Below, piece after piece: positions 1 through 64,000 of a stretch of 64,000 nt of DNA. Positions within the stretch are counted from its first letter, which is position 1. Each line of letters opens with the position of its first letter. Below the pieces are notes generated by a model that ran no database searches, was not told where the DNA came from, and was given only the letters and a program-made list of their open reading frames with translations. The position numbers and the translations under genes were made by a program. The DNA is taken from NCBI RefSeq assembly GCF_036327755.1, contig NZ_CP109596.1, forward strand, positions 1,116,001 through 1,180,000, written 5' to 3'. The DNA is from Nocardia sp. NBC_01503 (GTDB lineage: Bacteria; Actinomycetota; Actinomycetes; Mycobacteriales; Mycobacteriaceae).

Positions 1-28
1 GATCCTCTCCCCTTCAACTGACCATCGC

Positions 29-54
29 ACCGGGCGTCCCTCAAAACGCCCGGT
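29..54. terminator. Hairpin, probable terminator of a gene lying before the window
   Basis: A 9-bp perfect inverted repeat (ACCGGGCGT / ACGCCCGGT) with an 8-nt loop is followed within 10 nt by a T-run at 64-68. It fits a rho-independent terminator for a + strand gene ending upstream of the window, which cannot be seen. Confidence 0.5.
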
Positions 55-142
55 CCACCCGCCTTTTTGGCGCAGCGCAGCCAATGCGATACGCTTTCCC
101 AGCCCACTCGGAAAGTCGAGAAGTCCGAGGGGGTCCACCCCC

Positions 143-218
143 GCCCTCGTAGCTCAGGGGATAGAGCGTCTGCCTCCGGAGCAGAAGGCCGCAGGTTCGA
201 ATCCTGCCGAGGGCACCA
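143..218 (+). tRNA. tRNA-Arg (anticodon CCG)
   Basis: The cloverleaf can be drawn by eye. The acceptor stem GCCCTCG pairs with CGAGGGC, the D-arm contains AGCTCAGGGGATAGAGC, and the anticodon loop CTCCGGA carries CCG, which reads CGG (Arg). The T-arm contains GGTTCGAATCC. The discriminator is A and the CCA end is encoded (216-218). A strong terminator follows directly, so it is probably transcribed alone. Confidence 0.97.
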
Positions 219-223
219 GAACG

Positions 224-260
224 TAAGGCCCCGACCAGCATTCGCCGGTCGGGGCCTTAT
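224..260 (+). terminator. Terminator after tRNA-Arg
   Basis: A 13-bp perfect stem (224-236 with 247-259, core GGCCCCGACC / GGTCGGGGCC) has a 10-nt loop and starts 6 nt after the tRNA CCA end. The flanking A/T pairs make the end of the stem U-rich. Confidence 0.85.
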
Positions 261-334
261 CTGTTCCGCACCCGAATCACGCTGCCCGCGAGCGACCCGG
301 CAAACCTGTTGGGAGCCCGTCCAATTGGTCACCG

Positions 335-727
335 CTATCGATTTCGCCGCACCGGCCCGAACAGCAGGCGGCCGACGTACGCGGTGTCGAAGTATTCGCG
401 GGCTTCGGCTATGCGGCCGTTGCTGATTCGGAAGACGATGGCTACGTGGTTGGTGAAGGGTGCGCCGTCGATGGTGGTGGCGTGCGTGGTAGCGACGGGA
501 CCGCTGCCGTCCGCGGCGGCGCGGACAATGCGCCCGGCCACATCCTGACCGGGTACCCGGCCCGGGATCGGCTCGGTTCCGTACACGCCGGTGAGCGCGA
601 AGTAGTCGCCGCGATTGACCGAGAACGCCTCGACCGCGATCACCGCTTCGTGGTCGGCGGGCTCGGGTTCGGGAACATCGGTGCGGGTGATCACCCGGTC
701 GTCCGCGGTGGCGGTCTGCGCCTTCAT
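335..727 (-). pseudogene. Chimeric ORF: N-terminus of a quinone-oxidoreductase-like MDR joined to the C-terminus of a SnoaL-like protein
   Basis: The 130-residue product has two unrelated halves. Residues 1 to about 76 (MKAQTATADD..., FSVNRGDYFAL, PGRVPGQDVAGRIV) are the start of a zinc-type or quinone-reductase medium-chain dehydrogenase, cut off before its NADPH Rossmann domain. Residues about 77-125 (ATTIDGAPFTNHVAIVFRI, GRIAEAREYFDTAYV) are the last strands of a SnoaL/NTF2-like protein. The ATG at 727 has a good AGGAGG Shine-Dalgarno on the minus strand, so the 5' end is a genuine gene start. The simplest reading is a deletion that fused two neighbouring genes in frame. Neither half should fold as a working enzyme. 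It is divergent from an HxlR regulator that may once have controlled it. Confidence 0.7.
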
Positions 728-811
728 ATTTCCTCCTCTGTCGCTGGCTTCGACGGTAGGAAGCCCGGTATCCAAGCGGAAGAAGGCAGTCTGAAGTGGT
801 ATAGGTACCTG

Positions 812-1207
812 GTGGAAACCATCGAGGTAGAGGGCACTCCGGAGTGGGATGTCTTCAATATCAACTGCCCGACGCGGCAGGTTTTCGATCGGGTCGGCGA
901 GCGCTGGACCGGTCTGGTGCTGCTGGCACTGGAGCCGGGCACCCAGCGTTTCTCGGAGTTGCGCAGGCGGATTCAGGGCATCACGCAGAAGATGCTCACC
1001 CAGACCCTGCGCGCACTGGAGCGGGACGGCATCGTCGAGCGTCAGGTCTTCGCGACGGTGCCGGTGACGGTGGAGTACTCGCTGACCCCGCTCGGCCGCA
1101 GTCTGGCGACGGCGGTGGCGGGCTTGCGGGCCTGGTCGTACGCGAATATCTCCGAGATCACCGCGGCCCGGGCCGCCTACGACGGCAGGGCCACCGACAC
1201 TCGCTAG
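812..1207 (+). CDS. HxlR-family winged-helix transcriptional regulator
   Basis: This 131-residue protein shows the HxlR signature: a Cys near the start (NINCPTRQVFDRVGERWTGLVL), then FSELRRRIQGITQKMLTQTLRALERDGIVER and YSLTPLGRSL. Length and domain order match the family, which binds DNA as a dimer and often responds to electrophiles or redox changes through the N-terminal Cys. I chose GTG at 812 because it gives a normal N-terminus; there is no strong ribosome site, so the start is uncertain. It is divergent from the broken oxidoreductase fusion. AGGTACCT, a perfect 8-bp palindrome at 803-810, lies just before the start. Confidence 0.85.
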   Translation: METIEVEGTPEWDVFNINCPTRQVFDRVGERWTGLVLLALEPGTQRFSELRRRIQGITQKMLTQTLRALERDGIVERQVFATVPVTVEYSLTPLGRSLATAVAGLRAWSYANISEITAARAAYDGRATDTR

Positions 1208-1257
1208 GGTGTGTGGCCTTGCCGCTCAATTGACCAACAGACCGGTATCTTCTGGGC

Positions 1258-2550
1258 ATGTCGGACATCCAGGAGGGGTGCGGAGACCTACCGCAGAGGC
1301 GACATGCGCGGCGGACCGGGCTGATCGCGGGCACGGCGCTGGCGGGAATCGCGGGGATGTTCATAGCCGTCGCGCCCGGGCATGCGACGCCCGTGACCAG
1401 CATTTCGATGGCCGAGGAGACCAGTGATGTGGCGGCGTTCTACACCCCGCCCGAGGACAGGCTCGTCGGGGCGCACGGCTCGGTGATCCAGCTGCGGCCG
1501 ATCGACGGCGATCCCGGAGTCGAGGGCGCGCGCAACTACCTGGTGCTGTACCGGTCCGTGGATATGCGCGGCGGTTCGGTGGCGGTATCGGGCACCCTCG
1601 CGGTACCGGACGGACAGGCGCCACCGGGTGGATGGCCGCTGATCTCGTGGGCACACGGCACCACCGGGGTGGATGATTCCTGCGCCCCATCGCACGACAC
1701 CTCCCCGGATTTCCCGGCGCACGACTACACCTCGCTGGTGCGAAAGGTGCAGGCGCAGTGGATCGCCGCGGGATACGCGGTCGCGCAGACCGACTATCAG
1801 GGGCTGGGCACGCCGGGACCGCACGGATATCTGATCGGCACCGCGGAGCAGCGCGCCGTCACCGATATGGCCAGGGCCGCAAGGGAAGTCGACCCGGAGA
1901 TCGGAACCCGCTGGGTGGCCGTGGGGCATTCACAGGGTGGCCAGGCGGCGGTTTTCACCGATGCGCAGGCCCAGCAGTGGGCGCCGGAGTTGCAGTTGCT
2001 GGGTGCGGTGGCGCTGGCCCCGGCCTCACATCAGGGCATCGGATTGCAGGCCACCCAGATGGCGACGACGGCGGGCGCGGCCACCGCGCTGGCGCCGCTC
2101 ACCGGGGGCGGAACGGCGTTCCTGCCCTTGATCATTCGTGGTGCGCAGACGGTCACCGATGTCGATCCGGCGCGCTTTCTCACCCCGCGCACGGCGGCGA
2201 TGGTTTCCCTGGCCGACTCCGGATGTATTGCGCAGCTGCGTGATTCACAGGAGTGGGGCGGTGTTCCGCCGGGTGAGGTCTTCTCCCCCGGCGGGGATAC
2301 GAGCGTCCTCACCCGCGTCCTGAATGAGAACGACCCCAGCACACTGGCTTTCTCACAGCCGCTACTGGTTCTGCAGGGCCGGGCGGATACCACCGTCCCC
2401 GCCCTCGCGACCGACGCCATGGTGGTGCGGCAGCGCGCGGCCGGTCGTCCGGTGCAGTATCGCGCCTATCCCGGGGTGGATCACCGAGGTGTCCTGGAGG
2501 CGTCCTACGCGGATGCGCTGAACTGGGTGAACGGCCGCTTCGGCAGGTGA
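1258..2550 (+). CDS. Secreted lipase/esterase, secretory lipase family (alpha/beta hydrolase)
   Basis: This 430-residue exported hydrolase has an N-terminal region with RR (about residues 18-19) followed by a hydrophobic stretch and a likely signal-peptidase site after AVAPGHA (about residues 38-44). It carries the hallmarks of the secretory lipase family (LIP, PF03583): SWAHGTTG (about 130), the nucleophile motif GHSQGG with Ser about 225, and downstream GRADTTVP (Asp about 379) and VDHRG (His about 408), which plausibly complete the triad. Such enzymes hydrolyse acylglycerols or small esters outside the cell. The last 46 nt overlap the 3' end of the convergent membrane-protein gene. Confidence 0.85.
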   Translation: MSDIQEGCGDLPQRRHARRTGLIAGTALAGIAGMFIAVAPGHATPVTSISMAEETSDVAAFYTPPEDRLVGAHGSVIQLRPIDGDPGVEGARNYLVLYRSVDMRGGSVAVSGTLAVPDGQAPPGGWPLISWAHGTTGVDDSCAPSHDTSPDFPAHDYTSLVRKVQAQWIAAGYAVAQTDYQGLGTPGPHGYLIGTAEQRAVTDMARAAREVDPEIGTRWVAVGHSQGGQAAVFTDAQAQQWAPELQLLGAVALAPASHQGIGLQATQMATTAGAATALAPLTGGGTAFLPLIIRGAQTVTDVDPARFLTPRTAAMVSLADSGCIAQLRDSQEWGGVPPGEVFSPGGDTSVLTRVLNENDPSTLAFSQPLLVLQGRADTTVPALATDAMVVRQRAAGRPVQYRAYPGVDHRGVLEASYADALNWVNGRFGR

Positions 2551-3875
2551 TCGAGTGGCCGCAGCCGGTAGAGCAGCACCAGTCCGATCGCACAGCCCAG
2601 GCTGACCGCCACCGACACCCAACCGGGTACCGCCGAGATCGCCCCCGCCGACGGATCCCGATACCAGCGTGGCGAGTAGGCGACGCGTTCGAAGCCGCTA
2701 CCGCGCAAGGCGACCACCAGGCACGGCACCAGCAGGACCGCCAGGGCCACCGCGGTGCTTCCGGCCGACCGGGAATCCGCCGCATCCGCGAAGCAGTAGC
2801 CCAGCAGTGCGCCCACCGCCGTGATGCCCAACAGCGGGACGATCATGTCGGTAAGTCCGAGCGCCGAGGTCACCGTGGCGAAGACACCGAGCGCCGCGGA
2901 GCCGAACAGCCCGAGCAGCGGTGAACCCCATCGGCGTCCGGCATAGAAGCCCGCCACCACGGCGAACAGCGGTAGCGGCACACTCCAGTCCGGTCGCGGC
3001 ACCGCGATGATGGCGCTACCGGAGTTGGCCACGGCCACCGCCGTGAGCACCACCGCGCCGTCGCGACCCGGCAGCAGGAGCGCGCCGAGCAGCGCGACCG
3101 CCACCGTGCCCACCACGACGAGCGCGATCTGCATCGGTGTCCCCGCGTGTTTGACCAGCCATTCGGTGGACACCGCGGTCATACCCACCAGGAACAGCGC
3201 GGACAGGATCGGGCCGATAGGCAGATCGCCGCCGTTCTCCTCCTCCGATTTCGGTTCCGCGCGTTGAATTCCGGCACCCACCGCCAGGGCCGCCACCGCG
3301 AGCACCAAAAGCCACAGCGGCGGGGTCCCGCCGGCTGCCCATTCGACGAGCGAAGTGGGAGATCCGCCCGAGGCGGGCAGCGCGGTGAGATCGCCGATCA
3401 GAATGCTGGAGAGTGCGCCGACGAGAAAGGCGGCAGTGGCGATGGGCCGGCCGAAGACCGCGACGGTGAGAGCCCCCAGCAGAATTCCGCCGAAGATCGA
3501 ATCGACGTAGTTGACGGTGATGAGTGTTCCGGTGAGCGCGTTGTTCACATTCCACAGGTGATCGCCGAGCAGAATCGCGGCACTCCCGAAGGCTACGACC
3601 CACGCGGTGCGCCGTCCCAGCACCACCGCGAGCGCCGCGGCGATGACCGCGAACATGGCGCCGGCGGCGGCCGCCCGCGGCATATTCAAGATCAGCAGGT
3701 CGAGCTCCAGTTGCCCCTGCTGGGTCCAGGCCAGATCGAGTGGGGCCATGAGCAACAATCCGGCGATCACCGCACCGAGGAATGCTGAGGTCGCCTCGAC
3801 AACCCCCGTGTACCGCCGTATATCCGGCATCGCAGTCACGCCCATGGGTTGCACCAACGCGAACTTCGCGCCCAT
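2505..3875 (-). CDS. Polytopic membrane protein of unknown function
   Basis: I do not recognise the family. The product (about 456 residues) has roughly a dozen hydrophobic segments, for example AFLGAVIAGLLLMAPL, LWLLVLAVAALAVGAG and VSVAVSLGCAIGLVLLYRL. The longest soluble loop (about residues 205-220) is acidic (RAEPKSEEENGG). No transporter motif stands out. I chose ATG at 3875 because a GAGAGG ribosome site lies about 9 nt upstream; a GTG at 3884 and an ATG at 3830 are alternatives. It runs into and overlaps the end of the lipase gene. A short AACAG/CTGTT dyad lies in its upstream region. Confidence 0.7.
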   Translation of the reverse strand: MGAKFALVQPMGVTAMPDIRRYTGVVEATSAFLGAVIAGLLLMAPLDLAWTQQGQLELDLLILNMPRAAAAGAMFAVIAAALAVVLGRRTAWVVAFGSAAILLGDHLWNVNNALTGTLITVNYVDSIFGGILLGALTVAVFGRPIATAAFLVGALSSILIGDLTALPASGGSPTSLVEWAAGGTPPLWLLVLAVAALAVGAGIQRAEPKSEEENGGDLPIGPILSALFLVGMTAVSTEWLVKHAGTPMQIALVVVGTVAVALLGALLLPGRDGAVVLTAVAVANSGSAIIAVPRPDWSVPLPLFAVVAGFYAGRRWGSPLLGLFGSAALGVFATVTSALGLTDMIVPLLGITAVGALLGYCFADAADSRSAGSTAVALAVLLVPCLVVALRGSGFERVAYSPRWYRDPSAGAISAVPGWVSVAVSLGCAIGLVLLYRLRPLDHLPKRPFTQFSASA

Positions 3876-3927
3876 CTTCGTCACCCTCTCACCGGTGATC
3901 GAACGCTTCTCGCGCTTCAGCAGAACT

Positions 3928-3941
3928 AACAGCTAACTGTT
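3928..3941. promoter_or_regulatory. AACAG/CTGTT dyad in the promoter region of the membrane protein gene
   Basis: In an unusually A+T-rich patch, AACAG and CTGTT form a 5-bp inverted repeat with a 4-nt spacer, and AACAG recurs at 3951-3955. It sits about 55 nt upstream of the divergent membrane-protein start and may be an operator. No matching regulator gene lies next to it. Confidence 0.3.
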
Positions 3942-4054
3942 TGCGAGATTAACAGCAAATGCGCATGCAGGTCAGGGGCAGTGACTTTGCCCATGACTCG
4001 GTTCGGTGCGCACCCGGCGGTGACCGGCCGGATGGTTTGTGCGGTGGTGAACCG

Positions 4055-4408
4055 CTATGCGCAGCGGAAGCGGAAGGTGGCGGTCGGGGTGATGCCCGGG
4101 ACCGTGCTCACCTGCTGGGCGGCATCACCGTCGAGCGCACAGCCGGACGGGGTGGCGACCTGGACGCGATAGCAGCCCGAGCCGCCGGTGTAGGTGGCGC
4201 TGCCGTCTGTCGCGGTGGTGACGGTGGTGGCCGCGCCGCCCGCGCACGGGGTGACATCGGCGGTGACGCCCGCGATGGGGAACTGTTCGACGCCGTACAC
4301 GGCCTGCACCTTCACCGCGGAGTCACCGGCGGGCGGCTGGGCCGAGGCCAGCGGGGCGAAAACGGTTGCCGCGCCTAGGACGGACATGACGAACAGCGTG
4401 CTGCGCAC
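4055..4408 (-). CDS. Small secreted protein, Cna_B/carboxypeptidase-regulatory-like fold
   Basis: The 117-residue product has a classic signal peptide (MRSTLFVMSVLGAATVFAPL, cleavage likely after ASA). The mature part (VKVQAVYGVEQFPIAGVTAD, TDGSATYTGGSGCYRV) resembles a single Ig-like SpaA/Cna_B or carboxypeptidase-regulatory beta sandwich, with four cysteines that could pair as two disulfides. The start is GTG at 4408 with an AAGGAG site 5 nt upstream. Function unknown; the fold assignment is from pattern only. Confidence 0.65.
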   Translation of the reverse strand: MRSTLFVMSVLGAATVFAPLASAQPPAGDSAVKVQAVYGVEQFPIAGVTADVTPCAGGAATTVTTATDGSATYTGGSGCYRVQVATPSGCALDGDAAQQVSTVPGITPTATFRFRCA

Positions 4409-4539
4409 CGGGACTCCTTACGTCGAACCGGGGCAATTCGCCCCCGCGTCAATATAGGTGCTCGGACCCCGCCGCGTGGGCAGCACGCCGAGCGCACGGC
4501 GGCGCTGGCACATTCACGCCGCCGCGGTGGTCATACGAC

Positions 4540-5661
4540 TCAGACGGCCAGGGCATCCCGAGCGGTGATCGCGCGGGAGGCGCCGTTGGCCGTCCCGGCC
4601 GCCGCCGAGCACTGTTCGGAGGTGAATGCCACTGCGGCACCGAGTACTTCGAGCTCGACCCGATCCCCCACCGTCGGCGCCGCCACGCTCACGCGGCGCA
4701 CCTGAATGGGTTCGGTCCGCCCGTCCAGGTCCAGGGTGAGCATGACATCCGCGCCTCGGAATTCGACGCCGCGCACGGTCGCGCAGCCTGGAGCGCCCTG
4801 GGAAACCACATGGGCGACAAGCTGTTCCGGCCGCATCATGACGGTGGCCGCACCGGCCGGGGCATCGGCCTGCACCGGAATCCGGCCCAGGGCCGTTTCG
4901 GCGGCATCGGCGCGCAGGGTCGCGTCCAGCAGGACGGTATCGCCGAGGAATCCGGCGGTGAACAGATCCGCGGGTGCCGCGTAAACCTGTTCGGGCGTGC
5001 CGACCTGGGTGAATCGGCCCGTGCACATGACCGCGACCTGATCGGCGAAGGACAGCGCCTCCTCCTGATCGTGCGTGACCAGAATGCTGGTCATACCCGC
5101 CGCGCGCAGGGTATCGGCGACGGCCTGCCGGGTCGCGGCGCGCAATCCGGTATCGAGGGCGCTGAATGGTTCGTCGAGCAGCATGAGATCGGGCTTGCGG
5201 GCCATGGCTCGGGCCAAGGCCACCCGCTGCTGCTGTCCGCCGGAGAGCTGATGTGGCCGCCGTTCCGCGTAATCCGCTCCGAGCGAGACCATTTCGAGCA
5301 GTTCGCGCACCTGCTGCCGATGCCGTCGGCGGCCGCCCAATCCGCCATCCAGGCCGTAGGCGATGTTCTGGCCGACGGTGAGGTGCGGGAAGAGCGCACC
5401 GTCCTGCGCCACATAGCCGATCTTGCGGCGGTGCGGCGGCAGCGAGAACCCTTCCCGGGTAACCACTTCCGATCCGACGGTGACCGACCCGGCGTCCGGG
5501 TTCTCGAATCCGGCGATGACCCGCAGCAGCGTGGTCTTACCGCAGCCGGAGGAGCCGACGACCGCGGTGGAGCTGCCATCGGGCACCTCGAGCCGGATAC
5601 CGTCCAGCACCCGGGTCGACCCGAAGGTCTTGGAAACGTTCTCGACGACAAGACGACTCAT
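4540..5661 (-). CDS. fbpC: Ferric iron ABC transporter ATP-binding protein (FbpC-like)
   Basis: This 373-residue ATPase energises import of Fe3+ through the adjacent permease. Walker A is GSSGCGKTT (residues 36-44), the Q-loop is GYVAQDGALF, the signature is LSGGQQQR, Walker B is LMLLDEP, and the H-loop is LVTHDQEEA. A C-terminal TOBE-like domain follows (MMRPEQL onward), as in the FbpC/FutC/PotA branch. The ATG at 5661 overlaps the permease stop (ATGA), so it is the last gene of an operon (binding protein, permease, ATPase) headed by an IdeR box. It could in principle serve another anion or metal, but the order and iron box point to ferric iron. Confidence 0.88.
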   Translation of the reverse strand: MSRLVVENVSKTFGSTRVLDGIRLEVPDGSSTAVVGSSGCGKTTLLRVIAGFENPDAGSVTVGSEVVTREGFSLPPHRRKIGYVAQDGALFPHLTVGQNIAYGLDGGLGGRRRHRQQVRELLEMVSLGADYAERRPHQLSGGQQQRVALARAMARKPDLMLLDEPFSALDTGLRAATRQAVADTLRAAGMTSILVTHDQEEALSFADQVAVMCTGRFTQVGTPEQVYAAPADLFTAGFLGDTVLLDATLRADAAETALGRIPVQADAPAGAATVMMRPEQLVAHVVSQGAPGCATVRGVEFRGADVMLTLDLDGRTEPIQVRRVSVAAPTVGDRVELEVLGAAVAFTSEQCSAAAGTANGASRAITARDALAV

Positions 5662-7208
5662 AGCCCGGCCGCCTTCCTGGATTGAGTGAACAGCAGATAC
5701 GTGACCGGCACCGCCGCGATGATCATGATCAGCGCATAGGGTGCGGCCGCCGCGTAGTCCAGTTCGCCCGAGAGCGACCAGAACCGCATGGCCAGGGTGC
5801 GAGTTCCATTGGGAGCCAACAGCAGGGTGGCGGTCAGTTCGGTGGCCACGGCAACGAAGACCATGGCCGCCGCCGAGGCCGCGGCGGGTGCGGTGAGCCG
5901 CAGTGTGACGAGCAGGAAGGTGACCGGCCGGGATTTCCCGAGCGCCTGCGATACCTCTTCCAGTCCGATCGGCACCTGGGCGAGCCCGGCGCGCACACCG
6001 ACCAGGGCACGCGGCAGGAACATCAGTGTGTACGCGGCCAGCACCGTCGCGGCCGTCTGGTAGAGCGCGGGCAGCCAGCGAATACTCACCGTCACCAGGG
6101 CCAGCGCGATCACAATGCCGGGCAGGGAGCTGGTGATGTAGTTGGCGCCCTCGATGATTCGGGCGAAGCGTGAGGTGGAGCGCACCGCGATCCAGGCGAC
6201 CGGGAAGGCGCAGAGCGTGGTGACGACGGCGGCGGTGGCGGCCAATCCGATGGTCTGGCCGAGGGATTCGCCGATATCGTCCATCACCCAGACCTTCGAT
6301 CCGCCGATACGCAGCCAGCGGATGATGGTCCACAGCGGTACCCCGAGCGCGGCGACCAGGGCGGCGGCCAGCAGGAGGAAGACCGGAATCTTGTTGATGC
6401 CCAGCCGAACCCGGATCGCGGCACGCGGTACGCCGCTGCCGATGCGGGCGTAGCGGGCATTACCGCGGGCGGCGGCCTCACCGGCCAACAGCACCAGGCA
6501 CAGCACCACCAGTACGCCCGCGAGGGTGCTGCCCGCGGCTCCGGCGAAGCTGGACTGGTACTGCTCGAAGATGGCGGTGGTGAAGGTGGAGAACCGGATC
6601 ATGGCGAAGGCGCCGTACTCGGCGAGCAGATGCAGTGAGATCAGCAGTCCGCCGCCGAGGATCGCCAAGCGCAACTGCGGCAGCACGATTCGCACGAAGA
6701 CCGCGATCGGCCCGGAGCCCAGCGCTCGCGCGGACTCCTCCACCGCCGGATCCAGGCGGCGCAGGGTGGCGGCGGCGGGCAGGTAGACCAACGGGAAGTA
6801 GGAGACGGTGGCGATGAGTACGCCCGCCCACAATCCGTTCAGCGACGGGAAGGCGCTCACCCAGCCGTAACTGTTGACGAAGGCCGGAACCGCCAGGGGC
6901 GCGGCGAATATCGGGCCCCACCAGGCGGTGCCGGGTACATCGGTGCGCTCCACGATCCAGGCCAGTCCGATGCCGAGCACCAGGCAGACCGGGACCGTGA
7001 TGACCACCAAACTCACTGTGTTGCGCAGTAATTCGCCGACCCGGGGCCGGAAGACCAGCTGTGCGGTCTCATGGAATCCGGTGCTGAGGAGCGTGGACAC
7101 GATATAGCCCAGCGGCACGAAGGTCGCGGCCACCAGCAGTAGCGCGATTATCGTGACGAGCAGCCCGGGCCGGGTGGCCCGGGAGGCGACAGCGGTCCGG
7201 ACAGCCAT
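5658..7208 (-). CDS. fbpB: Ferric iron ABC transporter permease (FbpB-like, two fused permease domains)
   Basis: The 516-residue inner-membrane protein has about 12 membrane segments arranged as two repeated binding-protein-dependent permease domains in one chain, the usual FbpB/CysT-type layout. Each half has an EAA-like loop that contacts the ATPase: EESARALGSGPIAVFVRIVL (about residues 175-195) and EEVSQALGKSRPVTFLLVTL (about 425-445). It lies 3 nt after the binding-protein stop and overlaps the ATPase start by 4 nt, so the three are translationally linked. Confidence 0.88.
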   Translation of the reverse strand: MAVRTAVASRATRPGLLVTIIALLLVAATFVPLGYIVSTLLSTGFHETAQLVFRPRVGELLRNTVSLVVITVPVCLVLGIGLAWIVERTDVPGTAWWGPIFAAPLAVPAFVNSYGWVSAFPSLNGLWAGVLIATVSYFPLVYLPAAATLRRLDPAVEESARALGSGPIAVFVRIVLPQLRLAILGGGLLISLHLLAEYGAFAMIRFSTFTTAIFEQYQSSFAGAAGSTLAGVLVVLCLVLLAGEAAARGNARYARIGSGVPRAAIRVRLGINKIPVFLLLAAALVAALGVPLWTIIRWLRIGGSKVWVMDDIGESLGQTIGLAATAAVVTTLCAFPVAWIAVRSTSRFARIIEGANYITSSLPGIVIALALVTVSIRWLPALYQTAATVLAAYTLMFLPRALVGVRAGLAQVPIGLEEVSQALGKSRPVTFLLVTLRLTAPAAASAAAMVFVAVATELTATLLLAPNGTRTLAMRFWSLSGELDYAAAAPYALIMIIAAVPVTYLLFTQSRKAAGL

Positions 7209-7211
7209 GAT

Positions 7212-8231
7212 TTAGAGCAGACCCGCCTCGGTCATGAGCTGGGTGACCTTCTTGGCATCCAGCTTGCTCGGATCGACCTTGGGCGCGTCCAGGCTCGCCA
7301 GCGGCGGGAGTGCCGGGTTGGCGGCGACGGTGGCCGAGACCGGGTACTCCATCGAGTCGCCGTCGCGCAGCACCTCCTGGCCCTTCTGCGAGGCGATGAA
7401 GGCGAGGAACCGCTGCGCGTTCTCCTGCTTCTTGCTCGACTTCAGTACGCCGCCACCGGAAATGGAGACGAAGGCGCCCGGATCCTGGTTCTTGAAGTAG
7501 TAGAGCTTGGTGTTGTTGCTGCTCTCCTTGGTGTTGGCCTGATCGCGGTACCAGTAGTAGTGGTAGATCACGCCGCCGTCGAACTGGCCGGAGTTGACGC
7601 CCTTCATGGTCGTCACATTGTTCTGCGAGGCGATGGCGTTGTCCTTCATGCCCTCGAGCCACGCCTTGGTGACGTCCTCACCTTTGAGCGCGAGCAGGGC
7701 GGCCACGATGGCCTGGAAGTCGGCGCCGGAGACGCCCGCGCTCCAGCGGCCCTTCCACTGCGGCTGCTGCAGATCCAGCAGCGACTTGGGCAGCTGGTCG
7801 CCCTGGAGCTTGCCGGTGTTGTAGACGAAAACGGTTGAGCGGGCGGCGATTCCGGTCCACTTGCCGGTGGACGGGCGGAACTGCTCGGGCACCTGGGCGA
7901 GGGTGTCGGCGTTCACGTCGGCGAAGAGTCCGGCGTTCTCGACCAGCGCCATGGCCGGGGAGTTCTCGGTGAGGAAGACATCGGCGGGCGAGTTCTTGCC
8001 CTCGGCGACGAGCTGGTTGCCCAGATCGGTGTCACCGCCCTGCCGCATGGTGACCTTGATGCCGGTCTCCTTGGTGAAGGCCTCGGCCCACTCCTTGGTC
8101 AGCGATTCGTGCTGGGCGTTGTAGACCAGGATCTCGTTGTCGTCCTTGGACGAAGCGGAGCATCCCGTCGCTGCCAGCAGGGTGATCGCGGCGATCGCGC
8201 CGGACACCAGTTTCCATCGAGCCGCTGCCAT
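7212..8231 (-). CDS. fbpA: Ferric iron ABC transporter substrate-binding lipoprotein (FbpA-like)
   Basis: The 339-residue lipoprotein has a lipobox LLAATGC, so the mature N-terminal Cys (about 24) is lipid-anchored to the outer face of the membrane. The mature part begins ILVYNAQHESL, the usual FbpA opening. The motif VIYHYYWYRDQ (about residues 223-233) contains the adjacent tyrosines that coordinate Fe3+ in this family. The ATG at 8231 has AAAGGAC 5 nt upstream. It is the first gene of the iron operon, about 32 nt downstream of an excellent IdeR box, so expression should rise when iron is scarce. Confidence 0.9.
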   Translation of the reverse strand: MAAARWKLVSGAIAAITLLAATGCSASSKDDNEILVYNAQHESLTKEWAEAFTKETGIKVTMRQGGDTDLGNQLVAEGKNSPADVFLTENSPAMALVENAGLFADVNADTLAQVPEQFRPSTGKWTGIAARSTVFVYNTGKLQGDQLPKSLLDLQQPQWKGRWSAGVSGADFQAIVAALLALKGEDVTKAWLEGMKDNAIASQNNVTTMKGVNSGQFDGGVIYHYYWYRDQANTKESSNNTKLYYFKNQDPGAFVSISGGGVLKSSKKQENAQRFLAFIASQKGQEVLRDGDSMEYPVSATVAANPALPPLASLDAPKVDPSKLDAKKVTQLMTEAGLL

Positions 8232-8263
8232 GACCGTCCTTTCGACATGCCAATCCTCATTCC

Positions 8264-8282
8264 TGAGGTTTGGCTAACCAAC
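8264..8282 (-). promoter_or_regulatory. IdeR/DtxR iron box
   Basis: TGAGGTTTGGCTAACCAAC matches the known IdeR/DtxR consensus TTAGGTTAGGCTAACCTAA at 15 of 19 positions, including the AGGTT and GGCTAACC cores. It lies 32 nt upstream of the fbpA start. Fe2+-loaded IdeR binding here would repress the operon. The regulator gene is not in the window. Confidence 0.85.
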
Positions 8283-8382
8283 CTACCGTCTCACGGGGCG
8301 GACAGATCCGGCACCCCACCGAATCGCAACCGATTTGCCGTAGTCTGCGGACATTCAGTGGTGGACCGATCGAAGGAACTCG

Positions 8383-8889
8383 ATGACCCTGCCGCCCGGC
8401 GGACAACCGTACAGTCCCGCAACGGACGTTCAGCAACCCTCTGGCAAATTTCGCGGGGGTGGACGCAAACCACTACTCATCGGAGTGATCGCGGCGGCCG
8501 TCATCGTGGTAGGCGGCGGTATCGCGACGGCGGTCTCGCTGTCCGGCAAGGATTCCCCCGGCGACAGTCAGCGCATCGACTCCGCGATTCGCGATTTCTA
8601 CGGCACGCTCTCGGCCAAGGGTCCGGGCGTCGCGGTCACCAAGGCCTGCGCCGCGGACCGCGCCGAGTACGACGCGCTCCCGGCCGCGCAGCAGGCCGCG
8701 GCCGAGCAGGGGCGGATGGATATCCGCATTGTCAGCATCGATCAGGTAACCGTCACCGGCGATCGCGCCACCGCGAAAATGGTGGGCGCGCTGACCGTTC
8801 CGGGATCGGACGACAAAACCACCACCGCGACCGAGCACCTCCGCAAGGAGGAGGGCACCTGGCGAGTGTGTTCGACCGACGGCAGGTAA
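8383..8889 (+). CDS. Membrane-anchored protein with small extracytoplasmic NTF2/DUF4878-like domain
   Basis: The 168-residue protein has a Pro/Gly-rich cytoplasmic tail (residues 1-30), one membrane helix (PLLIGVIAAAVIVVGGGIAT, about 30-50), and an outside domain of about 115 residues (DSAIRDFYGTLSAKGPGVAV, VTVTGDRATAKMVGALTV). The domain resembles DUF4878/lumazine-binding-like proteins common in mycobacteria and nocardiae. Two cysteines (KACAAD, RVCSTD) could form a disulfide. Function unknown. Only 7 nt separate it from the downstream phosphoesterase, so the two probably share a transcript. Confidence 0.65.
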   Translation: MTLPPGGQPYSPATDVQQPSGKFRGGGRKPLLIGVIAAAVIVVGGGIATAVSLSGKDSPGDSQRIDSAIRDFYGTLSAKGPGVAVTKACAADRAEYDALPAAQQAAAEQGRMDIRIVSIDQVTVTGDRATAKMVGALTVPGSDDKTTTATEHLRKEEGTWRVCSTDGR

Positions 8890-8896
8890 TTCGACC

Positions 8897-10303
8897 ATGA
8901 CCTGCTGTGGGCCGAGCCGCAGGCGGATGCTGGGCGCGTTCGCGGCGGCCGCCTTGCTACCGCTGGCCCGACCGGGTTCGGTTCGCGCACAACCGGGTTC
9001 GGTGCTGGTGACCGATCTCGAGGTGGTCACCATCACCGCGAGTTCGGCGGTGCTGACCTGGACGACTCTGGGGCCCGACGGCAGCGGCGCTCCGGTGCCG
9101 GTCGAGACCGACGGCGAGGTGTGGCTGGGTCCGGCGGATGGTGCGCTGCGCCAGGTGTTCGCGGAGACCGAGCCGACCGCCTTCCACTACGCGGAGGTCA
9201 CCGGCCTGGAGCCCGGGCGGCGCTATCGATTCCAGGCGCGGTCCCTCGGTGTTCCGGCCGCACCGGCTCTGAATATCGCTACGCGACTACCGAATACGCC
9301 GGAGGCGACCGGCGAGTTCACCACCCCGGTGCCGCCGCCCGGTCGCCTGCTGCGCACCATCGCGCTCGCCAATGATGTGCACTTCGGCGAGGAGATCAGC
9401 GGTCTCATCACAGCGGGCCTACCGCCCGGCCTGCGCCAGGAGCCCGGTCTCCCACCGTATCCCGAGGTCATGCTGACCGCGGTCCTGGATGACTTGCGTC
9501 TCCCGGATCGCGCCGCCGACCATTTGGTGATCGCGGGCGATATAACCGCCGAGGCAACTCCCGATCAGGTCCGTGGCGTACACGGCCACCTCACGACCTG
9601 GGGCGAGGCGGGCCGGGATTGGTTCGCGTGCAGGGGGAATCATGACCGGCCACACCTGGGCGAGGACTACTCGAGCTGCGAGCCATACCTCGATCACTTC
9701 GACTGCTGGGGCGAATCCTTCTCCCCGCGACAGCAATTGGCCGAGTTCGAGGTGGGTGAGCTACGACTACTCTCGCTGGACACGACCGAACTGGACGGCT
9801 CCGGCGGCACCATCGAGCGCCCGCAGTTCGATCACCTGCGCGAGGTGCTGCGAGCCGATCCGGAGCGCCCCACCCTGGTCTTCAGCCATCACCCGGTTAC
9901 CGCCGAATCCGGCTGGTCCAATCTCGCGGGGCCCGGCTTCGTCCTCAATGCCGCCGATTCGGCCGAACTGCAATCCCTCTATCAGTCGGCATCGGGTGTC
10001 TTCCTGCATCACTCCGGACATACCCACCGAAATCGCCGGACCCACCCGGACCTGCCGCTTTCGGTCGAGTTCCTGGAGGTCGCCGCGGCCAAGGAATACC
10101 CGGGCGGTTACTCCCTGCTGCGGATCTACGAAGGCGGCTACACCCTCAACTTCCACAAGACCCGCACCGCGAACGCGCGCCGCTGGAGCACTCGCACCCG
10201 CAGCGAATTCTCCGGGTTGTTCCCGGAGTACACCCTGGGCACCACCGCCGATCGCAATCACACCGTGCTGCACGACTTCTCGGGTCTGACGTCGCCACAA
10301 TGA
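8897..10303 (+). CDS. Tat-exported metallophosphoesterase with fibronectin-III-like N-terminal domain
   Basis: The 468-residue protein starts with a short RR-containing signal (SRRRMLGAFAAAALLPLARP), suggesting Tat export. Residues about 35-135 form a fibronectin-III/purple-acid-phosphatase-N-like domain (ITASSAVLTWTTL, VTGLEPGRRYRFQARSL). The catalytic metallophosphoesterase domain follows with all five blocks: NDVHFG (about 158), AGDIT (about 214), RGNHDRPH (about 247), SHHP (about 331) and SGHTHRNR (about 374). These bind two metal ions and hydrolyse phosphate esters. The true substrate cannot be read. It follows the membrane-anchored gene by 7 nt and ends in a strong hairpin. Confidence 0.85.
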   Translation: MTCCGPSRRRMLGAFAAAALLPLARPGSVRAQPGSVLVTDLEVVTITASSAVLTWTTLGPDGSGAPVPVETDGEVWLGPADGALRQVFAETEPTAFHYAEVTGLEPGRRYRFQARSLGVPAAPALNIATRLPNTPEATGEFTTPVPPPGRLLRTIALANDVHFGEEISGLITAGLPPGLRQEPGLPPYPEVMLTAVLDDLRLPDRAADHLVIAGDITAEATPDQVRGVHGHLTTWGEAGRDWFACRGNHDRPHLGEDYSSCEPYLDHFDCWGESFSPRQQLAEFEVGELRLLSLDTTELDGSGGTIERPQFDHLREVLRADPERPTLVFSHHPVTAESGWSNLAGPGFVLNAADSAELQSLYQSASGVFLHHSGHTHRNRRTHPDLPLSVEFLEVAAAKEYPGGYSLLRIYEGGYTLNFHKTRTANARRWSTRTRSEFSGLFPEYTLGTTADRNHTVLHDFSGLTSPQ

Positions 10304-10306
10304 GAA

Positions 10307-10336
10307 CAGTCCCCCATGAAAATCCATGGGGGACTG
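10307..10336. terminator. Bidirectional terminator hairpin between phosphoesterase and tRNA-Cys
   Basis: A 12-bp perfect stem (CAGTCCCCCATG / CATGGGGGACTG) has a 6-nt loop. It starts 4 nt after the phosphoesterase stop and ends 7 nt from the 3' end of the opposing tRNA, so it can serve both. Confidence 0.8.
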
Positions 10337-10342
10337 CCTGTT

Positions 10343-10416
10343 TGGAGCGAGCGGCGGGAGTCGAACCCGCGTATACGGCTTTGCAGACCGCTACCTGGCC
10401 ACTCGGTCACACCCGC
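10343..10416 (-). tRNA. tRNA-Cys (anticodon GCA)
   Basis: Read on the minus strand, the acceptor stem GCGGGTG pairs with CGCTCGC using two G-U pairs. The anticodon loop contains CTGCAAA with GCA, and the T-arm is GCGGG-TTCGACT-CCCGC. The discriminator is U, as required for tRNA-Cys, and CCA is encoded (10343-10345). Confidence 0.95.
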
Positions 10417-10479
10417 ATCGGAATCAATGATGTCGGGCGGGACGCTTCCGGGCCAGGGTTCGAATCACGCTGATTTCAA

Positions 10480-11310
10480 TCAGGGTTCGGGCGCGGGCTC
10501 CGGGCCGGGCGGTGGTTCGGGCGCGGGCTCCGGGGCAGGCGGGGGCGGCGGCGGAGCGACCCCGGCTTCCGAATAGGCGTCCGGTCCCGGCGGATTGGGA
10601 TCGAACAGCGGTGGGTTGTTGCTGTCGATCGTCGGGTTGGAGCAGCTCGCACCCGGCTCCGGATAGGTGTACTGGTTCACTCGCAGCGCGGTGATGAACT
10701 GTGCGATACGCGGATCGCGGGGATCGCTGAGCTTGAGCTGATGTCCCCAGGACTGCAGCGAGATCGGGGTGTCCAGGCCCGGATACGGCGACATGAGCAT
10801 GTACGGCTTGGCGATGACCTGACCCTTGAGCACGGCCTGCCCGTCGGCGTCCAGCGTGGCCGGATTGTAGGCGATCCACACCGCACCGTGTTCGAGCGCG
10901 TGCACCGCGTTCTCATTGCGGATGGCAACGGCGAAGTTCACGCCGGTGCAGGGCAGCCAGGAGCCGTCGTGCGCGCCGCCGAAGGGCGGGGTCTGGGTGT
11001 AGGCGACCCGCTGATTGCCCGCGACGTGCACACCCGCCGGGTAGTCCTTGCGGACGACGCCGTTGATGCGGGTGGAGGGGTCGTGGTCGGCGGCGGTGGG
11101 CGCGAATTCGTCGACGGGCGTGGAGTCGCCCCCGGCGTTCTGCGGCCACAGGAGTAGGCCCGCGACACCGGCGGCGATCACGGCGATGACGAGTCCTAGT
11201 AGCAGCGGCTGCCGATTGCGCTTGCGCGGAGCGAATTCTGGGAACGGCACACTGTACGGGCCCCGAGGTGCTGGTGTCGGGTCGAACTTCGGGCCGAGCG
11301 GGTTGGTCAC
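10480..11310 (-). CDS. DUF3105 membrane-anchored protein with proline-rich tail
   Basis: The 276-residue protein has a short cytoplasmic part, one membrane helix (LLLGLVIAVIAAGVAGLLLW, about residues 35-54) and an outside DUF3105 domain (TPPFGGAHDGSWLPCTGV, VHALEHGAVWIAYNP). The tail (last about 35 residues) is almost all Pro, Glu, Ala and Gly, probably a flexible wall-spanning segment. The start is GTG at 11310 with AAGGAGG 6 nt upstream; reading frame upstream of that is open but lacks a ribosome site. DUF3105 has no settled function. It is divergent from a MarR regulator, which may control it. Confidence 0.82.
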   Translation of the reverse strand: MTNPLGPKFDPTPAPRGPYSVPFPEFAPRKRNRQPLLLGLVIAVIAAGVAGLLLWPQNAGGDSTPVDEFAPTAADHDPSTRINGVVRKDYPAGVHVAGNQRVAYTQTPPFGGAHDGSWLPCTGVNFAVAIRNENAVHALEHGAVWIAYNPATLDADGQAVLKGQVIAKPYMLMSPYPGLDTPISLQSWGHQLKLSDPRDPRIAQFITALRVNQYTYPEPGASCSNPTIDSNNPPLFDPNPPGPDAYSEAGVAPPPPPPAPEPAPEPPPGPEPAPEP

Positions 11311-11400
11311 GTACTGCCTCCTTGTAGCGCAAAGACTACGACACCGAAATAGGGTCCGGTGCGGCGGAATACGAGTGCTTCTCATGCGATGATCGTGGGC

Positions 11401-11943
11401 ATGTCCCGGCCACGTCCCCTGCCGCTCGATCCGATCGAGGAGGCGCACCGCCAGTGGACCGAACACGGCTGGGGCGAGGTGGCCGATGGGATGGCCGCAG
11501 TTACCTCTCTGGTGCGGGCCCAGCAAATCGTGATGGCCCGGGTGGATGAGGCGCTCAAGCCCTCGGGGCTGACGTTTTCCCGGTACGAGCTACTGATGCT
11601 GCTGAGCTTCAGCAAAACGGGCGCGCTACCCATGGCGGTGGCCAGTGCGCGTTTGCAGGTGCATCCGACGAGTGTCACCAATACGGTGGATCGGCTGGAG
11701 GCGGCGGAGTTGGTGAAGCGGGTGCCGCATCCGAGTGACCGGCGTGCGACCTTGATCGAAATCACCGATGCCGGAAGAGAATTGGTGGCCAAGGCCACCA
11801 CCGGCTTGAACCGGCAGGTCTTCGCCAACCCGGGTCTCGAACCGGAGCGTTTACAGCTGCTGCTGCAATTGCTGGCGGAATTCCGGCAGACCGCAGGGGA
11901 CTTCGACAGTGGTGGCTCGCCGACCCGGTGGGGTCCGCAGTAA
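11401..11943 (+). CDS. MarR-family transcriptional regulator
   Basis: The 180-residue protein has the MarR winged helix: FSRYELLMLLSFSKTGALPM, ARLQVHPTSVTNTVDRLEAA (recognition helix), then the wing VPHPSDRRATLIEITDAGREL with its conserved DxR. MarR dimers usually repress neighbouring genes until a small aromatic ligand binds. ATG at 11401 is the likely start, with in-frame starts 9-15 nt upstream as alternatives. The divergent DUF3105 gene is the obvious candidate target. Confidence 0.85.
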   Translation: MSRPRPLPLDPIEEAHRQWTEHGWGEVADGMAAVTSLVRAQQIVMARVDEALKPSGLTFSRYELLMLLSFSKTGALPMAVASARLQVHPTSVTNTVDRLEAAELVKRVPHPSDRRATLIEITDAGRELVAKATTGLNRQVFANPGLEPERLQLLLQLLAEFRQTAGDFDSGGSPTRWGPQ

Positions 11944-12019
11944 CCATCCAGCATCCGGTCAGCCAATTTCCTGCGTCATAGTCTTGGAATCGGCTGATAA
12001 AAGGTTCACCATTGAGGCC

Positions 12020-13057
12020 ATGGTGCTGGTCCTCGGGGTGTCAGCTGGCGCGGCCGGTGCGCGTGCCATGCTGACCCATTCCGACCAGCCGCATCTGCCC
12101 CCGATCGATCGTTGCAGGGTGCCGCGCCGCACCGGCGGCGGTATCGAGGAGGGGGTCTTCGAGGCCATCCGGCTCATGCGCGGATCCGCCGATCAGCGCG
12201 ACGAGTTCATTACCGGTATCGCCGTCACCTGCCGCTGCCCGGCGCATGCCGATGCCATTCGCACCACCGCGGGCCGCAATCGCCTGACGGTGATCGACGA
12301 GCAGGTGGCCCAGCTCCGGTACCTACGCTTCACCGGCAGACTGCCCTCGACGGGCTCGATTCTGCTATATGACCTGGGCGCATCCGGTTTGACGCTGACC
12401 CAGATCGACTGTCGCACCGATGCGATCCTGGCCAGTAAGCGCAGTACGGTGCTCGGCGGTGACGGGCATGACGCACTGCTTCGCTGGCTGCTGGTGCGCG
12501 GCGGCGTGAATGTGGACCTACCCACCAGCCGCCGTCATAAGGAAGCCCTGGCCACCGAGCGCGTCATTACGGTATGCGATCCGATCGACGGGCATCGCGC
12601 GGTCATCACCCGCAGTGATTTCGCCGATCTGGTCTCCGCCGGTGTCCATCATTCGGTGTCATTCGTCCGGCAGATGATCGACGAGACCGGTGTGCACCCC
12701 TGCGGTATGGCTCTACTGGGTGGTTGCACCCGCAACAAGAGCATTCGCGATGAGCTGGAACAGCAGCTCGATCTTCCGTTGATCTACGATCCGGAGCCCG
12801 AATTCGTCTCGACCCGGGGTGCGGTACTGCTCGCCGCGGAGCGCCCCTCCGCCCGCCGAGTGCGCAGCGTGCGCTTCAATCCGGTCCCCACCCTGCGCGG
12901 TGAGGACACGCCCTCGCGTCGAAAGCTGGTCGCGGCCATCGCCGTCACCGCCACGCTCGGCGGAACCATCGCGGGCGCGCTCGCCATGAACCACGAGGGC
13001 GAGCACACCGACGGTAAGCCACCGACCGTGGAAGTGGTTGGGCCACCCAGGCATTGA
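12020..13057 (+). CDS. Hsp70/actin-like ATPase with C-terminal membrane segment
   Basis: The product (about 345 residues) has a DnaK-like nucleotide-binding fold. The phosphate-1 region is GVSAGAAGARAML (about 7-19), phosphate-2 is LLYDLGASGLTLTQ (about 115-128), and the adenosine region is MALLGGCTRNKSIRDEL (about 230-246). It lacks any DnaK substrate-binding domain and instead ends with a hydrophobic helix (LVAAIAVTATLGGTIAGALA, about 305-325) and a short tail. Hsp70-like proteins with one membrane helix are common in Nocardia and mycobacteria, with no clear role. The ATG at 12020 gives a natural phosphate-1 start. It may act as a membrane-tethered sensor; that is inference. Confidence 0.7.
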   Translation: MVLVLGVSAGAAGARAMLTHSDQPHLPPIDRCRVPRRTGGGIEEGVFEAIRLMRGSADQRDEFITGIAVTCRCPAHADAIRTTAGRNRLTVIDEQVAQLRYLRFTGRLPSTGSILLYDLGASGLTLTQIDCRTDAILASKRSTVLGGDGHDALLRWLLVRGGVNVDLPTSRRHKEALATERVITVCDPIDGHRAVITRSDFADLVSAGVHHSVSFVRQMIDETGVHPCGMALLGGCTRNKSIRDELEQQLDLPLIYDPEPEFVSTRGAVLLAAERPSARRVRSVRFNPVPTLRGEDTPSRRKLVAAIAVTATLGGTIAGALAMNHEGEHTDGKPPTVEVVGPPRH

Positions 13058-13058
13058 C

Positions 13059-13083
13059 GGGTTCGGGGCCGAACCCCGAACCC
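13059..13083. terminator. Hairpin between convergent genes
   Basis: A 10-bp perfect stem (GGGTTCGGGG / CCCCGAACCC) with a 5-nt loop begins just after the Hsp70-like gene stop and ends 7 nt before the echA stop. There is no T-run, but such bare hairpins are common at gene ends in actinomycetes. Confidence 0.6.
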
Positions 13084-13089
13084 CCTTGA

Positions 13090-13866
13090 CTACTTGTTGC
13101 CGAAGTTGGCGGGCCGCTTCTCGACGAAGGCCGCCATACCTTCCTTCTGATCCTCGGTGGCGAAGAGCGAGTGGAAGACGCGGCGTTCGAAGCGCAGGCC
13201 CTCGGTGAGGGTGGTTTCGAAGGCGCGGTCGACCGCTTCCTTGGCGATCATGACCGAGGGCAGCGACATGGCGCCGATGGTCTCGGCTACCTCGAGCGCG
13301 GTCGCGACCAGATCGGCCGCCGGGACGATGCGCGAGACCAGGCCCGCGCGCTCGGCCTCCTCGGCATCCATATTGCGGCCGGTGAGGATGAGGTCCATGG
13401 CCTTGGCCTTGCCGACGGCGCGGGTCAGGCGCTGCGAGCCGCCCATACCGGGGATGACGCCGAGCTTGATCTCGGGCTGGCCGAACTTGGCGGTGTCGGC
13501 GGCGAGCAGGATGTCGCACATCATGGCGAGTTCGCAGCCGCCGCCGAGGGCGTACCCGGCGACCGCGGCGATGATCGGCTTGCGGAAGGCGACCAGTCGG
13601 TCCCAACCGGCGAAGTGATCGGCGAGGAACATCTCCATATAGGACTTCTCGGACATCTCCTTGATGTCCGCGCCCGCCGCGAAGGCCCGCTCGGAGCCGG
13701 TCAGCACGACCGCGCCGATCTCATTGTCATTCTCGAGCTCGTCGAGGGCGGCCGAGATATCGGCCAGGACCTGCGAGTTCAGCGCGTTGAGGGCCTTCGG
13801 CCGGTTGAGCGTGATGAGCGCGACGCGGCCTTTACGCTCCAGCAGAATGGTCTCGAAGTCACTCAC
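13090..13866 (-). CDS. echA8: Enoyl-CoA hydratase (EchA8-like)
   Basis: This 258-residue crotonase-family enzyme hydrates 2-enoyl-CoA, here most likely methacrylyl-CoA in valine breakdown. Seen are [17 protein letters not shown] (oxyanion-hole region), [16 protein letters not shown] (first catalytic Glu) and [16 protein letters not shown] (second catalytic Glu). Length and sequence fit the EchA8 type. The GTG at 13866 overlaps the mmsB stop by 4 nt, so it is the last gene of a five-gene operon. Confidence 0.88.
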
Positions 13867-14774
13867 GCCTGTTCTCCTCCAGATCGCTTACGGATATCGG
13901 TGACGATAGCGGAGAAATCCTTGCCCGCTTCGTCCTGGTTGAAGCGGTGGTAGATCTCCGCCGCCAGCAAACCGATCTGGCCGTCGATGCCATTGGCCTG
14001 CAGGGCATTAGCTGCCAGGCCGAGGTCCTTGGTCATGAGCGCGGTCGCGAAGCCGGGCCGGTAGTCGTTATTGGCCGGGCTGGTCGGCACCGGTCCGGGC
14101 ACCGGGCAGTACGAGGTGAGCGCCCAGGACTGACCCGAGGCCGTGGAGACCACGTCGAAGAACTTCTCGTGCGTCAGGCCCAGCTTCTCGCCGAGCACGA
14201 TGGCCTCGGAGAGTCCGATCATGGAGATGCCCAGGATCATGTTGTTGCAGACCTTGGCGGCCTGGCCGACGCCCGCGCCGCCGCAGTGCACGACCTTGCC
14301 GCCCATGATCTCGAGCAGCGGCAGGGCGGCGGCGAAGTCGTCGTCCGCGCCGCCCACCATGAAGGTGAGGGTGCCCGCCGCGGCACCGGCCACGCCGCCG
14401 GAGACGGGGGCGTCCAGGGCCCGATGTCCCGCTGCCACAGCCAGTTCCGCCGCCGACTTGGCATCGTCCACATCGATGGTGGAGCAGTCGACGAAGAGGG
14501 TGCCGGGCTCGGCGGCCGCGAGCACCTCGTTGTAGAGGTCCAGCACAATGCGGCCGTTGGGCAGCATGGTGATCACGATCTCCGATTCGGCCACGGCCGC
14601 AACGGGTGTCGCGACGACGGTGGCCCCGTCCCGCCGGGCCTGCTCCTGCGCGGCGGGCACGGGATCGAAGGCGAGTACCTCGTACCCGGCCCGCACCAGG
14701 TTGGCGGCCATCGGCCCGCCCATATGCCCGAGGCCGAGGAATCCGACCTTCTTGCTGACGTTCTCAGTGCTCAC
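13863..14774 (-). CDS. mmsB: 3-hydroxyisobutyrate dehydrogenase
   Basis: The 303-residue enzyme oxidises 3-hydroxyisobutyrate to methylmalonate semialdehyde with NAD+. The N-terminal NAD fold has [16 protein letters not shown] (about residues 10-25); the substrate motif is [22 protein letters not shown] (about 120-140, given here as the family landmark); and [11 protein letters not shown] carries the catalytic Lys (about 170). GTG at 14774 overlaps the upstream stop (GTGA) and its own stop overlaps echA8, showing translational coupling in both directions. It supplies the substrate for MmsA, the first gene of the operon. Confidence 0.9.
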
Positions 14775-15871
14775 AGCTCGTCCTTCGGTGTGGCCAAACC
14801 CAATTCGCGATCGCCGAGTGCGCCGAAGTAGGCGTTTACATCGGCGTCGGTGACCTCCGCGAGCGTCGCGGGCTGCCACTGCGGATTGCGGTCCTTGTCG
14901 ATGACCTGGGAGCGGATACCCTCCACCAGGTCGTGGGTGTTCAGCGAGGCGGCCGAGACCCGGTACTCCTGGTTCAGCACCTCCTCCAGGCTCGCGGCCT
15001 TGCGCGCGGTGCGCAGCGACCGCAGCGTGACCTTCAGTGCCACCGGCGATTTCGACAGCACATCGGCGGCGGCCTGGGTGGCCTCCGCGCGCCCGTCGGT
15101 CTGCAGCCGGTGCACGATCTCCTCGACGGTGTCGGCGCCGTAGCAGTAGTCGATCCAGTCGCGCTGGCCGATGAACTCCGAAACCGGTGCGGGCTGAGCG
15201 AATTTGGCGATGGCGTCATCCGCGTCGAGGGTGTGCAACGCCTCCACCAGTGCCGGAATGTGTTCCGACGGAACGAAAGCGTCCGCGAATCCGGCGGCGA
15301 TGGCGTCACCGGCGGTCATTCGCGCGGTGGTGAGCGCGATATGGGTGCCGATCTCACCGGGTGCGCGCGAGAGCAGGTAGGTGCCGCCCACATCGGGGAT
15401 GAAGCCGATACCGGTCTCGGGCATACCGACCTTGGAGCGTTCGGTGACGATGCGATGCGAGGCGTGCCCGGACAGGCCCACGCCACCGCCCATGACGATG
15501 CCGTCCATGATCGCCACATACGGCTTGGGGTAGTCGCCGATGAGCGCGTTCAGCATGTACTCGTCCCGCCAGAACCGCCCGCTCGGCGAATCGGCGGCGG
15601 TCCATGGCGAATCACCTTGTGCGACAGCGTTCTTGGCATCGGTGTGGATGGCGACGATATCCCCGCCCGCGCACAGTCCCCGCTCCCCCGCGCCGGTGAG
15701 CAGTACGGTGCGCACCGAATCGTCGGTCGCCCAGGCACGCAGGGCTTCCAGGATGGCCAGGGCCATGGGGTGGTTCAGCGCGTTGATCGCCCGGGGCCGA
15801 TTCAGCGTGATCAGGCCGAGCCCGTCGCGCTGCTCGATGAGCACCTCGGGTTCCGCCACGTTCTCACTCAT
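14771..15871 (-). CDS. 3-hydroxyisobutyryl-CoA hydrolase
   Basis: The 366-residue enzyme is longer than a normal enoyl-CoA hydratase and matches 3-hydroxyisobutyryl-CoA hydrolases (HIBCH type). It has LCAGGDIVAIHTDAKN, MDGIVMGGGVGLSGHASHRI and GMPETGIGFIPDVGGTYLLS, plus the C-terminal extension typical of this branch. It frees 3-hydroxyisobutyrate from CoA so that MmsB can oxidise it. The ATG at 15871 overlaps the dehydrogenase stop by 4 nt (ATGA). Confidence 0.88.
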   Translation of the reverse strand: MSENVAEPEVLIEQRDGLGLITLNRPRAINALNHPMALAILEALRAWATDDSVRTVLLTGAGERGLCAGGDIVAIHTDAKNAVAQGDSPWTAADSPSGRFWRDEYMLNALIGDYPKPYVAIMDGIVMGGGVGLSGHASHRIVTERSKVGMPETGIGFIPDVGGTYLLSRAPGEIGTHIALTTARMTAGDAIAAGFADAFVPSEHIPALVEALHTLDADDAIAKFAQPAPVSEFIGQRDWIDYCYGADTVEEIVHRLQTDGRAEATQAAADVLSKSPVALKVTLRSLRTARKAASLEEVLNQEYRVSAASLNTHDLVEGIRSQVIDKDRNPQWQPATLAEVTDADVNAYFGALGDRELGLATPKDEL

Positions 15872-17007
15872 GCTGCTCCTACCACCGAGCGGGCCACCAC
15901 GACCCGCATGATCTCGTTCGTACCTTCCAGGATCTGATGCACCCGCAGGTCGCGGACGATCTTCTCGATCCCGTATTCGTGCAGGTAACCGTAGCCGCCG
16001 TGCAATTGCAGGGCTTTGTTCGCCACCTCGAATCCGGCGTCGGTGGTGAACCGTTTGGCCATGGCGCAGAGTTCGACCTTGTCGGGGGCGTCCGCGTCCA
16101 GGGCGGCGGCCGCGCGCCACAGCAGGGTGCGGGCGGCCTCCAGGGAGGTGCGCATATCGGCGAGGTCGAATTGCAGTGCGGTGTTGTCGAGCAGCCGCGA
16201 TCCGAAGGCTTTGCGCTGGGCCAGGTACTGCACGGTGCGGTCCAGGGCGGCCTGCGCACCGCCGAGTGAGCAGGCTGCGATATTGAGTCGCCCGCCATTG
16301 AGCCCGTTCATGGCGATGCGGAAGCCGTTGCCCTCCGCGCCGAGCAGATTGGCGGCGGGCACCCGGGCATTGTCGAGAATGACCTGCCGGGTGGGCTGGG
16401 CATTCCAGCCCATCTTCTTCTCGTTGGCGCCGAAGGACAGTCCGGGGGTGTCGGCGGGCACGATGAATGCCGAAATCCCGCGTGCGCCTTGGTCTCCGGT
16501 ACGCGCCATGATCACGTAGACGTCACTGCTGCCCGCACCGGAGATGAATTGCTTCACCCCGGTGAGCAGATAGTCGTCACCGTCGCGAACGGCCTTGGTG
16601 CTCAAGGCCGCGGCATCGGAGCCGACGGCGGGTTCGGTGAGGGCGTAGCTGGCCAGCAGATCCATCGAGGTCAACCCCGGCAGCCACCGATTGCGCTGTG
16701 CCGCATCGCCGTAACTGTCGATCATCCACGCCGCCATATTGTGGATGGAGATATAGGCGGCGATGGCCGGGCAGCCCGTGGAGAGCTGTTCGAAGATGCG
16801 CACGGCATCCAGGCGTCGCAGCTGTGAGCCGCCGACATCCTCGCCCACGTAGATGCCGCCCAGGCCGAGCTGCCCGGCCTTGCGCAGTACGTCGATCGGG
16901 AAGTGCTTGTGCTCATCCCATTCCAGCGCGTTCGGCGCGAGCAGCTCGTCGGCAAAGGAGCGGGCGGTCGCGGTGATCGCCTTCTCGTCCTCGTCGAGTG
17001 TGAACAT
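15868..17007 (-). CDS. Acyl-CoA dehydrogenase, probably isobutyryl-CoA dehydrogenase
   Basis: The 379-residue flavoenzyme has the acyl-CoA dehydrogenase signatures: ASYALTEPAVGSDAAALSTK (FAD/substrate region), then LHGGYGYLHEYGIEKIVRDL with the catalytic Glu expected in the nearby helix, and HQILEGTNEIMRVVVAR near the end. Placed between mmsA and the hydroxyisobutyryl-CoA hydrolase, it most likely oxidises isobutyryl-CoA to methacrylyl-CoA with electrons passed to ETF. Two nt separate it from mmsA. Confidence 0.88.
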   Translation of the reverse strand: MFTLDEDEKAITATARSFADELLAPNALEWDEHKHFPIDVLRKAGQLGLGGIYVGEDVGGSQLRRLDAVRIFEQLSTGCPAIAAYISIHNMAAWMIDSYGDAAQRNRWLPGLTSMDLLASYALTEPAVGSDAAALSTKAVRDGDDYLLTGVKQFISGAGSSDVYVIMARTGDQGARGISAFIVPADTPGLSFGANEKKMGWNAQPTRQVILDNARVPAANLLGAEGNGFRIAMNGLNGGRLNIAACSLGGAQAALDRTVQYLAQRKAFGSRLLDNTALQFDLADMRTSLEAARTLLWRAAAALDADAPDKVELCAMAKRFTTDAGFEVANKALQLHGGYGYLHEYGIEKIVRDLRVHQILEGTNEIMRVVVARSVVGAA

Positions 17008-17009
17008 CG

Positions 17010-18542
17010 TCAGTCCATGGTCGGGATGACGAACGCGTTGGCCGCGGAGCTTGCGGAGCGGCCCGAGGACAGGGTCTCCTTTCCTCCCGCTGGCCAGCGC
17101 TGGGTCACCGTCTTGGTCTTGGTGTAGAAGCGGATCGAATCCGGGCCGTGCTGGTTGAGATCGCCGAAGCCGGAGCGCTTCCAGCCGCCGAAGGTGTGGT
17201 ACGCGATCGGCACCGGAATCGGCACATTGATGCCGACCATGCCGACCTGGACGCGCGCCGCGAAGTCGCGGGCGGTATCACCGTCGCGGGTGAAAATGGC
17301 TACGCCGTTACCGTATTCGTGCTCGTTCGGCAGGCGCAGCGCCTCCTCGTAATCCTTGGCGCGCACGATGGTGAGCACGGGACCGAAGATCTCTTCCTTG
17401 TAGATGCGCATCTGCGGGGTGGCGCGATCGAACAGCGTCGCGCCCGCGAAGAAGCCGTCCTCGCCGCCCTCGACCACCAGGCCGCGGCCGTCGATGACCA
17501 GCTCCGCGCCCTCGTCGACGCCGATCTGCACGTAATCGTTGACGCGGTCGACGCCGTCCTGGCCGACCAGGGGACCGAAGTCCGCGCCCGGATCGTCGGA
17601 CAGGCCGACATTGAGCTTGGCGATCCGCTCGATCAGCTTGTCGCGCAGGCGATCCGCGGTCTCCTCGCCGACCGGCACCGCGATGGAGATGGCCATGCAG
17701 CGCTCGCCCGCCGAGCCGTAGCCCGCGCCGATGAGCTGATCGGCCACATCGTCGAGGTCGGCGTCGGGCATGACGATGGCGTGGTTCTTGGCCCCGCCGA
17801 AGCACTGGGCGCGCTTACCGTTGGCGGTGGCGGTCTCGTAGATGTACTGCGCGATCGGCGTCGAGCCGACGAAGCCCACGGCCTTGACGCGCTCATCGTG
17901 CAGCAGGGTGTCGACGGCCTCCTTGTCACCGTTGACCACGTTGAACACGCCCGCGGGCAGTCCGGCCTCGAGGAACAGTTCGGCCAGGCGCAGCGGCACG
18001 GACGGATCGCGCTCGGAGGGCTTGAGCACGAAGGCGTTTCCGCAGGCGAGCGCCGGTCCGGCCTTCCACAGCGGGATCATGGCCGGGAAGTTGAACGGGG
18101 TGATGCCCGCGACCACGCCGAGCGGCTGGCGCATGGAGTACACGTCGATGCCGGTGCCCGCGCTCTCGGTGTACTCACCCTTGAGCAGGTGCGGAATGCC
18201 GACGGCGAATTCGATGACTTCCAGGCCGCGCTGGATATCGCCCTTGGCGTCCGGGATGGTCTTGCCGTGCTCCGAGGAGAGCAGTGCCGCAAGCGAATCC
18301 ATCTCGTCCTGCACCAGGGTCAGGAACTTCATCAGCACCCGCGCCCGCTTCTGCGGGTTGTACGCGGCCCACACCTGCTGCGCCTGCGCCGCATTGGCGA
18401 TGACGGCCTCGACCTCGGCCTTGCTCGCCAGCGGTACGCGCGCCTGCACCTGTCCGGTGCTGGGATTGAAGACGTCCCGGAATTTGCCGGAGGCGCCGGC
18501 GACGTGCTGCCCGCCGATGAAGTGCGTGAGTTCGCGAACCAT
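17010..18542 (-). CDS. mmsA: Methylmalonate-semialdehyde dehydrogenase (acylating)
   Basis: The 510-residue aldehyde dehydrogenase turns methylmalonate semialdehyde plus CoA and NAD+ into propionyl-CoA and CO2, the final step of the valine branch. Landmarks are GVVAGITPFNFPAMIPLWK, the NAD motif GSTPIAQYIYETA, and the nucleophile in GAGYGSAGERCMAISIAV (Cys about 280). The C-terminus has about 25 extra residues rich in Ser and Ala. It is the first gene of the operon and is divergent from icmF across a 202-bp gap with two palindromes. Confidence 0.9.
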   Translation of the reverse strand: MVRELTHFIGGQHVAGASGKFRDVFNPSTGQVQARVPLASKAEVEAVIANAAQAQQVWAAYNPQKRARVLMKFLTLVQDEMDSLAALLSSEHGKTIPDAKGDIQRGLEVIEFAVGIPHLLKGEYTESAGTGIDVYSMRQPLGVVAGITPFNFPAMIPLWKAGPALACGNAFVLKPSERDPSVPLRLAELFLEAGLPAGVFNVVNGDKEAVDTLLHDERVKAVGFVGSTPIAQYIYETATANGKRAQCFGGAKNHAIVMPDADLDDVADQLIGAGYGSAGERCMAISIAVPVGEETADRLRDKLIERIAKLNVGLSDDPGADFGPLVGQDGVDRVNDYVQIGVDEGAELVIDGRGLVVEGGEDGFFAGATLFDRATPQMRIYKEEIFGPVLTIVRAKDYEEALRLPNEHEYGNGVAIFTRDGDTARDFAARVQVGMVGINVPIPVPIAYHTFGGWKRSGFGDLNQHGPDSIRFYTKTKTVTQRWPAGGKETLSSGRSASSAANAFVIPTMD

Positions 18543-18628
18543 GCCAGTCCTGTCTCGATGTCACCGCCGGTATCCGCCAAGGTGGAGCCCGGCTCCGCGG
18601 GAGGTCCACGCGGTCTTAGGTCACCATA

Positions 18629-18646
18629 TAGTTGGACATCCATCTA
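18629..18646. promoter_or_regulatory. Palindromic operator, mmsA-side copy
   Basis: TAGTTGGACATCCATCTA is an imperfect dyad (7 of 9 half-site positions pair) close to the ideal palindrome TAGTTGGACGTCCAACTA. It lies 86 nt upstream of mmsA. A related inverted copy is at 18686-18703. The bound regulator is unknown, probably of TetR type from site shape. Confidence 0.5.
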
Positions 18647-18685
18647 TTTCCAGAGATGTTGCTGTGGCGGATCTCACCTCATATT

Positions 18686-18703
18686 TGATTTGACGTCCTA
18701 CTA
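18686..18703. promoter_or_regulatory. Palindromic operator, icmF-side copy
   Basis: On the minus strand TAGTAGGACGTCAAATCA shares the half-site and GACGTC core of the copy at 18629. The two half-sites (18628-18637 and 18695-18704) are inverted relative to each other with 9 of 10 bases matching. It lies 41 nt upstream of icmF. Confidence 0.45.
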
Positions 18704-18744
18704 TTGGATTATCAACGGTACGGCCTCAGACGTGGAGGATTCCC

Positions 18745-21700
18745 ATGGCCGATCTGCATATTCCGACGCACCCGGTACGGTTCGTGACCTCGGCGGCGCT
18801 GTTCGACGGCCATGACGCGGCCATCAACATCATGCGCAGAATCCTGCAGGGGCAGGGGGCCGAGGTGATCCACCTCGGGCACAACCGCGCCGTCCGCGAG
18901 GTGGTGGACGCGGCGGTCAGCGAGGATGTGCAGGGCGTCGCGGTCAGCTCGTATCAGGGCGGGCATATCGAGTACTTCGAATACCTGGCCGCCGCGCTGC
19001 GCGAGGCCGGGGCCGGGCATGTGCGGATCTTCGGCGGGGGCGGCGGGGTGATCGTGCCCGAGGAGATCGCGCGGCTGCGAGCGGCCGGGGTGACCATCTT
19101 CTCGCCCGAGGACGGGCAGCGGCTCGGACTGCCGGGAATGATCAATCAGTTGATCGCGGAATGCGATAGGGATCTGTCCACCTCGCCCGCCGCCATCGAG
19201 GCGGTGCTCAGCGGGGATCGAACGGCGCTGGCGCGCACCATCACCTGCCTGCAGCAGGATGCGCTGCCCGCGGCGGATCTGGCCGAGCTCACCGCGGCGG
19301 CGAGTGCGCGGCGGGTGCCCGTACTCGGTATCACCGGTACCGGCGGGTCCGGAAAGTCTTCTCTCACAGACGAACTCATTCGACGGCTGCGCACGGACCA
19401 GCAGGACAAACTGCGGGTGGCGGTGCTCGCGGTCGATCCCACCCGGCGGCGCGGGGGCGGGGCACTGCTGGGTGATCGCATTCGAATGAATGCCCTGGAC
19501 TCCGAGCGGGTGTACTTCCGCTCGCTCGCCACCCGCGGCGAACGGGAATTGCCGCAGAATATCGATGCCATGGTGATCGCTTGCAAGGCAGCGGGTTACG
19601 ACCTCATCGTGCTGGAGACGCCGGGTATCGGACAGGGCGATGCGGCGATCGCGGAGCATGTGGACGTCTCGCTCTATGTGATGACACCGGAGTTCGGCGC
19701 GGCCTCCCAGCTGGAGAAGATCGATATGCTGGATTTCGCGGATGTGGTGGCCGTCAACAAGTTCGAGCGGCGCGGCGCGCAAGACGCGTTGCGCGATGTG
19801 TCGCGGCAGCTGGTGCGCAACCGGGAGGCATTCCATGCCGACCCGGAGGATATGCCGGTATTCGGCACCAGCGCCGCGACCTTCAACGATGACGGTGTGA
19901 CGGCGCTGTATCAGCATCTGAGCGGACTGCTCGGCGAGCAGGGACTCCCTCTCGAACCAGGCGTGCTGCCGCGCGTGGACACCCGCGCCTCGACTCGTTT
20001 CGCGCAGATCATTCCGCCCGCCCGGGTGCGCTATCTGGCCGAGATCGCCGAGACGGTGCGCGACTATCACGCCGCGACGGCACGGCAAAGCACTGCGGCA
20101 CAACGCATTCAACGCCTGGAGCTGGTCCTCGCCGAACTGACACCTTCGGCGGATGCATCGTCCTCGGGGGCAGCCGAGGTCGGTGAGCTGCTGCGCCGGG
20201 CGCGCACCGAACTCTCGCCCGAGAATGCCGCGCTGTTGGCCGAATGGCCCGAGGTCGCCGAGTCCTATCGCGGGGATGAGCAGGTGGTGCGGATTCGCGA
20301 TCGGGAACTGCGCACGCGGTTGCGGCGGGAGACGCTGTCCGGCAGTTCGATTCCGCGGGTGGCGCTGCCGAGGTTCACCGATCACGGTGAGCTGCTGCGT
20401 TTTCTGCGGTCGGAGAATCTGCCGGGGCGGTTCCCGTTCACGGCGGGGGTGTTCCCGTTCAAGCGGGACAATGAGGATCCGGCGCGCATGTTCGCCGGGG
20501 AGGGCGATCCGTTCCGCACCAATCGGCGGTTCAAGGTGTTGTCCGAACACGCTGCGGCCAAACGGCTTTCGACCGCCTTCGATTCGGTGACGCTGTACGG
20601 GCATGATCCCGCCGAGCGGCCCGATATCTACGGCAAGGTCGGCACCTCCGGTGTCTCCATCGCCACGCTCGACGATATGAAGGCGCTGTACGACGGCTTC
20701 GATCTGGACGCGCCGAGCACCTCGGTCTCCATGACCATCAACGGCCCCGCGCCCACCATTCTGGCGTTCTACCTCAATGCCGCGATTGATCAAGCGGTGG
20801 AACAGTTCTCGGCCGCCGAGGGCCGAGAGCCCACCGCCGAGGAGGCTGCCGAGCTGCGCGCGCGGACGCTCTCGACCGTGCGCGGCACCGTACAGGCCGA
20901 CATCCTCAAGGAGGATCAGGGTCAGAACACCTGTATCTTCTCCACCGAATTCAGCCTGCGCATGATGGCCGATATCCAGGAGTGGTTCGTGCGCAACAGC
21001 GTTCGCAACTTCTACTCGGTCTCCATCTCCGGCTATCACATCGCCGAGGCCGGGGCGAACCCCATCAGCCAGCTGGCCTTCACACTCTCGAACGGCTTCA
21101 CCTATGTGGAGTCGTATCTGGCGCGCGGAATGCGCATCGACGATTTCGCGCCGAATCTGTCCTTCTTCTTCTCCAATGGCATGGACGCGGAGTACTCGGT
21201 GATCGGGCGGGTGGCGCGGCGCATCTGGGCGGTGGCCATGCGGGACCGGTACGGAGCCGGTGAGCGGTCGCAGAAGCTGAAGTACCACGTGCAGACCTCG
21301 GGCCGCTCACTGCACGCGCAGGAGATGAACTTCAACGATATTCGCACCACGCTGCAGGCCCTGATCGCCGTCTACGACAATTGCAACAGCCTGCACACCA
21401 ATGCCTATGACGAGGCCGTCACCACCCCGACCGAGGAGTCGGTGCGCCGCGCGCTGGCGATTCAGCTGATCATCAATCGCGAGTGGGGGCTGGCGATGAA
21501 TGAGAATCCGCTGCAGGGCAGCTTCATCATCGACGAACTCACCGATCTGGTGGAGGAGGCGGTGCTGCTCGAATTCGAGCGGATCTCCGAACGCGGCGGG
21601 GTGCTCGGGGCCATGGAGACCGGCTATCAGCGCGGGCGCATCCAGGACGAATCGATGCTGTACGAGCGCCGCAAGCATGAGGGCAGCCTGCCGATCATCG

Positions 21701-21981
21701 GCGTGAACACCTTCCGGAATCCGCATGCGGAGCAGGAGCATCCGGTGCTGGAGTTGGCGCGCGGCACCGAACAGGAGAAGCAGTCGCAGCTGCACCGGGT
21801 GCGCGAGTTCACCGAGCGGCATCGGGACCAGGCTCCGGCGGCGCTGGCCCGGCTGGCGGAGGCGGCGAGTACCGACGCGAATGTGTTCGAGGTGCTCATG
21901 GACGCCGCGCGGGTGTGCACGTTGCAGCAGGTGACCGACGCCTTCTTCACCGTCGGGGGGCAGTATCGGCGCAATGTGTGA
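18745..21981 (+). CDS. icmF: Fused isobutyryl-CoA mutase IcmF (B12 domain, G-protein chaperone, mutase)
   Basis: The 1078-residue enzyme interconverts isobutyryl-CoA and n-butyryl-CoA with adenosylcobalamin. Residues about 10-140 are the B12-binding domain (FDGHDAAIN at 20-28 supplies the lower-ligand His; VAVSSYQGGH; IFGGGGGVI). Residues about 150-420 are a MeaB/MeaI-type GTPase (Walker A GTGGSGKSS about 197-205; GIGQGDAAIAEH; NKFE). The mutase domain follows from about 540 with FPFTAGVFPFKRDNEDP. The Phe in GVFPFKR is typical of isobutyryl- rather than methylmalonyl-CoA mutases. GGAGG lies 6 nt before the ATG. It faces the valine operon across shared palindromes. Confidence 0.95.
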   Translation: MADLHIPTHPVRFVTSAALFDGHDAAINIMRRILQGQGAEVIHLGHNRAVREVVDAAVSEDVQGVAVSSYQGGHIEYFEYLAAALREAGAGHVRIFGGGGGVIVPEEIARLRAAGVTIFSPEDGQRLGLPGMINQLIAECDRDLSTSPAAIEAVLSGDRTALARTITCLQQDALPAADLAELTAAASARRVPVLGITGTGGSGKSSLTDELIRRLRTDQQDKLRVAVLAVDPTRRRGGGALLGDRIRMNALDSERVYFRSLATRGERELPQNIDAMVIACKAAGYDLIVLETPGIGQGDAAIAEHVDVSLYVMTPEFGAASQLEKIDMLDFADVVAVNKFERRGAQDALRDVSRQLVRNREAFHADPEDMPVFGTSAATFNDDGVTALYQHLSGLLGEQGLPLEPGVLPRVDTRASTRFAQIIPPARVRYLAEIAETVRDYHAATARQSTAAQRIQRLELVLAELTPSADASSSGAAEVGELLRRARTELSPENAALLAEWPEVAESYRGDEQVVRIRDRELRTRLRRETLSGSSIPRVALPRFTDHGELLRFLRSENLPGRFPFTAGVFPFKRDNEDPARMFAGEGDPFRTNRRFKVLSEHAAAKRLSTAFDSVTLYGHDPAERPDIYGKVGTSGVSIATLDDMKALYDGFDLDAPSTSVSMTINGPAPTILAFYLNAAIDQAVEQFSAAEGREPTAEEAAELRARTLSTVRGTVQADILKEDQGQNTCIFSTEFSLRMMADIQEWFVRNSVRNFYSVSISGYHIAEAGANPISQLAFTLSNGFTYVESYLARGMRIDDFAPNLSFFFSNGMDAEYSVIGRVARRIWAVAMRDRYGAGERSQKLKYHVQTSGRSLHAQEMNFNDIRTTLQALIAVYDNCNSLHTNAYDEAVTTPTEESVRRALAIQLIINREWGLAMNENPLQGSFIIDELTDLVEEAVLLEFERISERGGVLGAMETGYQRGRIQDESMLYERRKHEGSLPIIGVNTFRNPHAEQEHPVLELARGTEQEKQSQLHRVREFTERHRDQAPAALARLAEAASTDANVFEVLMDAARVCTLQQVTDAFFTVGGQYRRNV

Positions 21982-22043
21982 GGCGCGGATCGCTGACGTG
22001 TTTATCCAAGATCATGTCGGACCCCACCCTTAGGCTCGAATTC

Positions 22044-22451
22044 ATGCAGGCAACAGGAACTTTCAGTGTGAAGTCGTTCGTACCCACCGAGGTCGTCCCG
22101 GACCCGCCGATCAGCACCGGCGTGCCCGTGGGCGTCATGTTGATGGAGAAGGTGTTCGAGGGTGAGGTGGCCGGGCGCGCGGCGACCCTGTTCACCGCCG
22201 CCTTCGATCCGGCCACCGAGACCGGGACCTATCTGGCCATGGAGTCCTTCGAGGGCTCGCTCAACGGCCGGGCGGGCACCTTCGCCTTCGGGCATTCGGC
22301 GACCACCACCGGTACCGATCGCAGCTCGCAGTTCTTCATTATCGTGCCGGGCAGCGGTACCGGGGAGTTGGCGGGCATTACCGGCGCGGGCAGTCTCGAT
22401 GTCGATGCGGACGGCACCCATCGCATCGCCTTCGACTACGAGATCGCCTGA
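22044..22451 (+). CDS. DUF3224 family protein
   Basis: The product (about 135 residues) matches the DUF3224 pattern: a small beta barrel starting QATGTFSVKSFVP, with GVMLMEKVFEGEVAG, YLAMESFEGSLNGRAGTFAF, SSQFFIIVPGSGTGELAGITG and a terminal TFDYE-like IAFDYEIA. Function is not established. I prefer ATG at 22044 since homologues begin just there; ATG at 22014 would add ten residues. No Shine-Dalgarno is visible and a -10-like TAGGCT lies 8 nt before the ATG, so the message may be leaderless. Confidence 0.8.
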   Translation: MQATGTFSVKSFVPTEVVPDPPISTGVPVGVMLMEKVFEGEVAGRAATLFTAAFDPATETGTYLAMESFEGSLNGRAGTFAFGHSATTTGTDRSSQFFIIVPGSGTGELAGITGAGSLDVDADGTHRIAFDYEIA

Positions 22452-22512
22452 CAGCCGCTGCGCCACCAGCGTTTTCAGCGCCAGCCCCCGAAAGTCGCTA
22501 CCCTTCGAGAGC

Positions 22513-23838
22513 ATGAGTGGAGCTACTACAGATCGTAGTAATCAGAGCGAATCGCCCCGAGTCTCCCGGCGCGGACTCTTCGGGTCGGCATTGGTCGCCG
22601 CGGGCGCGGCCACGGCGGGCGCGGTGGCCGGTCGAGTCACCGCATCGGGTGAAAACACCTCTCGCACGGTCGATTTCCATGGAGCCCAGCAGGCCGGAAT
22701 CGCGACGACCGCACAATCGCACGCATTGTTCCTGTCCTGCGATCTCGCCCGCCGGGACCGCGGCGTACTGCGGGATCTGCTGGCCGCGTGGACCGAGACC
22801 GCCGTTGCCCTGACCGCGGGCGATCGCGTACCCGATAAACCAGACAGCGCACCAGGATTCAGCGATCACACCGATTTCGCCACCGGACTCGATCCGGCCC
22901 GGCTCACCATCACCTTCGGACTGGGGCCGTCGGTCTTCGACGAGTGGTCGGGGCTGACGGATCGGCGACCCCGGCACCTGGCCACCCTGCCCGAGTTCAC
23001 CGGAGATCAGTTGCGCCCCGGCTGGACCGGCGGCGACATCATGGCGCAGATCTGCTCCGACGACCCGCAGATCGTCAGCCACGCTTTTCGCGCCCTACGT
23101 GCCCGCATGCCGGGACTGGGCAACCTGCGCTGGACTCAGCACGGCTTCCTGAGCAGGCCCGTCGACGGCGGCACACCGCGAAATATGTTCGGGCACAAGG
23201 ACGGTACCGCAAATCCGCGCATCGGGTCCGCCGCGTTCGACGAGGCGGTCTGGGTGAACGCGCCCGAGGAGCCCGAGTGGTTTCACGGCGGCACATATCT
23301 GGTCTTCCGCAAGATCCGGATGAGCACCGCCGAATGGGATCAGCTTTCGCGGCCGGAGCAGGATCGGATCATCGGGCGGCGGCGCGATGACGGGTCGCCC
23401 TTGAACGGGACCGCCGAAACCGATCCGGTGGATCTGGACGCGCGGGCCGCGAATGGCGAGCCGGTGATTCCGGCGGACGCGCACGTGCGACTGGTGCATG
23501 GCATTCCCATGCTGCGGCGCGGGTACAGCTACGACTACGGCACGCTGGTGGCGACGAGCGCGAGCCAGGCCGAGGCGAATGCGGAATCCGTTCCCGAGCA
23601 CACTCATCCGGCGGGCACCGAGCCCGATCACACGCACAGCGGGCATGCCCAGCTCGATGCCGGGCTGCTGTTCGCGGCGTATATGAACAATCCGCCCGAG
23701 CAGTTCGTCAAGGCACAGCGCCTGCTCTCGGGGTCCGATCGGCTGAACACCGTCGTTCAGCACACCGGTAGCGCCATCTTCGCCATGCCGCCGGGGATCG
23801 CGGTCGGCCAGCCGATCGGTGTGGGACTCGGGCTCTGA
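22513..23838 (+). CDS. Tat-exported Dyp-type (dye-decolorising) heme peroxidase
   Basis: The 441-residue protein begins with a Tat signal (SRRGLFGSALVAAGAATAG, about residues 18-36). It has the Dyp signature GHKDGTANP (about 235-243, the GxxDG distal Asp loop) and VRLVHGIPMLRRGYSYDYG (about 325-343), which holds the proximal heme His and conserved Arg. Oxidation uses H2O2 at heme. An unusual His-rich insertion HTHPAGTEPDHTHSGH (about 363-378) may bind metal. It is closest in layout to EfeB/class A exported enzymes, but no efeU or efeO neighbours are present. Confidence 0.9.
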   Translation: MSGATTDRSNQSESPRVSRRGLFGSALVAAGAATAGAVAGRVTASGENTSRTVDFHGAQQAGIATTAQSHALFLSCDLARRDRGVLRDLLAAWTETAVALTAGDRVPDKPDSAPGFSDHTDFATGLDPARLTITFGLGPSVFDEWSGLTDRRPRHLATLPEFTGDQLRPGWTGGDIMAQICSDDPQIVSHAFRALRARMPGLGNLRWTQHGFLSRPVDGGTPRNMFGHKDGTANPRIGSAAFDEAVWVNAPEEPEWFHGGTYLVFRKIRMSTAEWDQLSRPEQDRIIGRRRDDGSPLNGTAETDPVDLDARAANGEPVIPADAHVRLVHGIPMLRRGYSYDYGTLVATSASQAEANAESVPEHTHPAGTEPDHTHSGHAQLDAGLLFAAYMNNPPEQFVKAQRLLSGSDRLNTVVQHTGSAIFAMPPGIAVGQPIGVGLGL

Positions 23839-23921
23839 CGGCCACCCTGAGCGAATTCGGCGTTTCGCCGTCCGGGGCGTGGAACAATCCGCATCAAGCC
23901 GACCCGGACGGAAGGGACATC

Positions 23922-24998
23922 ATGGACCTTGCGGGAATGACAGTCGTCGATGCGCATATCCATCAGTGGGATCCGCTGACCACGCCCCGCGAGTTCAGCG
24001 GATTGGCCAAGTTCTTCCGCGCCGTCCCCGTCCCGATCGACTGGGCCAAGCGCCTTGCCCCGCGCCGGGATCGCGAATTCGTCGGCGACCCCGAACCTTT
24101 CGTCCATCCGTACCTGCCCGCCGACTATCGCACCGATGCCGGGGAGGTACCGGTCGAGGCGATCGTGCATATCGAGGTGGAGTGGACCGGTCGCGGGCCG
24201 CTGGCCCCGGTCGGTGAGACGCGATGGGTGGCGAGCCTGCCGTTCGGGGTCGATACACCCGCGCTCGGGGCGATCATCGGGGCGGGCGATCCGGCCGCAC
24301 CCGGATTCGCCGAACTATTGGACGCGCACCTGGCGGCGTCACCGCTGTTCCGGGGTATTCGCACCCGCGTCGAATATCACCCGGACCCGAAGGTGCGCGC
24401 GCACAACAGGACTCCCGGTGCGCTCACCTCCCCCGCCTTCCTCGATGGCTTCGGCGCACTGGCCGAACGCGGGCTCAGCTTCGAGGCATGGGTGTACTCG
24501 CAGCAGCTCCCCGAGGTCACCGCGCTGGCCGGGCACTATCCGGACGCCACCATCGTGCTGAACCATCTCGCCACGCCCGCGGGCATTTTCGGGCCGGTGG
24601 GCAAGGAGACCGGCCACAATCCGGGGCAACGGCGGGAGCTGTTCATCCGGTGGCGGGACGATCTCAGCGCACTCGCCACCCACCCGAATGTGGTGGCCAA
24701 GGTGAGCGGGCTGATGATGCCGATCCTCGGACTTCCGGTGCCGCCGCGCGGTGAGCCCACACCGGTACCCGTACTGCTGGAACGCATTTCGCCACTGCTG
24801 GAGCATGCCCTCGACGTATTCGGGGCCGATCGCCTGATCTGGGGGTCGAATTTCCCGGTGGACAAACCGATTACGAGTATCGGCAATGCCGCCGAGGCGG
24901 TCGCGACCGCGCTCAGCGCACATGGTGCGGACGAGAAGGCGCTGGAGCAGATCTTCCGCGGCAATGCCCAGCGCGTGTATCGGATCGACAACCTCTGA
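23922..24998 (+). CDS. Amidohydrolase-family metal-dependent hydrolase
   Basis: The 358-residue TIM-barrel protein of the amidohydrolase-2 family (PF04909) starts with the metal motif VVDAHIHQWDP (about residues 8-18), then VHIEVEW, FRGIRTRVEYHPD, VLNHLATPAG (about 207-216), and ends with RLIWGSNFPVDKP (about 305-317) carrying the last metal Asp/Asn position. Members hydrolyse lactones or decarboxylate small aromatic or aliphatic acids; the substrate here is unknown. It stands alone after the peroxidase gene and converges on the DUF2157 gene with only 15 nt between. Confidence 0.85.
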   Translation: MDLAGMTVVDAHIHQWDPLTTPREFSGLAKFFRAVPVPIDWAKRLAPRRDREFVGDPEPFVHPYLPADYRTDAGEVPVEAIVHIEVEWTGRGPLAPVGETRWVASLPFGVDTPALGAIIGAGDPAAPGFAELLDAHLAASPLFRGIRTRVEYHPDPKVRAHNRTPGALTSPAFLDGFGALAERGLSFEAWVYSQQLPEVTALAGHYPDATIVLNHLATPAGIFGPVGKETGHNPGQRRELFIRWRDDLSALATHPNVVAKVSGLMMPILGLPVPPRGEPTPVPVLLERISPLLEHALDVFGADRLIWGSNFPVDKPITSIGNAAEAVATALSAHGADEKALEQIFRGNAQRVYRIDNL

Positions 24999-25013
24999 CT
25001 TCGGGCATCGGAG

Positions 25014-26123
25014 TCAGTCGCGGCCGCGCACCAGCACGGCCGCACCGACGACCAGCAGAATCGCACCGGCGATGAGCACCACGACGAAGGCGCTGCGGGA
25101 GCCATTCGTCCAGTCCCACACCGCCTCCGACACGGCGACGGCCAGCGCGATACCGCCGCCGATCACCAGCACCGGATGATTCTGTCGCCGGTACAGCGCG
25201 AAGCAGACCAGCGCCACCAGCACACCGAGCAGATAACCGGGCCACATGCGATCCTCGGCCAGCACGCCCTGCGCACCCGCCAGCGCCGTGACGATGGCGA
25301 CCGCGTATCCGGCCCAGGCCGGTTCGGCGAACCCGAATCGAGTGGCCGCGAACCACACCGCGCCGACCACCACAATCCCCAGCCCGATCGCCGTACCGTT
25401 CCCGGACACCTGATCGAGAATCGCCGCCACGGCCGCATTCCCGAATCCGGCGATGGCCAGCAGACCCAATAGCGACGGCAGCGCCGCGTACGCCAGCACC
25501 GCCACAATCGCACCCGCCGTAGCCGCCCACGTCCAGGCGGTGTCATTACCGCCGTCGTCGACACTCGTGCCGACCAGCACCGCCACCGATATCGAGGTGA
25601 GCGCGAACAGCGCCGCCGCCAACCGCATCGGCACGGTATGCGCCGCCGCGCCGGGGACACTGGACCCGCTGGAAACAGCAGGCCCGGCTCCGCCGGAAAC
25701 AGTGGCGACGGCTCCACCGAGGCCACCGGGATCGGGGCCGCCGGTACCGACTCCACCGGGGCCACCAGGCACCACTTGGCCTGAGGCAGTGGCTTGCCTC
25801 CCGGCCCAGGGGAACAAGGCTCGCGGCCCGCCCGCCAGCGCCAGACCTCCGGCCACCAGTACCACCGTGACCAATGCCAGCGCGGTGACCTGCGCGGCCC
25901 TGTCCAACCCTTCCCAGGATGATCCGAGCAACAGCACGATCCCGCCGAGCAGCAGCCCCGCCCCCGCATACGCGGCGACCTCCGCCACCCATCGCCCACC
26001 GGAGGCTCGCGCACTTCTCTCCCGCGCCACCGCCTCGAGCACAGCTGTGCGCTGCTCTTCGGTCAATACGCCCTGACCGACCAGCCGGGTAAGCGCGGTC
26101 CCCACCGAACGTTCGACCATCAT
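25014..26123 (-). CDS. DUF2157-like multi-pass membrane protein
   Basis: The 369-residue protein has a short N-terminal helix (GTALTRLVGQGVLTEEQRTA, the DUF2157 opening) followed by about ten membrane segments (VAAYAGAGLLLGGIVLLLG, VTALALVTVVLVAGGLAL and others). A 50-residue Gly/Pro-rich stretch with repeated GGPG/GGAG (about 115-165) interrupts the second and third helices, probably an outside or cytoplasmic loop. Function unknown. Two adjacent ATG codons (26123 and 26120) could each start it. Its start overlaps by 2 nt the first ATG of the divergent truncated regulator. Confidence 0.72.
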   Translation of the reverse strand: MMVERSVGTALTRLVGQGVLTEEQRTAVLEAVARERSARASGGRWVAEVAAYAGAGLLLGGIVLLLGSSWEGLDRAAQVTALALVTVVLVAGGLALAGGPRALFPWAGRQATASGQVVPGGPGGVGTGGPDPGGLGGAVATVSGGAGPAVSSGSSVPGAAAHTVPMRLAAALFALTSISVAVLVGTSVDDGGNDTAWTWAATAGAIVAVLAYAALPSLLGLLAIAGFGNAAVAAILDQVSGNGTAIGLGIVVVGAVWFAATRFGFAEPAWAGYAVAIVTALAGAQGVLAEDRMWPGYLLGVLVALVCFALYRRQNHPVLVIGGGIALAVAVSEAVWDWTNGSRSAFVVVLIAGAILLVVGAAVLVRGRD

Positions 26124-26763
26124 GCCCCCAGTATCAGCCGCCCAACCACCAATCACCCCGAGCCTGGCCGCTCTCCGTCATCCCGGCAGGCTTTTGGCCG
26201 GGATCCACACAGGTTATGGCCGAGCCGGTTTCGATGGATCCCGGCCGACCGCGGCGCGGGCGGCGCTCGAGGCCATGTTGAGCGCGCATGACCCCTATCC
26301 GGCGGGGGTGGTGGACCGTCATTGGAATGTGGTGCCGAGGAATCGCGCCATGGGTGTGCTCATGAACGGGATTCCCGAACATCTTTCGCAATCGCCGAAT
26401 GTGTATCGGCTGGTATTGCATCCGGAAGGGTTGTCCGCGCATCCGGCCAATGCCCGGCAGGTGTACGACCTGTTCCTGGAGCGACTCACCGATCAGGCCA
26501 ATGCCACCGGTGATCCCGCATTGCGCGCGCTCCTCGAAGAGGTTGCCGGATATCCGATTCCGGCCGATCCCGAGGGCGCGGCCTATCCGCCGAGCCCTTT
26601 CGAGGTACCACTCCGTATTCGCACCCCCGCGGGCGAACTCTCCATGTTCAGCGTGATGGCGACCTTCGGCGCACCCGCCGATGTGACGCTCTCGGAGCTG
26701 GCCATCGAACTCTTCTATCCCCTCGACGAATTCACCACCCGAACCCTGCGCGCACTGGCCTGA
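26122..26763 (+). pseudogene. MmyB-type regulator lacking its HTH domain; N-terminus encoded by a REP-like repeat
   Basis: From about residue 45 on, the protein is a clear MmyB/MLTR ligand-binding domain: RAALEAMLSAHDPYPAGVVD, RHWNVVPRNRAMGVLMNG, YRLVLHPEGLSAHPANARQV, TLSELAIELFYPLDEFT. Full-length relatives carry an XRE helix-turn-helix of about 85 residues before it; here that part is gone. In its place residues about 19-40 (RHPGRLLAGIHTGYGRAGF) are the translation of a REP-like palindrome (26175-26248). The frame stays open, and ATG at 26122 overlaps the divergent gene's start, leaving no normal promoter gap; ATG at 26275 is another possible start. It cannot bind DNA as relatives do, so it is most likely a remnant. 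Confidence 0.75.
26175..26248. repeat. REP-like palindromic repeat, copy 1 (right arm truncated)
   Basis: The left arm is complete (CCGTCATCCCGGC... GGCCGGGATCCACAC, 26175-26210). The right arm keeps only GGATCCCGGCCGA (26236-26248) before joining regulator coding sequence. The junction marks a deletion that removed the regulator's 5' half. Confidence 0.75.
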
Positions 26764-27408
26764 TCACTCGGGCAGGGCGAGATATCGCGCCCCCAGCAGA
26801 TTCGCCGTGCGGGTCACGTGGTCGATGATGCGCTCGGTATCGGATTCGATGGCACCGGTGCGCCAGGCGGTGAGCAGCTCCACGAAACCGCCTATGCCCA
26901 TGAGGGTTCCCATGCGCAGATCCGATTCGTCGAAACCGGGCCGCAGGTACGGCCGGCCGGTGGCGATGAGCAGATCGGTGGCCTCGGTGAGCATGGTTTT
27001 GCGGCGTTCCTCCAGTACACGACTACCCGCGTGATCACCGAAGAGGATGCGGGCCGGGCTGTCCACCTGCAGGGCGACCGCGCGGGCGATGGCCTCGTGC
27101 AGGATCTCCAACGGGGGTAGGTCCAGATGTTCGGCCACCACACCCGAGAGCTCGCCGAAGACCTCGAAACAGACCTGGTCCCAGACCGCGGCGAGCAGTT
27201 CGTCGCGGTCGGCGAAGTGTTCGTAGAAGTAGCGGTCGTTCAGTCCGGCGGCGGTGCAGACGCCGCGCATTGTGACTGCGGCCCAGCCGTTTTCGAGCCA
27301 GATCGCCAGCGCCGCGCCGATCAGCCGGCGACGGCGTTCGGTACGGCGTTCCTCCTGGGTTCGCCCACCCCAGGTCCGGGCGGGTGCGCGCACGTTCATC
27401 ATTGACAT
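26764..27408 (-). CDS. TetR-family transcriptional regulator
   Basis: The 214-residue protein has an N-terminal TetR helix-turn-helix: RRRLIGAALAIWLENGWAAV, TMRGVCTAAGLNDRYFYEHF (recognition helix GLNDRYFYEHF). The C-terminal ligand domain is unspecific. It is divergent from the SDR/monooxygenase operon, with a perfect 8+8 palindrome (27450-27467) in the 95-bp gap, so it probably represses both. Its stop abuts that of the truncated MmyB gene with no spacer. Confidence 0.88.
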   Translation of the reverse strand: MSMMNVRAPARTWGGRTQEERRTERRRRLIGAALAIWLENGWAAVTMRGVCTAAGLNDRYFYEHFADRDELLAAVWDQVCFEVFGELSGVVAEHLDLPPLEILHEAIARAVALQVDSPARILFGDHAGSRVLEERRKTMLTEATDLLIATGRPYLRPGFDESDLRMGTLMGIGGFVELLTAWRTGAIESDTERIIDHVTRTANLLGARYLALPE

Positions 27409-27449
27409 TTTGCCCTATCGAGCGCCTAATTGGGGGCAGGCGCGGCCAG

Positions 27450-27467
27450 TGGTGGCAGATGCCACCA
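27450..27467. promoter_or_regulatory. Perfect palindrome between TetR and SDR operon, likely operator
   Basis: TGGTGGCA-GA-TGCCACCA is an 8-bp perfect inverted repeat with a 2-nt spacer, centred in the divergent 95-bp gap. The size and symmetry suit a TetR dimer. It lies 41 nt from the TetR start and 36 nt from the SDR start. Confidence 0.65.
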
Positions 27468-27503
27468 GTTGCCGCACCGGACCATCGAGCTCCGGGAGTT
27501 CCC

Positions 27504-28340
27504 ATGCGACTCAACCCATTCGGCGGTTCACACCGCACTCGGCAGGCGGACGCGGTGGTGACCGGCGCGGGCAGCGGAATCGGGCGCGCCTTCGCCATCG
27601 AACTCGGCAGGCGCGGCGGGCGGGTGATCTGCTCCGATATCGATGCCGAACGAGCCCGCGAGACAGTCGAATTGGTGAGCGCCACCGGCGGTAAAGCCTT
27701 CGATACGGTCTGTGATGTGCGCCGGATCGAACAGGTCCAGGCGCTGGCGAATACCGCCGAGGAGTGGTTCGGCAAGACCGCCGATGTGGTGATCAACAAT
27801 GCCGGGATCGGCCGCGGCGGTGAGGTTGTCGGCGATACCTCCCTGGAGGAGTGGCATCAGGTCCTCGATATCAATCTGTGGGGTGTCATCCACGGCTGCC
27901 ATGTCTTCGCGCCGCGTCTGCGCGCCGCCGGACAGGGCGCGATCGTGAATGTGGCCTCGGCGGCGGCCTTCGGCTCCGCACCGCGGATGGGCGCCTACAA
28001 CGTGAGCAAGGCGGGCGTGCTCGCCCTGTCCGAGACCCTCGCGGCGGAGCTGTCCGGTACCGGGGTCAGCGTCACCGCACTGTGCCCCACGGCCGTGAAA
28101 ACCAATATCCTGCAGGGTGTTTCGATCGGCGACGAGACCGTCTCGGAGTGGGGTGATCGACTGCTGCGCTGGACCGGCCGTCCGCCCGCCTCGATCGCCC
28201 GCACCACCCTCGACGCCGTCGATCACGGTCAGCTCTACGTGGTCCCACAGATCGAGGCCAAGCTCATCTGGCAGTCCAAACGACTACTGCCCGAACCCTA
28301 TACCCGCGCCGCCGGACTACTGGAGCGGCTGGTGCGGTAG
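27504..28340 (+). CDS. Short-chain dehydrogenase/reductase
   Basis: This 278-residue classical SDR has the cofactor motif TGAGSGIGRAF (about residues 21-31), CSDIDAERA (Asp after strand 2, suggesting NAD preference), NNAGIG (about 96), the catalytic Ser in VNVASAAAF and YNVSK (Tyr/Lys about 166-170). The C-terminal region (VPQIEAKLIWQSKRLLP) is membrane-surface-like. ATG at 27504 has a GGGAG ribosome site. First gene of a four-gene operon with a diiron-like protein and two monooxygenase-type genes; it may oxidise or reduce the alcohol/ketone handled by the monooxygenase. Confidence 0.88.
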   Translation: MRLNPFGGSHRTRQADAVVTGAGSGIGRAFAIELGRRGGRVICSDIDAERARETVELVSATGGKAFDTVCDVRRIEQVQALANTAEEWFGKTADVVINNAGIGRGGEVVGDTSLEEWHQVLDINLWGVIHGCHVFAPRLRAAGQGAIVNVASAAAFGSAPRMGAYNVSKAGVLALSETLAAELSGTGVSVTALCPTAVKTNILQGVSIGDETVSEWGDRLLRWTGRPPASIARTTLDAVDHGQLYVVPQIEAKLIWQSKRLLPEPYTRAAGLLERLVR

Positions 28341-28371
28341 CACCCCGGCCATTCACGAGAAGGAGTGAACA

Positions 28372-29295
28372 ATGGCGTTCGCGTATTCCGACATGCTCAC
28401 GGTGATCAAGGACAAACAGTGGGCACTGGTCGATATCGACTGGGACGCACCGGGAGCCGAGCTCATCACCCCGGAGCAGCGCCCCGGACTCGCGGCCTTC
28501 ATGGCCGATCTCGTATGGATAGAGCATGTGGGGGCGCGCGGCTTCGCGGCCCTCACCAAACGCGCGCCCGAGGGGCCGCTCAAGGAGATCTACCGGTACT
28601 TCCACGCCGAGGAGCAGAAGCACGCCAATGCCGAACTGGCGCTCATGCGGCGCTGGGGCATGCTCGAGGGCGATCAGATGCCGGTGCCCAACAAGAACAT
28701 TCGCATGGTCATCCAGTGGGTGGATCGGTACGGGGATGACCTCACCCTGCCGGTGCTCGGCACCGTGATTCCGTCACTGGAGTGCGCACTGGACGGGGCG
28801 CTGGTCAAGTTCCTGCTCGACGAGGTGCGAGATCCGCTGTGCCATGAGGTGTTCCGGCATATCAACAGCGATGAATCCCGGCACCTGGCCGTCGGATTCC
28901 AGGTGCTCGAACAGCTCGGCGCGGGTCCGATGCGGCGAATCGCCATCGAGACAGCGGGTTTCGCGCTGCGGCCGACGCTGCTCATGGGCGCACTGCTCTA
29001 CACACCGCTGCTGTCCCGCATGTCCACCAACATCATGGCGATGGGCTTGGATGAGGAGAAGCTGTGGAATGCGGTGCGGCGGTACGAGAAGGCCGGTGAG
29101 CGCGCGCCGAGTATCAAGCGGCTACCGCTGTTCCATGTGGTGCGTATGCACGGGATGGCCACCATCAATCGATTGCAGCCGATCCAGGGCATCAATGACG
29201 CATTGAACCGGGCCATCGACCATTTCCCGATTCGGGTGCTCGGTAAGCCGCCGACCTGGTCGCAGGGGCTCACCTATGATCCGGTCGCGAAATGA
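28372..29295 (+). CDS. Ferritin-like (putative diiron) protein
   Basis: The 307-residue helical protein carries spaced metal-ligand patterns of ferritin-like diiron proteins: a first Glu (MADLVWIEHVGARG, about residue 49), EEQKHANAE (about 77-85, ExxH), then a second pair in ECALDGALVKF and NSDESRHLAVGF (ExxH, about 165-176). The catalysed reaction is unknown; relatives sit in monooxygenase and lipid-modification clusters of mycobacteria and nocardiae. It follows the SDR by 31 nt and its stop overlaps the start of the next gene (ATGA). An oxygenase or desaturase role is inference. Confidence 0.7.
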   Translation: MAFAYSDMLTVIKDKQWALVDIDWDAPGAELITPEQRPGLAAFMADLVWIEHVGARGFAALTKRAPEGPLKEIYRYFHAEEQKHANAELALMRRWGMLEGDQMPVPNKNIRMVIQWVDRYGDDLTLPVLGTVIPSLECALDGALVKFLLDEVRDPLCHEVFRHINSDESRHLAVGFQVLEQLGAGPMRRIAIETAGFALRPTLLMGALLYTPLLSRMSTNIMAMGLDEEKLWNAVRRYEKAGERAPSIKRLPLFHVVRMHGMATINRLQPIQGINDALNRAIDHFPIRVLGKPPTWSQGLTYDPVAK

Positions 29296-29921
29296 ATGCC
29301 GCCGCGCGGCTCGGTGATTCGGGCAGGGCGCGCGGCGCGGCGGGCTATACCGGACCGCAGCTGCACTGCGATCGCTGGCGGGATCAGCTCGATCTGCGCA
29401 CCCGGCACGCGGCGGTGATCGGCACCGGCGCGGCGGTCGCCCGAGTGCTGCCGGGTATCGCCGCGCAGGCGCGCAGGGTCACCGTATTCCAGCATGAGCC
29501 GGTCTGGATACTGCCCGCACCACCGGTTCCGGGCCGTCGCCTGCTGCGGCAACTGCCCGATGACCTACTCGGCCTGCTGCCCAGTGCCAGCGCGCGACCG
29601 CTGCCCGGTGCCGCCGGATCGCGGTCGCCGTCCGGACCGGCCGTACCCGGGCCGTCGAATGCTCTCCTCGCGGGCATCCTGCGGCTGGCCGCCAGTGCGA
29701 ATCTTCGTGTCTCGGTCCGTGATTCCTGGATACGGCGGCAGCTGACACCCGATATCGCCACCGGCGTACGCCTGCACGGCGGCTACTACCGGGCGCTGAA
29801 CCGCCCCAACTGCGAACTCGTCACCTGGCCGATCGCCCGGCTCGCACCCCTCGGTATCCGCACCGTGGACGGCGTCGAGCATCGGGTGGACTGCATCATC
29901 TACGCGGAGGACAGACCGTGA
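29292..29921 (+). CDS. Free-standing NADPH-domain fragment of a Baeyer-Villiger-type monooxygenase
   Basis: The 209-residue product aligns only with the middle of the full-length monooxygenase that follows. It begins at the BVMO fingerprint (YTGPQLHCDRW against FTGTVMHTSRW downstream), continues through the second Rossmann motif (AVIGTGAAVARVLPGIA), the FQHEPVWILP segment, and RRQLTPDIATGVRLHGGYYR, and stops at HRVDCIIYAED where the full protein has ATGF. Both FAD-binding parts are absent. It is not obviously decayed: it is coupled at both ends, overlapping the diiron gene stop (ATGA) and the monooxygenase start (GTGA). It may be a degenerate paralogue or an accessory subunit. Confidence 0.65.
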   Translation: MNAAARLGDSGRARGAAGYTGPQLHCDRWRDQLDLRTRHAAVIGTGAAVARVLPGIAAQARRVTVFQHEPVWILPAPPVPGRRLLRQLPDDLLGLLPSASARPLPGAAGSRSPSGPAVPGPSNALLAGILRLAASANLRVSVRDSWIRRQLTPDIATGVRLHGGYYRALNRPNCELVTWPIARLAPLGIRTVDGVEHRVDCIIYAEDRP

Positions 29922-31453
29922 ACAGCACCGTGGTGGATCACGAGATCATTATCGTCGGGGCCGGATTCTCCGGAATCGGTACGGCGATAGCCCTGCGCCA
30001 GGCGGGATTCGACGACTTCCTCATGGTCGACGATGCCGACGGGGTGGGCGGGACCTGGCATTGGAACACCTATCCCGGTATCGCCGTGGATATTCCGTCG
30101 TTCAGCTATCAGTACTCGTTCGAACAGCAGCGCACCTGGTCCCGGGTGTACGCGCCCGGACGGGAATTGAAGGCCTATGCCGAGCACTGCGTTCAGAAGT
30201 ACGGGCTGCGTCCGCGAATTCGATTCTCCACCACCATCGACCGAGCCGATTTCGATGAGGCACTGCACCTTTGGCGACTGCGCACCGGTGACGGCGAGGA
30301 GCTCACGGCGCGGTATGTCATCGGCGCGACCGGAGTGCTGACCCGGCCGAAGATGCCGGAAATCGCCGGGGCGGAACGCTTCACCGGCACGGTCATGCAT
30401 ACCTCGCGCTGGGACCATGGCGTGGATCTGCGCGGAAAGCGCGTGGGGATCATCGGCACCGGGGCCTCCGCGGTGCAGGTGATTCCGGAGATAGCCGCCG
30501 AGGTCGCGGAACTCGTTGTCTTCCAGCGCACTCCGATCTGGTGCCTGCCGCGCCCCGATACCGCGCTGCCGCCCCTGGTGCATCAGCTGCTGGCCCTGCC
30601 CGGCGGAAAACTGCTGACCCGCTGGATGAGCCAGGCCTTCGTGGAGCTCACCTTCCCGCTGGCCGCGCACTATTACCGGGTGCTGCCCATGTCCAAGCTG
30701 GGCGAGCGCACCGGCCTGGCGCATTTGAAGGATCAGGTGGACGATCCGGGGGTGCGCGCGAAACTCACCCCGGACTACGCGCTCGGCTGTAAGCGGCCGT
30801 CCTTCTCCAATGACTATCTGAAAACGTTCAATCGGGCGAATGTCCATCTGGATACCGCGCCGATCACCGAGATCACCGCGACCGGTGTCCGCACCGCGCA
30901 GGCGCACCATCAGGTGGATGTGCTGATCATGGCCACCGGCTTCAAGGTGATGGAGTCGGGCAATATGCCCACCTTCGACCTGCACGGCACCGGCGGTGTG
31001 CGCCTGGAGGATTGGTGGGACACCCACCGCCTGCAAGCCTACGAGGGCGTCAGCGTTCCGGGCTTCCCCAACTTCTTCACCATCATCGGCCCGTACGGCT
31101 ACAACGGCTCCTCCTATTTCGCCCTCATCGAAATGCAGACCCGGCACATCCTGCGGCTACTGCGCCAGGCCCGCCGCGGGAAAGCCACCAAGATCGAGGT
31201 CACCGCCGCGGCCAATGACCGCTTCTTCCAGGAGATGCTCGACCGCCGCGGCACCCAGGTCTTCTGGCAGGAATCCTGCACCGTGGCCAACAGCTACTAC
31301 TTCGACAAGAACGGCGATGTGCCGCTGCGCGCCATGACCACACCCGAAGGTTTCTGGCGCGCAGGCCATTTCGATCTCAACGACTACACCTTCGACAGGC
31401 TCGGCAAGCGTGACAGCACGCCGGCGACCGCCACCCGAGCCGCCGTGCACTAA
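29918..31453 (+). CDS. Flavin-containing monooxygenase, Baeyer-Villiger type
   Basis: The 511-residue enzyme binds FAD through EIIIVGAGFSGIGTAIAL (about residues 9-26) and NADPH through VGIIGTGASAVQVIPEIA (about 176-193). The family fingerprint FTGTVMHTSRWDHG (about 154-167) lies between. It should insert oxygen next to a ketone or oxidise a heteroatom with O2 and NADPH. The start is GTG at 29918 with GGAGG 7 nt upstream, overlapping the preceding stop. The operon (SDR, diiron-like, fragment, monooxygenase) under a TetR recalls mycobacterial cell-envelope or xenobiotic monooxygenase loci such as mymA/ethA, but the gene set is not the same. Confidence 0.9.
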   Translation: MNSTVVDHEIIIVGAGFSGIGTAIALRQAGFDDFLMVDDADGVGGTWHWNTYPGIAVDIPSFSYQYSFEQQRTWSRVYAPGRELKAYAEHCVQKYGLRPRIRFSTTIDRADFDEALHLWRLRTGDGEELTARYVIGATGVLTRPKMPEIAGAERFTGTVMHTSRWDHGVDLRGKRVGIIGTGASAVQVIPEIAAEVAELVVFQRTPIWCLPRPDTALPPLVHQLLALPGGKLLTRWMSQAFVELTFPLAAHYYRVLPMSKLGERTGLAHLKDQVDDPGVRAKLTPDYALGCKRPSFSNDYLKTFNRANVHLDTAPITEITATGVRTAQAHHQVDVLIMATGFKVMESGNMPTFDLHGTGGVRLEDWWDTHRLQAYEGVSVPGFPNFFTIIGPYGYNGSSYFALIEMQTRHILRLLRQARRGKATKIEVTAAANDRFFQEMLDRRGTQVFWQESCTVANSYYFDKNGDVPLRAMTTPEGFWRAGHFDLNDYTFDRLGKRDSTPATATRAAVH

Positions 31454-31455
31454 CG

Positions 31456-31552
31456 CCCCCGTCATCCCGGCATGCTCTTGGCCGGGATCCTCACCCGGAA
31501 GTGCTGCCCTGCACGGTGTGGATCCCGGCCGAAAACGCGCCGGGATGACGGG
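31456..31552. repeat. REP-like palindromic repeat, copy 2 (complete, 97 bp)
   Basis: The two arms (31456-31492 and 31516-31552) are inverted and largely identical. Each arm is itself a hairpin (ATCCCGGC / GCCGGGAT). The centre TGCTGCCCTGCACGGTGTG is shared with copy 5. It fills the space between two convergent stops (31453 and 31555) almost exactly. Confidence 0.88.
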
Positions 31553-31554
31553 GC

Positions 31555-32343
31555 TCAGCTCTCCAAGGCGGTATAGAGGCTGCGGAGTTGGCGGTAGCCG
31601 GTCTCGGCGGAGCGCTCGTCCTCGGCTGTCATGCGCAGGGCCTGGCGCAGCAGGATGGCGTCCAGATCCTCCGGGGCCGGATGGAATTCGGGCTTGGGCA
31701 GCGCCGGGAGTTCGGTGTCCGCACCGTAGATATCGGTCGAATCCATTGGGTCATCGGCGCGTTGGACGCTGGCGATCAAATCCTCCAGCTCCACACCGCG
31801 CAGGGTGAGCAGATCCCGCGGCTGTTCATCCAGGCGTTCGGCGATGACATAGCAGATGGCGGCCACATGCTTGCACGGCCAGCCGAAATCGGGGCAGCTG
31901 CAGGAGAAGTCGAGCTCCGATGCGGTATCCGGAAGCAGTAGCGGCCCAAGGGTTTTGGGAAGTGATCCGGAGGCGATCTCACCGAGCATGCCCGGCGTGG
32001 CCCGCACCAGGTCGACCAACTCCTCCAGCCGGTCCCCACGCAGCTGGCGCAGGGTGAACACCGAGACGAACGGGCGCGGCTGACTACCCTGCACCTCGGC
32101 GGCGACCGCACCCGGCTCCAGGTGATAGCTGATGACCTGGCCCGTGCGCGCGTAGGAACGCCCACGCGTGAGACGGCCCGGGTCCGCGACCTTCTCGACG
32201 GATTCGAGGAATGATCGCCCCCACCAGGTGCGCGCGAAGGCCGCACCCCGGCGACTCCGCGGGGCGACGCCGCCGTCGACCGGGCGACGGGGAGCGAATT
32301 CGCCGAAGTCGATATAGGTGTTCATGCCGTCATCGCCGCTCAT
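31555..32343 (-). CDS. SWIM zinc-finger protein
   Basis: The 262-residue protein has a SWIM motif FSCSCPDFGWPCKHVAAICY (about residues 145-164; CxCx6-7CxH), a zinc-binding fold that binds DNA or protein partners. The N-terminus (TWWGRSFLESVEKVADPGRL) is the conserved start of actinobacterial SWIM proteins that accompany SNF2 helicases. The ATG at 32343 overlaps the helicase stop by 4 nt, so it is translated with it. The pair resembles Rv2101/Rv2102 of M. tuberculosis. A role in DNA repair or chromatin remodelling is inference. Confidence 0.9.
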   Translation of the reverse strand: MSGDDGMNTYIDFGEFAPRRPVDGGVAPRSRRGAAFARTWWGRSFLESVEKVADPGRLTRGRSYARTGQVISYHLEPGAVAAEVQGSQPRPFVSVFTLRQLRGDRLEELVDLVRATPGMLGEIASGSLPKTLGPLLLPDTASELDFSCSCPDFGWPCKHVAAICYVIAERLDEQPRDLLTLRGVELEDLIASVQRADDPMDSTDIYGADTELPALPKPEFHPAPEDLDAILLRQALRMTAEDERSAETGYRQLRSLYTALES

Positions 32344-35315
32344 TCGCCCACCGCCTCCGCGCCGAGCGCGAAGAGTGCGCGCAGTTCGTCATCACCGAGT
32401 TCGGTGATCCACTTCTCGCCCGCGCCGATGGTGAGGTCGGCGAGCTGGGCCTTACCGCGCAACATATCGTCCACCCGCTCCTCGATGGTGTCGACGCAGA
32501 CCAGTTTGCGCACCTGCACATCCTTACGCTGCCCGATCCGGAAGGCCCGGTCGGTGGCCTGGTTCTCCACCGCCGGATTCCACCAGCGGTCCAGGTGCAC
32601 AACGTGATTGGCGGCGGTCAGATTGAGGCCGGTGCCGCCCGCCTTGAGCGAGAGCAGCATGATCGGCGGCCCGTCCGGATCCTCCTGGAAGCGGGTCACC
32701 ATATCGTCGCGGCGCTGTTTGCTCACCCCGCCGTGCAGGAAGGGCACCTCCGCGCCGAAGCGTTCGGACAGGTACGGGCCGACCAGATCACCGTATTCGG
32801 CGAACTGGGTGAAGAGCAGCGCCTTCTCACCGTCCGCGATGACCGATTCCAGAATGTCCTCCACCAGTGCGAGTTTCCCGGAACGGTGATGCCCGCGCCG
32901 CAGCACCGCGGACCCGTCGCGCAGGTAGTGCGCGGGATGATTGCAGACCTGTTTGAGCCTGGTCAGCGCCGCCAGCACCGCGCCCTTGCGCTCCATACCC
33001 TTGGCGGCCTTCAACTTGGCGGACATATCGTCCAGCACCGCCTGATACAGCGCGGCCTGCTCCACGGTGAGATTGGCGCGCATGGTGATCTCGATCTTGT
33101 CGGGCAGATCGGAGATGACGGCCGGATCGGTCTTCACCCGGCGCAGCACGAAAGGCGAAGTGAGCGCGCGCAATCGGGTGACGGCATTCTCATCGTGTTC
33201 CCGCTCGATCGGCACCGCGAACCGCGAATGGAATTCGGCGGGCTTGCCCAGCAGCTTCGGATTCGCGAAATCCATAATCGAGCGCAGCTCTTCGAGGCGG
33301 TTCTCCACCGGAGTTCCGGTGAGCGCCAATCGATGTCGCGCGGGTATCAGTCGCGCCGCCCGCGCCTGCCTGGTCCCGGCATTCTTGATGTGCTGGGCCT
33401 CATCGAGAACCGTGCGCTGCCAGGGCTGCCGCTTCAACTCCTCCACATCGCGGGCCAGCAGCGCGTAGGTGGTGACCACCAGATCCGAATCCGCCACCGC
33501 CGCATCCAATTCCGCACCGGACCGCCGCCCCGGTCCGTGATGCACCAGCACCCGCAGATCCGGCGCGAACCGCTCCGCCTCCCGCTGCCAGTTGCCCACC
33601 ACCGACATCGGGCACACCAGCAGAGTCGGCCCGACGCCGCCGAGACCCCGCGGTGGCGCGTCAGCGGGCACCTCCGCCACTCCCGCACCGGGGGAAGTCA
33701 CTGTGGCAGCGGCCGTTTCGCGTTCGTGCAGCAGCAGCGCCAGCACCTGTACCGTCTTACCCAGGCCCATATCGTCGGCGAGGATGGCACCGCAGCCGAG
33801 ACGGCTCATGGTGGCGAGCCAGGCCAGGCCACGCTGCTGATAGGGGCGCAGCTGCGCCTTCAGCCCGATCGGGTCGGGTACGGGTTCATCGGAGTGTTCG
33901 GCATCGAAAAGCTGTGCGGCCCAACCGGTCGCGGAGACCGTTTCGATCGGCACGCCGATGGCCGGACTCGCGGCCAATTCGGCGAAGAGTGCGCCCGCGG
34001 TGGTCTCGGTGGCGTCGGTACGGCCGGTGACGTAGTCGGCCGCCGCCACCAGCATGCGGCGATCGGCCTGCACCCATTCCCCGCGCAGCTGCACCAGATC
34101 CGATTTGGACTGCACCAGCCGCGCCATCTCGGCGGGCGAGAGCGTGGTGTCCCCCAGCGCCAGTTCCCACCGGAACGACACCAATCCGTTCAAGCCGACC
34201 GCGCTCTCGGTGGCGGCCGGACTCTGTACCCGCAGCTTCAGGGTCGGCGCGGCCACCCGCCAGGCGCGCGGCAGCAGCAGTCGAATCCCCTCCGCCTGCA
34301 ACACATTCGCCCCGTGCGCCACCAGATCCAGTACCACCTCGGTGGGCAGGAAAAGGTCCATACTGCGCCCGTCCCCCGGCAGGTCCCGCAGTCGCGGATA
34401 CGCCTGTTTGGCAGCGGCCAGCTTCTCCCCCGCCAACCGCACCAGCTGCGGGTCACCCGGTAGCAGCACCGGCTGCGGGGCCTCACCCTCCTCCCGCAGG
34501 CATACCTCGAGCCGCCACAGCGCTCCCGCCTCGGCCGCGTCCTCGGCCTCGGGTTCGAGCAGCCGCAGCACCAACTCCGGTTCGCCCGCGGTCAAACTCG
34601 TGCGCCAGTCCTCCAGCACCGCCGCCACCCGATGCGAACCGCTCTCCAGCGGAACTGCGTCCAACAGCGCCGTGAGAAGTGGATGTTCTTGCGGCGCAGC
34701 CGATTCGACCTCGACATCCGCGGGATCCCAACCGCCCGAGCTCGAGGAATCCGATCGCCGAGCGGGTGCGCCCGCCGCCCCGGTTCGGTTCGGCAGTGTG
34801 GGCATGAGGCGTCGCCGGGTGACGGGGTCGGTCAATTCCGCGGTGAGATTGTCCAGAATCTCGGCGGGCCTACCCGGCACCTGGAGTGCGGCGGGCATGG
34901 CCACCGCCAGTTCGGCGAGCCAGGCCCGCTGCCGCTGACCGCCGACGAGCCGCCAGCGCACCCACCATTCACCGTCATCGCGGCGCACCTCGGGGGTGAT
35001 GCGGCCCGCGCGCACCCACCGGTCGATACCGCGCGCGACATGGCCGAGATAGCGCAGATCGGCCGCGACCAATCCGGTGGGCAGATTCTGCAGCAGCACC
35101 TCGGCCGCCGCCTCGGGGGCGAGGGCGTGCGCCCGGACCTGCGTCTTCTCGGGTCCGTACGCACCCGCCACCAGCACCTGCGCCCTATGCCGGAACTTCG
35201 CTGAGCGCAGGATCTTGCCGAGGGGATCCGGCAGCGCATCGGCCTCGACGTCGCCACCGGCCGGGTCGTGCCAGAGCACCAAGCCCGATCCCGGTGACCA
35301 CAGTCCGTGCAGCAT
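32340..35315 (-). CDS. SNF2/RapA-family DNA-dependent ATPase (helicase)
   Basis: The 991-residue protein has a long N-terminal region (SNF2N, starting MLHGLWSPGSGLVLW) and a two-lobed SF2 motor. Motif I is ADDMGLGKTVQ (about 555-565), motif II DEAQHIKN, motif III LTGTPVENR, motif V LLSLKAGGTGLNLTAA, and motif VI DRAFRIGQ. Such proteins translocate on double-stranded DNA and displace proteins such as stalled polymerase. I chose ATG at 35315 because homologues start at MLHGLW; the frame stays open for another 35 codons upstream and no clear ribosome site helps. It is transcribed with the SWIM gene. Confidence 0.9.
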   Translation of the reverse strand: MLHGLWSPGSGLVLWHDPAGGDVEADALPDPLGKILRSAKFRHRAQVLVAGAYGPEKTQVRAHALAPEAAAEVLLQNLPTGLVAADLRYLGHVARGIDRWVRAGRITPEVRRDDGEWWVRWRLVGGQRQRAWLAELAVAMPAALQVPGRPAEILDNLTAELTDPVTRRRLMPTLPNRTGAAGAPARRSDSSSSGGWDPADVEVESAAPQEHPLLTALLDAVPLESGSHRVAAVLEDWRTSLTAGEPELVLRLLEPEAEDAAEAGALWRLEVCLREEGEAPQPVLLPGDPQLVRLAGEKLAAAKQAYPRLRDLPGDGRSMDLFLPTEVVLDLVAHGANVLQAEGIRLLLPRAWRVAAPTLKLRVQSPAATESAVGLNGLVSFRWELALGDTTLSPAEMARLVQSKSDLVQLRGEWVQADRRMLVAAADYVTGRTDATETTAGALFAELAASPAIGVPIETVSATGWAAQLFDAEHSDEPVPDPIGLKAQLRPYQQRGLAWLATMSRLGCGAILADDMGLGKTVQVLALLLHERETAAATVTSPGAGVAEVPADAPPRGLGGVGPTLLVCPMSVVGNWQREAERFAPDLRVLVHHGPGRRSGAELDAAVADSDLVVTTYALLARDVEELKRQPWQRTVLDEAQHIKNAGTRQARAARLIPARHRLALTGTPVENRLEELRSIMDFANPKLLGKPAEFHSRFAVPIEREHDENAVTRLRALTSPFVLRRVKTDPAVISDLPDKIEITMRANLTVEQAALYQAVLDDMSAKLKAAKGMERKGAVLAALTRLKQVCNHPAHYLRDGSAVLRRGHHRSGKLALVEDILESVIADGEKALLFTQFAEYGDLVGPYLSERFGAEVPFLHGGVSKQRRDDMVTRFQEDPDGPPIMLLSLKAGGTGLNLTAANHVVHLDRWWNPAVENQATDRAFRIGQRKDVQVRKLVCVDTIEERVDDMLRGKAQLADLTIGAGEKWITELGDDELRALFALGAEAVGE

Positions 35316-35623
35316 CCGACCATCCAACCAGCCGCCACCGACACCCGCGCGCAGCCATGCGCGCACCCGCCGCCGACCTGGACGAATCAGACAGCGAGGG
35401 TTCGATTCGTAATCCGGCAAATCACGACCCCTACCGGGTCTTTATTTCTGCCGCAATCCAGCACATACTGATATAACCCCAGGTCACCGCATACGGCGGT
35501 GTCGGCTGTGCGCATTGACGGCAAGTTCGGCGTGCGCGATGACAGTCGGACGGGGCGCACCCTGATATCACCGCGACTCAATCCGGAGCCGTGGCAATTT
35601 CGAGACCGAGGGAGGCCGTGAAG
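35316..35623. other. 308-bp divergent intergenic region
   Basis: No gene is seen. The region is locally A+T-richer than its surroundings around 35400-35480. It contains a 5-bp GACCC/GGGTC hairpin followed by TTTATTT (35426-35447), which could attenuate or terminate + strand transcripts, and a TATAAC at 35472-35477 that could be a -10 element for the hypothetical gene at 35624. Promoters for both divergent genes must lie here. Confidence 0.4.
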
Positions 35624-35986
35624 ATGACGATCCTGCTCCAAGTGCTAGAGCAGTCCTTCACGCCGACAACGCCGTGGGAACGACGCAAATTCACGTTCGT
35701 GGACACGACCAAAATCGTGGACATGCGGCTGGACGGCCAGGCGGGGGTGTGGCTCGATCTGTCCCGACCGGGGGAATCCCAGCGCCTGGCGCGCACGCTG
35801 GAGCCACGCGACGCCATAACATTTCTGCTCACCACCTTCGCCAAGATCGCCGAATGTGAGGAGCGCGGCGGATCATGGCTGATCGGACATGACGGGGTGC
35901 GGGCCGAATCCATTGCGGCCATGCGATTCCCACCACAGCTCACCGAGACCGCGGCGGACGATCTACTCGCACACGCCTGGTTGTAG
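35624..35986 (+). CDS. Hypothetical protein, 120 residues
   Basis: I do not recognise the family. The product starts MTILLQVLEQSFTPTTPWER and contains KIVDMRLDGQAGVWLDLSRP and RDAITFLLTTFAKIAECEER, a mixed alpha/beta soluble protein with no signal or membrane segment. The ATG at 35624 has GGGAGG 8 nt upstream, good evidence for real translation; a start at 35591 would be less well placed. It stands alone between the divergent helicase gene and the HNH lipoprotein. Confidence 0.6.
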   Translation: MTILLQVLEQSFTPTTPWERRKFTFVDTTKIVDMRLDGQAGVWLDLSRPGESQRLARTLEPRDAITFLLTTFAKIAECEERGGSWLIGHDGVRAESIAAMRFPPQLTETAADDLLAHAWL

Positions 35987-36060
35987 TTTTTTCCGGCGCG
36001 CCGGGGTGCGAAGTCGCGCGGATGCGCGACGGACCCGGTGCGCTCGGGTAGATCTGAGAT

Positions 36061-36780
36061 GTGCGGTCCACCGGGACGACATCACGCAGGGTCCTCGCGA
36101 CGTTCATCGCCGCGATCGTCGTGCTGATCACCGCGGGGTGCGAGGTGATCGGTCCGCACGTACCGCCCGCACCGGGCAGTCCCAGCCGGGCATATCTCGA
36201 ACAATTGCTGACGCAGGTCCGCACCGTATCCGAACGGGTTCGCCCGGGCGGCTACGAGCGCGGGTGTAAAGCCGGGCAGCGCTGTGTCTTCGGGCCCGCC
36301 TGGAGCGATGATCAGGACGCTCCGGGCGGACACGACGGCTGCGATACCCGCAATAATGTGCTCGCCCGCCAGCTTTCGGGTCCGGCCTTCCGGCCCGGCG
36401 GTAAGGACTGCGTCGTGGTGGGCGGCACGCTCAACGATCCCTACACCGGCCGCAACATCACCTTCGACAAGGGCGATGCCAAAGCCGTACAGATCGATCA
36501 TGTCTTCCCACTGGCGGCGGCATGGGATCTGGGCGCCTCCGGCTGGACCCCGCAGCTCCGTATGCGCTTCGCCAATGACCTCGACCTGGAGTTGCTGGCC
36601 GTGGACGGAAAAGCCAACCAGGACAAGAGCGACCGCACCCCCGCCGACTGGCTCCCACCCGCCCGCGCGAATCACTGCTTCTACGCGGGCAAGTACCTCA
36701 CCGTCGCCATCCGCTACGACCTACCCCTGACCAAAGCCGACCGCACCGCGCTACAGCGCATAGCGCGGAACTGCCCCTGA
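36061..36780 (+). CDS. Exported HNH-type nuclease-like lipoprotein (DUF1524)
   Basis: The 239-residue protein has a lipobox VLITAGC (Cys about 27), so it is probably a lipoprotein, followed by a DUF1524/GmrSD-C-type HNH domain: GHDGCDTRNNVLARQ, then QIDHVFPLAAAWDLG (His-metal motif about 145-159), ANDLDLELLAVDGKANQDKS and a terminal Cys pair. The family is widespread as small secreted nucleases in actinomycetes. Target could be extracellular DNA. The start is GTG at 36061. It ends in a REP-like half-element. Confidence 0.82.
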   Translation: MRSTGTTSRRVLATFIAAIVVLITAGCEVIGPHVPPAPGSPSRAYLEQLLTQVRTVSERVRPGGYERGCKAGQRCVFGPAWSDDQDAPGGHDGCDTRNNVLARQLSGPAFRPGGKDCVVVGGTLNDPYTGRNITFDKGDAKAVQIDHVFPLAAAWDLGASGWTPQLRMRFANDLDLELLAVDGKANQDKSDRTPADWLPPARANHCFYAGKYLTVAIRYDLPLTKADRTALQRIARNCP

Positions 36781-36803
36781 GCGGAAACACCCAGGAGGAA
36801 GCA

Positions 36804-36838
36804 CCCGTCATCCCGGCGCGCTTGTGGCCGGGATCCAC
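36804..36838. repeat. REP-like repeat, copy 3 (single left arm)
   Basis: CCCGTCATCCCGGC... GGCCGGGATCCAC in one arm only, folding as ATCCCGGC/GCCGGGAT. It sits between the convergent stops of the HNH lipoprotein (36780) and the sulfurtransferase (36850). Its internal GCTTGTGG is shared only with the arm at 37767. Confidence 0.8.
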
Positions 36839-36849
36839 GCCCTCAGGTA

Positions 36850-37674
36850 TCAACTACCTTCGGCGACAGGGCGTTTCGGGTCATTCGACCATTGTGACCA
36901 CGAGCCCGGATAGAGTGCGGCGTCAATACCCGCCACGGCGAGGGCGGCCACCTGGTGCGCTGCGGTGACGCCGGAACCGCAGTAGACCGCGACCGGACCG
37001 GAGCCGAATTCGGTGAAGCGTGAACGCAATTCGCCTTCGGGCTTGAAAGTGCCTTCGGGCGTGAGGTTTTCGGCCGTCGGCGCACTGACCGCGCCCGGAA
37101 TATGGCCCGCGCGCGGGTCGATCGGCTCGACCTCGCCGCGGTAGCGCTCACCGGCGCGGGCGTCCAGGAGCAGGCCGTCCCAGTTCGCGGCGGCATCGGC
37201 GTCGACGACCGGCATACCGCCCGGGGTCAGCACCACATCACCGGGTTCGGGAGCGGGCTCCTCGCCCGCGATCACCTTGCCGCCGGCGCGTTCCCAGGCC
37301 GGGAGACCACCGTCGAGAATGCGTACCCCGGCCAGGCCCGCCCAGCGCAGCAGCCACCAGGCGCGGGCCGCGGCCATACCGCCGGTGGCGTCGTACGCGA
37401 CGACCGTGTCACCGGTGCGCAAACCCCAACTGCGGGAGCATTTCTGCAAGTGCGCGAGATCCGGCATGGGGTGACGCCCCTTGGCGGGCGAGGGCGGATC
37501 GGCGAGTTCGGTTTCCAGGTCCACGAAGACCGCGCCCGGAATATGACCGTCCAAATAGTGCTGCGGCCCATCGGGATCACCCAGCGCCCACCGCACATCC
37601 AGCAGACGGATCCGGGAATCCCCGTCGGCGAGCCGCTCCCGCAACTCCTCGGCCGATATCAGCACCGCGCTCAA
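36850..37674 (-). CDS. sseA: Thiosulfate/3-mercaptopyruvate sulfurtransferase (tandem rhodanese)
   Basis: This two-domain rhodanese of about 274 residues transfers sulfur from thiosulfate or mercaptopyruvate to cyanide or thiols. The first, inactive domain has LLDVRWALGDPDG and HIPGAVFVDLETELADPPSP. The second has LLDARAGERYRGEVEPIDPR, AGHIPGAVSAP and the active loop VYCGSGVTA (Cys about 234). TTG at 37674 lies 5 nt after an AGGAG and gives a normal N-terminus; GTG at 37665 and ATG at 37695 are alternatives. The gene is bracketed by two inverted REP-like half-elements (36804 and 37767). Confidence 0.85.
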   Translation of the reverse strand: MSAVLISAEELRERLADGDSRIRLLDVRWALGDPDGPQHYLDGHIPGAVFVDLETELADPPSPAKGRHPMPDLAHLQKCSRSWGLRTGDTVVAYDATGGMAAARAWWLLRWAGLAGVRILDGGLPAWERAGGKVIAGEEPAPEPGDVVLTPGGMPVVDADAAANWDGLLLDARAGERYRGEVEPIDPRAGHIPGAVSAPTAENLTPEGTFKPEGELRSRFTEFGSGPVAVYCGSGVTAAHQVAALAVAGIDAALYPGSWSQWSNDPKRPVAEGS

Positions 37675-37766
37675 CCCAACTCCTCTTCGCAGCATCTCCA
37701 CTCCGAAAATCAGACGCCCCCACCCTACTGGCCGTAATCCCCCTCGCGACCGCAGATCTCGGGGAC

Positions 37767-37803
37767 GTGTGGATCCCGGCCACAAGCACGCCGGGATGAC
37801 GAG
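37767..37803. repeat. REP-like repeat, copy 4 (single right arm)
   Basis: GTGTGGATCCCGGCC... GCCGGGATGACGAG is the inverted counterpart of the arm at 36804; both carry the same CACAAGC/GCTTGTG loop. It lies upstream of the sulfurtransferase start. Confidence 0.8.
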
Positions 37804-37817
37804 GCGAGCAGCCCGCC

Positions 37818-37946
37818 GATGGACTACTCGCCGCGGACAGCCGCCGACGGACTAGCCACCGCGAACAGCCGCCGACGGGTTAGTCAGCGCGGACAGCCGC
37901 CGACGGGCTGGTCGCCGCGCCGACAGCGGTGGGCTGGTCGCCGCGG
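37818..37946. repeat. 28-bp tandem repeat, four full copies plus part, overlapping the BenE stop codon
   Basis: Units start at 37818, 37846, 37874 and 37902, with a partial fifth at 37930. The shared core is CGGACAGCCGCCGACGG. The third unit holds the stop codon of the BenE-like gene (37880-37882), so the array crosses its 3' end. Unit length is not a multiple of three. Confidence 0.85.
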
Positions 37947-39169
37947 GGGCGCAGGAGCCAGCGGACGACAAGTCCCGCTACCAAGGCCCAGAAGGCCGCG
38001 CCGATGCCGAGCAGGGTGACGCCGGAGGCGGCCACCAGGAAGGTGAGCGCGGAGGACGAGCGATGCTCGGCGGGGGTCAGGGCGGCGGTGAGGGCCGCGG
38101 CCAGGGTACCGATCAGGGCAAGGCCCGCAACGGTTTCCAGGACTCCCTTGGGTGCGGCGGCCACGAAGGTCACCAGCGCGGCGGAGGCCAGCGCCAGCAG
38201 CAGATAGGTGCAGCCCGCGGTGGTGGCGGCGATCCAGCGCCGCTTGGGATCCGGATGCGCGCTGGGCGCGGCCGCGAGCGCGGCGCTCACCGCGGCCAGG
38301 TTGATGGCGTGGCCGCCCGCCGGTGCGCCGAGCACGGTGCCCAGCCCGGTGACGGTCATGGCCGAACGCCACGGCACCTTGTACCCGAAGGAGCTCATGA
38401 CGGCGGTGCCCGGAATGTTCTGCGCGGCCATGGTGACCACGTACAGCGGTATGGCCACACCGATCAGCGCCGGAAAACTCCAGTGCGGCATGGTCAATTC
38501 GATCCGCGGGGTCATGGCCGCCCAGTCCAGGGCCCGATGCGTCACCGCGATATCGATCCCCGCGCCGACCGCCCCGACCGCGAACGCCGCCAGGACCGAC
38601 CAGCGCGCGGCGTACTTCTGCAGGATCAGCCAGGTCGCGATCACCGGCACCACCACCGCCGGGCTGACGGTCAATGCCTTCATGGGCGCGAGGCACAGCG
38701 GCAGCAGTACCCCCGCGAGCATGGCCTGTGCGATCTCCACCGGAATGGCCGCGATCAGCGCGCCGAGCCGCTGCCAGAATCCGGTCAGCACAATGAGAAC
38801 GCCCGCCACCGCGAACGCGCCCACCGCCGCCGCCCACCCGCCCGAGACCGCACCCGTACTGGCCAGCAGCGCCGCACCGGGTGTGGACCAGGCCAGCGTG
38901 ATGGGCATGCGATAGCGCAGGCTGAGCAGCAGAATGCCGACGGCCATGGTCACCGAGACGGCCATCAGACCCGAGGCCGCCTGTGCCGCGGTCGCTCCCA
39001 TGGCGTTCAACCCGGCCAGCACCACCGCGAACGAACTGGTGAAGCCGACCAGCGCGGTGACGACACCGGCGCCGACGGGTTGGCCGATACCCGCATCGGG
39101 CGTGGTGTCGACGGCCTCGGGGACCTCTGCGGATTCAGGGGCCGGAGTCTCGGCGGCGGTAGTGCTCAT
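37880..39169 (-). CDS. benE: Benzoate/H+ symporter BenE-family transporter
   Basis: The 429-residue membrane protein has about 12 helices and BenE signatures: VTALVGFTSSFAVVLAGLNA, ITLAWSTPGAALLAS, VEIAQAMLAGVLLPL, APAGGHAINLAAVSAAL and SSSALTFLVAASGVTLLGIG. The family imports benzoate or similar weak acids with protons. No benzoate-degrading genes are nearby, so the substrate is open. The last residues (TSPSAAVRAD) are encoded by a 28-bp tandem repeat and may vary between strains. Confidence 0.88.
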   Translation of the reverse strand: MSTTAAETPAPESAEVPEAVDTTPDAGIGQPVGAGVVTALVGFTSSFAVVLAGLNAMGATAAQAASGLMAVSVTMAVGILLLSLRYRMPITLAWSTPGAALLASTGAVSGGWAAAVGAFAVAGVLIVLTGFWQRLGALIAAIPVEIAQAMLAGVLLPLCLAPMKALTVSPAVVVPVIATWLILQKYAARWSVLAAFAVGAVGAGIDIAVTHRALDWAAMTPRIELTMPHWSFPALIGVAIPLYVVTMAAQNIPGTAVMSSFGYKVPWRSAMTVTGLGTVLGAPAGGHAINLAAVSAALAAAPSAHPDPKRRWIAATTAGCTYLLLALASAALVTFVAAAPKGVLETVAGLALIGTLAAALTAALTPAEHRSSSALTFLVAASGVTLLGIGAAFWALVAGLVVRWLLRPRGDQPTAVGAATSPSAAVRAD

Positions 39170-39239
39170 CGGGTCATGGTCCCGGTCCAGTCGACCTCAG
39201 GTCACCAGCCAATCCACCGAAACTGGACTGAAATTCGCG

Positions 39240-39836
39240 CTACGGGCCGGGCGTCGGTACGCGGTCCCCGGCACTCGGACCGGTGCCACCGACCGCACGG
39301 GCCGCGTCATCCCCGGCGTTCACACCGGGCGTACCCGATTCACCATTCGCGCCGATGAGCCGGTCCAGCAGCGGCGCGGCGCGCGGACCGACCAGTGAGC
39401 GCATGATCAACGCCATATTGGTGCGCTCCACCCCCGGAATCTTCAGAATGTGCCCGGCGATCCGGTACAGATCGTCGGCATCCTGGGCCACCACGCGCAC
39501 GGTCAGATCGGTCGGTCCGGTCATCCCGCATACCTCGGTGACCTCGGCGATCTCCGCCAATTCGGCCACCACGGCATCGAGCCGATGCTGGTCCACGACC
39601 ACCGCCACGAAGGCTGCCAGTGGATAGCCCAGGGCCCGCGGGTCCACCCGCCGCTCGAAGCTGGCCAGTACCCCGTTCGCCTCCCAGCGGGCCAGTCTGG
39701 CCTGCACCGTATTGCGGGAAAGCCCAAGTCTCGCAGCCAATTCCACCCCGGTGGCGCGAGGGTTGGCCACCAGCTCCAGCAATAGCCGGGCGTCGGTGGC
39801 GTCCAAGGTCCCGGTCAGCGGCTCCCTACTGGACAT
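39240..39836 (-). CDS. Lrp/AsnC-family transcriptional regulator
   Basis: The 198-residue protein has the AsnC helix-turn-helix (DATDARLLLELVANPRATGV, AARLGLSRNTVQARLARWEA) and a RAM effector domain (GVERTNMALIMRSLVGPR). A tail of about 40 Gly/Pro/Ala-rich residues is longer than usual for the family. It is divergent from the bkd operon, so it probably senses an amino acid or 2-oxo acid and controls that operon. ATG at 39836 places the helix-turn-helix at the usual position; a longer form is possible. Confidence 0.88.
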   Translation of the reverse strand: MSSREPLTGTLDATDARLLLELVANPRATGVELAARLGLSRNTVQARLARWEANGVLASFERRVDPRALGYPLAAFVAVVVDQHRLDAVVAELAEIAEVTEVCGMTGPTDLTVRVVAQDADDLYRIAGHILKIPGVERTNMALIMRSLVGPRAAPLLDRLIGANGESGTPGVNAGDDAARAVGGTGPSAGDRVPTPGP

Positions 39837-39880
39837 GAGAGGCAGTATGACACGCCGTACACCCCGCTGACCGAGCATTC

Positions 39881-39912
39881 TGCACAGTTTCGCCCGTAAT
39901 ACTTGCGCAGTT
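39881..39912. promoter_or_regulatory. Direct repeats TGCACAGTT / TGCGCAGTT upstream of the bkd operon
   Basis: Two near-identical 9-mers (39881-39889 and 39904-39912) lie 23 bp apart, about two helical turns, in the gap between the Lrp-type gene and bkdA. Phased repeats like these fit Lrp-type binding, but this is a guess from position. Confidence 0.3.
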
Positions 39913-40017
39913 AGCTCGATGGAGGATGCTGGGTGATACAGGACACACATCGTTGCTCACGGGACACAATCCCTCGGCGATAACGGTGTACCCGGTGTTT
40001 CCCAGGAGGCGATACCC

Positions 40018-41097
40018 ATGCCCGAAAAGAACACCTACCCGGTGCAGCTGGTCCAGCCCGACGGCCATCGCGTGCTCGATCGCACGCACTCGCCACTCGT
40101 CGCCGATGTCGGCGAAGATCAATTGCGCGCCATGTACCTGGATATGGTCGTGGCCCGGCGCATAGATACCGAGGCGACCGCACTGCAACGCCAGGGCCAG
40201 CTCGGATTGTGGCCGCCGCTGCTCGGCCAGGAGGCCGCCCAGATCGGTTCGGCGCACGCCCTGCTCCCCGACGATTATGTGTTCTGCTCCTATCGCGAGG
40301 CGGGTGTCGCCTACTGCCGCGGTATTCCACCCGAACAGCTCACCCCGCTCTGGCGCGGTGTCGCGCACTCCTGCTGGGATGCCGACGAGTTCAAAATGAC
40401 CAATCCGGCAATCGTGGTCGGCGCGCAGGGATTACACGCCACCGGTTACGCCTATGCCGCACATCTCGAGGGCGCCGAGATCGCCACCATCGCCTACTTC
40501 GGTGACGGCGCCACCAGTCAGGGCGATATCTCCGAGGCGCTCGGCTTCGCCGCCTCCTGGAGTGCGCCGGTGGTGTTCTTCTGTCAGAACAATCACTGGG
40601 CCATCAGCGCTCCGGTGCGGGTGCAGAGTGCGACGCCGATCGCGCGGCGGGCGCTCGGATACGGGATTCCCGGTGTGCAGGTGGACGGTAATGACGTCCT
40701 GGCCGTATTGGCTGTGACCCGGCAGGCGCTGCAGCGCGCCCGCTCCGGCGGTGGGCCGACATTCATCGAGGCCATCACCTATCGGATGGGACCGCACACC
40801 ACCGCCGACGATCCGACCCGATACCGCACCGCCGCCGAGCTGGAGCTGTGGCGACAGCGTGATCCGCTCGATCGGATGAAACGGCTGCTGGAGCGGGAAG
40901 GCATGTGGGACAGCGATTTCGAACAGGAGGTGGCGGTCCGGGCGGATGAGATCGCGGCCCGGCTGCGCAGCGCCACGCTCGCCATGCCGGATCCCGAACC
41001 GATGCGGCTCTTCGAGCACGTCTACGCCACCCCGCATCGCCTGATCGACGAGGAACGCCGCGAGTACGCCGCCTATCTGGAGGGAGTCCGGTCATGA
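40018..41097 (+). CDS. bkdA: Branched-chain 2-oxoacid dehydrogenase E1 alpha subunit
   Basis: The 359-residue subunit binds thiamine diphosphate through YFGDGATSQGDISEALGFAA ending in CQNN (about residues 160-192). WPPLLGQEAAQIGSAHAL and YRMGPHTTADDPTRYR (phosphorylation-loop region) are as in BCKDH/PDH E1 alpha. It decarboxylates 2-oxoisovalerate and relatives, forming with E1 beta a heterotetramer. AGGAGG lies 7 nt before the ATG. First gene of an E1a-E1b-E2 operon; no E3 gene is present. Confidence 0.9.
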   Translation: MPEKNTYPVQLVQPDGHRVLDRTHSPLVADVGEDQLRAMYLDMVVARRIDTEATALQRQGQLGLWPPLLGQEAAQIGSAHALLPDDYVFCSYREAGVAYCRGIPPEQLTPLWRGVAHSCWDADEFKMTNPAIVVGAQGLHATGYAYAAHLEGAEIATIAYFGDGATSQGDISEALGFAASWSAPVVFFCQNNHWAISAPVRVQSATPIARRALGYGIPGVQVDGNDVLAVLAVTRQALQRARSGGGPTFIEAITYRMGPHTTADDPTRYRTAAELELWRQRDPLDRMKRLLEREGMWDSDFEQEVAVRADEIAARLRSATLAMPDPEPMRLFEHVYATPHRLIDEERREYAAYLEGVRS

Positions 41098-42077
41098 AAA
41101 CCACCTTCGCGGGGGCCATCAATTTCGGACTGCGGCGCGCGCTCGAGGATGATCCGAAAGTCATTCTCATGGGCGAGGATATCGGGCGACTCGGCGGCGT
41201 GTTCCGGGTGACCGACACATTGCAGAAGGACTTCGGCAACAATCGCGTCATAGACACCCCGCTGGCCGAATCCGGAATCATCGGAACGGCTTTCGGAATG
41301 GCGCTGCGCGGGTTGCGGCCGGTATGTGAAATACAGTTCGACGGATTCGTGTATCCGGCCTTCGACCAGATTGTCTGCCAGGTCGCGAAGATCCACTATC
41401 GGACCAAGGGAAAAGTGGTCGCGCCCATCACCATTCGTATTCCGTTCGGCGGCGGGATCGGATCGGTGGAGCATCACTCGGAATCACCCGAGGCGTATTT
41501 CGCGCATACCGCGGGACTGCGGGTGGTGTCGCCGAGCAATCCGGCGGACGCCTATCTGATGATCCGGCAGGCGGTCGCACTCGATGATCCGGTGATCTTC
41601 TTCGAACCCAAGCGGCGGTATTGGGACAAGGCCGAAGTGGATTTCGGAGTGCTCGATCAGGAGGGCGGGCTGGCGCTGGACCAGGCGCGAGTATGTACGC
41701 GGGGCACGGATGCCACGGTGGTCGCGTACGGCGGGACCGTCGCCACCGCATTGACCGCCGCCGATATCGCGGCGAGCGAAGGACATTCGCTGGAGGTGAT
41801 CGATCTGCGCAGTCTGTCGCCGATCGACTTCGACACCATCGAAGCCTCCGTGCGCAAAACCGGTCGGTTGATTATTGCCCATGAGGCACCGGTATTCGGC
41901 GGACTCGGGGCCGAGATCGCCGCGCGCATCACCGAAAGGTGCTTCTATCAATTGGAAGCGCCGGTCCTACGGGTCGGCGGCTTCGACATCCCCTATCCCC
42001 CCGCTAAGCTCGAACGGCACCACCTGCCCGACCCCGACCGCATTCTCGCCGCGGTCGATCGCACGCTCGCCGCCTAA
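41094..42077 (+). CDS. bkdB: Branched-chain 2-oxoacid dehydrogenase E1 beta subunit
   Basis: The 327-residue subunit begins TTFAGAINFGLRRALEDDPK and has MGEDIGRLGGVFRVTDTLQ, FGNNRVIDTPLAESGIIGTA and GGGIGSVEHHSESPEAYFAH, all E1 beta landmarks; it completes the active site with the alpha chain. The ATG overlaps the alpha-subunit stop by 4 nt (ATGA). Its end is 24 nt before the E2 start. Confidence 0.9.
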   Translation: MKTTFAGAINFGLRRALEDDPKVILMGEDIGRLGGVFRVTDTLQKDFGNNRVIDTPLAESGIIGTAFGMALRGLRPVCEIQFDGFVYPAFDQIVCQVAKIHYRTKGKVVAPITIRIPFGGGIGSVEHHSESPEAYFAHTAGLRVVSPSNPADAYLMIRQAVALDDPVIFFEPKRRYWDKAEVDFGVLDQEGGLALDQARVCTRGTDATVVAYGGTVATALTAADIAASEGHSLEVIDLRSLSPIDFDTIEASVRKTGRLIIAHEAPVFGGLGAEIAARITERCFYQLEAPVLRVGGFDIPYPPAKLERHHLPDPDRILAAVDRTLAA

Positions 42078-42101
42078 CGGTCTGCCTTCGGAGGAAGCTC
42101 G

Positions 42102-43526
42102 GTGGAAGAACAGCGTCAAGTAATGGAATTCGCATTGCCGGATCTCGGTGAAGGTTTGGCCGACGCCGAATTGGTGTCCTGGACGGTACAGGTCGGCGAT
42201 ACCGTGGAATTGAACCAGGTCATCGCCGAGGTCGAAACCGCGAAAGCACAGGTGGCACTGCCCAGCCCATACGCCGGGGCGGTGCTGGAATTACTCGCCG
42301 AACCCGGGGATACGGTGCTGGTCGGAGCGCCGCTCATCCGCATCGGCAGTGCGGTCACCGCACAGCAGGTGAATGCCGATGCGAGCGCCGAACGGCTCTA
42401 CACCGGCGATTCGACCGCCGGTCAGATCGCCGCGGGCACACAAACCCTGGGCCAGCGGCTGACTCAGGACAGCGAATCTCCCACGCGCCAATCGGTACTC
42501 GTCGGGTACGGGCCGGACAGTGAACCCGTCTCGCGGCGGGCGCGCTCGGCCGCGGCGAAACTCGCTGTGCCCGTGGGCGAATCGAAGGCCGGGTCGGCCT
42601 TCGGGACCGATATGGGGCGGCCCGCAGCCACACCCGGGGCGCGCAAGCTGGCCCGCGAGATCGGGGTCGATCTGGGCGGAGTCGCCGGGAGCGGACCCGA
42701 GGGCGCGGTCACCGTGGACGATCTGCGCGTACCGGGAGGGCGTGCGGGCGAACACATTCCGATCCACACCGCACCGCCGGTACCGCCCATGCACACCGCG
42801 GCGGGTGCGCGCACCACACCCGCCGAACGCGAAACCCGCACGCCCATAGCCGGAATCCGCAAGCGCACCGCGGCCGCCATGGTCTCCAGCGCACAGCACA
42901 TTCCACAGGCGAGCACCTTCGTCACCACCGATTTCACCGGGTCCATGGAGCTGCTGGATCATCTGCGCGCCACCCCGACCTTCGCCGGATTGACGCTCAC
43001 GCCGCTGGCCCTGGTGGCCAAGGCGACCCTGGTCGCGCTGACCGAGTTCCCGGAGCTGAACACCTCCTGGGACGAGGCGAATCAGGAGATCATCACCAAG
43101 CACTATGTGAATCTGGGTATCGCGGTCGCCACCGAGCGCGGGCTCATGGTCCCCAACCTGAAAGACGCGCACTCGCACAGCCTTCGGGACCTGTGCCAGG
43201 AGATCGGCGATATCGCCCAGACCGCCCGCGGCGGCGGGGCCACCCCCGGCGATCTCACCGGCGGCACCTTCACCATCACCAATGTCGGCGTCTTCGGCGT
43301 GGATACCGGTGTGCCCCTGGTGAATCCGGGCGAGGCGGCGATCCTGTGCCTGGGTTCCATCCGCAAACGCCCGTGGGTGCACCGCGATGAACTCGCGGTG
43401 CGCTGGGTGACCACCCTCGGGCTCAGCTTCGATCACCGCCTCATCGACGGTGAACAGGGGTCCCGCTTCCTCGCCAGCATCGCCGCCCTACTGGAAGACC
43501 CGCTCACTCTGCTGGGGCGCGTCTAG
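42102..43526 (+). CDS. bkdC: Dihydrolipoamide acyltransferase E2 of the branched-chain complex
   Basis: The 474-residue protein has one lipoyl domain (residues about 8-85, lipoyl Lys in VETAKAQ about 46), an Ala/Arg-rich linker, a peripheral subunit-binding domain (PGARKLAREIGVDLGGVAGS, about 176-195) and the catalytic acyltransferase domain ending with FDHRLIDGEQG (about 443-453, His and Asp of the active site). It passes the acyl group to CoA to give isobutyryl-, isovaleryl- or 2-methylbutyryl-CoA. The start is GTG at 42102 after a GGAGGA site. Confidence 0.9.
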   Translation: MEEQRQVMEFALPDLGEGLADAELVSWTVQVGDTVELNQVIAEVETAKAQVALPSPYAGAVLELLAEPGDTVLVGAPLIRIGSAVTAQQVNADASAERLYTGDSTAGQIAAGTQTLGQRLTQDSESPTRQSVLVGYGPDSEPVSRRARSAAAKLAVPVGESKAGSAFGTDMGRPAATPGARKLAREIGVDLGGVAGSGPEGAVTVDDLRVPGGRAGEHIPIHTAPPVPPMHTAAGARTTPAERETRTPIAGIRKRTAAAMVSSAQHIPQASTFVTTDFTGSMELLDHLRATPTFAGLTLTPLALVAKATLVALTEFPELNTSWDEANQEIITKHYVNLGIAVATERGLMVPNLKDAHSHSLRDLCQEIGDIAQTARGGGATPGDLTGGTFTITNVGVFGVDTGVPLVNPGEAAILCLGSIRKRPWVHRDELAVRWVTTLGLSFDHRLIDGEQGSRFLASIAALLEDPLTLLGRV

Positions 43527-43552
43527 CCCTCCCCCGCCATCCCCCAGCATCT

Positions 43553-43647
43553 CCCGTCGTCCCGGCATGCTTTTGGCCGGGATCCACACCCCGATGTGCT
43601 GCCCTGCACGGTGTGAATCCCGGCCAAGAACGCGTCGGGATGACGGG
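43553..43647. repeat. REP-like palindromic repeat, copy 5 (complete)
   Basis: Two inverted arms flank the same centre (TGCTGCCCTGCACGGTGTG) as copy 2. Minor changes (GTCGT for GTCAT, GTGAATCC for GTGGATCC) show drift. It lies between the convergent stops of the E2 gene (43526) and the thioesterase gene (43675). Confidence 0.88.
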
Positions 43648-43674
43648 GAGACTCCCCGCCCATATGACTAGCGG

Positions 43675-44100
43675 CTAGCCGATCACCAAAGGCTCCGCGG
43701 CGGCGCGGATCACGGCGGGAATGGGGACCGGTTTGCGGGTTTCGTCGTCGACGTAGACGTGCACGAAGGTGCCGGTGGCGGCCAGGTCCAGGGAGTCGCC
43801 GCTGTCCCGGAAGATGGCCAGATCGTAGGCGATGCTCGAATTGCCCAGGCGGGCAATGCGAATACCGACCTGGAGCTGATCCGGGAAGCTGATCGAGCCC
43901 ACGAAGGTGCAGGAGGTCTGGGCTACCACGCCGATCGCGGGTAGGTCCCGGATATCGACGCCGGTGGCGTGGATCAGCCACGCGTTCACAGCGGTGTCGA
44001 AGTAGCTGTAGTAGGTCACATTGTTGACATGGCCGTAGTGGTCGTTATCCGCCCAACGGGTCGGCACCGGCCACAGCACGGGGTAGTCCAGATCACTCAC
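43675..44100 (-). CDS. Acyl-CoA thioesterase, hotdog fold (4HBT family)
   Basis: The 141-residue hotdog protein has the 4-hydroxybenzoyl-CoA thioesterase pattern TRWADNDHYGHVNNVTYYSY (about residues 15-34; Asp and the following HVNN are the active loop), then FVGSISFPDQLQVGIRIARL. It hydrolyses acyl-CoA thioesters of unknown chain. The start is GTG at 44100. It stands alone, with a repeat after its stop and AraC 3'-end repeats upstream of its start. Confidence 0.85.
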   Translation of the reverse strand: MSDLDYPVLWPVPTRWADNDHYGHVNNVTYYSYFDTAVNAWLIHATGVDIRDLPAIGVVAQTSCTFVGSISFPDQLQVGIRIARLGNSSIAYDLAIFRDSGDSLDLAATGTFVHVYVDDETRKPVPIPAVIRAAAEPLVIG

Positions 44101-44109
44101 TGTGCCTAT

Positions 44110-44154
44110 TTTGCCCTCCGTTCCGCTGCTGTGTTATTTGCCCTCCGCTCCGCT
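44110..44154. repeat. Two direct copies of an 18-bp sequence
   Basis: TTTGCCCTCCGTTCCGCT (44110-44127) recurs at 44137-44154 with one change. The copies lie directly upstream of the thioesterase gene start and may affect its promoter. Confidence 0.6.
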
Positions 44155-44177
44155 ACGGGCGGGTTCGCGGCCCTGAA

Positions 44178-44247
44178 GTCCCGGTTCTTCCCTCCCTCCG
44201 GCTCCTCCGCTTCGCTCCCCCGCCTCCGGTCAGTCCAGAACCGGGAC
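44178..44247. repeat. Perfect 11-bp inverted repeat bordering the AraC-derived array
   Basis: GTCCCGGTTCT (44178-44188) and AGAACCGGGAC (44237-44247) are perfect inverted copies 48 nt apart. The right copy is part of the 146-bp tandem unit, so this dyad marks the distal end of the array. Confidence 0.6.
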
Positions 44248-44670
44248 GGCCGCGAGCCTTTGGGTGGTTCTCAGGCGGTGCGGTGGGCGGAGGCGTTGCG
44301 GTGAGCGCGCGGGCTGATGCCGTGATGGCGCTTGAAGCCGGTGCTCAGGGCGAGGGCACTGGCGTAGCCGACCCGTCGGTCCAGAACCGGGACGGCCGCT
44401 CACCTTCGAGTCGTTCTCAGGCGGTGCGCTGGTCGGAGACGTTGCGATGGGCGCGCGGGCTGATGCCGTGATGGCGCTTGAAGGCGGTGCTCAGGGCGAG
44501 AGCACTGGCGTAGCCGACCCGTCGGTCCAGAACCGGGACGGCCGCTCACCTTCGAGTCGTTCTCAGGCGGTGCGCTGGTCGGAGGCGTTGCGATGGTCGC
44601 GGGGGCTGATGCCGTGATGGCGTTTGAAGGCGGTACTGAGGGCGAAGGCGCTGCCGTAGCCGACGCGGCG
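44233..44670. repeat. Three tandem copies of a 146-bp unit made from the 3' end of the AraC gene
   Basis: Units start at GTCCAGAACC: 44233, 44379 and 44525, exactly 146 bp apart. The third unit is the real 3' end of the AraC gene (stop at 44563). The two others repeat the last 33-34 codons (ALSTAFKRHHGISPR... SDQRTA), the stop codon and the sequence after it, beyond the gene. Units 1 and 2 have diverged only slightly, so duplication looks fairly recent. Confidence 0.92.
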
Positions 44671-45519
44671 GGCAATCGACTCCAGGGTGGCATCGGATTC
44701 GTGTAGTAGGTCCGCGGCCAGGGCCAGTCGCCAGTCGGTGAGGAAGGCCATCGGCGGTTCGCCGACCAGTTCGGTGAAGCGGCGGGCCAGCGCGGCGCGG
44801 GAGACGCCCACCTCCGAGGCCAGCGAGGCGACGGTCCAGGCGTGCGCCGGGTTGTGTTGCATCAGGCGCAGGGCCTTGCCGACGAGGGGATCACCGTAGG
44901 CGTGATACCAGGCGGGGGCGTCCGCGCGGGCGAACCAGGCGCGCAGGGTGGCGATCAGCAGCAGGTCCAGTAGGCGATCCAGCATCGCGCCCTGGGCGGG
45001 CAGGTCCTTGGCCGATTCGTCGACCAGCAGATCCAGCACCCGGGAGTCGATTTCGCCGCGGCCGAGCACCGCGATCGGCGGCAGCGCGCGGAGCAGCCGG
45101 CGGCTCGCCGCGGACTCCTGCTCGTAGGTGCCGGTGACCAGTACCGTCTGAGCGGCGGCGCTGGTCCCCCAGTTGCGAATGCCCAGGCTGAGGGTTTCAC
45201 AGAGCACCTCACCGTCGGGGGTGGTGGTGATCTGGCCGGGATGGATGATCGCCTGCGGTTCGGTGCCCGGATCATCGGCGACCGTGTAGTGGTCCGGTCC
45301 GCGGAACAGTGCGATATCGCCGGCGCGCAACTGCCGCGGCGGAACGGGCTTACCGCCCTTGGGATCCGGCAGAATCCAGCCGCCACCGCGCACCATGGCC
45401 ACCAATGTCAGCGGGGCCTCGTCCCGAATCCGCAGGGACCACGGCGGGTCGAATGATGAGCGCATGACGAAAGCCGCCCGCGCACGTGGTCCTTCGAGCA
45501 GGCTGGCCAACGCGTCCAT
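44563..45519 (-). CDS. AraC-family transcriptional regulator with cupin domain
   Basis: The 318-residue protein has an N-terminal cupin-like sensor (SFDPPWSLRIRDEAPLTLVA, AGDIALFRGPDHYTVAD) and a C-terminal AraC pair of helix-turn-helices: WTVASLASEVGVSRAALARR and ATLESIARRVGYGSAFALST with FKRHHGISPRDHR. The second helix-turn-helix is the part duplicated in the downstream array. It is divergent from an NmrA-family gene and likely controls it. ATG at 45519 is chosen; 12 more codons are open upstream. Confidence 0.88.
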   Translation of the reverse strand: MDALASLLEGPRARAAFVMRSSFDPPWSLRIRDEAPLTLVAMVRGGGWILPDPKGGKPVPPRQLRAGDIALFRGPDHYTVADDPGTEPQAIIHPGQITTTPDGEVLCETLSLGIRNWGTSAAAQTVLVTGTYEQESAASRRLLRALPPIAVLGRGEIDSRVLDLLVDESAKDLPAQGAMLDRLLDLLLIATLRAWFARADAPAWYHAYGDPLVGKALRLMQHNPAHAWTVASLASEVGVSRAALARRFTELVGEPPMAFLTDWRLALAADLLHESDATLESIARRVGYGSAFALSTAFKRHHGISPRDHRNASDQRTA

Positions 45520-45593
45520 GGGTAAGACGATGGCAAATGCCGCTGCGCTTCTCAACCATGTTCGCGCTCACGGTTTCTCGATGTACTTGTGTC

Positions 45594-46451
45594 ATGACGA
45601 ACAAAGAGACTGTGAACAGCGAAAACACCATTCTGGTGATCGGCGGGACCGGTAAGACCGGCAGCCGGGTGGCGGCCCGATTGACCGCGCTCGGGGTACC
45701 GGTGCGCATCGGTTCGCGCACGGCCACAATCCCGTTCGACTGGACGGACCGAGAAACCTGGGGGCCCGCACTGGCCGGCGTCGGCGCGGTGTACCTGTCC
45801 TATCAACCGGATCTGGCGGTGCCGGGCGCGGCCGCCGATATCAAATCCCTCACCGCGCTGGCGGCCGCGGCGGGTGTGCGCCGGATCGTGCTGCTCTCAG
45901 GTCGCGGCGAGGTCGAGGCATTGGAATGCGAAGGCATCGTACGGAATTCGGGTATTCCGTGGACCGTGGTGCGCTGCGCCTTCTTCGCACAGAACTTCAG
46001 CGAGGGTTCGTTCGCCGATTACATTCTGGCGGGCGAGGTGGCGCTGCCCTCGGGTGATGTGCCCGAACCGTTCGTGGACGCGGACGATATCGCCGATGTG
46101 GCGGTGGCGGCGCTGACCGAGGACGGACATGGCGGCGAGATCTACGAACTCACCGGCCCGCGTGCACTGACCTTCGCGGAGGCGACGGCGGAGATCGCCC
46201 GCGCCACCGGTCGGGAGATCGCCTTCATACCGCTGTCCCGAACGGATTTCGTCGCATCGCTGACCTCCTACGGCGTGCCCGCCGATGAGGTGAGTCTGCT
46301 CGACTATCTCTTCGGCACGATCCTGGACGGGCGGAATTCGCAACTCACCGACGGGGTGTTCCGGGCGCTCGGGCGTCGGCCCCGCGACTTCGCCGAATAC
46401 GCCCGTGACGTGGCATCTTCCGGTGCCTGGTCGGCCACAGCGCATGCGTAA
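45594..46451 (+). CDS. NmrA-family NAD(P)-binding protein
   Basis: The 285-residue atypical SDR has ILVIGGTGKTGSRVAARLTA (about residues 13-32, GxxGxxG), SRTATIPFDWTD, LLSGRGEVEALECEGIVRNS and FVDADDIADVAVAALTEDGH, as in the NmrA/azoreductase-like family, which binds NAD(P) and often acts as a redox sensor or quinone reductase. No Shine-Dalgarno is obvious before the ATG at 45594. The divergent AraC gene with 74 bp between suggests a regulator-target pair. Confidence 0.85.
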   Translation: MTNKETVNSENTILVIGGTGKTGSRVAARLTALGVPVRIGSRTATIPFDWTDRETWGPALAGVGAVYLSYQPDLAVPGAAADIKSLTALAAAAGVRRIVLLSGRGEVEALECEGIVRNSGIPWTVVRCAFFAQNFSEGSFADYILAGEVALPSGDVPEPFVDADDIADVAVAALTEDGHGGEIYELTGPRALTFAEATAEIARATGREIAFIPLSRTDFVASLTSYGVPADEVSLLDYLFGTILDGRNSQLTDGVFRALGRRPRDFAEYARDVASSGAWSATAHA

Positions 46452-46581
46452 TCTGTCGGTGCCCGGGCATACAATCAATACGAAACAGCTTGTAGTACAC
46501 CAATTTCGGATCACATCCCGGAGCGTCGCCGAAGCCGCGAAAGGTTGTGGCTGACGAGGAGCTGCCCTGACCGGTAGCGTC

Positions 46582-47895
46582 GTGCCGATGGCCGCCGCGA
46601 CGCCCGCTCCTCCGATCCGGAACGCTCGTATCGCACTGTTCGCGGTGTTCGGCCTGAATGGAATGCTCTCGGCCCTGTGGATTGTGCACATTCCGGCCGT
46701 CACCGAGCGGACCGGCGTCTCGCACAGCCTGCTGGGGATGCTCATCCTGCTCATGGCGGGCTGCGCCATCATCGGTATGCAGGCCGCCGGTCCGCTGGCC
46801 GACCGCTTCGGCAGCCGCACCCTCACCGCCACCGCCGCCGGCCTGCTCTCGATCGCCCTGATCGGTCCGGGGTTGGCGACCAGCCCGCTCGCCCTCGCAA
46901 TAGCCCTGGCCGCCTTCGGAATCGGCATGGGCATGCTGGACGTCTCGATGAACGCCCAGGCCGTGCACATCGAACGCGCCTACCCCCGGCCGATCATGTC
47001 GGCGTTCCACGCCTTCTTCTCCCTGGGCGGTCTGGTCGGCTCGCTCGCGGGGGCGGCGACGCAGCGCGCGCATTGGAGCGTCCACACCACGCTAACGGTG
47101 TCGGCGATCGTGGGGCTGGCACTCGTGGCCGTCTGCACGCCTCGCCTGCTCCCCCATGCGCACGCGACCCCCGCCGAGAATGCCGCTCCCGCATCGCAGC
47201 TCGATGTCACCGACTACTATGCCGCACGCGGTCGGCGACCGACCGGCAGCGGCGACGGCCCGGCGGCTCAGCCGGATCGCGCGGTCGCCGGTACGGCACG
47301 CATGGTGGCCGGTGATGATCCCGCGACCGCCGACCCCGCGAGCACGGTCCGAAAAGTACTGGTGCTGGGCGTGATCGCCTTCACCGTCCTGATGGCCGAA
47401 GGAGTGGCGGCGGATTGGAGCGCACTGCAACTCCGCGATCGACTCGGCGTGGATGTCGGCACCGCCGCGCTGGCCTACGGCGCGTTCTCCACCACCATGA
47501 CCGCCGGACGCCTGGTCGCCGACCGGGTGAGCGGAAGGATCGGCCGGGTCGCGGTGGTGCGCTGGGGAACCATATTGGGAGCGTTCGGATTCGGGTTGAT
47601 CGCGATCTCCGGATGGCTGCCGCTGACCTTGCTCGGATGGGCGCTGGTGGGGATCGGGCTCTCCGGCACGGTGCCGCAGGTGTTCACGGCCGCGGGGAAT
47701 TTGGGTTCGGCGACGGCGGCGACGGATATGTCCCGAGTATTCGGGCTCGGCTATATGGGGCTGCTCGCGGGTCCGGCGATCATCGGCTGGCTCACCAAGC
47801 TGGTGCCGCTGACGACGGCCATGGCGGTGCCGCTGGCGGCATTGCTGTTGTGCGCGTTGGCAGCCGGGGCGGTGGGTACGCGGACGCGGAGCTAG
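46582..47895 (+). CDS. MFS transporter
   Basis: The 437-residue protein has 12 predicted helices with a long central loop (about residues 205-255, rich in Ala, Asp and Gly). The MFS loop motif GPLADRFGSRTLT (about 71-83) and its second-half echo ADRVSGRIGRVAVVRWG are visible; GIGMGMLDVSMNAQAV resembles the YbjJ/sugar-efflux branch. Substrate unknown. Start GTG 46582 or ATG 46588. It ends in a REP-like half-element. Confidence 0.82.
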   Translation: MPMAAATPAPPIRNARIALFAVFGLNGMLSALWIVHIPAVTERTGVSHSLLGMLILLMAGCAIIGMQAAGPLADRFGSRTLTATAAGLLSIALIGPGLATSPLALAIALAAFGIGMGMLDVSMNAQAVHIERAYPRPIMSAFHAFFSLGGLVGSLAGAATQRAHWSVHTTLTVSAIVGLALVAVCTPRLLPHAHATPAENAAPASQLDVTDYYAARGRRPTGSGDGPAAQPDRAVAGTARMVAGDDPATADPASTVRKVLVLGVIAFTVLMAEGVAADWSALQLRDRLGVDVGTAALAYGAFSTTMTAGRLVADRVSGRIGRVAVVRWGTILGAFGFGLIAISGWLPLTLLGWALVGIGLSGTVPQVFTAAGNLGSATAATDMSRVFGLGYMGLLAGPAIIGWLTKLVPLTTAMAVPLAALLLCALAAGAVGTRTRS

Positions 47896-47920
47896 GCGGA
47901 CGCGGTCGCGGGCCGCCGGG

Positions 47921-47957
47921 GTGTGGATCCCGGCCAAAAACATGCCGGGACGACGGG
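47921..47957. repeat. REP-like repeat, copy 6 (single right arm)
   Basis: GTGTGGATCCCGGCC... GCCGGGACGACGGG, one arm only, between the convergent stops of the MFS gene (47895) and the MarR gene (48020). Confidence 0.8.
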
Positions 47958-48019
47958 ATGGGCGTCCCGGCGGTGAGGGCTTGAACGAGCAGCGCGGAAG
48001 CCAGTCGGCGCGGGGCGGG

Positions 48020-48559
48020 TCAGTCGGCCTGGGGGGTGCGGGGTTCGCGGGCGGTCGCGCCGAGGTCGCCTATTTGTTCGGCGTGGGCCAGGAAGCCGTC
48101 GACCATGCGATGGTTGAGGACGGCCAGGGCCTTCAGGTCTTCTGTGGTCCAGTCGGCGAGGGCCTCGGTCATCCAGTGGCGCATGACATCTCGCACGGCG
48201 TCGACCGCGTGGCGGCCGGCGGGGGTGGGGCAGACGCGCTGGGCGCGGCGGTCGTCGGGGTCGGTGACCCGTTCCACATAGCCCGCTTTTTCCAGGCGTT
48301 GGATCTGGCGGCTCACGTGCGGGGCCTCGACATCGAGGCGGGTGGCGAGTTCGCCCAGGCGCATGGGTTCGGCGGCGTCGGCGAGTATGCGCAGCAGTGG
48401 CACGCTGGCGCGATCCATGGTGATGCCGCACTTGATCATGGCGTAGTCGTGGCGGCGGACGCGCGTGAGCAGGTAGGCGACGCGGGCCAGCGCGCCTTCG
48501 AGTTCCACGATGTGAGCCGCGTCAACTTGGTGGACGGAGGTGGCTTCCGGCGGGGACAT
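48020..48559 (-). CDS. MarR-family transcriptional regulator
   Basis: The 179-residue protein carries a MarR winged helix: VPLLRILADAAEPMRLGELA, TRLDVEAPHVSRQIQRLEKA, GYVERVTDPDDRRAQRVCPT with the conserved DDRR wing. It is divergent from a drug-efflux-like MFS gene, with a perfect 7-bp inverted repeat between. No ribosome site precedes ATG 48559, so it may be leaderless. Confidence 0.88.
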   Translation of the reverse strand: MSPPEATSVHQVDAAHIVELEGALARVAYLLTRVRRHDYAMIKCGITMDRASVPLLRILADAAEPMRLGELATRLDVEAPHVSRQIQRLEKAGYVERVTDPDDRRAQRVCPTPAGRHAVDAVRDVMRHWMTEALADWTTEDLKALAVLNHRMVDGFLAHAEQIGDLGATAREPRTPQAD

Positions 48560-48581
48560 GTGGTTATCTTACGAAACCCAT

Positions 48582-48602
48582 TTACTTAATTTTGGTAAGT
48601 AA
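48582..48602. promoter_or_regulatory. Palindromic operator between marR and MFS efflux gene
   Basis: TTACTTA and TAAGTAA form a perfect inverted repeat with a 7-nt A/T-rich spacer. The site is 17 nt before the MFS start and 23 nt before marR, as expected for autoregulation plus repression of the pump. Confidence 0.7.
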
Positions 48603-48618
48603 TCTGAAGGATTGCCGC

Positions 48619-50052
48619 ATGACTACGACCGCCGTCGGTCAGGCCGCCGGAACCGGCACCGACGACCGCCCCCAGAGCCACCTCGCGCTGACCCTGCTCG
48701 CCCTCGGCGCCGCCGGTCTGGTCGTCTCGCTCCAGCAGACCGTGGTCATTCCGCTGCTGCCGCACATGATGGTCCAGCTCGGCACCACCGCCGCGGGCAT
48801 CCAGTGGCTGTTCACCGCCGCGCTGCTCTCCGGAGCGGTCGCCACCCCATTGCTGTCCCGCTTCGGCGATATGTACGGCAAGAAGCGCATGGTGCTCATC
48901 GCCATGGGCCTGCTCATCGTCGGCTCGGTGGTCTGCGCCTTCGCCACCTCGCTCGGCGTCTACATCATCGGCCGCGCGCTGCAGGGCACCGCCTCGGCCA
49001 TGATTCCGCTGGCCATCGGCATTCTGCGGGATACCTTCCCGCCGGAGAAGATGGTCACCGCCATCGGCGTGGTCTCGGGCACCATGGGCGTCGGCGGCAC
49101 CGTCGGCATGCTCATGACCGGTCTGATCGCCGATCACACCACCAACCCGCACCCGGTCTTCTGGATCACCGCGGCACTCGGCGTGGTCGCCATGGTGCTG
49201 ATTCAGTTCAGCGCCAAGGACACCGGCGTCCGGCACGGCGGCTCGCCCGATTACATCGGCGCGGCACTGCTGGCCGGTCTGCTCATCACGCTGCTGCTCG
49301 GCATCAGCGAGGGCCCGCGCTGGGGCTGGAGCTCGGGCAGCGTGCTCGGTCTGTTCGCCGCCGCCGTCGCGCTGACCGTGGTGTGGGTGATCGTGGAACT
49401 CAAGGTGGAACAGCCGCTGGTGCGGCTGCCACTGCTGGTCGGCCCGAAATCGCTGACCGCCAACCTGATTTCGCTGCTGCTCGGCGCGGCGCTGTTCGGC
49501 TCGTTCACGCTGGTCTCCAATTTCGTGCAGACGCCCGCCGACAAGGTCGGCTACGGCCTGTCCGGATCGGTGCTGGCGGTCGGCCTGTACGGCGTGCCCA
49601 GCGCACTGCTGATGACGCTGTTCTCCTTCCGCACCGGACGGATCGCGGCGCGCATCGGCGCGGCGTACACCCTGGCCATCGGCTCGGCCTTCGCCGCGGC
49701 GGCGCTGCTGTGGACCGCCGCGTTCCATGAGCACGGCTGGCAGATGGTGGTCTCGAATGTGCTGCAGGGCACCGGCTTCGGTATCGGATACGCCGCACTC
49801 GGCACCCTGGCCGTCATGCATGTGCCGATGAGTGAGAGCGGTATCGCCAGCGGTATCAACTCGCTGGTGCGGACCGCCGGCGGCAGTGTCGCGGGCGCGG
49901 TGACCGGATCGATTCTGACCTCGCAGGTCATCGCGCACACCAAGGTGCCGACGCTGGACGCGTATGTGCTGTCGTTCACGATTCTCGGTGTGGCGGCGCT
50001 GCTGGCCGCGGTCATCGCGGTGGTGCACGGCCTGCGCCACGGCGGCGAGTAG
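48619..50052 (+). CDS. MFS drug efflux transporter (DHA2/EmrB-like, 14 helices)
   Basis: The 477-residue protein has about 14 hydrophobic helices. It shows motif A as LSRFGDMYGKKRMVLIAMGL (about residues 79-98), motif C-like GVVSGTMGVGGTVGMLMTG and IYIIGRALQGTASAMIPLAI. This fits proton-driven DHA2 multidrug exporters. GAAGGA lies 7 nt before the ATG. Likely repressed by the divergent MarR through the palindrome at 48582. It ends next to REP-like copy 7. Confidence 0.88.
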   Translation: MTTTAVGQAAGTGTDDRPQSHLALTLLALGAAGLVVSLQQTVVIPLLPHMMVQLGTTAAGIQWLFTAALLSGAVATPLLSRFGDMYGKKRMVLIAMGLLIVGSVVCAFATSLGVYIIGRALQGTASAMIPLAIGILRDTFPPEKMVTAIGVVSGTMGVGGTVGMLMTGLIADHTTNPHPVFWITAALGVVAMVLIQFSAKDTGVRHGGSPDYIGAALLAGLLITLLLGISEGPRWGWSSGSVLGLFAAAVALTVVWVIVELKVEQPLVRLPLLVGPKSLTANLISLLLGAALFGSFTLVSNFVQTPADKVGYGLSGSVLAVGLYGVPSALLMTLFSFRTGRIAARIGAAYTLAIGSAFAAAALLWTAAFHEHGWQMVVSNVLQGTGFGIGYAALGTLAVMHVPMSESGIASGINSLVRTAGGSVAGAVTGSILTSQVIAHTKVPTLDAYVLSFTILGVAALLAAVIAVVHGLRHGGE

Positions 50053-50064
50053 CCCGGCACCAAC

Positions 50065-50148
50065 CCCCGTCTCATCCCGGCGCGCTTCTTGGCCGGGATC
50101 CACTTCGAACAGGTGGATCCCGGCCAAAAGCATGCCGGGATGACGGGG
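50065..50148. repeat. REP-like palindromic repeat, copy 7 (complete, short centre)
   Basis: Both inverted arms are present (50065-50102 and 50112-50148), but the centre is only about 10 nt, without the TGCTGCC... core of copies 2 and 5. It lies between the convergent stops of the MFS gene (50052) and the peptidase E gene (50165). Confidence 0.88.
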
Positions 50149-50164
50149 TTTTACGGGTTCCGGG

Positions 50165-50803
50165 CTAGGTGAGAACTTCGGTGTTGTCTCCGTCGACAAC
50201 GACCACGTGATCGTCCGTCAGTGCCCAGTGCGCGATACCCGAGGCCAGATAGTCGCGAACCAGCTTGCGGGAGTGGCCCTCCGGGTCGGTGGGCGAATCC
50301 AGATGCGGGACTATCCGGCGCGGCACCAAACCCAGTCCGTCCCAGCGGGGTTCGATACCGCAGGCGGTGCGCACCTCGGCGGGATCATCGGTGGATTCGA
50401 GTCCGTGCAGGTCCGGGGTCAGCACACAGGCCCCGGCGCTGTAGCCCGCGTAGACCAGGGCATCGGCTTCGAGCAGCCGGGTCAGTACGACATCGGCTCC
50501 GCTGCGGGCGAATTGGGCGCGCAGTACGAAGGTATTGCCGCCGCGCACCCACACCATCGGGAAGCCGGAGAGGGTTTGCTCCAACGCTTCGGGCCTGCCG
50601 ATGTAATCGCGCAGGTCCACCACCTCGGGCTGGAAACCCAAGCGGCGCAGCGGAAACAGATCACTGGTGACCGCGCTCTGCCAGGCCGAGGGCCAGGCAT
50701 CACAGGCATTGGCGATGACCGCGACCCGGCCGGGCGGACCGACCAGGTCGAGCAGCCGATTCGCGTGCGCGCCGAATCGGTAGCTGGACAGGAACAATCG
50801 CAC
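50165..50803 (-). CDS. Peptidase E-like S51 family protein
   Basis: The 212-residue class I amidotransferase-like fold has the S51 nucleophile motif YAGYSAGACVL (Ser about 120), preceded by MVWVRGGNTFVLR (about 84-96) and followed by GLGLVPRRIVPHLDSP (His about 166). Peptidase E cleaves N-terminal aspartyl dipeptides; cyanophycinase-type relatives cleave Asp-Arg. The start is GTG at 50803, 6 nt after the DinB gene stop, so the two are cotranscribed. Confidence 0.85.
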   Translation of the reverse strand: MRLFLSSYRFGAHANRLLDLVGPPGRVAVIANACDAWPSAWQSAVTSDLFPLRRLGFQPEVVDLRDYIGRPEALEQTLSGFPMVWVRGGNTFVLRAQFARSGADVVLTRLLEADALVYAGYSAGACVLTPDLHGLESTDDPAEVRTACGIEPRWDGLGLVPRRIVPHLDSPTDPEGHSRKLVRDYLASGIAHWALTDDHVVVVDGDNTEVLT

Positions 50804-50809
50804 CGGGGC

Positions 50810-51628
50810 TCAGATGGTGAACGTCAGGCCGCGGACCAGGCGGTTGCCCAGTTCGGTATCGCCGGCAATGGTGAATTCGCCGAGATGCGCGTCCGCCGTG
50901 GTGCGGCCGCCGCGCAGCCGGGCGAAGAGCCCGGAACCCATGGTGAGCACGACATCGGCCGGGCCATCCAGTTTTTCGACCAGGCTCGCCCGGCCGCCGA
51001 CCACCGCGATATGCAGTGTTCGCCGCACCGGACCGGTGAGCTCGAAGGTGATACGCGCGCCCTCGGGCGCGCCGCCACCCTTCACCACCGCGCGGCCGAG
51101 GCCGAAAACCAGTTCGGCGAAGGCGATTTCGGCACGACCGCCGCCCTCGTGGACGGTGACGCCGAGTCCGTCGGCGATATCGAGCTCATGCATCCAGCAG
51201 TCGAAGAGGCGGATTCGCATGAACCGGCCGTAGGGCGTCATACCCACCGGTGACGGCACCGGCTGTGCCCACGCCTCGGGGCTCAGACCTTCGAGCGTCT
51301 TCGATCGCCCGCCGGTCACCTGCAGGAAGCGTTCCACCAGTTGGGATCCGGCGAGCGGGCGCAGCGATTCGATCCACTTCTCATTGAGTGCGCCGATCTC
51401 ATTGCGAATGTGCTCGCCCGCGACGTCCAGATCCGGCGTCGGCTCCCCCGCCAGCATGGATTCGGTGCCGATGATGTGTGCGAGCACATCGAACACGGTC
51501 CAGCCGGGCAGCGCCGAGGACATACGAATGCGCTCTTCGGGCAGTCCGTCCACTAGTCGGGTGAGTGCGTCCCACTGGTCGGACAAGGCGGCGGTGATCT
51601 CCGCGCGGTCCGGCACCGTGTCGGTCAT
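50810..51628 (-). CDS. DinB/maleylpyruvate isomerase family protein (mycothiol-dependent type)
   Basis: The 272-residue protein has an N-terminal four-helix DinB fold (LSDQWDALTRLVDGLPEERI, LPGWTVFDVLAHIIGTESML) and FDCWMHELDIADGLG, whose His residues are typical metal ligands of mycothiol-dependent maleylpyruvate isomerases. The C-terminal about 90 residues form a sterol-carrier-like domain. Substrate unknown. ATG 51628 overlaps the HIT stop (ATGA). Confidence 0.85.
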   Translation of the reverse strand: MTDTVPDRAEITAALSDQWDALTRLVDGLPEERIRMSSALPGWTVFDVLAHIIGTESMLAGEPTPDLDVAGEHIRNEIGALNEKWIESLRPLAGSQLVERFLQVTGGRSKTLEGLSPEAWAQPVPSPVGMTPYGRFMRIRLFDCWMHELDIADGLGVTVHEGGGRAEIAFAELVFGLGRAVVKGGGAPEGARITFELTGPVRRTLHIAVVGGRASLVEKLDGPADVVLTMGSGLFARLRGGRTTADAHLGEFTIAGDTELGNRLVRGLTFTI

Positions 51629-52074
51629 GCGGTGGTCTCCTTCTCCTCGTCGGCGAGCCGGTCCAGTCCGGCTCGGATGGCGGCTGCGGTGCGCTCCCGG
51701 TCGTGCGGGCGACGCAGTACGAATCCCTTGGCGAAGGTCAGGGTGTCACCCTTCCAGCGCGGGACCACGTGCAGGTGTACGTGGTGCACGGTTTGGAAGG
51801 CGGCTTTCCCGTCATTGATGACCAGGTTCGCGCCATCCGCGCCGAGTTCGCTGCGACGCACGGCCTTTGCCAGCCGATGGCCGAAGGCGAAGAGCTGGGC
51901 GCCGAGGGCGGGATTCAGTTCATCCAGATCAGTGGCGTGGCTTTTGGGAATCACCAGCGTGTGACCCCGAGTTATGGGCCTTATGTCCAGAAACGCCACG
52001 AGGATGTCGTCCTCGAAGATCTTGGTCGCGGGTGCGTCGCCCCCTACGATCCGGCAGAAGATGCAGCCGCTCAC
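51625..52074 (-). CDS. HIT-family nucleotide hydrolase
   Basis: The 149-residue histidine-triad protein has GCIFCRIVGGDAPATKIFED at the start, HTLVIPKSHATDLDEL, and the triad HHVHLHVVPR (about residues 98-107). HIT enzymes split nucleotide-phosphoramidates or dinucleoside polyphosphates. The start is GTG at 52074. First gene of a three-gene minus-strand operon (HIT, DinB, peptidase E). Confidence 0.9.
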   Translation of the reverse strand: MSGCIFCRIVGGDAPATKIFEDDILVAFLDIRPITRGHTLVIPKSHATDLDELNPALGAQLFAFGHRLAKAVRRSELGADGANLVINDGKAAFQTVHHVHLHVVPRWKGDTLTFAKGFVLRRPHDRERTAAAIRAGLDRLADEEKETTA

Positions 52075-52210
52075 CTCGCAGACATTACGGCGTAAGAGTG
52101 ATGCGCGACACCCCTCGAATGAGCGGGTTGTCCGGTTTTCTCACCGCGCTGTGTGACGCCTATCTCCGCTACGCTCACCGCGAAGCAGGTACAGTTGCGA
52201 GAATTCTCAC

Positions 52211-52232
52211 GAACTTACTCACAAGTAAGTTC
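52211..52232. promoter_or_regulatory. Perfect 9-bp inverted repeat upstream of pntAA
   Basis: GAACTTACT and AGTAAGTTC are perfect inverted copies separated by CACA. The site is 82 nt before the pntAA start, in a 239-bp divergent gap that holds no other gene. It could be an operator or a transcribed hairpin. Confidence 0.55.
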
Positions 52233-52313
52233 GGCCCACCGTTTGGACCGGTGATACGGCCCATCAGGAAGTACCGGGTGGCCCGGGCTCACCACGAGAA
52301 GGAAGTTTGACAA

Positions 52314-53456
52314 GTGGACACAACGCAGAGCGATCCGAGCGGAGCGCCCAACAGCGTTGATTCTCGTGCTCCGCACGGCGCGCGCGTCGGCGTGGTTCGG
52401 GAAACGAACGCGGACGAACGACGTGTCGCATTGGTGCCGAAGATCATTCCGTCGCTGCTGAAGCAGGGCGTGGAGGTGATCGTCGAGTCCGGTGCCGGTC
52501 TGGGCGCGCTCATTCCCGATGAAGCCTACGTCGACGCGGGCGCCAGCATCGGCGATCCGTGGAACACCGATGTGGTCGTCAAGGTGGCCCCGCCCAATGA
52601 CGCCGAGATCGCCAAACTGCACTCCGGTCAGACGCTGATCGGCTTCCTCGCACCCCGCAACGCGGACACCAAGATCGGCGCGCTCAAAGACGCGGGCGTA
52701 CAGGCCTTCGCGGTCGAGGCGATTCCGCGTATCTCGCGCGCGCAGGTGATGGACGCGCTGTCCTCACAGGCCAATGTCGCGGGCTACAAGGCAGTGTTGT
52801 TGGCCGCCAGCGAATCCACCCGATTCTTCCCCATGCTCACCACCGCGGCGGGCACCGTGAAGCCCGCGACCGTCCTGGTCCTCGGCGTCGGTGTCGCGGG
52901 CCTGCAGGCCCTGGCCACCGCCAAGCGCCTGGGCGGGCGGACCACCGGTTACGACGTGCGGCCCGAGGTCGCCGATCAGGTGCGCTCGGTCGGCGCGCAG
53001 TGGCTCGATCTCGGTATCGACGCCGCCGGTGAAGGCGGTTACGCCCGTGAGCTTTCCGATGAGGAGCGCGCCCAGCAGCAGACCGCCCTGGAGAACGCCA
53101 TCAAGGGCTTCGACGTGGTGGTCACCACCGCGCTGGTGCCCGGCCGCCCCGCACCGCGCCTGGTGACGGCCGCCGCGGTCGAGGGTATGAAGCCCGGCTC
53201 GGTGATCGTGGATATGGCGGGTGAGACCGGCGGTAACTGCGAGCTCACCGAACCCGGCAAAACCGTTGTGCGGCACGGGGTCACCATCGCCTCACCGCTG
53301 AACCTCCCGGCCACCATGCCCGAGCACGCCTCGGAGTTGTACTCCAAGAACATCTCCGCGCTGCTGGAACTGATGCTGAAGGACGGTGCCCTGGCACCCG
53401 ATTTCAGTGATCAGGTGCTGGCCGATTCCTGCGTCACCCGTGAGGTGGAAGCCTGA
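52314..53456 (+). CDS. pntAA: NAD(P) transhydrogenase subunit alpha part 1 (domain I)
   Basis: The 380-residue soluble domain I binds NAD(H). It has GVVRETNADERRVALVPKII at the start, TVLVLGVGVAGLQALATAKR (about residues 183-202, Rossmann), TTGYDVRPEV and VDMAGETGGNCELT. Together with PntAB and PntB it forms the proton-translocating transhydrogenase that reduces NADP+ with NADH. The start is GTG at 52314, AAGGA 10 nt upstream. First of three tightly packed genes. Confidence 0.92.
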   Translation: MDTTQSDPSGAPNSVDSRAPHGARVGVVRETNADERRVALVPKIIPSLLKQGVEVIVESGAGLGALIPDEAYVDAGASIGDPWNTDVVVKVAPPNDAEIAKLHSGQTLIGFLAPRNADTKIGALKDAGVQAFAVEAIPRISRAQVMDALSSQANVAGYKAVLLAASESTRFFPMLTTAAGTVKPATVLVLGVGVAGLQALATAKRLGGRTTGYDVRPEVADQVRSVGAQWLDLGIDAAGEGGYARELSDEERAQQQTALENAIKGFDVVVTTALVPGRPAPRLVTAAAVEGMKPGSVIVDMAGETGGNCELTEPGKTVVRHGVTIASPLNLPATMPEHASELYSKNISALLELMLKDGALAPDFSDQVLADSCVTREVEA

Positions 53457-53773
53457 TGTACACCGAACTGCTCGCGAATATCGCGATCCTGGTGCTGTCC
53501 GGATTCGTCGGCTTCGCCGTCATCTCCAAGGTGCCCAACACCCTGCACACCCCACTCATGTCCGGCACCAACGCCATTCACGGCATTGTCGTGCTCGGCG
53601 CGCTGGTGGTGTTCGGCAAGATCGAGCACCCCTCGGTGCTCATGCAGATCATCCTGTTCGTCGCGGTCGTCTTCGGCACGCTGAACGTGATCGGCGGCTT
53701 CGTCGTCACCGACCGCATGCTCGGCATGTTCAAGGCGAAGAAGCCCGCTGCGGAAGAGAAGGCGGGCAAATAA
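53456..53773 (+). CDS. pntAB: NAD(P) transhydrogenase subunit alpha part 2 (membrane)
   Basis: The 105-residue membrane subunit has three to four helices (IAILVLSGFVGFAVISKVPN, LHTPLMSGTNAIHGIVVLGA, IILFVAVVFGTLNVIGGFVV). The separate alpha part 2 is normal in three-subunit transhydrogenases. Its ATG overlaps the pntAA stop by one base, and pntB follows after 3 nt. Confidence 0.92.
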   Translation: MYTELLANIAILVLSGFVGFAVISKVPNTLHTPLMSGTNAIHGIVVLGALVVFGKIEHPSVLMQIILFVAVVFGTLNVIGGFVVTDRMLGMFKAKKPAAEEKAGK

Positions 53774-53776
53774 GCC

Positions 53777-55198
53777 ATGGATAATCTGGTCAATATTCTG
53801 TACATCGTCGCCTTCGCGATGTTCATCTACGGTCTGATGGGCCTGACCGGCCCCAAGACCGCGGTGCGCGGTAATCAGATCGCCGCGGTCGGCATGGCGA
53901 TCGCGGTCGGCGCGACCCTGCTCTCCATCCGGGACTCCAATAACTGGTTCATCATCGTCGCCGGTCTGGTGGTCGGTATCGGCCTGGGCGTGCCGCCCGC
54001 ACGGTTCACCAAGATGACCGCCATGCCGCAGCTGGTCGCCGCGTTCAACGGTGTCGGCGGTGGCACGGTGGCCTTGATCGCGTGGGCGGAATTCCTGGAG
54101 ACCAAGGGCTTCTCGGACTTCCCGTCCGGGGAACAGCCGACCGCGCATATCGTGATCGCCTCGCTCTTCGCGGCCATCATCGGCTCGGTGTCGTTCTGGG
54201 GCTCCTGCATCGCGTTCGCGAAACTGCAGGAACTGTTGTCCGGCAAGCCGATCAGCGTCGGCAAGCTGCAGCAGCCGCTGAACCTGCTGCTGTTCGCCGG
54301 TGCCATCGCCGCCGCGGTCGTCATCGGCATCGGAGCGACCAAAGACGGTGTGCCGCAGTACTGGATGATCCTGGTGCTGGTGCTCGCGGGCATCCTCGGT
54401 TTGATGGTCGTACTACCCATCGGCGGCGCGGACATGCCCGTCGTCATCTCGCTGCTCAACGCTCTCACCGGATTGTCGGCCGCCGCAGCGGGTTTGGCGC
54501 TGAACAACACCGCCATGATCGTGGCGGGCATGATCGTCGGCGCGTCCGGCACCATCCTGACCAACCTGATGGCCAAGGCCATGAACCGCTCCATCCCCGC
54601 GATCGTCGCGGGTGGATTCGGCGGCGGTTCAACGGCTCCCGGTGCTTCGGGTGACGGTGAGCAGAAGCAGGCCAAGGCCACCTCCGCCGCGGATGCCGCG
54701 ATCCAGATGGCCTACGCCAACCAGGTGATCGTGGTCCCCGGCTACGGTATGGCCGTGGCCCAGGCCCAGCACGCGGTCAAGGAGATGGCGGCGCTGCTCG
54801 AGGCCAAGGGCGTCGAGGTCAAGTACGCCATCCACCCCGTCGCCGGTCGCATGCCCGGGCATATGAACGTGCTGCTGGCCGAGGCCGAGGTCTCCTACGA
54901 CGCCATGAAGGAAATGGACGATATCAACGGCGAATTCAGCCGCACCGATGTCGCCCTGGTCATCGGCGCCAACGATGTCACCAACCCGGCCGCGCGTGAG
55001 GACCCCTCCTCGCCGATCTACGGCATGCCGGTGCTCAATGTCGATCAGGCCAAGTCGGTGATCGTGCTCAAGCGCTCGATGAACTCCGGCTTCGCCGGTA
55101 TCGACAACCCGCTGTTCTACGCCGACACCACCTCCATGCTGTTCGGCGACGCCAAGAAGTCCGTCGGTGCGGTCACCGAGGAACTCAAGGCGCTCTAG
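53777..55198 (+). CDS. pntB: NAD(P) transhydrogenase subunit beta
   Basis: The 473-residue subunit has an N-terminal membrane domain of about nine helices (to about residue 270) and the NADP-binding domain III (about 290-473) with VIVVPGYGMAVAQAQHAVKE, AIHPVAGRMPGHMNVLLAEA, VALVIGANDVTNPAAREDPS and GMPVLNVDQAKSVIVLKRSM, all family landmarks. Completes the pnt operon. Confidence 0.93.
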   Translation: MDNLVNILYIVAFAMFIYGLMGLTGPKTAVRGNQIAAVGMAIAVGATLLSIRDSNNWFIIVAGLVVGIGLGVPPARFTKMTAMPQLVAAFNGVGGGTVALIAWAEFLETKGFSDFPSGEQPTAHIVIASLFAAIIGSVSFWGSCIAFAKLQELLSGKPISVGKLQQPLNLLLFAGAIAAAVVIGIGATKDGVPQYWMILVLVLAGILGLMVVLPIGGADMPVVISLLNALTGLSAAAAGLALNNTAMIVAGMIVGASGTILTNLMAKAMNRSIPAIVAGGFGGGSTAPGASGDGEQKQAKATSAADAAIQMAYANQVIVVPGYGMAVAQAQHAVKEMAALLEAKGVEVKYAIHPVAGRMPGHMNVLLAEAEVSYDAMKEMDDINGEFSRTDVALVIGANDVTNPAAREDPSSPIYGMPVLNVDQAKSVIVLKRSMNSGFAGIDNPLFYADTTSMLFGDAKKSVGAVTEELKAL

Positions 55199-55222
55199 GG
55201 TTTTCACCCGGATACCCCGTTC

Positions 55223-55241
55223 TTGACCTCAAGGTCTAGAA
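55223..55241. promoter_or_regulatory. Operator/promoter of the TetR gene at 55259
   Basis: TTGACCTCAAGGTCTAGAA contains the dyad GACCT-CA-AGGTC and overlaps a -35-like TTGACC; TATCTT at 55247-55252 is a -10 candidate with 18-bp spacing. The start codon lies 7 nt later, so the message may be leaderless. A 15/19 match lies upstream of the next gene at 55887. Confidence 0.65.
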
Positions 55242-55258
55242 CGGGGTATCTTCATGTC

Positions 55259-55834
55259 ATGGGCCGCCCGCGCGAATTCGAAGCCGACTCCGTAGTGGAG
55301 CAGGCGATGGAGACGTTCTGGACCCATGGCTATGCCAATACCTCACCCGCCCTGCTCGCCGAGGCGACCGGGATCGGAAAAGGCAGTCTGTACAACACTT
55401 TCGGAAGTAAGCGGCAGCTGTTCGACCTGGCCCTGGCTCATTACGAACAGATGGGGGTACGGCTCGTCACGCAGATCCTGTCACAACCCGGAACCACCCG
55501 GGAGCGGCTGCGCGCCTGGCTCCGGTTCGCGGTGGACGCCGACCTGGAGGGGTCGGTGCGGCGCGGCTGTATGGTGACGAACACCGCCGTGGAGCTCGCC
55601 GGGCACGATGAGCAGGCCACCGCGGCGGTGCGCGCGGGCCTCGAACGCATTACAGCGGCGGTGGCCGATCGCATCGAGCAGGGGCGACGTGATGGTGACG
55701 TACGCGCGGATATCGATGCCCGGGCCTACGCGGACTTCATGTCGAATACCCTGGCGGGACTTCGGATTACGGCCAAGACCGCCGACGCCGCGATGCTGTA
55801 CCGCATTATCGACACCGCACTCTCCACCCTCTGA
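55259..55834 (+). CDS. TetR-family transcriptional regulator
   Basis: The 191-residue protein starts MGRPREFEADSVVEQAMETF and has the TetR recognition region TSPALLAEATGIGKGSLYNT-FGSKRQLF, close to the YxiR/NemR-like branch. CMVTNTAVELAGHDEQATAA is a typical ligand-domain segment with a Cys. ATG 55259 was chosen over 55223 because the promoter and operator lie between them. It shares an operator with the following SDR gene, its likely target. Confidence 0.9.
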   Translation: MGRPREFEADSVVEQAMETFWTHGYANTSPALLAEATGIGKGSLYNTFGSKRQLFDLALAHYEQMGVRLVTQILSQPGTTRERLRAWLRFAVDADLEGSVRRGCMVTNTAVELAGHDEQATAAVRAGLERITAAVADRIEQGRRDGDVRADIDARAYADFMSNTLAGLRITAKTADAAMLYRIIDTALSTL

Positions 55835-55842
55835 CCACACTC

Positions 55843-55880
55843 CGGCCCCCGCACCGCGCGGGCGGCCTTTTCTTTTACCC
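55843..55880 (+). terminator. Terminator after the TetR gene
   Basis: A GC-rich imperfect hairpin (GGCCCCCGC ... GCGGGCGGCC, 55843-55867) is followed by TTTTCTTTT. It separates the TetR gene from the SDR gene, which has its own promoter. Confidence 0.7.
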
Positions 55881-55886
55881 CAATTT

Positions 55887-55905
55887 TTGACCTACAGTTC
55901 AAGAA
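55887..55905. promoter_or_regulatory. Second TetR operator, upstream of the SDR gene
   Basis: TTGACCTACAGTTCAAGAA matches the site at 55223 in 15 of 19 positions and ends 10 nt before the SDR start codon. The pair indicates that one regulator controls both genes. Confidence 0.65.
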
Positions 55906-55915
55906 AGGCATCACC

Positions 55916-56710
55916 ATGGATCTCGGCCTCGAGGGCAAAACAGCAGTCATCACCGGAGCCAGCCGCGGCATCGGCCTCGCCATTGCCGAAACACTTGCCG
56001 CCGAAGGGGTTCGGCTGGTCGGCGCGGCCCGCACGATCACCCCCGAACTCGAAAAGGTCGCCGCGGCAGCGATTTCCGTCGATCTGAGCAGCACCGAGGG
56101 CGCGCAACGACTGGTTGCCGAGTCGCTCGCCGAGCTGGGCGGCATCGATATCCTGATCAACAATGTCGGCGGCGGCGATGCGAGCCAGCTCGCGGGCGGG
56201 CTCGGCGGCATTCTCGATGCACGCGATGAGCAGATGCGAAACTTCTTCGACCTCAACCTGTTCGGCGTTATCGCCGCTACCCGGGCGGCGCTGCCCAGCA
56301 TTGTCGAGCGACGCGGCGCGATCGTCACCGTCTCCTCGATCAATTCGCGACTGCCCGCGGCCGGACCGGTCGGCTACAGCGAGGCGAAGGCGGCGCTCAC
56401 CGCGTTCAGCAAGCGACTCAGCGAGGAGTTCGGGCCGCAGGGGGTGCGCGTGAACACCGTCTCGCCGGGCCCGGTGGCCACCGATATCTGGCACGGGGCG
56501 GACAGCCTCGGCAGCAGACTCGCCGCCGCCAATGGCGTGACGCACGAACAGTTCCTGAATGTCATGCCCGAGACGTTCGGGATCGCCTCCGGACGCATCT
56601 CCACCGCCGCCGAGGTCGCCGCCCTGGTCACCTTCCTGGCCTCGGACCGGGTGACCAATGTGCTGGGCGCGGACTTCGTCATCGACGGCGGGATCTTGAA
56701 AACCGCCTGA
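55916..56710 (+). CDS. Short-chain dehydrogenase/reductase
   Basis: This 264-residue SDR has VITGASRGIGLAIAETLAAE (about residues 11-30), NNVGGGDAS (about 82), the catalytic Ser in VTVSSINSRLP and GYSEAKAAL (Tyr and Lys about 157-161), and the usual C-terminal GADFVIDGGILKTA. A family member with open substrate. Likely repressed by the upstream TetR via the site at 55887. It ends 4 nt from the convergent GroES-like gene stop. Confidence 0.9.
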   Translation: MDLGLEGKTAVITGASRGIGLAIAETLAAEGVRLVGAARTITPELEKVAAAAISVDLSSTEGAQRLVAESLAELGGIDILINNVGGGDASQLAGGLGGILDARDEQMRNFFDLNLFGVIAATRAALPSIVERRGAIVTVSSINSRLPAAGPVGYSEAKAALTAFSKRLSEEFGPQGVRVNTVSPGPVATDIWHGADSLGSRLAAANGVTHEQFLNVMPETFGIASGRISTAAEVAALVTFLASDRVTNVLGADFVIDGGILKTA

Positions 56711-56714
56711 CGGA

Positions 56715-57035
56715 TTACAGGTACAGACCCGTACCGTGTTCGGCCTGCTCATTGGCGACGGCGTGGATATCGCGTTCGCGCAGTACGTAATACGCCTGCG
56801 CCTGGATCTCCACCTCGTACTGGTCGTCGGCGCTGAACAGCACCTGGTCGCCTACTTTGACAGCGCGCACGTGTGAGCCGACGCCGCAGACCTCACCCCA
56901 GGACAGGCGTTTGGCCACCTGGGCGGTGGCCGGAATGAGAATGCCCCCGCTGCTGCGCCGCTCGCCCGCGTCCTGGTTGAGCTTGACCATGACGCGGTCG
57001 TGCAGCATTTGGATCTCGAGCTTGGGATCGGACAC
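56715..57035 (-). CDS. GroES-like co-chaperonin (second Cpn10)
   Basis: The 106-residue Cpn10-fold protein has LHDRVMVKLNQDAGERRSSG-GILIPATAQ (mobile loop GERRSSGGILIP about residues 24-35), GEVCGVGSHVRAVKVGDQVL and FSADDQYEVEIQAQAYYVLRERDI. Housekeeping GroES of actinomycetes starts VNIKPLEDKI and sits beside groEL; here no groEL is near, and the sequence differs (longer tail HAVANEQAEHGTGLYL). Probably a specialised paralogue, as also seen in mycobacteria. The start is GTG at 57035. Confidence 0.85.
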   Translation of the reverse strand: MSDPKLEIQMLHDRVMVKLNQDAGERRSSGGILIPATAQVAKRLSWGEVCGVGSHVRAVKVGDQVLFSADDQYEVEIQAQAYYVLRERDIHAVANEQAEHGTGLYL

Positions 57036-57080
57036 CGCGCCACTGTACTGCGGTGCGCGGAGCGGGCTCGGACCGACCGG

Positions 57081-57719
57081 TCAGGTGCTCGGGTCGGCGG
57101 CGGAGGCGCCCCGCGTGCCCGCGATCGCAGCGGATGCGTCCGCGCGCGGGGCGACGATTCGACGGATGGCGTCCTTGGTCCAGGCGCGGGCCGACTCCGG
57201 ATCGTTGTCCTCGCCGAGGGTGAACTCGGCGACCTGCGGGACCGCGAGCGGATAGTTGATCATGCTCATCAGCAGCATGAGGATATTGCCGGACGGCATA
57301 TCCTTGCGCATCAGGCCCTTGTCCTGCGCCACTTCGACTTTGGCGCGCTTCTCCAGGTAGCGGCCGCAGCGCAGTTCACCGGCGGAGGCGTTCTCGGTGC
57401 CCAGTTCCAGCGCCTCCCACATGAGCAGGCGGAGCAGTTCCGGATGCTCGCGGTGGTAGTCGATGTGCTGGTCGATCCAGACGTCGAGATCCTCGATATC
57501 GGTGGTCACCGAGGCGGCGACGGCCAGCATGGTCTTCTCCAGGACCTGACGGAACAGCAGCTCCTTATCGCCGAAGTAGGCGTAGATGAGCTGTTTGTTG
57601 GCCTTGGCATTGCGGGCGATGCGGTCGACCCGGGCACCGGCGATGCCGTGTGCGGCGAACTCCTCGGTGGCGGCGGCGAAGATACGCGCCTTCGTCGCCT
57701 CCGGATCCCTGACTGCCAT
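57081..57719 (-). CDS. TetR-family transcriptional regulator
   Basis: The 212-residue protein has ATKARIFAAATEEFAAHGIA, ARVDRIARNAKANKQLIYAY and FGDKELLFRQVL, a TetR helix-turn-helix with the KQLIYAYFGDKE signature. The C-terminal part has a TetR_C-type domain (MWEALELGTENASAGELR). It is divergent from a DHA2 efflux gene across a 155-bp gap holding two copies of the same palindrome, so it likely represses both. Confidence 0.9.
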   Translation of the reverse strand: MAVRDPEATKARIFAAATEEFAAHGIAGARVDRIARNAKANKQLIYAYFGDKELLFRQVLEKTMLAVAASVTTDIEDLDVWIDQHIDYHREHPELLRLLMWEALELGTENASAGELRCGRYLEKRAKVEVAQDKGLMRKDMPSGNILMLLMSMINYPLAVPQVAEFTLGEDNDPESARAWTKDAIRRIVAPRADASAAIAGTRGASAADPST

Positions 57720-57733
57720 GGATCCAGCATAAC

Positions 57734-57747
57734 CAACTAAGTAGTTG
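57734..57747. promoter_or_regulatory. TetR operator site 1 (near the regulator)
   Basis: CAACTA-AG-TAGTTG is a perfect 6-bp inverted repeat with a 2-nt spacer, 15 nt upstream of the TetR start. Confidence 0.65.
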
Positions 57748-57774
57748 ACAGGGTCGGAGCGGGTGGAATAGTTT

Positions 57775-57788
57775 CAACTAACCAGTTG
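57775..57788. promoter_or_regulatory. TetR operator site 2 (towards the efflux gene)
   Basis: CAACTA-AC-CAGTTG matches site 1 with one arm mismatch; centres are 41 bp apart, about four helical turns, so two dimers could bind the same face of the DNA. Confidence 0.6.
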
Positions 57789-57874
57789 GTTACGCCTGTC
57801 GCGAAGGCGAAGACTTCCCGGCGCAATGTCGCGCCGCATCCCACGCAATCCTGCTCACCGTTCGGGAGAACGAC

Positions 57875-59323
57875 GTGACCACTCTTGAAACACGCTCCAC
57901 CACAGCAGTTCTCGCACCGGCGGCGTACCCGAACCGGTGGCGGGTGCTGCCGGTCATCCTCACCGCCATGTTCATGGCCATGTTCGACTGGTTCGTCATC
58001 AATGTGGCGGCCTCCTCACTCCAGCACGATCTGGGCGCGGGCGAGGCCGCACTCGAATTGGTGGTCGGCGGCTACGGATTCGCCTATGCCAGCGGGCTCA
58101 TCACCGGCGGACGACTCGGCGATCTGTACGGACATCGGCGCATGTTCGTCATCGGCATGACCGCCTTCGCCGCCGCCTCACTACTGTGCGGACTCGCCTG
58201 GAGCGCCTGGGCGCTGGTGGGATTCCGTGTGCTGCAAGGTATTACGGCCGCCGCCATGGTGCCGCAGATGCTGGCGCTGATCAACACCATGTTCCCGCCC
58301 GCCGAACGACCCAAGGCGATGGCGGCATTCGGGGCCACCATCGGAATCGGCGCGGTCTCCGGGCAGGTGCTCGGCGGGGTGCTGCTCGACCTCGACCTGT
58401 TCGGCTGGGGCTGGCGGACCATCTTCTTCATCAACCTGCCCATCGGGTTGATCGCGGCGCTGCTAGCGGCGCGGTGGCTGCCCCGGCATGAGCAGACCCA
58501 TCGGCCGCGGCTGGATCCGATTGGGGTGCTGGGGATCTCGGCGGCGCTCGCGCTGGTGCTGATTCCCGTCACGATGGGTCGGCCCGAGGGCTGGCCGGTG
58601 TGGACCTGGGCGTCCATGGCCGCGGCGCTGCCGGTGCTGCTGCTCACCCTGAGCTATGAGAGCGCGCTGGCGCGACGCGGCGGGCAGCCGGTGCTCGACA
58701 CCGGGCTCATTCGGGAGCGGGTATTCGCGGCGGGCATGCTCATCTCGGGCGGGTACCTGGCCTTCTTCGCGGGATTCATGCTCTGCCTGACCCTGCTGCT
58801 ACAGAACGGGCTCGGCATGTCACCGCTGGCCGCGGGGCTCACCTTCGCGCCGCTGGGTATCGCCTTCGCGACCAGTTCGCTGTTCGCCCGCAAGGTGGCC
58901 GAGCGGATCGGGAATCGAGTCATGGTGCTGGGCACCGGCATCAGCCTGACCGGGCTGGCCATCACCGTCGGCGTACTCGCCTGGTACGGGTCCTCGATCA
59001 CCGCGCTGACGCTGATTCCGGGCATGATCCTGGTCGGCACCGGGAACGGTATGACCATTCCCTCGGCCATCGGGGCGGTGCTGTCCTCCGGTATCCCGGC
59101 ACACCAGTCGGGTATGGCGGCGGGCGTGCTCACCACCGCACAGCAGTTCGGAAATGCCATCGGCGCAACGGTTCTGGGCACCATCTTCTTCAGCGCACTG
59201 GGTGGGGCACACGGGCTCGGCGACTTCGTGCACGCCATGGAGATCGTGGCACTGGTCGCGTTCGGAATCGTGACGGTCGTGCTCGGCGCGGCCCTCACCC
59301 TCCCCCGCGCCACCGCTCGCTGA
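57875..59323 (+). CDS. MFS drug efflux transporter (DHA2, QacA/EmrB-like, 14 helices)
   Basis: The 482-residue protein has about 14 helices, with MFDWFVINVAASSLQHDLGA in helix 1 (Asp and Asn typical of DHA2), motif A as ITGGRLGDLYGHRRMFVIGM (about residues 75-94) and motif C-like GAVSGQVLGGVLLDLDLFGW. It should export cationic or hydrophobic drugs with H+. GTG at 57875 follows GGGAGAAC. Controlled by the divergent TetR. Confidence 0.9.
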   Translation: MTTLETRSTTAVLAPAAYPNRWRVLPVILTAMFMAMFDWFVINVAASSLQHDLGAGEAALELVVGGYGFAYASGLITGGRLGDLYGHRRMFVIGMTAFAAASLLCGLAWSAWALVGFRVLQGITAAAMVPQMLALINTMFPPAERPKAMAAFGATIGIGAVSGQVLGGVLLDLDLFGWGWRTIFFINLPIGLIAALLAARWLPRHEQTHRPRLDPIGVLGISAALALVLIPVTMGRPEGWPVWTWASMAAALPVLLLTLSYESALARRGGQPVLDTGLIRERVFAAGMLISGGYLAFFAGFMLCLTLLLQNGLGMSPLAAGLTFAPLGIAFATSSLFARKVAERIGNRVMVLGTGISLTGLAITVGVLAWYGSSITALTLIPGMILVGTGNGMTIPSAIGAVLSSGIPAHQSGMAAGVLTTAQQFGNAIGATVLGTIFFSALGGAHGLGDFVHAMEIVALVAFGIVTVVLGAALTLPRATAR

Positions 59324-59348
59324 AACGGAATTCACGTCGGGCGCACCG

Positions 59349-59385
59349 GCGGGGCATCACATTCACTCCGAATGTCATGCCCCGC
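59349..59385. terminator. Bidirectional terminator hairpin
   Basis: A 14-bp stem with one mismatch (GCGGGGCAT/ATGCCCCGC, then ACATT/AATGT) and a 7-nt loop lies between the convergent MFS and phosphatase stops. It is followed by TTCGTTATT on the + strand. Confidence 0.85.
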
Positions 59386-59401
59386 TTCGTTATTCGCCCG
59401 G

Positions 59402-61105
59402 TTACCCGCGCACCTGGCGGCGATAGGTCACCTTGTCGAATTCGCGGCCGTATTCGTCGACCGCGATCACATCCATCTCGCTGGAGAAGAAGCCCGGGCG
59501 CACATCGACTCGGATGAACGAGTAGTTGCGGAAACGCACGCGGGACCAGGGTGCGGCCTCATCCTGTTTGGTGCCGCCGGGTGTCCAGACAAAGCTGTTC
59601 GGGACCGCGGTATCGCCGATCTCATGGCCGCGGTAGCTCTCCTGCGAGCCGGGCTGGAAACCGTAGCGGGGGCGGCCGCCGCCGCCAACGGTGTAGTACA
59701 CGGTGCCGTCGGTCTCGGGATAGACGATGGAATTGTCGCCCGCCGCCTTACTCGGGGAATTGCCGCGAATCGGGTCGGTGCGCTCGAAGACGTGATTGTG
59801 GCCCTGCAACACCAGATCCACCTGGTAGCGGTCGAACAGGGCGCACCAGGCGTCGCGAACGCCGCCGTCGCTGGCATGCGAATCGGTGGTCGAGTACGCG
59901 CAGTGGTGGAAGAAGCAGACGATGAAATCGATATCCGGATTCGAGCGGTAACCCGCGAGAGTCCTTTCCACCCAACCGTTCTGGGCTCCGCCGGAGTATC
60001 CGGTATTCGCGCCGATCTCGTACGAGACGTCATTGGCGTCCAGGGAGAGCACCGCGACATTGCCGTAGGTGAACGAGTACGCCGACGGGCACCCGGTGGG
60101 GCCGTTGCCCGGAAAGTCCAGGCGCGCAAGGTGTCCGCCGTAACCGTGGGTGTCGTACGCGGCCTCCATATCGTGATTGCCGGTGGCGAACATCCACGGG
60201 GTCGTCGACGCACTCGACTCGATCGCACCGAAGTACACGTCCCAGACATAGGGATTGAACTTGTCGAAGCCATGTCCCGCGGTGCCGCCGGAGGCGACGT
60301 ACTGCGGGGGTTTGCCCGCGCCGGACGGGTCGGCGTAGGCGATATCACCGGCGAGAACATGGAAATCCGGTCGGGCGGCGACGATTTGGCGCATGACGTT
60401 CTCGGTATGCCGTACGCCCGGTTCATTGTCGGGCTTGTAGTACATATCGTCGTAGTCGCCGGGTGCGAGACCGGCGGGCTGACCCGGGGTGTCGTCCGTG
60501 CCCTGATCACCCATCATGGTGAAACGGAACGGGAGTACGGCGGCGCGGGCGGTGGGCATGGCGGTGGCGGCCGAGCGGATATCACCGGCGAAACCGTCTG
60601 CGGTGCGCCAGCGGTAGAAGTGCGGCATCCGGCCGGGCAGGCCGTCCAGGGGCGCGTGTACGTAGAACTGTTCCGCAGCGAGCACTCCCCCGTCGGCGCT
60701 CGGGATCTGGGTCACCAGATTGCGCACCTCGGCCTCGACGGTGCCGCCCAGCGCGGGTGTCGCGCCATGATCCAGAAATACCTTGGTGGAGCCCGGGTTT
60801 CGGGACAGTTGCGCCGAGAAGCGCAGTTGCGAGGTGGCATCCGCGCCGAAGCCGATATGCCGTCCCGCCACGCCCAACCGCGCGTCCTCGGCGTAGGCGC
60901 GCGCGGCGAAAGGTGAGATACCGGCTGTCGCCACCGCCGCAGCGGCCGCCGCGCCGCGCAGGAAGTTCCGGCGCGATACCGAATGGCGGCGCAGATAGGC
61001 GCGATGCCACTCGTACTGCTCGGCCATGGTCATGGCGGCGGCCAGATGCGCGGGAATGCCGGTGTCGGGTACGTCTCCGGCGGGGTTGAGAGGTGTCGAC
61101 AGCAT
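59402..61105 (-). CDS. Tat-exported purple acid phosphatase-like metallophosphoesterase
   Basis: The 567-residue protein has a Tat signal (SVSRRNFLRGAAAAAAVATA, about residues 42-61). Residues about 75-190 are a fibronectin-like purple-acid-phosphatase N domain (FGADATSQLRFSAQLSRNPG). The catalytic part has MMGDQGTDD (about 198), AGDIAYADP (about 248), ATGNHDMEAA (about 302), CFFHHCAYS (about 383) and LQGHNHVFERT (about 420), the metal-binding blocks of the family. It resembles the mycobacterial exported acid phosphatase Rv2577. ATG 61105 starts the chain. Second exported phosphoesterase in the window. Confidence 0.9.
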   Translation of the reverse strand: MLSTPLNPAGDVPDTGIPAHLAAAMTMAEQYEWHRAYLRRHSVSRRNFLRGAAAAAAVATAGISPFAARAYAEDARLGVAGRHIGFGADATSQLRFSAQLSRNPGSTKVFLDHGATPALGGTVEAEVRNLVTQIPSADGGVLAAEQFYVHAPLDGLPGRMPHFYRWRTADGFAGDIRSAATAMPTARAAVLPFRFTMMGDQGTDDTPGQPAGLAPGDYDDMYYKPDNEPGVRHTENVMRQIVAARPDFHVLAGDIAYADPSGAGKPPQYVASGGTAGHGFDKFNPYVWDVYFGAIESSASTTPWMFATGNHDMEAAYDTHGYGGHLARLDFPGNGPTGCPSAYSFTYGNVAVLSLDANDVSYEIGANTGYSGGAQNGWVERTLAGYRSNPDIDFIVCFFHHCAYSTTDSHASDGGVRDAWCALFDRYQVDLVLQGHNHVFERTDPIRGNSPSKAAGDNSIVYPETDGTVYYTVGGGGRPRYGFQPGSQESYRGHEIGDTAVPNSFVWTPGGTKQDEAAPWSRVRFRNYSFIRVDVRPGFFSSEMDVIAVDEYGREFDKVTYRRQVRG

Positions 61106-61247
61106 GAGTTCGCATGCTGGCCGATAAGAGTGTGTGCGGCAATCACCGTGGCACCCCGACACGGGGAACAGTCGGTAAACAATTCCGGGAAATGCGACCA
61201 ATCGGGCACTCGCCCCCTCTCGGGAGTCTTCGCGTAGGTTCTCGAGT

Positions 61248-62618
61248 GTGGAACCGCGCACCGATCTCGACTCGCTCCGCGCCCTGCTGCCCGAGGGCAT
61301 GCTGGTGACCGATCCCGACGTCCTCGGGGCCTATCGACAAGACCGGGCACTGGACCCGGACGCCGGAATCGCACTCGCGCTGGTGCGGCCCGCGACCACC
61401 GAACAGGTTGCCGCCGTGGTGCGCTGGGCACAGGAACATCGGGTGCCGATCGTGCCGCGTGGGGCCGGGACCGGACTCTCCGGCGGGGCCACCGCGCAGC
61501 CCGGGGCGCTGGTGCTCAGCACCGAGAAGATGCGGGAGATCAGCGTCGACCCGGTCACGCGGACCGCCGTGGTACAGCCCGGACTGTTGAACGCCGAGGT
61601 CAAGCGGGCCGTCGCCGAGCACGGGCTCTGGTATCCACCCGACCCCTCCTCGTTCGAGATCTGTTCGATCGGCGGGAACGCCGCCACCAACGCGGGCGGG
61701 CTGTGCTGTGTGAAGTACGGCGTCACAACCGATTACGTGCTCGGAATGCGGGTCGTCCTCGCGGACGGGACGGCGGTACGACTGGGCGGGCCGCGACTCA
61801 AGGACTCCGCCGGGCTGTCACTGACCAAACTGTTCGTCGGCAGTGAGGGGACGCTCGGGATCATTACCGAACTCACGCTGCGGCTACTGCCCGCGCAGCC
61901 GCCGCAGTCCACGGTGGTGGCCAGCTTCCCGACGCTCTCGGCGGCGATGGCGGCGATTCTGGCCATCACCGGGACGCTGCGGCCCTCCATGCTCGAGTTC
62001 ATGGACGCGGTGGCCATCAACGCGGTCGAGGACGAACTGCGTATGGGCCTGGATCGCGAGGCCGCCGGACTGCTGGTGGCGCGCTCGGACGCACCCGGCG
62101 AGCATGCCGGGTACGAGGCCGACATCATGCTCGCGGCCTGCGAAAAGGCCGGGGCCACCGAGGCTTTCCGCACCGACGATCCCGATGAGGGCGAAGCCTT
62201 CTGCGCCGCACGACGATTCGCCATTCCGGCGGTGGAACGCAAAGGGCCGCTACTGCTCGAGGATGTCGGGGTGCCGCTGCCCCGGCTCGGGGACCTGGTG
62301 CACGGCATCGCCGATATCGCGCGCGAACGCCGGGTGCTGATCTCGGTGATCGCGCATGCCGGGGACGGCAATACCCATCCGCTCATCGTGCACGATCCGA
62401 ACGATCCGGCCGAGTCCGAGCGCGCGCACCTGGCCTTCGGCGAGATCATGGATCTGGCCATCGGGCTCGGCGGCACCATCACCGGTGAACACGGCGTCGG
62501 ACGGTTGAAGAAGGCATGGCTGCCCGATCAGCTCGGACCGGACGTGATGGCGCTCACGCGGCAGATCAAGAACGCACTGGATCCGCACGGAATACTGAAT
62601 CCCGGCGCGGTCCTCTGA
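61248..62618 (+). CDS. FAD-linked oxidase, glycolate/D-lactate oxidase GlcD type
   Basis: The 456-residue flavoenzyme has the vanillyl-alcohol-oxidase fold: PIVPRGAGTGLSGGATAQPG (about residues 69-88), PDPSSFEICSIGGNAATNAG-G (FAD loop), KLFVGSEGTLGIITELTLRL and a C-terminal HAGDGNTHPLIVHDP (about 380-394) with GTITGEHGVGRLKKAWL. It oxidises D-2-hydroxy acids such as D-lactate or glycolate. The start is GTG at 61248. No glcE or glcF subunits are adjacent, so it is probably a single-subunit D-lactate dehydrogenase-like enzyme. Confidence 0.9.
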   Translation: MEPRTDLDSLRALLPEGMLVTDPDVLGAYRQDRALDPDAGIALALVRPATTEQVAAVVRWAQEHRVPIVPRGAGTGLSGGATAQPGALVLSTEKMREISVDPVTRTAVVQPGLLNAEVKRAVAEHGLWYPPDPSSFEICSIGGNAATNAGGLCCVKYGVTTDYVLGMRVVLADGTAVRLGGPRLKDSAGLSLTKLFVGSEGTLGIITELTLRLLPAQPPQSTVVASFPTLSAAMAAILAITGTLRPSMLEFMDAVAINAVEDELRMGLDREAAGLLVARSDAPGEHAGYEADIMLAACEKAGATEAFRTDDPDEGEAFCAARRFAIPAVERKGPLLLEDVGVPLPRLGDLVHGIADIARERRVLISVIAHAGDGNTHPLIVHDPNDPAESERAHLAFGEIMDLAIGLGGTITGEHGVGRLKKAWLPDQLGPDVMALTRQIKNALDPHGILNPGAVL

Positions 62619-62664
62619 CCGGCCGCACGGAACAATCCGCACCACAAGGGAGTTCACACCGACC

Positions 62665-62955
62665 ATGAGTACCCGGCTGGAACACAATGTCGACGACACC
62701 CGCTACGAGATCTATCTCGACGACACGCTCGCGGGCTACGCCGACTACGCCGAGCGCGTCGATGGTGAGCGCCGGGTCCGCGATATCCAGCACACCCTCA
62801 CCTTCCCCGAGTTCCGGGGCCGCGGCGTGGCCGCGCAGGTGGTCGAGTTCGCATTGAACGATGCTCGCGCACAAGGTTTCTCGATCATTCCGACCTGCTG
62901 GTACGTGGAGAAGTACATCGGCGAGCACCCCGAATACGCCGATCTGGTCGGCTAA
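62665..62955 (+). CDS. Small GCN5-type N-acetyltransferase (YjdJ-like)
   Basis: The 96-residue protein is a single GNAT core: YEIYLDDTLAGYADYAERVD, IQHTLTFPEFRGRGVAAQVV (FRGRG is the acetyl-CoA loop, about residues 50-60) and IIPTCWYVEKYIGEHPEY. This is the minimal acetyl-transferase family (PF14542) with no known substrate. It overlaps the convergent gene by 4 nt. Confidence 0.88.
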   Translation: MSTRLEHNVDDTRYEIYLDDTLAGYADYAERVDGERRVRDIQHTLTFPEFRGRGVAAQVVEFALNDARAQGFSIIPTCWYVEKYIGEHPEYADLVG

Positions 62956-63281
62956 TTCGCGCGCCCACCATCCGGGCGCTGCGCTCGCCACACCAGCAGC
63001 TGCCGGTCCGCGGTGGTCAGCATCGCCTCGACAACCTTCTCGTTGTCGAATCCCGGTAGCGCCTGCAGCCGAGCCAGGAACGCGGTATCCGCCGCGGAGT
63101 GCGGCACCACGCATCCTTTACCGGTGGCCCCGATCAGCACGAAGAACACGTCTTCGGCGAACGGCCCATCGGCCGTGGTAATGATTCGCACCTCCGCCAG
63201 CTCCCGCCACGCGACTTCTTCCACCCGTCCGTCGGCCAGTGTGCGCCGGACGAAGGTGTCGGTGATTTCGACTCCGGCCAT
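62952..63281 (-). CDS. Hypothetical protein, 109 residues
   Basis: I do not recognise a named family. The product starts MAGVEITDTFVRRTLADGRV-EEVAWRELAEVRIITTADGP and contains DVFFVLIGATGKGCVVPHSA and LARLQALPGFDNEKVVEAML. The pattern (a PH-like beta barrel with a final helix) recurs in small actinobacterial cytoplasmic proteins. ATG 63281 was chosen; a start at 63308 adds nine residues. It overlaps the GNAT gene end by 4 nt. Confidence 0.65.
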   Translation of the reverse strand: MAGVEITDTFVRRTLADGRVEEVAWRELAEVRIITTADGPFAEDVFFVLIGATGKGCVVPHSAADTAFLARLQALPGFDNEKVVEAMLTTADRQLLVWRAQRPDGGRAN

Positions 63282-63417
63282 GGCTCCATAGTGCCCCCGC
63301 ATTCCCACTTCGAACAGTCTTGAAACCTCTTATTTCCCAGAGCAACACACAACGTCCGAGGCCAAACCCTTGTGACACCCGGGAATTGGGGGCGCGGCGA
63401 CACCCCCGGACACGCGA

Positions 63418-63451
63418 GAAGGCGGCACCGGGCGAACCCGATACCGCCTTC
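63418..63451 (-). terminator. Hairpin downstream of fadE25
   Basis: GAAGGCGG / CCGCCTTC (8 bp) plus an inner CGGG / CCCG pair forms a two-part hairpin 24 nt after the fadE25 stop. There is no T-run on the minus strand, so efficiency is uncertain. Confidence 0.5.
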
Positions 63452-63474
63452 CGAAGAAGCGGCGCGCTATGAAA

Positions 63475-64000
63475 TCAGCGCAGGATCTGACGCGACATGA
63501 CCACGCGCTGGATCTGGTTGGTGCCCTCGTAGATCTGAGTGATCTTGGCGTCGCGCATCATTCGCTCCACCGGGAAGTCGGTGGTGTAGCCGGCGCCGCC
63601 GAAGAGCTGGACGGCGTTGGTGGTGACCTCCATGGCCACATCCGAGGCGAAGCACTTGGCGGCGGCGGAGATGAAGCCGAGGTTCTTCTCACCACGCTCG
63701 GCGCGGGCGGCCGAGGTGTAGACCATGAGGCGGGCGGCCTCGATCTTCATGGCCATATCGGCCAGCATGAACTCGGTGTTCTGGAAGGACGCGATGGTCT
63801 TGCCGAACTGCTTGCGGTCCTTGGTGTACGCGATGGCCGCGTCCAGGGCGCCCTGCGCGATACCGACGGCCTGCGCGCCGATGGTCGGGCGGGTGTGATC
63901 CAGGGTCTGCAGGGCGGTCTTGAAACCGGTGCCGGGCTCACCGATGATGCGGTCGCCGGGAACCTTGCAGTTCTCGAAGTACAGCTCGGCGGTGGGCGAA
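63475..64000 (-). CDS. fadE25: Acyl-CoA dehydrogenase FadE25-like (5' part outside the window)
   Basis: About 174 C-terminal residues are visible; the gene runs off the right edge. The order [80 protein letters not shown] and [20 protein letters not shown] is that of the mycobacterial FadE25 acyl-CoA dehydrogenase, including the flavin-binding and C-terminal EGTNQIQR motif. It oxidises acyl-CoA of unknown chain, giving electrons to ETF. Confidence 0.92.

Follow-up and report, generated by a model that had tools for sequence, protein, structure and literature searches.

A domain-sized descendant of a Baeyer-Villiger monooxygenase, a predicted pseudoenzyme, is retained behind a diiron gene in Nocardia

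In type I Baeyer-Villiger monooxygenases (BVMOs), R337 serves as the catalytic arginine, and the lysine and arginine residues K336 and R214 bind NADPH (PMC4966971). The second BVMO fingerprint has been said to imply a complete enzyme, and this motif can be degenerate (PMC9044951). A search of the open-licence literature found no description of BVMO pseudoenzymes or of an operon combining a BVMO with a ferritin-like protein. Here we analysed such an operon in Nocardia sp. NBC_01503. The window is the whole 64,000-nucleotide stretch of contig NZ_CP109596.1 (positions 1,116,001 to 1,180,000), and all positions below are counted from its first letter.

The first gene of the operon encodes a short-chain dehydrogenase (SDR) on the forward strand at 27504..28340 (Pfam adh_short, E=2.5e-46; syntenic), and a TetR-type regulator is encoded divergently from the operon on the reverse strand at 26764..27408 (Pfam TetR_N, E=1.6e-9), in a position kept in most of the Nocardia and mycobacterial operons. 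The SDR gene is followed on the forward strand by the gene for a ferritin-like diiron protein of type A (28372..29295), which showed a weak match to AurF/rubrerythrin and in which the ligand-type residues E51, E81xxH84, E137 and E168xxH171 were near-invariant among 57 homologues. The gene under study (29292..29921, forward strand), hereafter the short gene, encodes 209 aa in an uninterrupted frame from ATG to TGA. It is followed by the gene for a full-length type I BVMO of 511 aa (29918..31453, forward strand), designated BVMO2 and assigned by family match and synteny. The closest named relative for this operon was Nocardia sp. SYP-A9097 (diiron protein, 95%).

The earlier note on this DNA had reported that the short gene overlaps each neighbour by 4 nt and holds no stop or frameshift, and both statements were borne out. 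The stop codon of the diiron gene and the start codon of the short gene share ATGA at 29292..29295, and the stop codon of the short gene shares GTGA at 29918..29921 with the start of BVMO2, both on the forward strand. The start of the short gene lay on the diiron stop codon in 43/43 complete orthologues (ATGA in 42, GTGA in one), and in 39 of the 43 its stop overlapped an in-frame start codon of the following monooxygenase. Beyond the end of the BVMO2 gene, a palindromic repeat of about 97 bp, made of two 48-nt arms with 79% complementarity, lies at 31457-31553. Further copies are found in the window at 43553-43648 and 50057-50148, and half copies at 26175-26210, 36804-36842, 37767-37805 and 47919-47957.

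BLASTP aligned residues 15-205 of the short protein with residues 151-339 of the 511-aa BVMO2 (32%, E=3e-25), and a profile from 17 short-gene orthologues aligned with residues 156-380 of the 541 residues of the cyclohexanone monooxygenase 5m0z (E=4e-21). As the match was limited to the fingerprint and the NADPH-domain stretch, both FAD parts are absent from the short protein. The gene had been described as matching a BVMO from the FxGxxxHxxxW fingerprint to the end of the NADPH domain, which was right as to the missing FAD parts and too generous as to the rest: the short protein does not amount to a complete NADPH domain, some of whose helical portion is lacking or has given way to a variable linker. 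Neither Pfam nor NCBIfam offered a usable family for the short protein of the window.

Three parts were distinguished along the short gene, all on the forward strand. A conserved N block (residues 18-77, 29343..29522), recognized in the alignment, contains the degenerate BVMO fingerprint and the first Rossmann unit. A hypervariable linker (residues 78-135, 29523..29696), which varied in length among the 43 copies and had low AF2 confidence, takes the place of the NADPH domain's helical part. A conserved C block (residues 136-206, 29697..29909), with invariant residues, was the most constrained part. For the 209-aa window protein, AF2 gave a model with a pLDDT of 70 that was weak in the linker and reached high confidence in the two blocks only. 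A compact member from N. mexicana was modelled with a pLDDT of 83 and a pTM of 0.78, and BVMOs were the best among the fold matches listed for this model, with a TM of ~0.72 on the query.

The type-A diiron gene of this operon was detected in 45 of 152 Nocardia genomes (~30%), and the short gene came directly after it in 44/44 evaluable genomes; in the remaining carrier (G164) the contig ends after the diiron gene, and in one of the 44 (G013) the short gene was split over two contigs. A search for the same short protein next to monooxygenases in other genomes, as had been suggested, found it in every one of the 44 evaluable Nocardia operons, flanked each time by the same two genes. The complete short genes were uninterrupted in 43/43 cases, encoded 165-262 aa and lay directly behind the diiron gene. 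The carriers include, by name, N. seriolae, N. otitidiscaviarum, N. cyriacigeorgica, N. mexicana, N. wallacei and N. uniformis. In three genomes (G001, G025 and G180; loci L033, L031 and L104) the short genes encoded 253-262 aa and had very long linkers rich in Pro, Ala and Ser, and in G125 (L112) the diiron gene, short gene and BVMO2 were present and an SDR match was absent at the locus. Outside Nocardia, no short gene was found among the matches listed from 399 genomes of the order, each non-Nocardia match belonging to an open frame that is at least 496 aa long. As these listed matches were all full-length, the reduction looks confined to Nocardia.

The mycobacterial operon has the order TetR/SDR-diiron-BVMO1-BVMO2, in which the diiron protein (64%) and BVMO2 (62-64%) correspond to those of the window and a full-length BVMO1 of about 480-505 aa occupies the place of the short gene (e.g., loci L151, L171, L175, L189 and L197). 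In a tree of 87 sequences, the short proteins grouped as a single clade nested in the BVMO1 lineage (100/100), and this lineage including the short proteins was split from BVMO2, again with 100/100. The stem branch of the short clade was long (1.11). With 160 columns and this long stem, the tree does not decide which BVMO1 group, mycobacterial type A or type B, is sister to the short clade; type A is the one indicated by synteny. In the diiron tree, the Nocardia type-A proteins formed one clade (99), and neither type A nor type B was clean as a whole. The genome that contains the window also harbors a paralogous type-B operon, hydrolase-SDR-diiron-BVMO1 (L079:1381-5746, corresponding to G000:C1:4841380-4845745), an arrangement that was near-universal in Nocardia. 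Judged by synteny and tree, the short gene is a reduced orthologue of BVMO1 and no new gene, and the simplest history would be a single origin by BVMO1 reduction, then a fast phase, then renewed constraint.

The renewed constraint was evident in substitution patterns. A codon model fitted on the diiron topology gave dN/dS values of 0.097 for the N block, 0.086 for the C block and 0.049 for the diiron gene, which are approximate because dS was near saturation for most pairs. For the whole short gene, the closest pairs gave 0.15-0.27 (Nei-Gojobori). Each short ORF holds about 13 nonsense-site equivalents and the tree spans many substitutions per codon; given this count and this depth, one would not expect neutral evolution to have left the ORF open 43 times. 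Moreover, positions fixed in BVMO1 had been refixed to other residues (S to A, V to A and T/S to H) in 28/28 sampled short proteins, a pattern that speaks for new constraint and against gradual decay. A compact Rossmann-type core is left, held by purifying selection. A decaying pseudogene, or an assembly or annotation artefact of this genome, would also appear as a truncated homologue of a gene that is full-length in relatives. We rejected this explanation, to which we give hardly any credence, on the 43/43 complete copies open in independent assemblies and the low dN/dS. It is almost certain that the short gene represents a reduced orthologue on which purifying selection acts. The earlier note had reasoned that a full-length gene in relatives would make the short gene only a remnant. 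The full-length gene does exist in Mycobacterium and the short gene is a remnant by origin, but the word "only" is contradicted by the conservation.

Conservation also bears on the idea that the remnant is kept open for translational coupling alone, as a ribosome spacer between the diiron gene and BVMO2 in which the amino acids are irrelevant. The overlaps are kept at both ends despite the length range of 165-262 aa, as a spacer would have it, and the linker is unconstrained. In G191 (L108), an in-frame copy of the palindromic repeat (78% identical) is even inserted in the linker, indicating that the linker tolerates change. A spacer would, however, freely shrink or drift, whereas the two blocks showed approximate dN/dS values below 0.1 with invariant residues, and 40 loci with BVMO2 only, described below, manage without one. 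We therefore regard a mere spacer as improbable.

The losses within the conserved core were examined by alignment and motif counts. The Arg equivalent to R337 (numbering taken from the PAMO alignment) was present in 44/44 BVMO1 and 15/15 BVMO2 sequences and deleted in 28/28 aligned short proteins, which share a 3-residue deletion located at 29769..29774 on the forward strand of the window. None of the 43 complete copies contained VFQRT, GxKR, ATG[FY] or the first BVMO fingerprint [GA]GxWx4[FY]P[GM]x3D. The second fingerprint FxGx3Hx3W[PD] was found in its strict form in 2/43 and in the relaxed form [FY]xGx3Hx3W in 21/43, the window copy having YTGPQLHCDRWR. The Rossmann motif GxGx2[GA] of the NADPH domain was retained in 18/43, the FAD domain being absent. 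GxG was changed to GxA in seven short proteins, and the first Gly of the motif was invariant.

By sequence, homology, conservation and motif counts, the 209-aa product of 29292..29921 is a BVMO-derived pseudoenzyme that would be unable to act as a monooxygenase any longer: the catalytic residues were lost, and purifying selection continued after the loss. Tree, profile and fold indicate descent from type I BVMOs, but the short protein fails their motif tests and is, on these, no member of the family. Cofactor binding appears to have been lost as well. The gene product had been labelled an NADPH-domain protein. It is not clearly an NADPH-binding unit, given that the NADPH-phosphate and catalytic residues were lost in 43/43 complete copies, and "NADPH-domain protein" is probably wrong as a functional label. 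The retention of precisely the Rossmann core, with the first Gly of its motif invariant, would suit a soluble sensor for NADP(H) or some other ligand, with a regulatory role towards the operon or the diiron enzyme. With GxGxx[GA] in 18/43, GxA in seven, and VFQRT and GxKR in 0/43, the NADPH-phosphate contacts are nevertheless gone, and such a sensor has little to recommend it.

The presence and absence of the three genes were then compared with regard to the likely partner. In none of the 44 evaluable Nocardia genomes did a type-A diiron gene occur without the short gene. BVMO2 was present in 82 of the 152 Nocardia genomes at a strict cut-off, and 40 of these 82 carried BVMO2 at the locus without the type-A diiron gene and without the short gene. 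The 40 BVMO2-only loci (L091-L099 and L208-L238) sit at the same chromosomal position as the operon, close to amidohydrolase and SWIM/SNF2 genes, and some of them read SDR-BVMO2. The state with or without the diiron and short genes changed 3-5 times on the BVMO2 tree. As BVMO2-only loci exist and the diiron gene was never alone, the diiron and short genes are gained or lost jointly and BVMO2 can do without them. In addition, the full-length BVMO1 loci, which had been identified through their similarity to the short protein and not via the diiron gene, all had a diiron gene directly upstream. The earlier note had proposed an accessory subunit of either the following monooxygenase or the diiron-like protein. 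The gene is retained and translationally coupled, and the 44 operons and purifying selection make its product very likely an accessory, non-catalytic component and not debris. Of the two candidate partners, the presence/absence pattern favours the diiron protein, although joint gain and loss of the diiron and short genes can be a by-product of adjacency.

The other choice, a non-catalytic subunit of BVMO2 acting within a hetero-oligomer or as a regulator, is in keeping with the gene order, with the stop-start overlaps with BVMO2 in 39/43 copies and with the finding that every short gene adjoins a BVMO2 where the contig allows. The mirror-tree distance correlation was also slightly higher with BVMO2 (partial r of 0.41 against 0.22 for the diiron protein), a slight lean that does not discriminate between the two. 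Against it, the 40 genomes with BVMO2 at the locus and no short gene imply that BVMO2 does not need the short protein. In G118 (L118), moreover, the BVMO2 match (4043-5544) is split over two frames, by disruption or sequencing error, and the diiron and short genes are intact. We consider a subunit of BVMO2 unlikely.

We somewhat favour, from these sequence comparisons, the view that the short protein was inherited from a lost BVMO1 and serves the diiron protein as a non-catalytic partner. By synteny and tree, a full-length BVMO1 once followed the diiron gene in this operon, as it still does in mycobacteria. In the Nocardia lineage the two FAD lobes, the NADPH-domain helical insert and the residues for catalysis and for NADPH-phosphate contact were then lost. 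The short protein may scaffold or stabilise the diiron protein, or be its regulatory subunit, through a docking face that may have been present already in BVMO1, and BVMO2 would supply the Baeyer-Villiger step. The stop-start coupling would allow the diiron, short and BVMO2 proteins to be made together. More tentatively, a monooxygenase cut to one dead domain might be an obligate subunit of a diiron enzyme, in which case it would reveal physical complexes between the widespread diiron proteins of this kind and their BVMO neighbours throughout Mycobacteriales.

The locus offers a natural example in which an enzyme was pared down to one domain that selection has since maintained, and relatives still possess the full-length state. 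The residues that were kept thus indicate which part is still important. The locus also provides a handle on the uncharacterised diiron protein, as every full-length BVMO1 locus recovered lies directly behind such a gene and the remnant suggests physical pairing. For the rule that the second fingerprint implies a complete enzyme (PMC9044951), the short proteins are an exception, about half of the copies carrying the relaxed motif without the rest of the enzyme.

Compared with type I BVMOs such as PAMO (1w4x), TmCHMO (5m0z) and STMO (4ap3), which have the nearest fold, the short protein is homologous over the fingerprint and NADPH-domain region but lacks the FAD lobes, the first fingerprint, the catalytic Arg, the NADPH-phosphate residues and the ATG motif. 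It shares with the mycobacterial BVMO1 of M. parascrofulaceum (L151) and M. hippocampi (L189) the sequence lineage and the place between the diiron gene and BVMO2, whereas the mycobacterial protein is full length (~480-505 aa) with the BVMO motifs present. In the type-B operon (L079), BVMO1 follows the diiron gene directly with an ATGA overlap, as the short gene does, but is full length and has no adjoining BVMO2. A further likeness is found in multicomponent diiron oxygenases, where a catalytically dead homologous subunit is kept as a partner; the dead subunit there is a ferritin-like paralogue, whereas the short protein is a reduced flavoprotein domain.
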